NCBI GenBank assembly: GCA_002698265.1
Contig: NZVX01000033.1
Span: forward strand, 1-39,186
Length of the DNA stretch: 39,186 bases
From: Chloroflexota bacterium
GTDB lineage: Bacteria; Chloroflexota; Dehalococcoidia; Lucifugimonadales; UBA3495
Direction of reading: 5' to 3'
Below are positions 1 to 39,186 of this stretch, piece after piece. The notes under the pieces are model-generated. The model was not told the origin of the DNA and did not search any database. It worked only from the letters and a program-made list of their open reading frames with translations. The stretch's first letter is position 1. Each line of letters opens with the position of its first letter. The position numbers and the translations under genes were made by a program.

Positions 1-796
1 CGTCGTCACCCGCAAGAAACGCCACCATGTTGGCCACGTCCTGGGACTCGGCGATGCGGCCCAGGGGGGTGTTCTGCGCGGAGTTCTCGACGATCTGGCC
101 GAGGAACTCTTCCTGAGTGATGCCCCGTTCCTGTGCCTCGTCGCGTTCCCAGTAGCTCATCCGGTCAGTGTTTATCGGGCCGGGGCAGACGGCGTTCACG
201 GTGATGCTATAGGGCGCCAGGTCCATAGCCGTAGCCTGGGTCAGGCCCACCACGGCGAACTTAGAGGCCGAGTATGCTGCCCCGTTGGCGCTGGCCTGCT
301 TGCCGGCGTTGGAGGCGATGTTGATGATGCGCCCGCCCCTGCCCGCGTCGATCATGTGGGGCGCCACCAGTTTAGTGGTGAGAAAGACGGCGGTGGTGTT
401 GATGGCCAGGAAGTGGTCCCAGACCTCTTTCTCCAGTTGGGTCACCGGCACCTTGTCCTTACCGATGATGGCTCGGGCGTTGTTGACCAGGATATCGATG
501 CGCCCGAAATGGTCGATGGTCTGTTCCACCATATGCTCGATCTCTCGCGGGTCGGACAGGTCGCAGTAGATAGGCAAGGCACGCCGACCCAGGGCCTGTA
601 CCTCTTCGGATACGGTATCGATGCCGCCCCACTCGTTCCTGACCTCCGCTGGCGGCAGGTCCGACGCCTCCCGGTGGACGTCGCTGAGGGCAACGTCAGC
701 ACCCCGTCCGGCCAGCTTCATGACCGTGGCCCGGCCCACGCCGCGCATGCCTCCCGCGCCGGTAATCAAGACTACTTTCCCATCTAGTTCGGGCAT
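1..796 (-). CDS. SDR family oxidoreductase, 3' end outside window
   Basis: This is an NAD(P)-dependent short-chain dehydrogenase/reductase, read on the minus strand for 265 codons before the window edge cuts it. The Rossmann glycine motif TGAGGMRGVG lies at residues 12-21, NNA at 105-107, and the catalytic Ser162, Tyr175 and Lys179 (YSASK) are all present. The tail PLGRIAESQDVANMVAFLA is typical of classical SDRs near their C-terminus, so only a short piece is missing. I chose ATG 796 because GGAG sits 5-9 nt upstream; an in-frame ATG at 808 lacks such spacing. It diverges from the amidohydrolase gene. The substrate cannot be told from the sequence. Confidence 0.9.
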   Translation of the reverse strand, partial: MPELDGKVVLITGAGGMRGVGRATVMKLAGRGADVALSDVHREASDLPPAEVRNEWGGIDTVSEEVQALGRRALPIYCDLSDPREIEHMVEQTIDHFGRIDILVNNARAIIGKDKVPVTQLEKEVWDHFLAINTTAVFLTTKLVAPHMIDAGRGGRIINIASNAGKQASANGAAYSASKFAVVGLTQATAMDLAPYSITVNAVCPGPINTDRMSYWERDEAQERGITQEEFLGQIVENSAQNTPLGRIAESQDVANMVAFLAGDD

Positions 797-884
797 GACT
801 GTCTCCATCCTTGGTCTGAATAGTCTGGAAGTGCCGCCAGTGTAATCCACGGTCATGGTCAATACAACGCCATCCCGGAATTTC

Positions 885-913
885 TTGACAGCCCCGATGG
901 GTGCCAATATAGT
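885..913 (+). promoter_or_regulatory. sigma70-type promoter for the amidohydrolase
   Basis: TTGACA (885-890) and TATAGT (908-913) are separated by exactly 17 nt, matching 11 of 12 consensus bases. The -10 box lies about 38 nt before the ATG at 951, which has its own GGAGG. A promoter here argues against translation starting further upstream at 855. Confidence 0.7.
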
Positions 914-950
914 CCAGCCAATTCAAAATAGCGGTCCGGCGGAGGTTGTC

Positions 951-2492
951 ATGAGCACTTCGATTATCCGTGGCGGTTATGTCATCTGCGAGGCGGGAGT
1001 GGACACCGGGTCCAGCCGGGTGATCTCCGATGGGGCCGTGTTCCAGCGGGACGGTATCATCAAAGCCGTGGGCGCCTACGACGACATCAAAGCGGCCCAC
1101 CAGGCCGACGAGGAGCTGGGCGGACCGGGCTACCTGGTCATGCCGGGTCTCGTGAACGCCCACCACCACGGCCGAGGCGTTAGCACCTTCCAGATGGGGT
1201 GCATCGACGACTGTCTGGAGACCTGGATCCTATCGGGTTGGGGCCGCCGTCCCTACGACCACTACCTGATGACCCTCTACACGGCCATCCAGATGATCGA
1301 GTCGGGCACGACCACCACGATGTACAACCACGCCCAGACGCCGGCGACCGGTCTGGCTGATGATGTGTCCGAGGTCCTGCGAGGGTTCGCCGCCGCCGGT
1401 ATGCGCACCGCGTTCTCGGTCTACTTCCGAGAACGTAACCGGGTGGTCTACCAAGACGACGATCAGTTCATTTCGGGTCTGCCCGGAGATTTGGCAGGTT
1501 CCCTGCGGCAGTTCCTGGCGGCGGTGGACCTATCCGAGGAGGAGTATTTCTCGGTGTTCGAAGGCCTGCACCAGGAGTATTCAAAAAAGCCCGATTCCAG
1601 AGTAACGGTGCTGCTCAGTCCCAGCAACGTCCAGTGGGTCTCCGACGACTTCCTGCTGCGCACCAAGAAAGAGGCGGCCCGGACCGGCGCCCCTATCCAC
1701 ATCCACCTGGTGGAGAGCATTTATCAAAAAGAATACGGCCTGCGGACCTGGGGCCACACCCCCATCGAGCACCTAAACACCCTGGGGTTCCTGGGGCCCG
1801 AGGTCTCCTGCGCCCACTCCGTGTGGCTGACCGACCAAGACATCGACATCATGGCTGGGACCGGAACGACAGCCTGTCACAACCCCAGCTCCAATCTGCG
1901 CCTGAAGAACGGCATCGCCCCGGTGAACGCCATGCTGGAGAAGGGTATGAACGTTGTCCTGGGAACCGACAGCACATCGATCAACGACGACGACGATATG
2001 GTCCAAGAGATGCGGTTGGCCGCCAAATTGCACCGGCAGCCCAAGATGGACATGCCAGCGCTTAACTCCCACCAGGCCCTGCGTCTAGCCACGGCAAACG
2101 CCGCCCGGCCAACCTCACTCCAAGACAAGATTGGGACTATAGAACCGGGCCGTTTTGCGGACCTGGTGCTGATGGACCTGAACGCCATGACCGAGCCCTA
2201 CTCGGACGCGGGCATCGACGTGGTGGACATGCTGCTCTACCGGGGCAAGGCGTCGCACGTCGACACGGTGATGATTCAGGGCGAAGTGGTGGTCCGGAAC
2301 GGTACATTCATCAAAATGGACAAGGCTGAAGTGCTGCGGGAGATCAAGGATCAGTTCGCCCGGCCGGTGGAGGGACAGGCCCTGGAGGCCAAGAAACTGG
2401 CCCAGGGACTGACCCCCTTCGTCCAGGAGTTCTACAAGGACTGGGGTAAGGGGGACAACACGCCCCACTACGACTACAACGGCCGGGTTTAG
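951..2492 (+). CDS. Amidohydrolase family protein (chlorohydrolase/deaminase type)
   Basis: This 513-residue metal-dependent hydrolase belongs to the ATZ/TRZ/cytosine-deaminase-like branch of the amidohydrolase superfamily. Members hydrolyse C-N or C-Cl bonds on N-heterocycles or amidines. Visible metal and catalytic residues are HHH at 71-73 (the HxH of strand 1), His250 and His252 followed by Glu255 (HLVE), His289 in CAHS, and Asp340 in LGTDSTS. The N- and C-terminal parts form the usual beta-sandwich (MPGLVNAH; IEPGRFADLVLMD). ATG 951 has GGAGG five nt upstream and follows a strong promoter. Transcription is monocistronic: the next gene is on the other strand. Substrate unknown; 8-oxoguanine or N-heterocycle deaminase activity are possibilities. 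Confidence 0.88.
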   Translation: MSTSIIRGGYVICEAGVDTGSSRVISDGAVFQRDGIIKAVGAYDDIKAAHQADEELGGPGYLVMPGLVNAHHHGRGVSTFQMGCIDDCLETWILSGWGRRPYDHYLMTLYTAIQMIESGTTTTMYNHAQTPATGLADDVSEVLRGFAAAGMRTAFSVYFRERNRVVYQDDDQFISGLPGDLAGSLRQFLAAVDLSEEEYFSVFEGLHQEYSKKPDSRVTVLLSPSNVQWVSDDFLLRTKKEAARTGAPIHIHLVESIYQKEYGLRTWGHTPIEHLNTLGFLGPEVSCAHSVWLTDQDIDIMAGTGTTACHNPSSNLRLKNGIAPVNAMLEKGMNVVLGTDSTSINDDDDMVQEMRLAAKLHRQPKMDMPALNSHQALRLATANAARPTSLQDKIGTIEPGRFADLVLMDLNAMTEPYSDAGIDVVDMLLYRGKASHVDTVMIQGEVVVRNGTFIKMDKAEVLREIKDQFARPVEGQALEAKKLAQGLTPFVQEFYKDWGKGDNTPHYDYNGRV

Positions 2493-2511
2493 GGCCGTAA
2501 GTCCCGAAATA

Positions 2512-3464
2512 TCACAGGCTGTCTTGAGACCATTTTTCGATCTCAATGAAGGCGTTCGCCGTTTTCCGGCGAGTACCTTCCGCTGACTCCAGAGTCCTGT
2601 CAAGGAATCCTTTGCCGGATTTGGCGCCCAATTCACCTTTATTCACCTTCTCTTGGATAAGCTTCATCACATCCATCGATGAATCGATGTCCGGTAGGAC
2701 GCGTTGGACACCGGCCAATATCAAATCCCACCCGATTCCATCCTCCACGCGCTCAAAGATCCCGGCTGCTACCCAGTTCAAGGGGTGGCCCGTTTTCAGC
2801 ACCGTGTCGATATCCTCGGGGCTGGCGATACCTCGCTGGACCATCGATAGGGCTTCCTTCATCAATGCCACTTCAAGGCGGATGGCGATGAATCCTGGGA
2901 TCTCTTTTTGGACCATCGCCGGTTTTTCCCGACTTTAGTCAGGGCCTGAAAAACGATTCCCACCGTCTCATCGGAGGTCTGTTCGGTGCGGACGACCTCC
3001 ACCAGCGGAGACAGATAGGACGGCCTCGTATAGTGGGCAACCAATACCCGGTCTGGGCGCCGGGTTACCTCGGCAAAACGGCTGGGAATGATCGTTGAAG
3101 TGCTGTTTGCCAAGATCGTCCGATCCGGACAGAACGCGTCCAGGTCTCTAAAGATCTGCCGCTTCAGGTCAAGGTTCTCGTAAACCGCCTCCAAAACCAC
3201 GTCGGAGTCCCGTGACGCTTCTTCCAAGGACGTGGTGGTCGAAATTTTCGTCAGGGCTGCCTGGGCGCGGGCCGGCTCTTCCATCTCCAGCGCCACTAAT
3301 CTATCCAAGTCGGCCTTGATGAAATCCATACCCCTCTGAAGACTCGATTCTGTAGTGGAATTAAGATGCACCTAGTAACCCGCCAAGCCCAAAGTGGGGG
3401 CGATTCCGTGACCCATATTCCCGGCGCCGATAACCGCAATGGGTTTTACATCATTGAATTCCAT
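2512..3464 (-). pseudogene. 3-hydroxyacyl-CoA dehydrogenase, broken by a stop and a frameshift
   Basis: The pieces add up to a typical NAD-dependent 3-hydroxyacyl-CoA dehydrogenase of about 317 residues. The N-terminus (from ATG 3464) carries the Rossmann motif GAGNMGHG. It runs to LGLAGY, then an in-frame TAG at 3374-3372 stands where family members usually have a charged residue (GYEVHL-like). The same frame continues through ANSTSTIIPS and VAHYTRPSYLSPLVEVV. At about 2930 one base is missing: restoring a C in AAAAACCGG gives KNPAMVQKEIPGFIA, and the C-terminal domain follows in the shifted frame to TGA 2512. The length of 953 nt plus one is divisible by three, which fits a single lost base. 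Either a decayed gene or sequence errors. Confidence 0.85.
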
Positions 3465-3644
3465 GTCTACTCCCAATTCTTGGCTGACTTGGCATTCCAC
3501 TCAGAAATCTCAGGCACCACAACCAGACTGGTGAGCGCCGGATGCGCCTTGCCCATGTGTTAGTATTGGGTCGACTGCCAGGCGTGGAGGTAAACACGTC
3601 CGGCTTCGCTAAAAAGAAAATAAGCTGGCAGGAGTGAACAAACC

Positions 3645-4523
3645 ATGGCCACAGTAGGAAGCGGCAAATACACTTACGAATACGTCCCTAACTGGGCCCA
3701 GATGCCCGCGGGCCAGGAGATGGGCACCGCCAGCGCAGTGGCAACCGACTCCCAGGGCTTGGTCTACATCTTCCAGCGCAAGGACCCACCGGTGTTGGTC
3801 TTCGACCGGGACGGCAACTTCCTGAGATCATGGGGCGCGGGCATGTTCGACGACCCCCACGGCATCTTCATCAAGGACGACATCGCCTACCTCACTGACC
3901 GGGAAGGCTCAATCGCAATGAAGGCCACCCTGGACGGCAAGCCATTGTTGTCCATCGGGATCAAGGGCGAGTACTCGGACACTGGCTGCGAGGTCGCGGG
4001 CGAAGTTTGCCCTCGCTCGGCCGGCCCATTCAACTACGTCACCGAGATGGTTCCCGCGCCCAACGGCGACCTCTATATCTCCGACGGCTACCGGAACGCC
4101 AGGGTCCACCGCTTCTCGGCGGCCGGCGACCTGATCTCATCCTGGGGCGAACCGGGGAAGGGCGGCCCCAACCAGTTTCATCTGCCCCACAGCCTGGTCG
4201 TGGGCGACAATGGCAATGTCTACCTCTGCGACCGGGAGAACAGCCGTGTCCAGGTGTTCTCTCCAGACGGCGAATACATCACCATGTGGACCGACATGCA
4301 GCGTCCTCTGGACATATCCATCGACAGCGAGGGAATCTTCTACACCAGCGAGCGCCCCACCGAGACTGGACCCGCCCAGATGAGCGTGTTGGACGGCGAC
4401 GGCAAGGTGCTGGAACGCTTCCCGTGTATCTCCGCCCACGGCTCGTGGGTGGACGCCCACGGCGACCTGTACCTGTCCCTGGGCGCCGAGAAGAGCGTCG
4501 ACAAGTACGTCCGGGTCGGGTAA
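3645..4523 (+). CDS. NHL-repeat beta-propeller protein
   Basis: This is a 292-residue protein built of NHL-type repeats, with blades such as DSQGLVYIFQRKDPPVLVFD, APNGDLYISDGYRNARVHRF and GDNGNVYLCDRENSRVQVFS. It resembles the six-bladed propellers of peptidyl-hydroxyglycine lyase-like proteins. No signal peptide is evident, so it is probably cytoplasmic. AGGAG lies about 10 nt before the ATG. The gene is 20 nt upstream of the mutase large subunit and so likely belongs to that operon. NHL proteins are usually binding scaffolds, and some are enzymes; a role as an accessory or substrate-processing protein of the mutase pathway is inference. Confidence 0.8.
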   Translation: MATVGSGKYTYEYVPNWAQMPAGQEMGTASAVATDSQGLVYIFQRKDPPVLVFDRDGNFLRSWGAGMFDDPHGIFIKDDIAYLTDREGSIAMKATLDGKPLLSIGIKGEYSDTGCEVAGEVCPRSAGPFNYVTEMVPAPNGDLYISDGYRNARVHRFSAAGDLISSWGEPGKGGPNQFHLPHSLVVGDNGNVYLCDRENSRVQVFSPDGEYITMWTDMQRPLDISIDSEGIFYTSERPTETGPAQMSVLDGDGKVLERFPCISAHGSWVDAHGDLYLSLGAEKSVDKYVRVG

Positions 4524-4543
4524 AAGGTCGCGAAGAGGGACTC

Positions 4544-6169
4544 ATGGCCGACGGAATGAAGGAACAGCCGAAACGCAGTTTGTCCGGCTTGGACGTGAAG
4601 CCGGTCTATACGCCGGACGATCTGGCCGGTACCGACTTCGCCCGCGACCTAGGCCAGCCCGGCGAGTTCCCTTTCACCCGCGGGCCCTACCCCAACATGT
4701 ACCTGGGCCGGCTGTGGACCAGGCGTCAAATCGCCGGCTTCGGTACTGCGCAGGCCACCAACGAACGTTACCGGTTCCTGTTGGACCACGGCCAGAACGG
4801 CATCAGCACCGACTTTGACCACCCCACGTTGACCGGCTATGACTCGGATCACGAGTTGGCCGAGGGCGAAGTCGGCCGCTTGGGCGTCGCCATCGACTCA
4901 GTACGGGACATGGACGACCTGTTCCTGGATATACCCCTAGACAAGGTCAGCGTATCTCTGACAATCAACCATCCGGCCATTGTGCTGCTGGGCATGTTCC
5001 TGTCCGTATCCGAGCAGCGGGGCGTCGATTGGAGCAAGCTCCGAGGCACAGTCCAGAACGATTCATTGAAAGAATTCCACGGGCAGAAGACCTTTGCCCT
5101 GGGACCCGGCCCGTCCTTGAAGCTGACCACGGACATCGTGGAGTTCTGCACCAAGCACGTGCCAAACTGGTACACCATCTCCATCTCCGGCTATCACATT
5201 CGAGAGAGCGGTTCCGACGCAGTTCAAGAGCTCGCTTTCACCATCGCCCAGGGCATGGCCTACGTTGAGTCGGCCTTGGAGCGGGGCCTGCCGGTAGATA
5301 GTTTCGCGCCTCGCCTATCGTTCTTCTTCGGCTGCCACAACGATGTCTTCGAAGAGGTTGCCAAGTATCGGGCGGCTCGGCGTATGTGGGCCCGAATCAT
5401 GAAGGACCGCTACAAGGCTTCAAAACCAGAGTCCATGCGGCTACGGTTCCACACCCAGACATTGGGTTCGACGCTGATGCGCCAAGACCCGCAGAACAAC
5501 ATCGCCCGTGGCACCTTGCAAGCCCTCGCGGCCGTCTTGGGAGGGACCCAGTCGCTGCACGTCAGCGGCTATGACGAAGCCTTCGACATACCTTCGGAAG
5601 AAGCCATGCGCATGTCCCTGGCCACCCAACTGATCCTGTCCCACGAGTCGGGGGTGACCAACACCGTGGACCCGCTGGCCGGGTCTTATTTCGTGGAAAG
5701 CTTGACCAACGAAATCGAAGAGGCCGCCTGGGGGTATATATCCAAGATCGAGGAGATGGGCTCCGGCGAGTATCCGATAAAATCCGGCATGCTAAGCGCC
5801 ATCGACACCGGCTATATCGAACGGGAAATCGCCCGGTCGGCCTACGAATACCAACTCCGAATCGAAAGCGGCGAGCAGGTGGTGGTGGGCCTGAATCAGT
5901 ACCAGTCCGAGGGTGCCCAGAAACTGGAGCTGTTCCAGTTCGACCCCGAAGAAGAAGAATGGCAGAAGGGACGGCTGGCCGAGACCCGCGGCGGGCGCAG
6001 CCCCGCAGATGTGAAGTCGGCGCTGTCCTCCCTGAAACAAGCGGCCCTCAACGACAAGAACCTAATGCCGACGGTCCTAGAAGCAGTCGGAGCGCTGGCC
6101 ACCGAGGGCGAGATACTGGACACCATGCGCGACGTCTACGGCGAGTACGTGGACCCGGGGGTGTTTTAG
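4544..6169 (+). CDS. B12-dependent acyl-CoA mutase, large subunit (2-hydroxyisobutyryl-CoA mutase-like)
   Basis: This 541-residue protein matches the substrate-binding TIM-barrel subunit of methylmalonyl-CoA mutase family enzymes, which rearrange acyl-CoA carbon skeletons with adenosylcobalamin. Conserved blocks include WTRRQIAGFGTA (58-69), GISTDFD, ISGYHIRESGS, the FAPRLSFFF segment, RLRFHTQT, and NTVDPLAGSYFVE. The B12 domain is absent and encoded by the next gene, as in split mutases. Methylmalonyl-CoA mutases have Tyr in the RQYAGFS motif; here it is Ile63, the residue reported for 2-hydroxyisobutyryl-CoA mutase (HcmA). The position of the MCM carboxylate-binding Arg207 appears as Lys193 (PSLKL), by alignment from memory. 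ATG 4544 has AGAGGGA just upstream. Methylmalonyl-CoA is therefore an unlikely substrate. Confidence 0.88.
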   Translation: MADGMKEQPKRSLSGLDVKPVYTPDDLAGTDFARDLGQPGEFPFTRGPYPNMYLGRLWTRRQIAGFGTAQATNERYRFLLDHGQNGISTDFDHPTLTGYDSDHELAEGEVGRLGVAIDSVRDMDDLFLDIPLDKVSVSLTINHPAIVLLGMFLSVSEQRGVDWSKLRGTVQNDSLKEFHGQKTFALGPGPSLKLTTDIVEFCTKHVPNWYTISISGYHIRESGSDAVQELAFTIAQGMAYVESALERGLPVDSFAPRLSFFFGCHNDVFEEVAKYRAARRMWARIMKDRYKASKPESMRLRFHTQTLGSTLMRQDPQNNIARGTLQALAAVLGGTQSLHVSGYDEAFDIPSEEAMRMSLATQLILSHESGVTNTVDPLAGSYFVESLTNEIEEAAWGYISKIEEMGSGEYPIKSGMLSAIDTGYIEREIARSAYEYQLRIESGEQVVVGLNQYQSEGAQKLELFQFDPEEEEWQKGRLAETRGGRSPADVKSALSSLKQAALNDKNLMPTVLEAVGALATEGEILDTMRDVYGEYVDPGVF

Positions 6170-6172
6170 GCT

Positions 6173-6601
6173 GTGGCATCTCCGCCCACGAATATCAAAG
6201 TTCTCCTGGCCAAGTTGGGCTTGGACGGGCATGACCGAGGGATAAAGGTCATCGCCAGGGCCATGCGCGACGCCGGCATGGAAGTCGTCTACATGGGCAT
6301 GCGGGTCACTCCCGACCAAGTTGCCCAGACCGCTCTGCAAGAAGACGTCGATGTGGTGGGCATCAGTATCCTGTCCGGCGCCCACATGCGGTTGATTCCC
6401 CGTCTGACCAAAGCCCTCCAAGAACGGGAGATTCTCGACGATGTCCTAGTCATGGTGGGCGGCACCATCCCCGAAGACGACGTTGAGCCACTACAGAAGA
6501 TGGGAGTGCAAGGCGTGTTCCCAGTGGGCAGTTTCACCACTTTAATGACCGAATTCATCACCGCGAACGTCAGCCGGGGCCGGTCGGCGCCTCAGGTCTA
6601 G
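6173..6601 (+). CDS. B12-dependent acyl-CoA mutase, small cobalamin-binding subunit
   Basis: This 142-residue protein is the cobalamin-binding domain that partners the large subunit just upstream. It has the base-off/His-on signature LDGHDRG (residues 17-23; His20 is the lower axial cobalt ligand), SILSG (65-69) and the VGGTIP loop (95-100). It starts with GTG, 3 nt after the large subunit's stop, with GGGGG just ahead, so the two are translationally coupled. HcmB of 2-hydroxyisobutyryl-CoA mutase has Asp117 that contacts the substrate hydroxyl; the aligned residue here looks like Gly119 (PVGSF), as in ordinary mutases. Substrate identity therefore stays open. Confidence 0.9.
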
Positions 6602-6618
6602 CCGTCACTCCCAGCCAG

Positions 6619-8031
6619 ATGACTTCATCCATGGAATGGCCTCCCCGATACTCCGAGAACTTCACCCCCAATCTAGACCAGGAATACTGGTCACCGGAAT
6701 TGGAGACCATGCCGCCGGCCGAGCGGGACAAGCACATCCTGGCCAAGTTGAAGCGCCAGGTCCATTACGCCTTCGAGAATTCGGGCTTCTACCAAGAGTT
6801 TTACAAGGATGCCCCGGTCGATCCAGCCAATCTGGCCAGCCTTGAAGAATTCGCCCAACTGCCCATCCTCACGAAAGAAGACATTCGCCGAGAACAGGAA
6901 GAGCACCCTCCCTACGGCCGGTTCCTCTGCGTGCCGCCGGAAGACATCTTCCGGGTCCATGGCACATCGGGGACCACAGGCCGGCCCACGGTCTTCGGCA
7001 TCGGCAAGGAAGACTGGGACCGTATCGGGGAAGCCCACGCGCGAATCCTCTGGGGCGCCGGGCTGCGTCCTGAAGACACTGTTATGGTCGCCGCCGTCTT
7101 TAGCCTGTATGTGGGAAGTTGGGGGGCTTTGGTCGGGGCCGAACGCTTGGGGGCGACCTGCTTCCCCTTCGGCAGCGGCGCTCCGGGCCAGACCGAACGG
7201 GCGGTGGAATGGTCCACCACGGTGAAGCCCTCCGTGCTCTACGGCACCCCGTCCTACGCCCTGTATCTGGCGGAGACCGCCCGGCAGATGGGCTTCGACC
7301 CCAAAGAAGATTTCGGCTTCCGGTTCATGTTTTTCTCCGGAGAGCCGGGAGCCAGCGTCCCCGCCACCCGCCGCTTGATCGAGGAGACCTTCGGCTGCTA
7401 CATCGTCGACCAAGGCACCATGGCCGAGATGACTCCCTGGATGAGCGCTTCTGGTTGCCGTCACCTGGACGGCGGGATGCACCTCTGGCAGGACATCGTC
7501 TACACCGAGATGGTCGATCCCCAGTCCAAGTTGGGCCTGCCTCTGGGCGAGGAAGGGGTGCCGGTCTACTCCCACACCGAGCGCACCTCCCAACCCATGA
7601 TCAGATACTGGTCCGGAGACATCGCGCGCTGGGACATGGTGGACTGCCCCTGTGGACGCACCTACCCCACGCTGGTCGCCGGCATCTACGGCCGAGTGGA
7701 TGACATGATCATCGTCCGGGGCCAGAACGTGTTTCCGTCACGAATCGAGGATGTGCTCCGCGGCATGGACGAGTTCGGCGGCGAGTTCCGGCTGGTTCTT
7801 GAGCGGGAGACCGGGCAGATGGACCGTCTGACGGTACAGGCCGAAGTGTTGAACGAAGCATTCGCCTCCCGGGAGTTCGACCCGTCGGCGTTGGAGCCCG
7901 TGCGGGAGCGGTTCACCGGGGCACTGCGCCGGGCGATCGGGGTCAGCGTGGCAGTGGAACTGAAGCCTGCGGGGGAGTTCGAGCGCACCCAATTCAAGGC
8001 CCGCCGTATAATTGACCTGCGCACACATTGA
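6619..8031 (+). CDS. Acyl-CoA ligase, phenylacetate-CoA ligase (PaaK) family
   Basis: This is a 470-residue AMP-forming CoA ligase. It has the phosphate-binding loop [11 protein letters not shown] (114-124), the adenylate motif YWSGDIARW (330-338), a CPCGRTYPT segment that may bind zinc as in PaaK relatives, and the C-terminal-domain hinge [20 protein letters not shown]. It activates a carboxylic acid to its CoA thioester via an acyl-adenylate. It sits 17 nt after the mutase small subunit. 2-Hydroxyisobutyrate-CoA ligase of Aquincola belongs to the same family and is encoded beside hcmAB, so this enzyme plausibly supplies the mutase substrate. No clear Shine-Dalgarno precedes ATG 6619; an in-frame ATG at 6631 is an alternative start. 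Confidence 0.88.
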
Positions 8032-8068
8032 ACCGTCTTCAAAGCCAAAGAGACAAGGGGGGAACACA

Positions 8069-9247
8069 ATGACTTCCAGGAGGCCCACCTATGGTGGGTT
8101 GGATCACTCCTTGGGTGAGACAATTGACCTCATCAGGGACACCGTGCGGCAGTTCTCGTCCCAGGAGATCGCACCACGGGCCGCGGAGATCGACCAGACC
8201 GACGCGTTCCCAAGAGACCTGTGGCCCAGACTGGGCGACCTTGGACTCCTGGGTATCACTGTCTCTGAAGAATACGGCGGCGCCGGACTTGGCTACTTGG
8301 CCCACGCCGTCACCATGGAAGAGATTTCCCGAGGCTCCCCAAGCGTCGGCCTCAGCTACGGCGCCCACTCCAATCTCTGCGTCAACCAGATATTCCGGAA
8401 CGGCACCGATGACCAGAAACGGCGCTACCTGCCCAAGCTGATCGACGGACAGCACGTTGGGGCCCTGGCCATGAGCGAGCCCGATGCCGGGTCCGATGTG
8501 GTTAGCATGACCCTGGGCGCCGAGAAACAGGGCGACCGCTACGTCTTAAACGGCAGCAAGATGTGGATCACCAACGGCCCCGAAGCCGACACCCTAGTGG
8601 TCTACGGCAAGACCGACCCCGAAGCGGGCTCCCACGGCATCACCGCATTTCTGGTCGAAAAGAGTTTCGCCGGGTTCCAAGCATCGCCCAAGCTGGACAA
8701 GATAGGAATGCGCGGCTCCAGCACCTCAGAGCTGGTGTTTCAGGACTGCGAGGTGCCCGAGGAGAACGTCCTTGGCGAAGTCGATCATGGCGTCAGGGTG
8801 CTGATGAGCGGACTAGATTTCGAGCGCCTGGTGCTGGCCGCCGGCCCATTGGGCATCATGCAGTCGTGTCTGGACGTGGTTCTACCCTACGTCCACCAAC
8901 GGGAGCAGTTCGGACAGCCCATCGGCGAATTTCAACTGATCCAGGCCAAATTGGCCGATATGTATACATCACTTTCAGCCTGTCAGTCCTATGTGTATGC
9001 CGTGGCGCGGGCAGCCGACCGGGGCGAGAGCAACCGCAAAGACGCCGCCGGCTGTCTCTTGTTCGCTGGTGAACAAGCAACTCAGGCAGCGCTCCAAGCC
9101 GTGCAGACCCTGGGAGGCAACGGCTACATCAACGATTTCCCCACAGGCCGGCTACTGCGGGACGCCAAGCTTTACGAGATCGGCGCCGGCACTAGCGAGA
9201 TACGCCGCATGCTCATCGGACGTGAGCTCTTCCGCGAGTCCGAGTAG
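8069..9247 (+). CDS. Isovaleryl-CoA dehydrogenase-like acyl-CoA dehydrogenase
   Basis: This is a 392-residue FAD acyl-CoA dehydrogenase. It shows the flavin-binding segments [10 protein letters not shown] and [14 protein letters not shown], and the C-terminal [18 protein letters not shown]. The catalytic base usual in short/medium-chain enzymes (Glu near GTSE) is replaced by a small residue, while Glu252 in [15 protein letters not shown] matches the shifted catalytic Glu of isovaleryl-CoA dehydrogenase. That points to branched-chain acyl-CoA oxidation (leucine catabolism), passing electrons to ETF. ATG 8069 is preceded by a run of six Gs. It is 37 nt after the ligase and probably the last gene of the operon, linking branched-chain acyl-CoAs to the mutase module. 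Confidence 0.88.
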
Positions 9248-9378
9248 CTTTAGCCGCACCGCCGACGCCGGGTATGGCATCAAAGCATGCGTATCCATCC
9301 GCTCGGGGCGGTTGTTCATAGGTATCGATAACAACTGCCCGCGATCCAACACTCCTTGGGTGACCGTTTTTGAATTCG

Positions 9379-10174
9379 ATGCACCCAATACGGCGCGTCG
9401 GCGTTTTCTGGCCGGTGGTCTCGGTCTTCTTGCTATTGGTGGCTGCCTGCTCGTCCGGTGAAAACGGGACTTCCACCGCCACTGCTCCTGGCACCTCCGG
9501 TTTCCTCTACCGCAGCAATAAACTGATGTTCGATCGTAAGACAGAGATCCTCTGGCACCAATTCCGGGGCGTGCCGGCGGTTGGCCGTTGGTGGGCAGCG
9601 GTATGGAATTGGGAATCCTGCCCATGACTCTCACGATCTGGTCCGATTGGGTGGCCGAACACCCCGACACCACCGTCCTGGACTTGGGCACTGGAATCTA
9701 TCCCGAAGATGCTTACACCCCTGAGTCGCAGAACGATTCAGCATATTTTGGATACCGGTTCCAGAAGGACACCATATTCCGGTACCGGAACGAAACACCG
9801 ACCTAGGAGCCAAAGAGCAGGTGGTTGGACTAACGTTCGGTGACGAAGCCAGGGCCTATCCGGTGTCTCTGTTCGACGGCCTGTCTGTGATCAACGACAC
9901 TCTGGTAGGCAGAGAAGTTGTCATCTTCGCCGCCGGCGAAGCGACCGGAGTCCGGGCCTACGAGCGCGACGGCCATGTCTTCACTCGGTCCCAATCGGCC
10001 ACCAGTCAGGCGGTGACACTCACGGATGAGAACAGCGTGGCCTGGCAGGTTGGCGAAAATACTCTAGTGAGCCTAGATGGCTCTGGCGAGACCCTGAACC
10101 AGGTCTCCAGCCGCGATTCCTACTGATTCGGCTGGTACGCCTTCTACCCCCACGCCGGCATCTTCGCGCCTTAG
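9379..10174 (+). pseudogene. DUF3179 lipoprotein, broken by two frameshifts and a stop
   Basis: The first frame (ATG 9379) encodes a lipoprotein signal ending LVAACS (lipobox Cys), followed by SGFLYRSNKLMFDRKTEILW, typical of DUF3179 proteins. The frame moves by -1 at about 9580 (restoring one C in GGCCGTTGG gives GPLVGSGMELG). It moves by -1 again at about 9800 (before DLGAKEQVVGLTFGDEARAYP). A TGA at 10124-10126 stands where the FWFAWYAF-type C-terminal motif should have Trp; the frame then continues FGWYAFYPHAGIFAP to TAG 10172-10174. All family blocks are present in order, so the gene was recently intact or the sequence contains errors. The function of DUF3179 is unknown. Confidence 0.8.
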
Positions 10175-10254
10175 CCCCAGCATCAGGCTGCAATTCCCCT
10201 GTCTCGCGCGTGCCCCGCCCCATTTATCCGCTATCTTGTGGCTTATTTAATTGT

Positions 10255-10288
10255 ATTAATTTAAAATTAATCATAGAATTAATATAAT
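10255..10288 (+). promoter_or_regulatory. AT-rich promoter region with palindrome
   Basis: About 55 nt of nearly pure A/T interrupts GC-rich DNA. It contains a perfect palindrome, ATTAATTT (10255-10262), A, AAATTAAT (10264-10271), and a perfect TATAAT (10283-10288). The -35 is weak (TTTAAA with a 17-nt spacer, inside the palindrome). It lies about 150 nt before the repeat/cohesin/dockerin gene and is the best promoter candidate for it; the palindrome overlapping the -35 could be a regulator site. The 200-nt leader otherwise shows no recognised RNA element. Confidence 0.45.
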
Positions 10289-10437
10289 TTTCCAAGCTAA
10301 ATGCAGGATATTCGCCCATCGCCCGGCCGGGCCGGTCGACCGCGGATGCCTGCTGACCGGGGTCTAAAGAGTCCAACTCGGACCGTGGCCCTGGCCCCCG
10401 CGCCGCAAATGTAGCGGCGGAGGAAGGGAGTTCGGGC

Positions 10438-13311
10438 ATGCGGAAACAATTAACGCTATTGCCGGTCACGCTATTGATGATAGCGTTGGCGGCGGTGGCA
10501 TTCTTCGCCAATCAGAGCACTATTCACGCCGATGACGACCACGGTGACTACCGTTTCACTTCCACCAACCTGAATATTGGTTCAGGGGCCGTCTCCGGGA
10601 TAATCGATCCTTCCGACATCCTCTTCGATGTGGACTATTTCTCGTTCCAGGCTTTGAGAGGGGTCAAATACAGCTTCGTACTCGATGAGATTACAGTGGT
10701 GGATGCCAACATCTCCATAATCAACTCGATCTCGCGCGGAAACAACAACTCCCCTGAACAGGAAATCACGGTGACCGGCGGCCAGAAGACCGTTACCTGG
10801 GTGGCCCGGACCACCGACACCTATTACGTTGAAGTAGCCGGCACCATCAATAATTTCGACGGCTCGTTCTACCTAGGCGATTACACCCTCACCGGATTCG
10901 AGGACACACGTTTCGTCGACCGGCATTCCGACGAAAGCACCGGCGCCACCCAGATATCCGCCGGGAACATCTACCAGGGCGCGGTCAGTCCCTGGAGCAA
11001 CCAGCCCAGCCTCATCAACACCGTCGACGGCGGAGACGACGCCGACTTCTTCTCGTTCCAGGCCCAGCGCGGCGTGAAATACACCGTTGAGATCGACCTC
11101 GGGACCTCCGAAGGCGTTGAGATCGCGATCCACACTGGTCTGGCGGGGCTAGAAAAGACCAACGACGGGATCGGCAGTACCTTGAGTTGGATCTCTCCCA
11201 AGAACAGCACCTACTACGTCGCGGTAAACGGCACGACCCGGGTACGCGACTCCAGCGGAACGTACGCCATCAAGCTGAACGCTGAGACCTCGCTCCTCGA
11301 CCAACACTCGCAAACCGTCACCGGTGCGACGGTGGTCAGTTTCGGCAACGCCCACCAGGGGTCCATCAGCCCCGCAGACGACTTGGACTATTTCTCCTTC
11401 CCAGCCCAGCGCGGCGCCAGATACAACTTGGACGTTACATTGGGCAGTGTCGACGGAGTGGCGCTGACCATCACCAACACCAGCGGCACCAGCCTGGCTT
11501 CCAACGGAGGCGTGGGTACGAACCTTGAATGGCTGTCTCCGGCCAACGGGACCTTCTTGGCCGTGATCTCAGCATCGACTCAGGTACCGAATGTCATCGG
11601 CACCTACTCTCTAAACCTCAGCAGCGACAACACGCTGCAAGACCACCACGGCGACTTCCCTGGGATCGCCTCGGTGCTCAGCTTCGGCAATGCCCATCCG
11701 GGCGCCGTTAGCCCGAAGACCGACCGGGACTATTTCTCCTTCCTGGCCGAACGGGGCGTCAACTACTCAGTTGCTTTAGAACTGATCACCGCCAACGGCG
11801 CAGTCATATCCATCGAGAACTCGTCCGAAGACACACTGAGCAGCACCAACGGGCTGGGCACGGGCCTGGGTTGGACCGCAGCCAGCACCGGACTGTTCTA
11901 CGTTGTGGTGTCTCACTCGCCACAGGCCACGGTGGGAATCGGGTCCTATGCCCTTACAGTGTCGGCGAACACCAGCCTGGAAGACCGGCATCTAGATACT
12001 GCTTCCGCGGGCACTCCACTTAGCTTCGGCACCGTCTATCAGGGGGCCATCAGCCCCAAGTCAGACCTGGACTTCTTCACCTTCCCGACCCAACGGGGAG
12101 TGGAGTATCTGTTGGACCTAACCTACGGATCAGCCACGGCAGTCTCATTGGAGGTCAACAGCGTGGGTGGCAGCGCCGACACCGGCGCGCGCAACTTCGG
12201 CGAGACCAACATCGTAACTTGGACCGCCCCAGACACGGCCACCTATTTCGTCAAGGTCTCGGCTTCGGCTAAAGCGGCCGAACCCACCGGAACGTACTCG
12301 CTGAAGGTCACGCCGGATACGACGTTGCAGGACCGACACAGCGACACACCCACCGAAGGTACAAACATCGGCTTTGGCAATGCTATCGCCGGCGCCATCA
12401 GTCCTTCCAGCGACTACGACTACTTCCTGTTCTTAGCAGACAAAGATGTCTCCTACACCGTAGATGTCACACCTGGCACCGTGGCAGGGGTCCGGTTCTC
12501 GTTGGAGAACGCGGCGGCCGAGTTCTCAACGTCCAACTTCGGACTGGAGCAGTCGTTGGAATGGAAGGCTCCGGAAGCGGGCTGGTATACCCTGGCAGTT
12601 TCCGCTTCGGGCCGGGTGATCAATCCCACCGGGACCTATCTCATCACCATCAACCGTCAGGGCGACACCCGCCCCGAGACGCCCAAGGTGATCGACCCGG
12701 TCACAGACCCCGTAGAAGTTCCGTTGCCCGGAATCACTGGGCCTATCGGCACAGCCTTGATGCTTGAGTCCCGTGTCTCGCCTCTGGGAAGCATCGTGCG
12801 GGTACCTGTGACATTCAACCAAGGAGAAAGCATCACCAGCTTGGGCTTCACCTTGAACTACGATCCCGACTCCCTCCGGGTGCTCAACGTGGAGCGGGGT
12901 TCCCGGTTAACCGAGGAATCCTTCACATACGATACCGACACCTTGGGCGAGGTACGGTTCGGATTCGCCTCAACCAAGGGCACAACCCCTGGCGGGACCG
13001 CAGCGGTGATCGAGTTCCAGGTCGTTGGGACCGCGGGGGCCGTTAGTTCGATAACCCTGTCAGATGCCCTGGTCAATCACAATACAAGCGGACCGCTGAC
13101 GATGCAGTTGGTCGGCGCCGACTTCAAGGTGGGCCCAAGGATGCTGGGCGACGCCGATGGAGACAGTCATATCACCGCACTGGACGCTCTACAGGTACTG
13201 CGGATGGCGTCCAATCTGCAGAAGGTAGACCCGGCTCTGGACGTAAACAACGATGGCAAGATAACCATCGATGATGCCCGAATCATTCTGAACATGGCCC
13301 GGCCTAGTTAG
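10438..13311 (+). CDS. Secreted surface protein: six PPC-like repeats, cohesin-like domain, dockerin
   Basis: This 957-residue exported protein has a signal peptide or N-terminal anchor (hydrophobic residues about 5-25). Six repeats of roughly 115 residues follow, resembling bacterial pre-peptidase C-terminal domains; each opens with a DRHSD-like motif and contains a SFGNAHQGAISP...DLDYFSF-like core and an RGVxY turn. After about residue 755 comes a cohesin-like beta-sandwich (LESRVSPLGSIVRVPVTF, LGFTLNYDPDSLRVLNVERG). The last 60 residues are a type I dockerin with two calcium loops, GDADGDSHITALDALQ and DVNNDGKITIDDARI. GGGAG stands 7 nt before the ATG. The adjacent gene encodes an anchored cohesin, a natural partner for the dockerin. 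No catalytic domain is recognisable. Confidence 0.85.
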   Translation: MRKQLTLLPVTLLMIALAAVAFFANQSTIHADDDHGDYRFTSTNLNIGSGAVSGIIDPSDILFDVDYFSFQALRGVKYSFVLDEITVVDANISIINSISRGNNNSPEQEITVTGGQKTVTWVARTTDTYYVEVAGTINNFDGSFYLGDYTLTGFEDTRFVDRHSDESTGATQISAGNIYQGAVSPWSNQPSLINTVDGGDDADFFSFQAQRGVKYTVEIDLGTSEGVEIAIHTGLAGLEKTNDGIGSTLSWISPKNSTYYVAVNGTTRVRDSSGTYAIKLNAETSLLDQHSQTVTGATVVSFGNAHQGSISPADDLDYFSFPAQRGARYNLDVTLGSVDGVALTITNTSGTSLASNGGVGTNLEWLSPANGTFLAVISASTQVPNVIGTYSLNLSSDNTLQDHHGDFPGIASVLSFGNAHPGAVSPKTDRDYFSFLAERGVNYSVALELITANGAVISIENSSEDTLSSTNGLGTGLGWTAASTGLFYVVVSHSPQATVGIGSYALTVSANTSLEDRHLDTASAGTPLSFGTVYQGAISPKSDLDFFTFPTQRGVEYLLDLTYGSATAVSLEVNSVGGSADTGARNFGETNIVTWTAPDTATYFVKVSASAKAAEPTGTYSLKVTPDTTLQDRHSDTPTEGTNIGFGNAIAGAISPSSDYDYFLFLADKDVSYTVDVTPGTVAGVRFSLENAAAEFSTSNFGLEQSLEWKAPEAGWYTLAVSASGRVINPTGTYLITINRQGDTRPETPKVIDPVTDPVEVPLPGITGPIGTALMLESRVSPLGSIVRVPVTFNQGESITSLGFTLNYDPDSLRVLNVERGSRLTEESFTYDTDTLGEVRFGFASTKGTTPGGTAAVIEFQVVGTAGAVSSITLSDALVNHNTSGPLTMQLVGADFKVGPRMLGDADGDSHITALDALQVLRMASNLQKVDPALDVNNDGKITIDDARIILNMARPS

Positions 13312-13322
13312 GGGAGCAGATC

Positions 13323-13988
13323 ATGCGCTGGATATTGGAAGTCGCATACATCGGAATAGCCACCAGTTGGAAGTGGCTGCTGGGGTCGACGGCCGTTGTC
13401 GCCGCCCTGGTAGGAATCTTATTCGGAGTGGGTGTGCTCGGAGGCGGTGGAGAAGCGGGGACGACCGATAACACCCCTCTGGCCGCCTCACCCACGCCCA
13501 CCCCGGCCGCGAGCCCTTCTCCCACGCAGGCGGCGAGTCCTTCTCCCACGCAGGTGGTCACACCGACCGCAACCCCTCAGCCCACCGTAGCTCCGGCGGC
13601 CAAGTTCATCTCGGTGCCGGTCCTGGCGACGCGGGCAAACAATGTAGGAAGCTTGGAGTTTGTCCTGGTCTATGACCCGGCCAAACTGGAATTGGCCCAG
13701 GTGGAACGGGGCCTGTTATCCGGGAACGCGCTGATCGACTACAGTTCTCCGGGACCAGGACGGCTGTGGGCCGGCATCATCGACATCAACGGGTTGGACG
13801 GCAGTGGGCCGGTGGCGGTGGTAAAGTTCAAAGTTCGGGACAATGTTGGCGGCACCATGCCTCTATCCCTGGAGAGCATCTCCGCCTACGACGCCAACAC
13901 CTTGGTGGACATCCTCACGACGACCACGCCAGGGGAATTCACTGGGGCTGCCTTGACGCCCCTCTCTCCCATCGTGACGTTCCAGTAG
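13323..13988 (+). CDS. Membrane-anchored cohesin-like protein
   Basis: This 221-residue protein begins with one hydrophobic segment (about 18-40, WKWLLGSTAVVAALVGILFG) that could anchor it to the membrane. A Pro/Ala/Thr/Ser-rich spacer follows (about 54-92, with a duplicated AASPSPTQ), then a cohesin-like domain (about 94-221: VPVLATRANNVGSLEFVLVY, DPAKLELAQVERG, GPVAVVKFKV). The fold and order are those of a small anchoring scaffoldin. GGGGAG precedes the ATG, which is 11 nt after the dockerin gene's stop, so both are co-transcribed. A strong terminator follows. Likely role (inference): to hold the neighbouring dockerin protein at the cell surface. Confidence 0.75.
   Translation: MRWILEVAYIGIATSWKWLLGSTAVVAALVGILFGVGVLGGGGEAGTTDNTPLAASPTPTPAASPSPTQAASPSPTQVVTPTATPQPTVAPAAKFISVPVLATRANNVGSLEFVLVYDPAKLELAQVERGLLSGNALIDYSSPGPGRLWAGIIDINGLDGSGPVAVVKFKVRDNVGGTMPLSLESISAYDANTLVDILTTTTPGEFTGAALTPLSPIVTFQ
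13506..13553 (+). repeat. 24-nt tandem duplication in the Pro-rich linker
   Basis: Two adjacent 24-nt units (13506-13529 and 13530-13553) encode AASPSPTQ twice and differ at only a couple of bases. This is a recent in-frame expansion of the spacer between membrane segment and cohesin domain. Confidence 0.8.
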
Positions 13989-14025
13989 TCAACGAACCGT
14001 ACAGGCAACCAAAAACCAGAATCTT

Positions 14026-14063
14026 AGTGGGGAGGCGCATTGAACGTGCCTCCCCACTGTTTT
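14026..14063 (+). terminator. Rho-independent terminator after the cohesin operon
   Basis: AGTGGGGAGGCGC (14026-14038) pairs with GTGCCTCCCCACT (14046-14058), leaving a 7-nt loop and one wobble, followed by GTTTTGC. It lies 38 nt after the cohesin gene's stop. Confidence 0.75.
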
Positions 14064-14069
14064 GCACTC

Positions 14070-14098
14070 TTTCCACATGGGTTGTTCTCACCTACAAT
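14070..14098 (+). promoter_or_regulatory. Possible promoter for the HbpS/GlcG-like gene
   Basis: TTTCCA (14070-14075), a 17-nt spacer, and TACAAT (14093-14098) lie about 47 nt before the ATG at 14145 and just after the preceding terminator, as expected for a new transcription unit. The -35 is only a 4/6 match. Confidence 0.4.
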
Positions 14099-14144
14099 GG
14101 TGCCCGGTATCAACGACCAAGCACGAAACGATGGAGGGGAGATT

Positions 14145-14561
14145 ATGCCTAATCTGACACTTGCGGAAGCTGAAACAATTTTGGCCGGGTCCAAGGCGAA
14201 GATGGTGGAGCTGGGCGTCAAGATGAGTATCTCGGTGGTTGACCCGCGTGGAGACCTGATCACCATGTGCAAGATGGACGGAGCTCCTTGGCGGACTCCC
14301 GTGGTATCTCGTGGCAAAGCGGTGGCCTCGGCCAGCTTTGAGGTAGCCAGCGGCGCATTAACCGATAACTCTCAGGCCCCGATCTTCCGGGCCTTCATGG
14401 CCATGGAAGGCGGCCATTTCATTCCTGGTCAAGGCGCGTTGCCCGTCTTCAGGAATGGCGAGATCATCGGCGCCGTCGGTGGCAGCGGCGGAACAGCCCA
14501 AGAGGATGAAGACTGCGCCCGGGCAGGCATCGAGGCCGCAGGGTTTTCAGCCACCCGGTAA
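14145..14561 (+). CDS. GlcG/HbpS family heme-binding-like protein
   Basis: This 138-residue protein belongs to the GlcG/HbpS family (formerly DUF336), small oligomeric proteins found in glycolate or B12-linked diol operons and, in Streptomyces, as a heme-binding sensor. Typical features are the N-terminal LTLAEAETIL helix, the ISVVDPRGDLI strand, ALPVFRNGEIIGAVGGSGG, and a C-terminal helix with AQEDEDCARAGIEA. The ATG at 14145 has GGAGGGGAG just upstream. It has its own promoter candidate and a terminator immediately behind. The exact function is unknown; heme or small-molecule binding is a family-level guess. Confidence 0.85.
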   Translation: MPNLTLAEAETILAGSKAKMVELGVKMSISVVDPRGDLITMCKMDGAPWRTPVVSRGKAVASASFEVASGALTDNSQAPIFRAFMAMEGGHFIPGQGALPVFRNGEIIGAVGGSGGTAQEDEDCARAGIEAAGFSATR

Positions 14562-14593
14562 TCACCAACCGAATCCAGTCATGTCGCACGTAG

Positions 14594-14618
14594 GGGCAGG
14601 TTTTTAACCTGCCCTTTT
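14594..14618 (+). terminator. Rho-independent terminator after HbpS/GlcG-like gene
   Basis: GGGCAGGTT (14594-14602), a 3-nt loop, AACCTGCCC (14606-14614), then TTTT. The upstream flank ACGTAGGGGCA (14588-14598) also starts the palindrome at 21236, so this may be one copy of a dispersed repeat family used as a terminator. Confidence 0.7.
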
Positions 14619-14703
14619 GCTTCGCCACGGCGGTGGTAGAAACCAAGGTCCGGTATGTCGTGCCACGGAGCTTCTTCCCGGTACGAACCGGATATACGAC
14701 ACG

Positions 14704-14788
14704 CAGGGCGGATTAGAACCCCGCACCTACGGGTTGAGCCGAGCAACCCTTGGTGGACGAGGTGCGCTACCGGATTGTAGACTGAACC
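14704..14788 (-). pseudogene. Degenerate tRNA-like sequence
   Basis: Read on the minus strand, this stretch has a D-arm-like segment (CCGGTAGCGCACCTCG), a perfect hairpin GGGTTG-CTCGGCT-CAACCC whose 7-nt loop would give anticodon CGG with T at position 33, and a T-arm-like GCGGGGTTCTAATCCGC. No matching acceptor stem can be formed, the T-stem has mismatches, and position 37 is C. I read it as a decayed or tRNA-derived repeat, not a working tRNA-Pro. The rest of the 14562-14841 gap holds only the terminator. Confidence 0.3.
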
Positions 14789-14841
14789 GCAGATGATCAC
14801 GGCCCCAGATAGGCCTTGGCAGCGGATCTCGGAGTTGAATC

Positions 14842-15915
14842 ATGCACGTCGGTACATCAACATTCTTCCAGAACCACGGTAAAACCCGGACGGACCTTGA
14901 GGTCTACCAGAACGAACTGCGTCTGGCCGACCTCTGCGAACCCTTGGGTTACGACTCGATCTGGGGCGTGGAACATCACTTCACCGACTACACCATGTGC
15001 CCGGATGTCCTCCAGTTCCTTTCCTACATGGCGGGACGGACCGAAAGGATCCAGCTGGGCAGCATGGTGGTGGTACTTCCCTGGCACAACCCGCTGCGGA
15101 TCGCCGAACAATTCTCCGTCCTCGACCACCTGAGCGGCGGCCGCGCAATCGTCGGTGTAGGCCGGGGCCTGGGCCGGGTAGAATTTGAGGGGTTCGGTCT
15201 GGACATGGCCGAGTCCCGGACCAGGTTCGCAGAGAGCGCCAAGATGTTGGTCCAGGCATTGGAAGAGGGTATCGCCGAGTCCGACGGAGAACTGATCAAG
15301 CAGTCCAAAGTCGACATCAGGCCCAAGCCGTACAAGAGTTTCAAAGGCCGGACCTACGCCGCCGCAGTCTCGCCCGAGTCATCACTGGCGTTGGCGCAAT
15401 TGGGCTTGGGCATGCTGATAATCCCGCAGAAGCCGTGGAGCGAGGTGGAAAACGAACTTAAGGCCTACCGGGAGATCTTCCAGGAGGTCAACGGCGCGCC
15501 CGCGCCTCCGCCCATCGTCGTGGGGTTCACCTTCTGCCACGAGGACGAAGAACGAGCCAGGGAGATGGCCACCGAGTATGTCGGCAACTATTGGGACTCG
15601 ATCATGGACCACTACGAGTTCCGCAGCGACCACCTCAAAACGACCAAAGGCTACGAGTACTACGGCAAGTTCACCGAGAAGATCGAAAGATACGGCAATC
15701 AAGACGTCAAGGACTTCTTCTTAGACCTGCAGGTATGGGGTACTCCCGAGCAGTGCTACGAGAAGATCTTGTCCACCCGTGGCCGCATCGGCAGCGAGTC
15801 ATACTTGGCGGCCTTCAGCTTCGGCAGCATGCCCTACGATGAGGTTGAAAAGAGCATGAGGCTCTTCGCCAGTGAAGTGCTGCCCCGCCTCAAGAAAGTT
15901 CCGGCATCCGTCTGA
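14842..15915 (+). CDS. LLM class flavin-dependent oxidoreductase (luciferase-like)
   Basis: This 357-residue luciferase-like TIM-barrel monooxygenase has the typical blocks GYDSIWGVEHHF, RIQLGSMVVVLPWHNPLRIAEQ, LDHLSGGRAIVGVGRG and a late WGTPEQCYEKI. Such enzymes use FMN or F420 and oxygen to oxidise small organic molecules. The signature WGVEHHF is closest to bacterial luciferase-like FMN monooxygenases. The ATG at 14842 has GGAG 7 nt upstream. It converges with the sarcosine-oxidase-like gene, with no gap between the stops, and is probably transcribed alone. Substrate unknown. Confidence 0.87.
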   Translation: MHVGTSTFFQNHGKTRTDLEVYQNELRLADLCEPLGYDSIWGVEHHFTDYTMCPDVLQFLSYMAGRTERIQLGSMVVVLPWHNPLRIAEQFSVLDHLSGGRAIVGVGRGLGRVEFEGFGLDMAESRTRFAESAKMLVQALEEGIAESDGELIKQSKVDIRPKPYKSFKGRTYAAAVSPESSLALAQLGLGMLIIPQKPWSEVENELKAYREIFQEVNGAPAPPPIVVGFTFCHEDEERAREMATEYVGNYWDSIMDHYEFRSDHLKTTKGYEYYGKFTEKIERYGNQDVKDFFLDLQVWGTPEQCYEKILSTRGRIGSESYLAAFSFGSMPYDEVEKSMRLFASEVLPRLKKVPASV

Positions 15916-15916
15916 C

Positions 15917-17092
15917 CTACTCGCCAGTGTAGCGGATGTCTTCGCTCTTGATTTCGCCCATGGCACGCCAGGCGAACCGCTCGCTGTAGGCGTTTTCGAC
16001 TCCCTCGAGGGCGTCGGCCGCCAAGCCACCCAAGACCGGGGCGAACTTGAAGGCGTGTCCGCTCCCGCCGGTAACCACGACCAGCCCATGCCGCTCGGGG
16101 TCACGGGCGATCCAAAAGTCCCCGTCCCAGGTGTCGCAGTAGAGACACATCTTCGTCCCATGGAATGGTAGCGACGCTAAAGACGGCAACGACTGGGCCA
16201 GAAACTCCCGGCAGTGGGCTTCTTGCTCGGGGCTGATAACCCTTTCGGCGTCGGCGTGGACCCGTGTGCCCCGCCCGTGGTTGGCCATCTTGAATACGCC
16301 CTCAGAGTTAGCGGGAAAGCCGTACCAGCCGCTGCGTGGAATGTCCGCGCCCCAAGGTGGGAAGGACGGCGCCCGGTAGGCATCGGGGTCCTGAGGCTTA
16401 AAGTAGAAGATGGGCTGACCCACCGGCCACATGCGGTCTGATAACTCCGGAAGCAAGATCGGCGTCCAGACACCAGCCGCCACCACCACCCACTCAGCCC
16501 GCAGTTCAGTCCCATCAGAAGAGACCGCCCCAACAACCTTGTTGCCCTCTTGTAGCAGCCCAGAGGCAGTGAAGCCGGTCACGATGGAAACACCGGAATT
16601 CTGGGCGTCCAGGGCCAAGCTGGCCGTTATCTCACCGGCCTCAGCCCACCCGGCCCTTGGATTGAAATAGCCGTCAATGTAGTGGCCCGAGTTCCAACGG
16701 GGATACTTGTTTGCCAGGTCGCCGGGAGCCAGTTTCTCCAGAGGGAAGCCCCGACCGGTCAGGAGGCTGTAGGAGTCTTGCTCGAATGACCCGACGGCCA
16801 TGGGGACCGAGGACATGAGCAGAAAGCCGTCTTCGTGGTAGAGTTCCCGGCCCCAATTGGTATTCCAACGATGCCAGCCGTCGATGGCGTCGGCGCCGAG
16901 GGAGGAGTATAGCCCGTCGCCGCCGTAGTCCATGCGCACCATGCGGCTGAGGTCGTTGGAGGCCGCCAGAGGATGCGGGACCGGGCCGGGGTCGGCAACA
17001 GTGACCCGGTACCCCCGTTGTTGTAGCTCCCGGGCAGCGGTCAGGCCGAAGACACCGGCCCCAATGACCAACACCGAGTTGTCAGTGGCCAC
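15917..17092 (-). CDS. FAD-dependent oxidoreductase, monomeric sarcosine oxidase-like
   Basis: This 391-residue flavoprotein of the DAO family has the FAD-binding GAGVFG near the N-terminus. Its C-terminal TKMCLYCDT and GGSGHAFKFAPVLGGLAAD blocks are characteristic of monomeric sarcosine oxidase and N-methyltryptophan oxidase. Cys316 is at the position of the covalently FAD-linked Cys315 of monomeric sarcosine oxidase, so covalent FAD is likely. It would oxidise an N-methyl or secondary amine to imine with release of peroxide. The start is GTG at 17092 with only a weak GGA upstream. It lies 54 nt after the DsbA-like gene on the same strand, possibly the same operon. Confidence 0.87.
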   Translation of the reverse strand: MATDNSVLVIGAGVFGLTAARELQQRGYRVTVADPGPVPHPLAASNDLSRMVRMDYGGDGLYSSLGADAIDGWHRWNTNWGRELYHEDGFLLMSSVPMAVGSFEQDSYSLLTGRGFPLEKLAPGDLANKYPRWNSGHYIDGYFNPRAGWAEAGEITASLALDAQNSGVSIVTGFTASGLLQEGNKVVGAVSSDGTELRAEWVVVAAGVWTPILLPELSDRMWPVGQPIFYFKPQDPDAYRAPSFPPWGADIPRSGWYGFPANSEGVFKMANHGRGTRVHADAERVISPEQEAHCREFLAQSLPSLASLPFHGTKMCLYCDTWDGDFWIARDPERHGLVVVTGGSGHAFKFAPVLGGLAADALEGVENAYSERFAWRAMGEIKSEDIRYTGE

Positions 17093-17146
17093 GGTTCCAG
17101 CCTACGAGCCCTTTCGCACGGGTGTTATATGATTCAACCACCTGGG

Positions 17147-17752
17147 TCACGCTGCTGCGGACTTGATGGCCTCCCGCAGTTCTTCGATGCTGATGTCGCC
17201 CCCGTGGAGTTCGCCGCCGATCATGTAGGTAGGTGTGCCGGTCACGCCCTTCTCTCTGGCCGCTTCATCTTCCCGAAGAACGGCCTCCCGGTACTCGCCG
17301 GACTCGATACGGGACCCCAGGTCTGTCCAGTCCATGCCAGCAGATTCGGCGATTCCCTTCAGAACATCCAGATCGTTGAGATCGGAATCAGACTCCCAGT
17401 ACGCCGCAGCGGCCAGGTGGTGGAACTCCCCATCTCTGCCCTGCTCCTTGGCGTAGGCAGTTACTTGGTGGGCTCTCAAGGCATTGGGGGACCAGCGGGG
17501 GCGGCGCATGACCAGACCAACCTCCTTGGCCCGTTCTTGCATCTCCGGATTAAGCTCCGTCTCGGTCTCTCCGTCGAATTGACGGCGTGGCATTCCTTCG
17601 GAAGGATGGCCCGGCTGCCGTATGAAAGGTCTGCGGTCCACCTGAAAGGACATCTCTTTGGCCAACATGTCGAGCCTGCCCAGGCCGATGTAGCAATAAG
17701 GTCAAGTGTAGTCATACCAGACGGTGACGCTGACGGCGGTGGATGTGGTCAT
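17147..17752 (-). CDS. DsbA/FrnE-like thiol oxidoreductase with in-frame TGA at the first redox cysteine (candidate selenoprotein)
   Basis: This gene encodes a 201-residue thioredoxin-fold protein of the DsbA/FrnE group if TGA is read through. From ATG 17752 it reads MTTSTAVSVTVWYDYT, then TGA (17704-17702), then PYCYIGLGRLDMLAKEM. FrnE-like relatives have CPxCYIG here, so TGA replaces exactly the first Cys of CxxC, giving U17-P-Y-C20. The rest is intact: helical insertion (HQVTAYAKEQGRDGEF, AAAAYW) and the cis-Pro loop GVTGTPTYMIGG (Pro174). GAGG lies 6 nt before the ATG. A SECIS-like hairpin follows the TGA. The gene is 37 nt after an esterase gene. The alternative is an ordinary nonsense mutation (TGC to TGA). 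No selA, selB, selD or tRNA-Sec is in the window. Confidence 0.7.
17670..17704 (-). promoter_or_regulatory. Possible bacterial SECIS hairpin after the in-frame TGA
   Basis: Counting from the T of TGA (17704) as 1, TCG (17-19) and GCCT (20-23) pair with AGGC (28-31) and CGA (33-35) around a single bulged T, closing a GGGC loop (24-27). The loop begins 20 nt after the TGA and starts with G, which fits the published bacterial SECIS pattern (loop 16-37 nt downstream with G in the first two loop positions). GC-rich coding DNA makes such hairpins by chance, so this is supporting evidence only. Confidence 0.4.
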
Positions 17753-17789
17753 GTCATACCTCTTCAGGAGAAATCCAAGTTCGGGCTGG

Positions 17790-18740
17790 TTAGTCGGCCG
17801 CGCTGGGCGCGCCGGAGCGGGCGAAGGCCTTGCGCAAGGCAGCGGACGCTTCGTCAACAGCTTGCTGGCTCTTGTCCACCACGGCGTTCATGTTGAAGAA
17901 GCCGTGGATCACACCGTCATACCGGGTAGTCGTGGTTTCAACTCCAACCTCACTGAGGCGTTTGCCGTAAGCCTCGCCTTCGTCACGAAGCGGGTCAAAT
18001 TCAGCCGTGATCACCAGGGCGGGCGGCTGCCCGGCCAGGCTCTTGGCCTGGGCCGGAGCGGCGTAGGGGTTGGAGGCATCCGCACTACCGCTCAGGTAGT
18101 GGTCCCAATACCACTCCATGACGACCTTGGTCAGGCCGTAGCCCTCGGCGTTGTCCTGGTATGAGACGGTCGTGAAACTGACATCGGTCACGGGATAGAT
18201 CAGGACCTGCAAGGCGATATCAAGGCCGCCCCGGTCCGCCGCCATCAAACACATCGCCGCGGCCAGGTTACCGCCGGCGCTGTCTCCACCCACGGCCAGC
18301 CGGGAACCGTCTGCATTGATGCTGGCGGCGTTCTCCACCGCCCAGATGGTCGCGGCCCAGCAGTCGTTGGCGGGGCCGGGAAACTTGGTATCAGGCGCCA
18401 GACGGTAGTCCACCGATACGACCACACACTTGCCGCCCACGCACAGGTCACGGGCAGTCGCGTCGGCCGAGTCCAGGTCGCCTACAACCCAGCCGCCGCC
18501 GTGGTACCAGGCCAGGATGGGGAAGGGGCCATTGCCCTCAGGAGTATAGATGCGTACCGGGACATCGCCATCTGTGCTGGGGATATTTCGATTTTCCACC
18601 TTGGCCACTTCAGGGCCGGGAGCGCGCGGGCGGTTCCTGGCGTTGGCTCTGGCTTCGTCAGGGCTGACGGTATTTGCCGGAGGCAAACCCAGGGCAGCCA
18701 CGCTCTCCATCACTTTTACTATCTGTGGGTCTAATGGCAT
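17790..18740 (-). CDS. Alpha/beta hydrolase, hormone-sensitive-lipase family esterase
   Basis: This 316-residue carboxylic ester hydrolase has the oxyanion-hole motif HGGGW (80-84) and the nucleophile elbow GDSAGG (Ser154). Asp249 (FDPLRD) and His279 (VIHGFF) complete the triad. That combination defines the HSL (family IV) esterases, which act on short acyl esters in the cytoplasm. AGAGG lies 5-9 nt before the ATG. A TATAAT box is found upstream, and the DsbA-like gene follows 37 nt downstream, so this is probably the first gene of a small operon. Confidence 0.92.
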   Translation of the reverse strand: MPLDPQIVKVMESVAALGLPPANTVSPDEARANARNRPRAPGPEVAKVENRNIPSTDGDVPVRIYTPEGNGPFPILAWYHGGGWVVGDLDSADATARDLCVGGKCVVVSVDYRLAPDTKFPGPANDCWAATIWAVENAASINADGSRLAVGGDSAGGNLAAAMCLMAADRGGLDIALQVLIYPVTDVSFTTVSYQDNAEGYGLTKVVMEWYWDHYLSGSADASNPYAAPAQAKSLAGQPPALVITAEFDPLRDEGEAYGKRLSEVGVETTTTRYDGVIHGFFNMNAVVDKSQQAVDEASAALRKAFARSGAPSAAD

Positions 18741-18796
18741 ATCACACCTCTTTGATTGTTCCGGTCGGTTCGAGCCTTAGGATCATTTAATAGGGA

Positions 18797-18802
18797 ATTA
18801 TA
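18797..18802 (-). promoter_or_regulatory. -10 box candidate for the esterase/DsbA-like operon
   Basis: A perfect TATAAT on the minus strand (18802-18797) lies about 57 nt before the esterase ATG. Only a weak CTGACC-like -35 is seen at 19-nt spacing, so activator dependence is possible. Confidence 0.35.
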
Positions 18803-18823
18803 GCCGATGGGATGCGCCTTTGG

Positions 18824-19657
18824 TCAGCTCTGGGCCATTTCCGTGCCAGGATCCCAGATCCAGTATTTTGAGATAGCCCCGGCATCGACTCTTAGGTCCA
18901 TTCCGGTAATCATCTCAGCTTCTTCAGAGGCTAGGAACGCCGCCGCTTTGGCGTAATGGCTGGGGCTGGGCAATCTCCGCAAGGGGACCGTTGCGCTTGG
19001 GTTGGGGACCCACCCCGCGGAGCGCTCTCCCAATCGGGGTGGGGGCCAATCAACGCCCCAGCGCTTGGCACGTTCCAGGCCCTCCGTTCTGTCTGTGGCC
19101 GTGGGAGTAAGGCTGTTGACCCTGATCCCGTATTCAGATAGTTCCATGGCAACCGAACGGGTGAAGTTCAGCAGTCCTCCTTTTGAGGTTCCGTAACCGA
19201 TGTTGCCCGGCTCACCTTGGTGGCCCGCGGTGGAGATGATGTTGATCATGTTGCCCCAGCGGCCCAACTCGATCATCTGTTTGGCGGTGTGCTTGGTGAA
19301 CAAAAACGCGCCCGTCAACATCACGTCGGTCTGCCGCCGCCATTCATCCAGCGGCATGTTTAGGACCCCTTTTGTGTTGAACAACGTGGCGCCGTTAATC
19401 AAGATGTCGATGCCGCCGAACGCTTCCTTGGCCTGGTCCACGGCTGCGGTCACCTGGGTTTCATCGGTCACGTCGCAGGCGATGGCGATGGCGCGCCGTC
19501 CGCTGGCGGCCACCGACTTTGCGCACTGTTCGGCATAGTCGGGGTTGATGTCGATGCAGACGAGGTCGGCCCCTTCTTCGGCCAGGCCCTCTGCGATCCC
19601 ACCCATAATGTTTGGACTGGTACCGGTCACCAAGGCAATCTTCCCTTCAAGTTTCAT
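18824..19657 (-). CDS. SDR family oxidoreductase
   Basis: This 277-residue short-chain dehydrogenase has the nucleotide-binding start KIALVTGTSPNIMGGIAEGL, CDV at the cofactor acidic loop, INGATLF (a variant NNA motif) and the catalytic YGTSK. A Ser lies about 13 residues before the Tyr (ISTAGHQGEPG). The C-terminal GMDLRVDAGA is typical of the classical family. ATG 19657 has AGGGGAT about 7 nt upstream; a longer reading to 19828 would run into the neighbouring gene and lacks such a site. It follows the Tag-like gene by 28 nt, suggesting co-transcription. Substrate unknown. Confidence 0.9.
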   Translation of the reverse strand: MKLEGKIALVTGTSPNIMGGIAEGLAEEGADLVCIDINPDYAEQCAKSVAASGRRAIAIACDVTDETQVTAAVDQAKEAFGGIDILINGATLFNTKGVLNMPLDEWRRQTDVMLTGAFLFTKHTAKQMIELGRWGNMINIISTAGHQGEPGNIGYGTSKGGLLNFTRSVAMELSEYGIRVNSLTPTATDRTEGLERAKRWGVDWPPPRLGERSAGWVPNPSATVPLRRLPSPSHYAKAAAFLASEEAEMITGMDLRVDAGAISKYWIWDPGTEMAQS

Positions 19658-19685
19658 CGTATATATCCCCTGTCGGTCACGAATA

Positions 19686-20144
19686 TCATCTTTTCTTGAG
19701 GCTGGCTTGCCACTCTTCGTGGTCCGGTACTTCCTCACCAACCACGTGGAGGTAATAGTAGCAGCCCATCTCTCCGAGAAACTTGAACTGTTTTTGAAGG
19801 TCCTTGACCAGGGGAACGGAGTCTTCATGGGAGCGGAGGTATTTCTGGAACCCGCTAAATTCAGTGTCGAGCTCCAGCAATTTCTGGGCGTTAGCCACCA
19901 CTGATTCCAGCTTGCTGCGGTTCCAGATGACCCTGATGTCCTCGGTCAACTGGTCGATCTCCGAAGGCGTAATTCTCGCCACTCTGTCGGCGTTGAAATC
20001 GTGGAACGCCTCCCGGGTGCCAAGCCGTTTGGACTCGGCGATCTTGTAGGACATTCCCGACTGAAAAACCACCTTGCTCATAATCTCTAGATAGTCTCCT
20101 CGGCTTTGGGTGGTGATCCTGTCCGGGGCTTCCATCTCTGGCAT
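19686..20144 (-). CDS. Tag-like (3-methyladenine DNA glycosylase I related) protein
   Basis: This 152-residue protein aligns with the core of DNA-3-methyladenine glycosylase I: KVVFQSGMSYKIAESKR, EAFHDFNADRVARITPSEID, WNRSKLESVVANAQKLLEL and QKQFKFLGEMGCYYYLHVVG match the Tag helical blocks. It is shorter than Tag (about 190 residues) and lacks the N-terminal Cys/His zinc ligands; the position of the base-contacting Glu of E. coli Tag appears to be Val. It may therefore not be an active 3-methyladenine glycosylase. AGGGAGA precedes the ATG. It lies between a quinone oxidoreductase and an SDR on the same strand, probably in one operon. Confidence 0.65.
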   Translation of the reverse strand: MPEMEAPDRITTQSRGDYLEIMSKVVFQSGMSYKIAESKRLGTREAFHDFNADRVARITPSEIDQLTEDIRVIWNRSKLESVVANAQKLLELDTEFSGFQKYLRSHEDSVPLVKDLQKQFKFLGEMGCYYYLHVVGEEVPDHEEWQASLKKR

Positions 20145-20167
20145 GTCGATTCTCCCTGGGGCGCAGG

Positions 20168-21151
20168 CTAGTCGATGGTCAAGACGATCTTGCCGAAATT
20201 AGCGTTGGTCTCCATATAGCGATGAGCCTCCGCGACTTCTTTCAAAGGAAAAGTCCGGTCGACGATCGGCTTCATTCTCCCTGAGGCCAAGTGGGGCAGG
20301 ACGTGGCGTTTAAACTGGGCCGTCACCGCCAGTTTCTCCTCTAAGGAGCGGCCTCGTAAACCAGTGCCTGTCACCTGCAGGCGTTTGCCCATCAGTCGAC
20401 CCAAATCCACCTCGACCCGATTACCCCCCATAAGTCCGACTTCGACCAAGCGACCCAAAACAGCCATCGAGGCGATGTTCTGGTCCCAGTAGGGCCCGCC
20501 GATGAAGTCTATCAGCACGTCCACGCCCGCGCCGCCAGTGTGTTCTTTGACCACGGCTGCGAAGTCTTGGTCGTGGTAGTTGATGCCAACGTCCATGCCA
20601 AGCTTGGCCGCCCCGGCCAACTTCTCGGCGGACCCGGCGGTGCCGTACACGAACGCTCCGGCGTGGTGGGCCAACTGCACGGCCGCAGTCCCCACTCCGC
20701 TTCCCGCCGCATGGACCAGAACCTTCTCGCCCATCTGCAGGTTGCCCCGGTTGAATAGGGCGTCATAGGCCGTGAAATACACCTCAGGCGTCGCAGCAGC
20801 CTGGACGAAGTCCCAGCCATCGGGGATTGGAACGGCCATGCGGTGATGGGTGACCGTGCGACTGGCATATCCGCCACCGCCCAGTAGCCCAAAAACCCGG
20901 TCTCCTTTGGCCATCCCGATCACCCGATCACCCGCTTCGAGGACCACTCCGGCAAACTCCAAGCCGGGGATGTCGTCGGGACTGCCGGGAGGGGCCGGGT
21001 AGCCGCCCTCGCGCTGGAGCATATCGGCCCGGTTCAAGGCGCTGGCTTTTACGTCTACGAGAACATCTTCGGGACCGGGGACCGGGTCATCAACCTCCAT
21101 CACCTTCAGGACATCGGGACCACCGGGCTCGGTAATAACGGCTGCGCGCAT
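20168..21151 (-). CDS. Quinone oxidoreductase, MDR superfamily (PIG3-like)
   Basis: This 327-residue zinc-free medium-chain reductase has an N-terminal GroES-like domain (ALNRADMLQREGGYPAPPG, GLEFAGVV) and an NADPH-binding Rossmann domain with AAGSGVGTAAVQLA. The pattern NRADMLQRxGxYPxPPG is that of the PIG3/NAD(P)H-quinone oxidoreductase subgroup. No structural zinc cysteines are present. It would reduce quinones or electrophilic enones with NADPH. AAGGAAAG precedes the ATG. It heads a minus-strand run (this gene, Tag-like, SDR). A perfect palindrome 32-46 nt before the ATG could be an operator. Confidence 0.9.
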   Translation of the reverse strand: MRAAVITEPGGPDVLKVMEVDDPVPGPEDVLVDVKASALNRADMLQREGGYPAPPGSPDDIPGLEFAGVVLEAGDRVIGMAKGDRVFGLLGGGGYASRTVTHHRMAVPIPDGWDFVQAAATPEVYFTAYDALFNRGNLQMGEKVLVHAAGSGVGTAAVQLAHHAGAFVYGTAGSAEKLAGAAKLGMDVGINYHDQDFAAVVKEHTGGAGVDVLIDFIGGPYWDQNIASMAVLGRLVEVGLMGGNRVEVDLGRLMGKRLQVTGTGLRGRSLEEKLAVTAQFKRHVLPHLASGRMKPIVDRTFPLKEVAEAHRYMETNANFGKIVLTID

Positions 21152-21182
21152 CTATTCTTTCCTTTTTTAGTGTTGATAACGA

Positions 21183-21197
21183 GAGAATCCGATTCTC
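21183..21197. promoter_or_regulatory. Palindrome upstream of quinone oxidoreductase (possible operator)
   Basis: GAGAATC (21183-21189), C, GATTCTC (21191-21197) is a perfect 7-bp inverted repeat centred 39 nt upstream of the quinone oxidoreductase start codon. The position suits a repressor or activator site. No regulator gene is adjacent. Confidence 0.35.
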
Positions 21198-21235
21198 CCA
21201 GGATTTCGAAACAGTTTATCACCGGCCAGAAATTA

Positions 21236-21268
21236 ACGTAGGGGCACAGCAAAGCCGTGCCCCTACGT
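21236..21268. repeat. 12-bp palindrome, REP-like
   Basis: ACGTAGGGGCAC (21236-21247) is followed by a 9-nt spacer and its perfect complement GTGCCCCTACGT (21257-21268). It lies between the Rieske oxygenase stop and the quinone oxidoreductase start. No T-run follows on either strand. The core ACGTAGGGGCA recurs at 14588-14598, and a weaker relative sits at 32533-32546, so it looks like a dispersed palindromic repeat. Confidence 0.6.
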
Positions 21269-21292
21269 TGCCATCACAATGCGAATTGAAGT

Positions 21293-22642
21293 TTAGTCAG
21301 ATGCCAAGGCCGCGTTGTGATCGTCGATTCGTTGCATCATATCGATGATCATGGGCATAAGCGGTCCGTAACGGTCGGCGTCGTCGACGCCGTAGCCCTT
21401 GTGGTAGGCGGAGCGGAAGTTTTGGATGGCGCCTCCGGCGCCGGTTACTGAAGCGTTGTTCTCATCCCAGATGCCGCCATGGATCAGGTCAGGCATCGAA
21501 CCGGGGTCGCGGAATACGTTCTTGGGATCGCCGCCATCCTCCACGATCAGCATCTGCTGTTCGAACTGACGCCGCATGAACACGATGGGCAGGTCGGTGC
21601 GGCCCAAGTGCTCCTCGGTCCTGTCCATTATGTCTCCCTGAGAGACCCAAGCGTGGGAGTCTTGGGCTAGAACAAAGTCCCAAATGGGCCGACCGTCTTC
21701 GTCGAAGATGGGAATGTCATAGTAGGGTACGGAATCTTGTTCGCCAGCTTCGACCCCATTGGGGGCCGTGTAGCAGCCGTAGGCGATGTGGTAGGTGTTG
21801 GTGTCGTCGATGGGCACCCGTATCTGGAACTCCTGACGCACCTGTCCAGGCCCGCCGGTCTGGGTGAAGAACGGGAAGATGACTGTCGAGTGCCGAGATT
21901 GCCGGTCTTTGTCGGCGCCCAGGGCCTTGGAGTAGTTTATCCCTTTTTCCATGCCGTATTGGGTCTCATGGGCGTACAGGGACTCGATGCCCCGGCCCAT
22001 GTCGATCCTGGAATGCAATGTCGACATCTGCCGGTCTTTCGTGCGTTCGTCCAGGTGGCCCTTCTTCTCCAAGATATATTGGAAATTGTAGCCGTGGAGA
22101 AAGACGCTGTGGGCCGGGTCGCCGGTGTTCTCGTGGCATTGGAGCCAGTTGCACTCGAGATGGGTTATGCCGACCTGGCGGATCGCGTTGGGCATTACGA
22201 ATAGGTCCCAGGGTGGCAGCAACGGAGTCGGCTGAGGTCCCATGTACGCCCAGACCAGACCGCCCATCTCTTGTACCGGGTACGACCCTATCTTGACCTG
22301 GTCCTTGAGCTTATTTGTGGGCGATTCCAGGGGCGTGTCGATACACCGGCCGTCGGGTGCGAACATCCAGCCGTGATAGCAGCATCGGAGACCGTCCTCG
22401 TCGGGGATGCCGTACTTCATCATGGTCATGCGGTGCGGGCACCGTTCGCCGATCAGACCCAGATCGCCTTTCTTGGTGATAAACAAGACTAGGTCCTCTC
22501 CAAGGATCCGGATGGGCATCACGTCTTCTTCTTTCAGCTCGGCTAGCGGGCGCACAGGAATCCAATAGCGGCGCATCAGCTCGCCCATCGGTGTCCCGGG
22601 ACCCACTCTCGTAAGTCTCTCGTTGGCTTCGGCGGTCAGCAT
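21293..22642 (-). CDS. Rieske non-heme iron oxygenase, catalytic subunit
   Basis: This 449-residue ring-hydroxylating-type oxygenase carries a Rieske 2Fe-2S cluster site (Cys68-x-His70 ... Cys87-x-x-His90). The mononuclear iron site is in ENTGDPAHSVFLH: His178 and His183, with Asp175 as the bridging acidic residue. The overall layout, with a short N-terminal and a late FDEDGRPIWDFVLAQDSHAWVSQG segment, resembles phthalate dioxygenase/vanillate demethylase-type (group I) oxygenases that act on aromatic acids or methoxy groups. It needs a separate reductase, which is not encoded nearby. GGAGGG lies about 6 nt before the ATG. Substrate unknown. Confidence 0.9.
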   Translation of the reverse strand: MLTAEANERLTRVGPGTPMGELMRRYWIPVRPLAELKEEDVMPIRILGEDLVLFITKKGDLGLIGERCPHRMTMMKYGIPDEDGLRCCYHGWMFAPDGRCIDTPLESPTNKLKDQVKIGSYPVQEMGGLVWAYMGPQPTPLLPPWDLFVMPNAIRQVGITHLECNWLQCHENTGDPAHSVFLHGYNFQYILEKKGHLDERTKDRQMSTLHSRIDMGRGIESLYAHETQYGMEKGINYSKALGADKDRQSRHSTVIFPFFTQTGGPGQVRQEFQIRVPIDDTNTYHIAYGCYTAPNGVEAGEQDSVPYYDIPIFDEDGRPIWDFVLAQDSHAWVSQGDIMDRTEEHLGRTDLPIVFMRRQFEQQMLIVEDGGDPKNVFRDPGSMPDLIHGGIWDENNASVTGAGGAIQNFRSAYHKGYGVDDADRYGPLMPMIIDMMQRIDDHNAALASD

Positions 22643-22741
22643 GTTGACCCTCCATGATTGTCCTTGGTTGGTTGACTCTCTGGGAAGATTCTTCCAGATT
22701 AGTCACACGCCAACCAGTATATCGCAGAATCCCAGACGCAG

Positions 22742-22771
22742 AGAACCGGCCGGGGGTTCCCGGCCGGTTCT
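22742..22771. terminator. Perfect 13-bp hairpin, possible terminator
   Basis: AGAACCGGCCGGG (22742-22754), loop GGTT, and CCCGGCCGGTTCT (22759-22771) form a perfect stem. It lies between the 94-residue gene and the Rieske gene, both on the minus strand. No T-run follows, so termination would be weak or factor-assisted. Confidence 0.45.
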
Positions 22772-22820
22772 TCGGTCTAGCCTTGATCTGAGCCTAGCGC
22801 GCTGTGAAAGCCGTTTCCTC

Positions 22821-23105
22821 TCAGTTCACAGAGACGGTGTAGGTGTGCCCGGACTCAAAGCCGTCGCCCAAGGGAATCTCGGTTGAGATTGCCGGCAGGT
22901 CGTCGGTGCACGGCACGTTTTCTTCCGCGACCTCGAGATGAGTAACGGTGACTTCGATTCGTTCGTTGAAACGCCGGTTTATCTGATAGCCGTCAAACCT
23001 GGAGCAACTGCTACCGATGGGTAGCCTTGAACCAATGCTCAGGAGATATCCGTCTTCTTCCTCGCTTATTCCGACCTGTGCGATTGGCGACACTTCCTCG
23101 ACCAT
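22821..23105 (-). CDS. Small hypothetical protein, beta-rich domain without signal peptide
   Basis: This is a 94-residue protein rich in beta-strand patterns: LLSIGSRLPIGSSCSRFDGY, RIEVTVTHLEV, TEIPLGDGFESGHTYTVSVN, with two Cys. I recognise the pattern from the C-terminal domain of uncharacterised bacterial lipoproteins, where it usually follows an export signal; here no signal is present, and a TAA stands directly before the ATG. No clear ribosome binding site is seen. It may be a truncated or decayed copy, or an independent cytoplasmic form. It diverges from the amidase gene. No function can be assigned. Confidence 0.5.
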   Translation of the reverse strand: MVEEVSPIAQVGISEEEDGYLLSIGSRLPIGSSCSRFDGYQINRRFNERIEVTVTHLEVAEENVPCTDDLPAISTEIPLGDGFESGHTYTVSVN

Positions 23106-23193
23106 GGCCCGGCCCGATTCTTAAGATATACTACGGTGTCCGTCTCGAACTGATGTGAACCACAAGGCTGACGATAGCCCCGGAGGCGCCACA

Positions 23194-24396
23194 ATGGCCA
23201 GTGCCAAACAGCCGCTCGCTGATAACCTGAACGCTTTCTGTAACGACACCGATGCCTATCTGGATGGCAAGCCGGGCGGCCCATTGTCGGGCCTGACTTT
23301 CGCCGCCAAGGACATCTTTGATGTGGCCGGCCATGTGACCGGAGGAGGCAATCCTGACTGGAAGGCCACCCATCCGCCAGCCGAACGCAACGCCTGGATC
23401 GTGGAAACACTGGTGGATGCCGGGGCGACCATGGTGGGCAAGACCCATACCGACGAACTGACGCGGGGCATCCTGGGTGAGAATGCCCACTACGGCACTC
23501 CCATCAACACCAAGGCACCGGACAGAGTGCCCGGTGGCTCGTCCAGCGGGTCCGCGGCGGCGGTTGCCGGAGGGCTGGTGGATTTTGCTCTGGGTTCCGA
23601 CACCGGGGGTTCCGTGCGCATACCGGCCAGTTTCTCCGGACTCTACGGACTGCGCCCCACCCACGGCCGCATCCCCCTGGAAGGGATCCTGATGCAGGCG
23701 CCCAGCTACGACACCATCGGCTGGTTCACCAGGGATGCCAAGACCTACGCCAAGGTCGCCGCGGCCGTGTTTCAGTCTGAGGTTCCGGAATTTACACCCA
23801 GCCGCCTGGTCATCGCCCAGGACGCCTTTGAAGAGGCAGACCGGGAGGTCTCGGCAGTACTTATGCCACTGGCTGAGAAGATCGGCGCATTGGCCGGGAG
23901 TTCAACAACCATCCGTCTGTCGCCCAACGGTCTTACCGAATGGGCGGTCCAGCAGAACGTCCTCCAATCGGAGGAAGCATGGGACTCGGTGAAGAACTGG
24001 GTCGATCAGGTAAATCCAAGGTTCAGCTTCTGGGTCAGCGAGCGCTACAACCTGGCCATCAGCTTGACTGAAACCGAATTGAAGGAAGCGGCCATCCTCC
24101 GGGAAAGCGTCCGAGCCAGGATGGACGAGGTGTTCGCCGGCGGCGGATTTGTCTGCCTGCCCACGGCGGTGTCGCCTGCCCCACTGCGTGGCTTACCCGC
24201 CTCGGCCAAGAAAGAAGTTCAGGGGCGGTTGAGCCGGTTGAGCTGCATCGCTGGCACCACGGGGCGACCGCAGTTGAGCATGCCCTTGGGCGACGTCAAC
24301 GGCCTGCCTGTGGGGCTCTCCATAATGGGAGACCGCGGGGCAGATGAGGAACTGATCGGGTTCGCCCGGCAAGTGGAAGCCGCTCTGGCAAGCTGA
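23194..24396 (+). CDS. Amidase signature family protein
   Basis: This 400-residue amidase has the Ser-cisSer-Lys triad of the amidase signature family: Lys39 (FAAKDIFDV), Ser116 in [11 protein letters not shown], and the nucleophile Ser140 in [13 protein letters not shown]. The K-S-S spacings match malonamidase E2 and related enzymes. It is shorter than GatA (about 480 residues), and no gatB or gatC is present, so it is more likely a free-standing amide hydrolase of the AtzE or indoleacetamide hydrolase kind than a tRNA amidotransferase. GGAGG lies 7 nt before ATG 23194. An alcohol dehydrogenase gene follows after 68 nt. Confidence 0.9.
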
Positions 24397-24464
24397 AATT
24401 TCCGGGAGCCTACACCTTAACCGGTCCTAGTGGATCCCATTGGAAGCTCAGGAGGAAGATATCA

Positions 24465-25550
24465 ATGGCCCATCAGGTGAATGGAGTAGTTGCCGCAGCC
24501 GCAGGCGAGCCGGTTAAGTTGGTCCCCATCTTGGTGCCCGATCCGGGTCCCGGCGAGGTGTTGGTCCGGGTTAAGGCCTGCGGGGTCTGCCACACCGACC
24601 TCCATTACCGCGAGGGCGCCATCAACGACGACTTCCCCTTTCTGCTAGGACACGAGGCGTCCGGATTTGTGGAATCGGTGGGAGACGGCGTGACCAACCT
24701 GGCTCACGGAGACTTCGTGATCATCGCCTGGCGCGCCCCCTGCGGCGCCTGCCGTTCCTGCCTGCGCGGCGCTCCTTGGTACTGTTTCTCCAGCCGGAAT
24801 GCCTCCCAGCCCATGACGCTGACCGACGGCACTCCGCTGTCTCCAGCACTGGGCATCGGCGCATTTGCCGAACTGACCCTGGTGGACGCCGGGCAGGCGG
24901 TCAAAGTATCCCCTCAGGCCAGCCCGGAAGCCGCGGGGCTCGTGGGCTGCGGCATCATGGCCGGTATCGGCGCCGCCATGCACACGGGCAACGTGGGCCG
25001 GGGCGACTCGGTAGCGGTTTTCGGCTGCGGTGGAGTGGGTAATGCGGCCATCGCCGGGGCCCGACTGGCGGGAGCCCACACCATCATCGGAGTGGACCTG
25101 GACGACCGGAAGCTCGCCTGGGCAAAGGAGTTCGGCGCCACCCACACCATCAACGCTTCATCCTCTGACCCGGTTGAAGAAATCCGGAAATTAACCGGCG
25201 GCAACGGCGTCAACGTGGCCATCGAGGCGGTGGGCAATCCATTGACCTACGAGCAAGCCTTCTACGCCAGGGACCATGCTGGCACTGTGGTGCTGGTGGG
25301 CGTGCCCAGTCCTGACATGAAGATCGAACTGCCGTTGATTGAGGTGTTCGGGCGGGGCGGTAGCTTGAAATCATCCTGGTACGGCGACTGCCTCCCTTCC
25401 CGCGATTTCCCCATGCTCATCGACCTCTACTTGCAGGGACGCCTGGACCTGGACCGGTTCGTCTCCGAAACTATCGGCATCGGAGATGTAGAAGAAGCCT
25501 TCCACAAGATGGAACGCGGCGAGGTGCTGCGGTCGGTGGTGGTGTTTTAG
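24465..25550 (+). CDS. Zinc-dependent alcohol dehydrogenase, class III/mycothiol-type-like
   Basis: This 361-residue MDR-family dehydrogenase has catalytic-zinc residues in CGVCHTD and GHEASG, structural-zinc cysteines in [15 protein letters not shown], and the NAD-binding [19 protein letters not shown]. The order and the [12 protein letters not shown] pattern resemble S-(hydroxymethyl)mycothiol/glutathione dehydrogenase and related NAD-linked enzymes. It would oxidise a primary alcohol or thiol-bound formaldehyde; which is not clear from sequence. AGGAGGAAG precedes the ATG. It shares its direction with the amidase upstream and may be co-transcribed with it. Confidence 0.9.
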
Positions 25551-25565
25551 GGGCTGGACCCAAAC

Positions 25566-25658
25566 CTAAAGATCCTTGACGTATCCCCAGTCCAGAGGCT
25601 CCCACGCCGAGTCAACATCGTCTTCCAAGCACTGGCGAAGGATCATTTCTTCAGTCAT
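25566..25658 (-). CDS. Possible 30-residue small protein
   Basis: ATG 25658 opens a 30-codon frame (MTEEMILRQCLEDDVDSAWE, then PLDWGYVKDL) ending in TAG. Its acidic, tryptophan-rich make-up looks protein-like, but there is no clear ribosome binding site, and it could be the tail of a decayed gene. It lies in the 200-nt gap between the alcohol dehydrogenase and the convergent MFS gene. Confidence 0.25.
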   Translation of the reverse strand: MTEEMILRQCLEDDVDSAWEPLDWGYVKDL

Positions 25659-25752
25659 CTTTGTTACCCGGCATTAATCACTTCTTTTTAGCCTAGGACC
25701 GCTATCCCTCGTGGGCTCCATTTCAAATGGGCAGAATATAGCGGAGTTGCCG

Positions 25753-27096
25753 CTAGTCCGACCCGCGAGCCGCAAGCCTGGCCGGCAATTTCGGCTGGCG
25801 CATCAGCGCGTAGACTACGGCGGAGGCAGCCGCCGCCCCCAGGGACACTACTATCGGCACCGTGTAGCTAGCGTGTTGGTCGAACCACCAACCGGCGGCG
25901 AATGGCACGAACAACAAAGCCCAACTGTAGCTCAAGTTGATGATTCCCCGGAGCGTTGCGTAGTGGTGCCGGCCGAAGTAATCGCCGATGGCGCCCCAAT
26001 TGACCGGAGTGATGCCCTCGGAGAGCCCGCTGACGACCGCTGAGACCACCAATATCCAGACCGCGTTGGAAGATAGCAGCAGGACCAGGCCCAACGCGTA
26101 GAGGACCATCCCGCCACTCAAGATAGCCGGCTTGGAGACCCAGTCCCCAAAATACCCGACCACCAGTTTGGACGGCACGTTCATCCCCAACCGCAGGGTG
26201 AAAAACACAGCAGCGATGGAGAGATCGAAACCTTTCCACTCCAAGATCGCAATGTAATGTAGGTCAAGCCCGACCCGAGACACTTGGCGGAGCATCGTGC
26301 CGGTCAGCAGGTACCAATAGGAGGAGGTGCGCAGTGCTTCCCTGACCGTAAATTCGGGGGTGTCATAAAAACGCCGTAGCCGTAGGGCCTCGACAAAGTC
26401 CACTCCGGGCGCATCAGATGTCGCTGTCCGTGCCCCTCCTACGTCGTCCGCGTTGGCCCCATCGGGCAGCAGTCCGATACTCTCAGGGGACTCTTTAAGC
26501 AGCGGAATGAACGGCAGGATGAGAACCAAATATGCCACTGCGCCCATTAAGGCGGCTATCCGCCAGTCGTAGATGGCGATCACCAGAGTCATCAAGGGAA
26601 TCAAGATGGTGGAACCCAGGTTTCCGGTGGCCTCACGGATGGACATGGCCCGCACCCGGTAACGGCTGAACCACATATTCACCATTGACGTGGCCGAATC
26701 CTGGAAGGCCATGGTGGCTCCAAGAGAAACAAAACCAAGATAAGCAAGGGCGAAGACCCAGAGGTTGGGAGCCAAGGCGAAGATGACGAAACCGATACCC
26801 GCCAAGAATGTGCCGATAACCATCATCTTTCGGGCGCCGAACCGGTCGACGAGATAGCCTACGGCAGGGCCATTCAATGCGCCTTCGGAGCGGCCCAGGG
26901 AAAAGATGAGCGACGACGTTGCCCGGTTTAGTCCCAGGCTGACGCCAACCGGGATCAGAAACAGGGCCGGCCCTTTATCGAAGAAGGCGTTGTTCAGGGC
27001 CGCCATAAAGCTGATGAGGCCCAATATCCACCAACCATAGAAGAACCGGCCTGGTCTCATGGTGGGCGTGTTTATTGCAGATTTATCAGGTTTCAT
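25753..27096 (-). CDS. MFS transporter
   Basis: This 447-residue protein has twelve predicted membrane segments and the MFS loop signature VDRFGARKMMVIG between helices 2 and 3. The central loop (about residues 210-250) is polar and long, separating two six-helix halves. The start RFFYGWWILGL is common in OFA/monocarboxylate-type MFS proteins, which carry organic acids. ATG 27096 or the in-frame ATG 27060 could start translation; neither has a good ribosome binding site. It converges with the alcohol dehydrogenase gene. Substrate unknown. Confidence 0.87.
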   Translation of the reverse strand: MKPDKSAINTPTMRPGRFFYGWWILGLISFMAALNNAFFDKGPALFLIPVGVSLGLNRATSSLIFSLGRSEGALNGPAVGYLVDRFGARKMMVIGTFLAGIGFVIFALAPNLWVFALAYLGFVSLGATMAFQDSATSMVNMWFSRYRVRAMSIREATGNLGSTILIPLMTLVIAIYDWRIAALMGAVAYLVLILPFIPLLKESPESIGLLPDGANADDVGGARTATSDAPGVDFVEALRLRRFYDTPEFTVREALRTSSYWYLLTGTMLRQVSRVGLDLHYIAILEWKGFDLSIAAVFFTLRLGMNVPSKLVVGYFGDWVSKPAILSGGMVLYALGLVLLLSSNAVWILVVSAVVSGLSEGITPVNWGAIGDYFGRHHYATLRGIINLSYSWALLFVPFAAGWWFDQHASYTVPIVVSLGAAAASAVVYALMRQPKLPARLAARGSD

Positions 27097-27263
27097 GGAC
27101 CGACGGTGGAGGCATCAGGACAAGAGGACAAACGCCGACCCAATATAACAGCGCGTGTGCAGTATGGCATAGCAGTAACCAGCCTCAGACAGACGGCAGG
27201 GCATTTCCCGGAGTCGGCCCTCGAAGTAAAATGCCGGTGAGAAACAGCCCGCGAGGTAAAGAC

Positions 27264-27411
27264 ATGCCCTATGACGAAACATTGGCAGAGCGGGTCTGCG
27301 CATTATTCCAAGGGCAGCCCACCTACACGGGAAAAAGATGTTCGGCGGAATCTGGTTCATGGTTGACCGGAAGATGGCCATCGGCGTCACCGGCAGCCAT
27401 TCTGCGTCTCC
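27264..27411 (+). pseudogene. TfoX N-terminal domain remnant
   Basis: ATG 27264, with GAGGTAAAG upstream, begins MPYDETLAERVCALFQGQPT, the usual start of TfoX-N family proteins. One A is missing from an A-run at about 27331-27336: restoring it gives GKKMFGGIWFMVDRKMAIGV, the family core. After about 45 residues the similarity ends, and the sequence passes into an unrelated nuclease-like fragment. So the gene is both frameshifted and cut short. TfoX-N proteins are small and of unclear function outside competence regulators. Confidence 0.65.
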
Positions 27412-27979
27412 TTTCGCATCGCCGGTCATCCCGAAACCAAACCCTACGAGATAATAGCGGTCAATGCCCACCTTTACTTCGGCGATTACATCAACGACCG
27501 AAGGCAGAAATTCAATGCCCTAACTGAGTGGATACTGACGCGGTTGAAGACCGAAACCAAAGCCTACTACCCCAACTTCACCCTGATGGGTGATCTAAAC
27601 CTGGATTTTGACAATCCCCGAACCGACTGGAATCGGATCGAACCCCAGATAAAGAAGTTCAATAACGGGCTTAACGGGCCCAACGAAAGATACCATGTTT
27701 CGGACCAACGCCCGGGTTTCTGAGACCTTCGACCAGATCGGCCTTTTGAGTCATGATGACCGTCTCCCAACACACGCGGACCACGCAAAAATGGGCTCAG
27801 CGGCACAATGTCCGGACTATGGGGTGTTTGAATTCGGCAACTTATTCAGCGAGGCGATACTGGGCCGCCCGTACGACGACCTGACGAAGGATGAAGCCGC
27901 GGATTTCGTCGCTAGATTCGAGCACAAAGTTAGCGACCATATGCCTCTGTGGATCCGATTGTCGCTGCCTGTGAAGTGA
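27412..27979 (+). pseudogene. Endonuclease/exonuclease/phosphatase-like remnant
   Basis: From about 27412 the frame reads FRIAGHPETKPYEIIAVNAH, then LYFGDYINDRRQKFNAL and NFTLMGDLNLDFDN. VNAHL and GDLNLD are hallmarks of the EEP (exonuclease/endonuclease/phosphatase) fold. At about 27697-27703 the frame is lost (two bases missing in a T-run, or one inserted) and resumes as FRTNARVSETFDQIGLLS through to SDHMPLWIRL, which holds the catalytic SDH motif. The N-terminal half of the domain is absent, replaced by the TfoX-like fragment. A deletion has probably joined two genes. Not functional as it stands. Confidence 0.65.
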
Positions 27980-28003
27980 TTTAACTGCGCCTCCGATTCC
28001 GAG

Positions 28004-28012
28004 TGCTATACT
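28004..28012 (+). promoter_or_regulatory. Extended -10 promoter candidate
   Basis: TG (28004-28005), one base, then TATACT (28007-28012) forms an extended -10 element about 54 nt before the flavin oxidoreductase ATG at 28066. No good -35 is visible. Confidence 0.35.
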
Positions 28013-28065
28013 AGCCGCACTTTTCCTGGCACGCTCAGTGATTGCCGGGATTCTGAGAGGTTGCT

Positions 28066-28911
28066 ATGGATTTCGGCGCAATGATGTTTTCAACGGATTA
28101 CTCCATCCGTCCCGACGATCTGGCCAAGATGCTGGAGGACCGGGGTTTTGAGTCCATGTGGGTCCCCGAACACACCCACATCCCGGCGGACCGCACCAGC
28201 CCTTGGCCCGGCGGCCCCGACCTGCCCAAAGACTACTGGCACACCTATGACCCGTTCTTGGCCCTCACCGCGGCCGCGGGGGTGACCACTGACCTGAAGC
28301 TCGGAACCGGCATCTGCCTGATGATCGAGCGGGACCCCATCACCACCGCCAAGGAGATCGCCAGCCTGGACATGCTGTCTCGAGGGCGTTTCATCTTCGG
28401 CGTCGGCGGCGGCTGGAACGCCGAGGAGATGGGGAACCACGGCACCAATTTCAAACAACGCTGGCGCATCCTTCGGGAAAAGATCCTGGCAATGAAAGCG
28501 ATCTGGACCGAGGAAGAGTCTGAATTCCACGGGGATCACGTGAATTTCGACAAGATGTGGGCCTACCCCAAGCCGGTCCAGCGCCCTCATCCTCCCATCC
28601 TCATGGGTGGCGACGGCCCCACGACCTTCGACCGCGTGGTTGAGTATTGCGACGGCTGGATGCCCATCGGTGGGAGAGGAAACAGTGGCTCCAGCCTGGC
28701 GGAGAAGATCGTTCTGCTGAAGAAGCAGGCGGAAGAAGCTGGCCGGGACCCGGATTCCTTGAACATCACCAGCTTCGGGATCCGCCCCGACCCGGACCTG
28801 ATCGGCCGGATGAGCGACGCCGGAGTCGACCGGGTGATCTTCACCCTGCCCTCGCAAGAACGGGCCGAGGTCACCCCGCTGATCGACGAGTGCGCCAAGC
28901 TGATCTCCTAG
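28066..28911 (+). CDS. LLM class (probably F420-dependent) oxidoreductase
   Basis: This 281-residue luciferase-like protein begins DFGAMMFSTDYSIRPDDLAKMLEDRGF and contains MWVPEHTHIP, LKLGTGICLMIERDPITTAKE, SRGRFIFGVGGGW, and PKPVQRPHPPILMGG. These are features of the short F420-dependent LLM subfamily (TIGR03619-like). It would carry out a flavin- or F420-linked redox step; substrate unknown. GAGAGG lies 5 nt before the ATG. It is a single-gene unit closed by an 18-bp terminator hairpin. Confidence 0.88.
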   Translation: MDFGAMMFSTDYSIRPDDLAKMLEDRGFESMWVPEHTHIPADRTSPWPGGPDLPKDYWHTYDPFLALTAAAGVTTDLKLGTGICLMIERDPITTAKEIASLDMLSRGRFIFGVGGGWNAEEMGNHGTNFKQRWRILREKILAMKAIWTEEESEFHGDHVNFDKMWAYPKPVQRPHPPILMGGDGPTTFDRVVEYCDGWMPIGGRGNSGSSLAEKIVLLKKQAEEAGRDPDSLNITSFGIRPDPDLIGRMSDAGVDRVIFTLPSQERAEVTPLIDECAKLIS

Positions 28912-28949
28912 ATCAATAAGGCTCAGACGCCCGTAACGGGGAAAAGAAC

Positions 28950-28996
28950 AAAGAGTCCCGATGGCCGCTTAACAACGACGGCCATCGGGACTCTTT
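28950..28996. terminator. 18-bp terminator hairpin after the LLM oxidoreductase
   Basis: AAAGAGTCCCGATGGCCG (28950-28967), an 11-nt loop, and the perfect complement (28979-28996), followed by CCATTATTTTC. A-rich DNA precedes the stem, so it could also act on the other strand. Confidence 0.75.
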
Positions 28997-29165
28997 CCAT
29001 TATTTTCAACCCTCAATCTGGGGCGGATCGGCCCACTTAATACGGCCCAAACAACACTTGAGAACAGGTCTCTGTAAATCTAAGCTTGTATCTGAGGCAC
29101 GTAAGTAGATAGAGAACTTGAGTTGGCGGAGGTGCTGATTTGGAAGAGTAAAAAGCAGGTGCGCG

Positions 29166-29309
29166 ACGATTGGCTGTAGCAGTCAGGTTTACCGGGCGTT
29201 GGCCATCGCTCCAGGTACGGCTGTTGATCTCCGCGCCGAACACTACGCGGAAGAACAAGCCGACCTAGAACTCAGCAAAGCCCCAGGCGCGGCCGACCTC
29301 AGCCGTTAA
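29166..29309 (+). pseudogene. Possible C-terminal gene remnant
   Basis: The gap 28912-29368 has no complete gene. Within it, one frame reads protein-like for 47 codons to TAA 29307-29309, including ALAIAPGTAVDLRAEHYAEE and QADLELSKAPGAADLSR, but it has no start codon or upstream domain. It may be the tail of a deleted gene. I could not assign a family. The rest of the gap holds two hairpins. Confidence 0.2.
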
Positions 29310-29328
29310 ATACGCCCTCCTACCTTTT

Positions 29329-29365
29329 AGCGCCTCCGCCGCCCTGGACTCGGGGGCGCTTTGAT
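29329..29365. terminator. Hairpin between remnant and MFS gene
   Basis: AGCGCCTCCG (29329-29338) pairs with CGGGGGCGCT (29351-29360) with one wobble, then TTTGATTT on the plus strand. It lies directly after the minus-strand MFS stop at 29369 and could serve both strands. Confidence 0.5.
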
Positions 29366-29368
29366 TTC

Positions 29369-30598
29369 CTAGACCTCGACGCGCTTGGAGAGCGGTAACA
29401 TCGCGAACGCCACGGCAGCTACAGCGAACAACCCGGCGACATAGTAGAGGCCCGCCTGGAAACTGAATATTTCGTAGATGGCGCCGGCGATCAATGGGGA
29501 CGTGGCCGCCATCAGGAAGCTGACGAAGGACACTACGCCCAAGCCAATGGTGGCCTCGTCACGCTCAAGGACATCAAATAACGCCGCCGTAAGGATCGGT
29601 TGGTCTGGATACAAGAACATGCCCAGAAGGACGATGGTGATGGTCAAAGATATGCCGTCGTCGAACGCAACCATCAAGAGCGCGATGACACAGGACCATA
29701 CCAGACCTGGCACCAACACCTGCTTACGTCCAAATCTATCCGACAGCATTCCCGCCAAAGGCTTGGCCAGCAGTCCAACGGCAATCAAAAGGGATATATG
29801 AAATCCTCGATTTAGAACTCCCAAGTCCAGATCATTGCCAAGATACAGCGCAAGAAGCGTAACGATGGCGCCGAGGGCCATCGACCGCAGACCCCTCACC
29901 AACGTCAAACCCCGTAGTAGAGGGCTTTTGAACAGGGTCTTGGTCGTCGCCAACCTCTCGGCCAGACCGGCAGTCTTGGCCTCATCTTCTTTGACATCAC
30001 CGATGCCTTTAAACACCCAGACAGCCATGAAGGCCATGAAGACCGGCGCCACGGCGTAGATGCTCAGGATGCCGCGCCAGCCCATAACCAGCAACAGGAC
30101 CCCGGTGATCAGCGGTCCGGCAACGTCGCCGACGCTGCCACCAACTCCGTGGAAGGACAGCATGACGCCTCTTCGGCTGGCGAAATGGTGGGACAACGAA
30201 GCCGCCGCGGGCAGATGCCAGAGCGAATGGGAAACGGAAACCACCGCCACGCCGACCAATAACAGTGGATAGACCGGGGAGATTCCCATCAAAAGGGAGC
30301 CCAACCCAGAAGCGCCAACACAAACGGCAAGCAACCATCCCCACCACCGGCGCACCATGCCGACCAACACCCCACCGGGCAGCGTGATCAGGCCCGAAGT
30401 CAACTCCTTCACTGCCTGGATCCCGCCAACCCCGACACCATTCAGGCCGAACGTCTGCTGAATCTCAGGGACCAGAACCACGAAACTCTGGAGTATCCAG
30501 TGGAAGGCAACATGGCCGACGGCCAAGGCCGTGACCATCACCCGGGCCGTCAGCCGGAGGTCTTTGGTCCCTTCAGTTGCTGTTTCAGAAGCCGCCAT
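29369..30598 (-). CDS. MFS transporter
   Basis: This 409-residue membrane protein of the major facilitator superfamily has about twelve hydrophobic helices and the MFS signature in the second half, GMLSDRFGRKQVLVPG (the usual loop 2-3/8-9 motif). HFASRRGVMLSFHGVGGSVG marks helices 4-5. ATG 30598 has AGGAGG about 8 nt upstream, so the longer reading from 30625 is not needed. It differs from the tandem pair at 33.9-36.6 kb. Substrate unknown. Confidence 0.88.
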   Translation of the reverse strand: MAASETATEGTKDLRLTARVMVTALAVGHVAFHWILQSFVVLVPEIQQTFGLNGVGVGGIQAVKELTSGLITLPGGVLVGMVRRWWGWLLAVCVGASGLGSLLMGISPVYPLLLVGVAVVSVSHSLWHLPAAASLSHHFASRRGVMLSFHGVGGSVGDVAGPLITGVLLLVMGWRGILSIYAVAPVFMAFMAVWVFKGIGDVKEDEAKTAGLAERLATTKTLFKSPLLRGLTLVRGLRSMALGAIVTLLALYLGNDLDLGVLNRGFHISLLIAVGLLAKPLAGMLSDRFGRKQVLVPGLVWSCVIALLMVAFDDGISLTITIVLLGMFLYPDQPILTAALFDVLERDEATIGLGVVSFVSFLMAATSPLIAGAIYEIFSFQAGLYYVAGLFAVAAVAFAMLPLSKRVEV

Positions 30599-30679
30599 AG
30601 CTTGACCTCCTGGACCGATATCCACCTGGGTAGCGATTCCCGTTGAGTATACCTATGGCGGGAAGCACAATCTATCGGC

Positions 30680-30928
30680 ATGCAGCCAACAAATACCTCA
30701 AACAAGACAGAGATTCTCTCCGCCCATCACGGCTCCTACGGCGAAGAGATCGACCGGCCTGTAGTGGTGCGTGCTTCCGAATATCCGGAAGGGTTCAGAT
30801 CCGGCGATCACTGGCACGCTCGAGCGCATCTGGCTCGACGTCCGCCTCGTCAAGATTCACCCCTCAACAAAGCGTCGACCATGGAAGAGGTAAGCAAGCT
30901 CTCCTTGGGAATCAACCCCGACGAATAA
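30680..30928 (+). CDS. Doubtful short gene or remnant
   Basis: An 82-codon frame starts MQPTNTSNKTEILSAHHGSY and continues DRPVVVRASEYPEGFRSGD. At about 30806 a neighbouring frame becomes the more protein-like one (ITGTLERIWLDVRLVKIHPS, to TAA 30891-30893), suggesting a frameshifted gene. No ribosome binding site or known domain is seen. It occupies the 390-nt gap between the divergent MFS start and the MaoC-like gene; I see nothing else in that gap. Confidence 0.25.
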   Translation: MQPTNTSNKTEILSAHHGSYGEEIDRPVVVRASEYPEGFRSGDHWHARAHLARRPPRQDSPLNKASTMEEVSKLSLGINPDE

Positions 30929-30988
30929 CCTCGCTGAGGCTAGCAGCTCTCGGCTCCAAGTTATCAGTTACGAAAAGACCGCTGTTGA

Positions 30989-31444
30989 CTAAAGGTCTTC
31001 CGGTGGCAGAAAGGCGTTGGGGACAATGGCGCTCCCTTGCCCAACTCCCGTAGTGTCGCCCTTCTGATTCTTGACCTCGATGGCCACCGAAACACGGCTG
31101 CCGTTGGCCTCTTTGGACGTGCCAGTGACTTTGCCGGTGAAGGTGATGGTATCGCCGGGGCGGACCGGCCTCAGAAACCTGAGGTCCACGATTCCGGTAT
31201 GGTTGAACACTTCCGGCCCGAAGTGCCGCCGGAGCATCTCGATGGCGAAGGTAAGGGACATACGCCCCGAGGCAACGGTGCCCTCGGTGCCCAGTACCTC
31301 TTTCGCGGCATGCACGTCTGTAAATTGAGATGGGCCGGTGTTGCCGGCGCTGCCTTCGAAAAGGTTGATGGCTTCCTGAGTCAACTCTTTCACCAGGGTA
31401 GTAATCTCGTCCCCTTCTGCGTAATCTCTGATTATCCTCCCCAT
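30989..31444 (-). CDS. MaoC-like hotdog dehydratase subunit
   Basis: This 151-residue hotdog-fold protein has Asp/His in the hydratase motif FTDVHAAKE (R-specific enoyl-CoA hydratases use an Asp-His pair), TVASGRMSLTFAIEMLRRHFG, and the core strand segment LRFLRPVRPGDTITFTGKV. It is predicted to hydrate an enoyl-CoA or dehydrate a hydroxyacyl-CoA. Its ATG lies inside the end of the upstream hotdog gene (13-nt overlap), so the two are translated together and probably form a heterodimer. Confidence 0.82.
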   Translation of the reverse strand: MGRIIRDYAEGDEITTLVKELTQEAINLFEGSAGNTGPSQFTDVHAAKEVLGTEGTVASGRMSLTFAIEMLRRHFGPEVFNHTGIVDLRFLRPVRPGDTITFTGKVTGTSKEANGSRVSVAIEVKNQKGDTTGVGQGSAIVPNAFLPPEDL

Positions 31445-31851
31445 TTCTTGCCCACCTCCGATGGCTGCTTGAGTTCGTGGGTGATCACCCGGTCGATCAG
31501 CCTGCCGTCTTCATCAACCGACACGGCTTCGGTGACGATATAATTCTTGCCCCTTCTCAGATATTTGTCGGCGATCCACGCGGTAACGGTCAACCGCTTG
31601 CCTGGCGTGGGCGGGTTGTAGCAGTGAAACGCACACCGGGCGTTCACCGACCCAGCATCGGTATATCTATCGTTGTACTGACGTACGTCCACTTTGTGGG
31701 CGATAGTGGGAAAACTGGCCTCTGGGTCCATCACGCCTTTGCGGTAGGTGTCGATCATCTCCTGGGTCAGCAGATACTCGAACTTTTCGAAGGTCTCGCC
31801 CACTTCCAGGGCGTCCCAGTCCAGTTCGATCCGGTCATCAACTTCGGCCAT
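31432..31851 (-). CDS. FAS1-like/MaoC N-terminal hotdog subunit
   Basis: This 139-residue protein (from MAEVDDRIELDWDALEVGE) corresponds to the N-terminal dehydratase-like hotdog half of two-domain hydratases. It contains YLLTQEMIDTYRKGVMDPEA, NARCAFHCYNPPTPGKRLTV and KYLRRGKNYIVTEAVSVDEDG. These halves usually lack catalytic residues and bind the CoA moiety. ATG 31851 has AGGA about 11 nt upstream; a longer reading to 31902 lacks conserved sequence. It overlaps the MaoC-like gene by 13 nt. Together they resemble split enoyl-CoA or mesaconyl-type hydratases; the physiological substrate is unknown. Confidence 0.75.
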   Translation of the reverse strand: MAEVDDRIELDWDALEVGETFEKFEYLLTQEMIDTYRKGVMDPEASFPTIAHKVDVRQYNDRYTDAGSVNARCAFHCYNPPTPGKRLTVTAWIADKYLRRGKNYIVTEAVSVDEDGRLIDRVITHELKQPSEVGKKWGG

Positions 31852-32103
31852 ATCGATTACGTCCTTTCTGAAATTCCATTTCCATTGGAAATCCCACCGC
31901 ATTATACAATTTGGGGAATCTCGGCGGATGAAGTCCTAACCTGGCATCCAAACGTATTATCTATGGACCGCATTAGAATAAATTATGACTGCCAAAGTGG
32001 AGTTCTGGCATGATGCCGCGAACGATTTGGCGCCCGCCTAGAATCCGGTTTCATGATACTAACCTCGAGATTTGATCCATCTATCTGGTTGCTTACGTAA
32101 GGT

Positions 32104-32514
32104 TTGAATGAGAACGCTCTAGGCGCTCTTTACGGCCGATACGGGAAGTCGGCTTATTCCTTGGCTTTCCGAATGCTTGGTGACGTACATGCGGCCGAAG
32201 ATGCGGTCCAAGAGGCATTCATCAACATCTGGCGCCGGGCCGGATCATTCTCCACCGCCCGGGGCACGGATCGGAACTGGATCATGGCGGTGGTCCATCA
32301 CCGGACAATCGATATCGGCAGAAAGCGCCGGGGGATCACACGCCGTGAACTGCCCCTGGAGTTGGAGCGGTTGCCGGAGGATCCCACCGGGAACTTCGGG
32401 TGGCTGCTCCTGGGCGACGAATCAAAGTCCCGCACCGCCAAACGCTTCGACACCAAAGACAACGAAGTGGAAGCCAACCGGCCGGCGCTGGTGGACGAGT
32501 ACAAAACGGGTTAA
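32104..32514 (+). pseudogene. Truncated ECF sigma factor remnant
   Basis: The frame from TTG 32104 contains a clear sigma-70 region 2 of the ECF type: LGALYGRYGKSAYSLAFRML, GDVHAAEDAVQEAFINIWRR and RNWIMAVVHHRTIDIGRKRR. The N-terminal residues are missing or start on a weak TTG without a good ribosome binding site. After ELPLELERLPEDPTGN the sequence loses all similarity, and region 4, needed for -35 recognition, is absent; it ends at TAA 32512-32514. It is most likely a fragment. No anti-sigma gene is adjacent. Confidence 0.7.
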
Positions 32515-32546
32515 GCGCCTGCAGGATAATTCGGGCAAGCCTGCCC

Positions 32547-33890
32547 CTAAGGCCGCGCAAATCCCAAATTATTCCGTAACGACCCGTTAGCGTACTCCTC
32601 CCGGAACAACCCCCTCCGCTGTAGTTCTGGTACTACTAAGTTCACAAAATCTTCGTAGGCGCCGGGCATGTGGGTGGCGGCTAGGACGAAGCCGTCGCAG
32701 GCCTCGGCTTGGAACCAGGACCCCAACTGGTCGGCGACTTGGGCAGGGGTGCCGACGAAGACCGGAAATTCGCTGAGGGTGCCTCGACCGGACGCCTTTA
32801 TAAAGTCAGTTACACTCGGATTTGACGTGCCGCTTAGCCCGATCACCCGGTCAAGGAAGCCTCTTAGGCCGGTCATGGACGCCAGTATCTCGTCAGATAG
32901 CGGTTCGTCTACTCGGTGCTGGGAGAAGTCGTAGTTGAAGACTTCAGAGAGGAGGGTCAGTGAGTCGGTCTGGTTGGCCAGGCTTTCTATATGTTCTAGC
33001 TTTCGTTGCGCTTCTTCTTCCGTCTCACCCACGACCACATAGACCGCCGGGGCGACCCGCACCGAGTCAGGGTCTCGGCCGGCTGCTTCCGCCCGGGAGC
33101 GTAGGTCGTCGCGGTAGGCTTTGCAGCCCTCGGGGGTTGGGTAGATCACGAACAGTAGTTCGCCCCACCGGGCGGCAAACTCCCGGCCTCGCGGCGACTG
33201 TCCCGCCTGAATCAGCACCGGGTGGCCCTGTGGAGAGCGGGGCACGGTCAACGGACCCCGCACCTGGAACGACTCTCCCGAGTGATTAATCCGGTGGACC
33301 TTGGCCGGGTCGGCGAACCTGCCCGTCTGCTTGTCCAACAGCACCGCCCCATCTTCCCAGGAGTCCCACAACTCGGATGTGGCCTGCATGAACTCGTCGG
33401 CCACGTCATAGCGGTCGTCGTGCTCCAAGTGCTCCGCCACGCCAAAATTCTGGGCCTCGGAGTCGTTGAGGGAGGTCACGACGTTCCAGGCAACCCGGCC
33501 CTTGGTGAAGTGGTCCAACGAGGCGAACAGCCGGGCCACGTGGAAGGGCGGGTAATAGGTGGTGGAGTAGGTGGCGCCCAGACCCAGGTGTTTCGTCGCC
33601 AGGCCCATGGCGGTGATGATAGGGACTAGGTCAAGCTTGACCACCCGGACGCCATGTTCAACCGCTTCTTCGAATGAGTCGCCGAAACGGTCGGGCATGG
33701 CTAGGCGGTCGTCGATGAACGCCAAGTGGAATCTGCCACGCTCCAATGTGGCCGCGATGCCCTGGTAGAACTCCAGGTCCAGGAAACCGGGAACCGTGTC
33801 CGGATGACGCCACGAGCCGGTGTAGTTGGAGCAGTTGGAGGCCTGTAAGAACGCCACCAACAACATCTTCCGGTCCGGGTTACTAGCCAT
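32547..33890 (-). CDS. NtaA/SnaA/DszA family flavin-dependent monooxygenase
   Basis: This 447-residue LLM-class monooxygenase has the long form typical of nitrilotriacetate monooxygenase A, pristinamycin synthase SnaA and DszA. Markers are LLVAFLQASNCSNYTGSWRHPDTV at the N-terminus, HFTKGRVAWNVVTSLNDSEAQNFG, and FQVRGPLTVPRSPQGHPVLIQAGQS. It uses reduced FMN supplied by a separate reductase to oxidise xenobiotic-like amines or thioethers. GGAGGG lies about 9 nt before the ATG. It is followed upstream by two paralogous MFS genes in the same direction, which could import its substrate (inference). Confidence 0.9.
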   Translation of the reverse strand: MASNPDRKMLLVAFLQASNCSNYTGSWRHPDTVPGFLDLEFYQGIAATLERGRFHLAFIDDRLAMPDRFGDSFEEAVEHGVRVVKLDLVPIITAMGLATKHLGLGATYSTTYYPPFHVARLFASLDHFTKGRVAWNVVTSLNDSEAQNFGVAEHLEHDDRYDVADEFMQATSELWDSWEDGAVLLDKQTGRFADPAKVHRINHSGESFQVRGPLTVPRSPQGHPVLIQAGQSPRGREFAARWGELLFVIYPTPEGCKAYRDDLRSRAEAAGRDPDSVRVAPAVYVVVGETEEEAQRKLEHIESLANQTDSLTLLSEVFNYDFSQHRVDEPLSDEILASMTGLRGFLDRVIGLSGTSNPSVTDFIKASGRGTLSEFPVFVGTPAQVADQLGSWFQAEACDGFVLAATHMPGAYEDFVNLVVPELQRRGLFREEYANGSLRNNLGFARP

Positions 33891-33919
33891 ATCCCAACGC
33901 CCTCCAGGCGGCTATCGGA

Positions 33920-35218
33920 TCAGACCAGCGATTCCTGGTCCGTCTTTAACGGTTTGGCAGTCCGGACAGGCGGCTTGGCCAACAAGACTATCAGACTACA
34001 GGTGAAGGCGATTCCACCGAAGAGCAAAAACACGAAGGTGTAACTGCCCTGGGAATCGAAAAGCACCCCGGCCAACAACGGTCCAGCCGCCTGGCCAATC
34101 AGGACGCCCGTCTCGCTGATGCCCCGGATCCGTCCCAGTGAATCACGGCCATAGTAATTAGCATACATGATGGACATGACCACATTGGTCCCCGCCGATA
34201 CCAAGCCGATCAAGGCGGCTGCCATGAACGCTCCACCCATAGAGTCCACCGTGAGCAGGAAAAACGTGCTGCTGCCCAGTATCAAGAAGCTCAGGGAATA
34301 GGCGTATCGGGGCTCGAACCTCTCCAGTACTCGGCCCCAGGTGATGCTGCTAAAGGCGGCCACCAGCCAACTGAACGCCAGGGCCGAGGCCGACGACGTT
34401 AGGGTCAGGCCCTGGTCCCGGTAGTAGGCCCCGATGTGGACGTTGGTGCCGGTGCTGACACCCAGCGCCGCCATCCCCATCAAGAACATGATCCAGAACG
34501 ATCTGGTCTTCATGGCTTCTGCCACAGTCCACGAATCGTCGCTCTGGCCAGTGATCTCCGGGGATTCAGGGCGGACCGGTGGTGAACCTTGGTCGTTGTC
34601 GGGAAGTAGCCCGATGTCCTCGGGTCGTTCCACCACCAGAAACAAAGAAGGCGCTACCGAGACCGCCAGCACCACGATTCCCAAGCTGAGCCAAGCGGCC
34701 TTAATACCAACGTGTTCGATCATTTGGGCCGTCAATATGGTGAAGACCAGTCCGCCGATGGAGCCGCAGAGGAAGATCATGCCGATGGCCCGGCCCCGTT
34801 TCTTGATGAACCAACGGGACGCCACAGTGCTGGCGCCGATGGGAGCGGGGGTGTGGAATACCACTCGGGCGGCGGCAAAGGCCAGATAGAAGGTGAAAGG
34901 CACAGTGGCCCAGGCCAGGGACGTCATCGCCAACCCCAACACCAGCATGCTGGCCACCAGCACGGGGCGCACACCGTAGCGGTCGATAGCCCATCCGATG
35001 GCCGGCGACAAAACCAGTGCGGCCAACGCTCCGGCGCTGACAGCCCCGCTGATCAGGGTGCGGCTCCAGCCAAACTCCTGCGACAAGGGAAAAATGAAGA
35101 TGGTGAGCGTGGTGATGTTGGGCGCCATGCGAGCGAATACTGCAGTGCCCGATGCCCCAACCACGACCCATCCGTAATAGAAGGGCAGGAAATTTTTTAG
35201 TCTTGTAGCTATCGCCAT
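33920..35218 (-). CDS. MFS transporter, tandem paralogue 2
   Basis: This 432-residue, twelve-helix MFS protein begins with FLPFYYGWVVVGASGTAVFARMAP. Its loop signature AIDRYGVRPVLVASM and a later RWFIKKRGRAIGMIF are diagnostic for the OFA/monocarboxylate group. It is closely similar along its length to the next gene upstream (35233-36555), from which its ATG is separated by 14 nt. The pair is a tandem duplication. No clear ribosome binding site precedes ATG 35218, so it may depend on translational coupling. Substrate probably an organic anion; not determinable. Confidence 0.9.
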   Translation of the reverse strand: MAIATRLKNFLPFYYGWVVVGASGTAVFARMAPNITTLTIFIFPLSQEFGWSRTLISGAVSAGALAALVLSPAIGWAIDRYGVRPVLVASMLVLGLAMTSLAWATVPFTFYLAFAAARVVFHTPAPIGASTVASRWFIKKRGRAIGMIFLCGSIGGLVFTILTAQMIEHVGIKAAWLSLGIVVLAVSVAPSLFLVVERPEDIGLLPDNDQGSPPVRPESPEITGQSDDSWTVAEAMKTRSFWIMFLMGMAALGVSTGTNVHIGAYYRDQGLTLTSSASALAFSWLVAAFSSITWGRVLERFEPRYAYSLSFLILGSSTFFLLTVDSMGGAFMAAALIGLVSAGTNVVMSIMYANYYGRDSLGRIRGISETGVLIGQAAGPLLAGVLFDSQGSYTFVFLLFGGIAFTCSLIVLLAKPPVRTAKPLKTDQESLV

Positions 35219-35232
35219 CTGAATATCGATCG

Positions 35233-36555
35233 CTAGATAACCGTCTTGACCGGAGCTCTAGCCTTAAGCACCAACAGACTGCAAACGAGGGCCAATACTA
35301 CGAAAGCTGTGAATATCGTACTGTAGCCGCCCCGCAGGTCAAATAGAATCCCGGCGATGACCGGCCCGGTCGCCTGCCCCAGCAAAACTCCCACCTCCCC
35401 GAGCCCCCGGATCCGGCCCAATGACGGCCTGCCGAAATAATTTGCATAGATCACCGAGGGCACCACGTTGGTTCCGGCGGAGACTATTCCGAACAGTCCG
35501 GACGCCAGGAACACGCCGAGCGTTCCCCCGACAAATATCAGGTACAGGGTGCTCCCGGCCTGGAAAAGGAACACCACGGAATACGCGTAGCGCACGTCAA
35601 TCCGGTCGGTGACCCAACCCCAAATCAAGCTGCCAACCGCCGACACGGACCAACTGAGGCTCACCGCCAGCGCGGCCGATGTTGCGCCAAGACCTACATC
35701 CCGGAAATATGCGCCCATGTGTACGCCGATGCTGGTGTGGACGAAAAACGAGGCGAACCCCATGAAAACCAATAGCCAAAAAGTTTTGGTGCGAACGGCT
35801 TCCCCAAGCGTCCAAGAATCGGTGTCGGTGGTCATTTGCGCCCGTGGCAGCACGGTTGTAGGAGAATCCGGAACACCAACCGGTACGATAGCTCCGGCGC
35901 CTTTCTCCGAATCAGTTGAGTCAGGTGGCTCGCCATCCGGAAGAAGACCGATATCCTCGGGTCTTTCGGCCACAAGTAGCAGGGATGGTGCCACAGAAAA
36001 CACGAGCACGACCAGGCCTATGGCGATCCAGGTTGCCTTCAGTCCGTGGCTTTCAACCACCAGTGAGGCAACCATGGTGAACACGACACCGCCGATGGCG
36101 CCGAATAGGAAGACAATGCCGATTGCCCGGCCCCGTTTTCTGATGAACCACCGGGCGGCGACCGTGCTTGCTCCGATGGGCGCCGAGGTGTGAAAGACAA
36201 TCCGGCCAGCGGCGAACGCCAGATAAAAAGTCAGTGGGACTGTGGCCCAAGCCAAGGAAATCATGGCCACGCCGAGGACGAGCACGCTGACCACCAGCAC
36301 CGGGCGTGCGCCGAAACGGTCGATGGCCCATCCAACAACCGGCGAGAGAACCAGCGACGCCAATGCACCGGCGCTGACCGACCCTGCTATGAGGGTACGG
36401 CTCCAGCCCAATTGGTGTGATATAGGAAAGATCAACACGGTGAGCGTGGTTATGGCCGGCGCCATCCGGGCGAATACGACCGTGCCGGAGGCGCCCACAA
36501 CGATCCAGCCGTAGTAGAAGGGGAAGGTATCCCTTAGGCGGGGCGCGAGTAGCAT
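35233..36555 (-). CDS. MFS transporter, tandem paralogue 1
   Basis: This 440-residue MFS transporter starts TFPFYYGWIVVGASGTVVFA and has AIDRFGARPVLVVSV, FHTSAPIGASTVAARWFIRK and twelve hydrophobic helices. It differs from its tandem partner mainly by a longer, more polar central loop (about residues 200-240, PDSTDSEKGAGAIVPVG). Both read toward the NtaA-type monooxygenase and form one likely transcription unit. Substrate unknown. Confidence 0.9.
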   Translation of the reverse strand: MLLAPRLRDTFPFYYGWIVVGASGTVVFARMAPAITTLTVLIFPISHQLGWSRTLIAGSVSAGALASLVLSPVVGWAIDRFGARPVLVVSVLVLGVAMISLAWATVPLTFYLAFAAGRIVFHTSAPIGASTVAARWFIRKRGRAIGIVFLFGAIGGVVFTMVASLVVESHGLKATWIAIGLVVLVFSVAPSLLLVAERPEDIGLLPDGEPPDSTDSEKGAGAIVPVGVPDSPTTVLPRAQMTTDTDSWTLGEAVRTKTFWLLVFMGFASFFVHTSIGVHMGAYFRDVGLGATSAALAVSLSWSVSAVGSLIWGWVTDRIDVRYAYSVVFLFQAGSTLYLIFVGGTLGVFLASGLFGIVSAGTNVVPSVIYANYFGRPSLGRIRGLGEVGVLLGQATGPVIAGILFDLRGGYSTIFTAFVVLALVCSLLVLKARAPVKTVI

Positions 36556-36658
36556 TCAGGCAGCCTTGCCGCCCAGAAACTCGGTAGGACGGAGGTGAAG
36601 ATCAAATGTGAAGCCAGACCGGGCAGTAAACGGACTTAGATCTTGCTGCTTGGCCGGC

Positions 36659-36695
36659 GGCCTCCCAATGATACACAAATGCCCGTCGGGAGGCC
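36659..36695. repeat. Inverted repeat in intergenic region
   Basis: GGCCTCCC (36659-36666) and GGGAGGCC (36688-36695) form a perfect 8-bp stem with a 21-nt loop. A second small palindrome CCTTGA-T-TCAAGG follows. The gap 36556-36865 also holds the comDE-like promoter; I see no gene in it. Confidence 0.4.
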
Positions 36696-36745
36696 GAGTC
36701 CCTTGATTCAAGGCCCTAGATGGCCCAGGCATCCTCAATTCAAGA

Positions 36746-36775
36746 TTGACTGTAAGATCAGATGGTTAATATAAT
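36746..36775 (+). promoter_or_regulatory. Near-consensus sigma70 promoter for the TPP decarboxylase operon
   Basis: TTGACT (36746-36751), an 18-nt spacer, and TATAAT (36770-36775) match 11 of 12 consensus bases. It lies about 90 nt before the first gene, leaving an untranslated leader of about 80 nt. Confidence 0.65.
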
Positions 36776-36865
36776 GAGGCGCTCCAAAACAGCCAAGCAA
36801 GCCCCGTGTTTCGTGGCATTTCTTTGCCATAATGGGGCTGAGAATCTTCCAGGGAGGAATAGCCC

Positions 36866-37387
36866 ATGGTCCAACAGCAAGCGGCACTACTCAAACCCGA
36901 GTCCTTGATCGCCGAGTTCAAGAAGAACGGCGTCACCCACATCGTGACCATTCCCGACAGCGAGACAAACTATCTGTACGAGCTGATGAAAGAACAGGAC
37001 TGGCTGGACGTCGTCCCCTCATCTCGTGAGGGCGAGACCTTCGCCATCGCCCTTGGACTGATCGTCGGCGGGAAAGTGCCCGTCTGCGTCATCCAAAACA
37101 CCGGCATGATGGAATCCGGCGACTCCATCCGTGGCATGGCCATCGATGCGGGGTTCCCGATGGTCATGCTGATCGGCTACCGGGGTTGGACGCGCCACGG
37201 CGTGATCACCGACTCGGCGGCCCGCTACACCGAGACATTCCTCCACGCCATGGGCATCAATTACTACCTGTTGGAGACGGATGACGACGCCACTCGGATA
37301 TCTGTGGCGTTCGAAGAGGCACGTGCCAACAACCGGCCCGTCGCCGTTCTAGTAGGGGATGAATACCACGGCTTCAACCGGATGTAG
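36866..37387 (+). CDS. TPP-dependent decarboxylase, pyrimidine-binding subunit (ComD-like)
   Basis: This 173-residue protein corresponds to the N-terminal (PYR) domain of thiamine-diphosphate enzymes, as in sulfopyruvate decarboxylase alpha subunit ComD. It contains the activating-glutamate region SSREGETFAIALGL (Glu55), then VCVIQNTGMMESGDSIRGMA and FPMVMLIGYRG. Decarboxylation of a 3-sulfo- or phosphono-pyruvate-like acid is the family reaction. GGGAGG lies 9 nt before the ATG. The C-terminal TPP domain is encoded by the next gene. A near-consensus promoter and no sulfonate or phosphonate genes in view make the real substrate uncertain. Confidence 0.85.
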   Translation: MVQQQAALLKPESLIAEFKKNGVTHIVTIPDSETNYLYELMKEQDWLDVVPSSREGETFAIALGLIVGGKVPVCVIQNTGMMESGDSIRGMAIDAGFPMVMLIGYRGWTRHGVITDSAARYTETFLHAMGINYYLLETDDDATRISVAFEEARANNRPVAVLVGDEYHGFNRM

Positions 37388-37447
37388 GCAGCCGCTAACC
37401 TCGGCGCACCCATATTTTCACGCGATAATTCCCATTGGAGATAGCAA

Positions 37448-38038
37448 ATGTTCGACTCAGCAGACATGTTCAGGGCCTTTCAACCGCATCGTGACAAGGC
37501 CATCGTATTGGTTACCGGCACCGCAGGCAGAGACTGGAGAGAGATCTCAGATAACGAGACCCGCGACCTGACCCTCCAAGGCGCCATGGGCCAGACCAAT
37601 TCAGCGGCCCTGGGATTCGCTCTTTCCCAACCCGACGAAAAAGTGGTGCTCTTCGACTCGGAGGGCTCGCTTCAGATGAATATGGGAATCCTCGGCACCA
37701 TCGCAGGGAAGAAGCCCAAGAACTTCTTTCACTTCTTGATGGACAACGAATGCTATGCCACCACGGGTGGGCAGCCGGTGCCCAATGCCTCGGAGATCAA
37801 CTATGCCGGCATGGCCAGGGAAGCCGGTTATACCGCCACCTTCCAGTTCGACAACTTGGAAGAGTTCACCAACAACATTGAAGCGATCATGAAGGAAGAG
37901 GGACCCGTCTTCGTCGCAATGAAGATGATTCCCAAGATCGAGAACGAGCCCATCGGGCGCCGGGTGCGGAAACCCCAGCGGTCCAGGGCCGAGACCATCA
38001 AGGTGTTGCAGGCCGAACTGGGAATAACTGCCGCCTAG
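37448..38038 (+). CDS. TPP-dependent decarboxylase, pyrophosphate-binding subunit (ComE-like)
   Basis: This 196-residue protein is the TPP pyrophosphate (PP) domain partner of the preceding subunit. GAMGQTNSAALGFALS and LFDSEGSLQMNMGIL match the ComE/phosphonopyruvate decarboxylase fold, with the Mg/TPP motif normally GDGS...N at residues 71-78 reading SEGSLQMN. MDNECYATTGGQP (99-110) supplies the next metal-binding Asn. Glu replaces the usual Asp of GDG, unusual but chemically similar. Basic residues follow (RRVRKPQRSRAE). GGAG lies about 7-10 nt before the ATG. It forms an operon with the ComD-like gene (60-nt gap). Confidence 0.83.
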   Translation: MFDSADMFRAFQPHRDKAIVLVTGTAGRDWREISDNETRDLTLQGAMGQTNSAALGFALSQPDEKVVLFDSEGSLQMNMGILGTIAGKKPKNFFHFLMDNECYATTGGQPVPNASEINYAGMAREAGYTATFQFDNLEEFTNNIEAIMKEEGPVFVAMKMIPKIENEPIGRRVRKPQRSRAETIKVLQAELGITAA

Positions 38039-38283
38039 GTCTATTAACGGACCATATTCTCATTGGTTCCCTCAATACCGCCCCGCCCTCTATATTGACG
38101 ATTACCTAGTCGCGGAATATGATGCGCAGGTGGTTTAGGTGTAACGTCGGACAGATTTTTAAGTATGTTACGAATCCTGAAACACCACGGCGATTTCAGT
38201 TGGGTTTGAGCCTCATATCACCGATAATCGCCACGGAGTTCCCAAGAAGGATACCGCCAAATTGTTGAGTTGGGAGGAAACAA

Positions 38284-39186
38284 TTGTCTGATCAAGATAT
38301 TTCTTTAATCGCCCATCTGATGCGCCGCGCCGGGTTTGGCGCCCCATTGGAAGAATTGCAAGCCAGGGCCGCCAAAGGGTACGACGCAACAGTAGAAGAA
38401 CTGCTCGACCCTGAGTCCCAGCCTCCGATGGAACGCGACCTGATGATGCGCTACAAGGTGGACTGGCTCTCTCAGGCCGGCCTGGAAGGTCAACAAGAAG
38501 AATGGACCTACCGCATGATCAACTCCAAGCGCCCTCTTCAAGAGAAGATTGCGCTGTTCTGGCATTGCGTTCTGGTCACCGGCCATGCCAAATGCGAGTA
38601 CCCCAAGCAGCAGTCCGCGGAATTGGATATGTTCCGGACCGTTGGCATGGGCAGCTTCCACGAACTACTTAAAGGCTTGTCCAAGGATCCGGCCATGGTC
38701 TTCTACCTGGACAACTGCATGAGCCATAAGGGCGCGATCAACGAGAACTGGGGCCGGGAACTCCTGGAACTGTTCTCCTTGGGCGTAGGCATGGACGGCG
38801 ATTTCAACTACAGCGAAGATGACGTCAAGGAAGCGGCCCGGGCCTTCACCGGATGGACCGTGACCAACTCAGTCCCTCGCTATCCCTACGGAAAATACGA
38901 CGCAAAGTTCATGTTTGACCCCCGCGACCATGACAACGAAGAGAAGACCTTCCTGGGAGAGACCGGGAATTTCAACGGGGATGACATCGTAGACATCATC
39001 GTGAAGCAGCCGGCCACCGCCCGATTCGTGGCGCGCCACCTCTACAACTTCTTCGTTGCCGACGATGTACAGGTTCCCGCCTGGAAAGACACTCCTCCAC
39101 AGGACATTGAAGCCATCAAGATGTTGGAAGAAGAATACTTCCGTTCCAACTACAACATCACCGCCATGCTGCGAGTGTTGTTCAAG
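38284..39186 (+). CDS. DUF1800 family protein, 3' end outside window
   Basis: This gene runs 301 codons to the window end without a stop. It begins at TTG 38284, chosen because GGGAGG lies 6 nt upstream and no ATG is near. The start LIAHLMRRAGFGAPLEELQ is the usual opening of DUF1800 proteins. Further blocks are KIALFWHCVLVTGHAKCE, NENWGRELLELFSLGVG (the ARELLELFTLGxG signature) and AARAFTGWTV, then ARFVARHLYNFFVADD. DUF1800 proteins are large (450-600 residues), often paired with a DUF1501 gene, which would be expected just downstream. The function is unknown. Confidence 0.9.
   Translation, partial: MSDQDISLIAHLMRRAGFGAPLEELQARAAKGYDATVEELLDPESQPPMERDLMMRYKVDWLSQAGLEGQQEEWTYRMINSKRPLQEKIALFWHCVLVTGHAKCEYPKQQSAELDMFRTVGMGSFHELLKGLSKDPAMVFYLDNCMSHKGAINENWGRELLELFSLGVGMDGDFNYSEDDVKEAARAFTGWTVTNSVPRYPYGKYDAKFMFDPRDHDNEEKTFLGETGNFNGDDIVDIIVKQPATARFVARHLYNFFVADDVQVPAWKDTPPQDIEAIKMLEEEYFRSNYNITAMLRVLFK

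Follow-up and report, generated by a model that had tools for sequence, protein, structure and literature searches.

The DsbA-like gene and its surroundings

We analysed a stretch of 39,186 nucleotides (the window) from contig NZVX01000033.1, part of a metagenome-assembled genome (MAG) of a Chloroflexota bacterium. Its minus strand carries a DsbA-like frame between a flavoprotein gene and a hydrolase gene (Table 1). The frame reads MTTSTAVSVTVWYDYT*PYCYIGLGRLD..., the asterisk denoting a TGA at codon 17 that is its sole interruption and occupies the position of the first cysteine of a CPYC motif. An earlier interpretation made without database searches (the sequence-only reading) had proposed the gene as a candidate selenoprotein with UxxC in place of CxxC, and the gene features on which it drew are all present: a ribosome binding site ahead of the ATG, 16 codons before the TGA and 184 sense codons after it, Cys20, the T173-P174 loop, and the UxxC motif itself in the form U-P-Y-C.

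Table 1 Features of the probable selenoprotein locus within the window
Feature	Position	Strand	Remarks
FAD-dependent oxidoreductase gene (DAO; N-methyl-L-tryptophan oxidase / monomeric sarcosine oxidase-like)	15917..17092	-	54 nt downstream of the DsbA/FrnE-like gene
DsbA/FrnE-like gene, very probably encoding a selenoprotein	17147..17752	-	201 residues with Sec17; UPYC motif; PF01323 and FrnE matches
Bacterial SECIS-like hairpin	17670..17688	-	Stem TCG-GCCT / AGGC-T-CGA, loop GGGC, one unpaired T on the 3' side
In-frame TGA, very probably read as selenocysteine (residue 17)	17702..17704	-	TGA in 16/16 orthologues and 12/12 paralogues
Shine-Dalgarno-like GAAGAGGT	17753..17770	-	Upstream of the ATG; several relatives also show one
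Alpha/beta hydrolase gene (Abhydrolase_3)	17790..18740	-	37 nt upstream, same strand

The protein matches the Pfam family DSBA (PF01323) with an E-value of 1.7e-32 (113 bits against a cut-off of 25.6). Its closest solved relative by sequence is FrnE of Deinococcus (5cnw/5cp1; 3.8e-18), in which the first cysteine of a CPWC motif aligns with the TGA. Besides residue 17, Cys20 is the only cysteine position, and by eye no signal peptide is apparent. The NCBIfam model of the Rcas_1661 (seleno)lipoprotein was considered and set aside, its match being weak and below the cut-off. An AlphaFold model built from three sequences had a mean pLDDT of 51, too low for a fold search.

Conservation of the TGA in orthologues and paralogues

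Orthologues occur in 11 of the 12 genomes of the genus, with 65-82% identity to the window protein, and every copy has TGA at this codon. Across the order, five genomes outside the genus gave a match below 1e-50; they belong to two families, and their copies are 49-53% identical and likewise have one TGA each at the same codon. Clade A, formed by the window orthologues, accordingly has TGA in 16/16 members, five of them from outside the genus, with the motifs UPYC, UPFC or UPWC. The named database copies of the orthologue come from Chloroflexi/Dehalococcoidia MAGs, and no plasmid record matched. One clade A member (L022, G004:C56:1196-1796) keeps the TGA and is frameshifted after about residue 50.

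In a second DsbA-like paralogue (clade B, motif UPWC), this codon is likewise TGA in 12/12 genomes of the genus, that of the window (L032) among them. The two clades together give TGA in 28/28 cases, with no TAA or TAG, and the base that follows is always C. The argument that a stop codon would hardly fall on a redox cysteine by chance is thereby borne out; TGC, which the sequence-only reading had suggested looking for in close relatives, does not occur at this codon in the orthologues.

A third paralogous clade (motif CPHS; L024, L033, L038-L041) uses TGC or TGT at the aligned codon, so that the pairing of Sec with Cys usually asked of a selenoprotein family is found, and found within the same genus. 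One further copy of this third paralogue (L037, G007:C27:31559-32161) has TGA at the same codon and the motif U-P-H-S where its same-genus relatives have C-P-H-S; it is possibly a monothiol UxxS selenoprotein.

A SECIS-like hairpin with frozen synonymous codons

The sequence-only reading had also described a hairpin of the bacterial SECIS kind with a G-starting loop 20 nt after the TGA. The stem begins 13 nt after the TGA, and the loop, GGGC, opens at 20 nt. Across the clades the hairpin begins 12-13 nt after the TGA, the loop at 20 nt is GGGC, GGGT, GGTC or GGCT, and the hairpin sequence hardly varies among relatives.

The evidence for this element is comparative. Where two clade A sequences encode the same residue, their codons are identical with a frequency of 0.949 over codons +5 to +11 against 0.532 in the rest of the gene (sequence pairs), and the corresponding figures for clade B are 0.933 and 0.580. 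In both Sec clades no 7-codon window elsewhere in the gene scores as high as this stretch, nor did any of 20,000 permutations. In the Cys clade, by contrast, identity at these codons is 0.286 against 0.464 elsewhere, with only three codons scorable. The arginine at +9 is AGG in 16/16 clade A genes, a codon that accounts for 7 of the 124 arginine codons elsewhere in them. Taken together, the comparison makes a strong case that the synonymous codons of the hairpin are frozen in the Sec clades but not in the Cys clade.

The fold energy of the single gene is unexceptional, the window copy having z = -0.65 against codon-preserving shuffles. Single-sequence values range from -0.04 to -1.13 in clade A, and most clade B members lie near -2.8. 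In the window copy codon +5 is ATC instead of GTC, which removes the outermost G-C pair. The hairpin of the UPWC paralogue in the same genome (L032, G000:C40:8685-9224) is more stable, with z near -3.

Selenocysteine machinery in the genus and in the window's genome

No selenocysteine machinery is visible in the window, and the sequence-only reading had proposed a search of the same genome for selA, selB, selD and tRNA-Sec. At the level of the genus all four are present: tRNA-Sec with the anticodon TCA in 8 of the 12 genomes, SelB above the cut-off in 9/12, SelA in 9/12, and SelD in 12/12, in every case with a TGA in frame at the enzyme's active site. The window's MAG contributes a SelD that reads HCAGUAAKL. 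That MAG, which is 78.5% complete, yielded neither selA nor selB nor a complete tRNA-Sec, the last being represented by fragments.

The matches that did appear in this MAG were set aside. A tRNA-Sec match above the cut-off (47.3 bits) proved to be tRNA-Ser(TGA); the top selB match, below the cut-off, is a frame of 395 aa that lies next to genes for tRNA-Thr and tRNA-Tyr and fits EF-Tu; all selA matches fell far below the cut-off.

These absences would be expected if the species had lost its Sec machinery and the gene were a relic here, functional in relatives alone. A second MAG of the genus (G004, 75% complete) also lacks selA, selB and tRNA-Sec, and loss of the trait in a single species therefore keeps some small probability. 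For the window's species we consider such a loss very unlikely. Its assembly is incomplete at the relevant places: contig C53 (29,244 bases) ends inside the gene that adjoins selB, 158 nt short of the selB stop position in the related genome G009, and the 14-kb selA neighbourhood of G009 finds only short, scattered matches and has no real counterpart. At one contig edge, C26:1-47, the sequence matches nt 29-75 of tRNA-Sec with 100% identity. Moreover, three TGA-containing genes (selD and the two dsbA paralogues) keep otherwise open frames. Judged by these contig ends and matches, the missing selB, selA and whole tRNA-Sec are best explained as assembly gaps.

The C26 piece (L111, G000:C26:1-47) is a partial copy and not the gene itself, because the sequence on its other side is not tRNA; it resembles the remnants that elements leave behind on integrating into tRNA genes. 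The same MAG has another partial copy (L112, G000:C10:17936-17972), G003 has two complete tRNA-Sec genes (L062 and L067), and several tRNA-Sec genes lie near contig ends. Mobile elements appear to use the tRNA-Sec gene as an integration site.

Lesion, sequencing error or alternative decoding

A pseudogene with a nonsense mutation, or an assembly error at a true TGC or TGT codon, would be a natural first thought, since the window does hold other damaged genes, as the sequence-only reading had pointed out. A 3-hydroxyacyl-CoA dehydrogenase gene (2512-3500, minus strand) is interrupted by TAG at 3374-3372 and shifts frame near 2900; its breaks are a genuine lesion or an assembly error, selenocysteine being ruled out by the TAG and the frameshift. 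A DUF3179-like gene (identified by eye, about 9440-10126, plus strand) is frameshifted and apparently truncated at its start, and the part expected to carry its Sec motif appears to be absent; DUF3179 is among the families listed as selenoproteins, with the motif UxxC/T (PMC9312934). For the DsbA-like gene, however, conservation of the TGA in relatives refutes a lesion or sequencing error: independent assemblies down to 49% identity have it at the same codon, the frame is otherwise open and conserved, and the synonymous codons after it are frozen. We give this explanation practically no weight.

Decoding of UGA as Cys or Trp by a suppressor tRNA or a genome-wide reassignment, independently of SelB and SECIS, would also keep the protein active by placing a residue at a Cys position and would suit a MAG with no visible Sec machinery, but it is scarcely credible, given that tRNA-Sec is the only tRNA with a TCA anticodon in the loci scanned, that ordinary TGA stops end genes here, including the selenoprotein gene itself, that the Cys paralogues use TGC or TGT, and that the conservation of the hairpin would be left without a reason.

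A probable selenocysteine-containing oxidoreductase

The TGA, the hairpin codons and the fold family are conserved, and the genus has the Sec machinery; together with the Sec/Cys pairing and the TGA in the genome's own selD, this supports the selenoprotein interpretation. We put at about 95% the probability that the gene product is a thiol-disulfide oxidoreductase of the DsbA/FrnE kind, with a predicted cytosolic location, that its nucleophile is selenocysteine (U17-P-Y-C20) and that the UGA is recoded through SelB, tRNA-Sec and the hairpin. In the cell, SelB and tRNA-Sec would insert Sec at the UGA under the direction of the hairpin, which lies just inside the coding region and has a loop that starts with GG about 20 nt downstream of this codon. 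The selenolate of U17 would then attack disulfides or other oxidised thiols of substrates, and Cys20 would resolve the resulting selenenylsulfide. The reaction presumably runs in the reductase/isomerase direction.

An apparent pseudogene of an uncultured Chloroflexota lineage is thus very probably a selenoprotein gene, and the genus would have at least three genes for selenoproteins, namely selD and two dsbA-like paralogues. Gaps in a MAG at selB and tRNA-Sec can falsely suggest that an organism makes no use of Sec. The set also offers defined organisms and clean Sec/Cys paralogues with which to ask how selenium benefits FrnE-type oxidoreductases.

The neighbouring flavoenzyme

The DAO-family flavoprotein gene adjoins the selenoprotein gene in 10 of the 11 genomes of the genus that carry the latter, and the alpha/beta hydrolase gene is the conserved upstream neighbour in most members. 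Beside the more distant orthologues the DAO-family neighbour is absent, and the link is therefore limited to the genus in our sample. It is conceivable, if rather improbable, that the UPYC selenoprotein serves the MTOX/sarcosine-oxidase-like flavoenzyme as a dedicated redox partner, for example by reducing its thiols or handling damage caused by its H2O2, and that a third DsbA paralogue of the genus switches between CxxS and UxxS. Such a partnership with a flavoenzyme would be a use of Sec-DsbA that has not been described before.

Comparison with known systems

DsbA-like UxxC selenoproteins have been known since 2005 and are an established family. The Sargasso Sea survey described them (as COG2761; PMC1088965), and the GOS survey found them as 'DsbA 1' (PF01323), at higher abundance in marine samples (PMC2398784). 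They are also on record from sequenced bacteria (PMC1794560), and recent reviews list them (PMC9312934, PMC13188914), PMC13188914 under the name 'DsbA-like protein form 1'. The novelty is therefore smaller than the sequence-only reading implied (PMC1088965, PMC2398784, PMC13188914), and the window protein is another, well-supported case of a known family. It shares with that family the PF01323 fold, Sec in the first position of CxxC, a downstream SECIS-like hairpin and an occurrence in marine bacteria. Compared by description, it differs in belonging to a defined Chloroflexota lineage in which two paralogues with Sec, one UPYC/UPFC and the other UPWC, exist in parallel and a flavoenzyme is the neighbour. 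A literature search for SAR202 or Chloroflexi with DsbA selenoproteins, whose scope left out most subscription journals, returned no paper on the lineage. What is new here is the assignment to a Chloroflexota (Dehalococcoidia) lineage, the two Sec paralogues in parallel and the conserved flavoenzyme gene next door.

FrnE proteins have been described as thiol oxidoreductases of the cytoplasm with a role in the tolerance of oxidative stress (PMC8945050). In the Deinococcus enzyme a C-terminal CXXXXC motif has been proposed to regenerate the active site; it is present in many FrnE proteins and absent from some (PMC8945050), and is therefore not strictly defining for FrnE. The window protein resembles FrnE of Deinococcus radiodurans (DR_0659; 5cnw, 5cp1) as a DsbA-family oxidoreductase, predicted to be cytosolic, with U17 at the first Cys of CPWC. 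The CP(W/F)C active site of the subfamily is found here with Sec replacing its first Cys; at the third residue, Tyr joins Trp and Phe as a further variant. The Deinococcus protein, in contrast, has Cys and not Sec, is longer and carries the CXXXXC motif that the window protein lacks.

The SECIS element of the E. coli fdhF type is a hairpin in the coding region near the UGA, with a small apical loop starting with GG and one bulged base on the 5' side of the upper stem. The hairpin described here, a putative binding site of SelB, likewise lies in the coding region near the UGA and has one bulged base in the upper stem and a small apical loop starting with GG, which reads GGUC in the orthologues at greater distance (L114-L117). 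It differs from the fdhF type in that the bulged base of clade A lies on the 3' side and not the 5' side.
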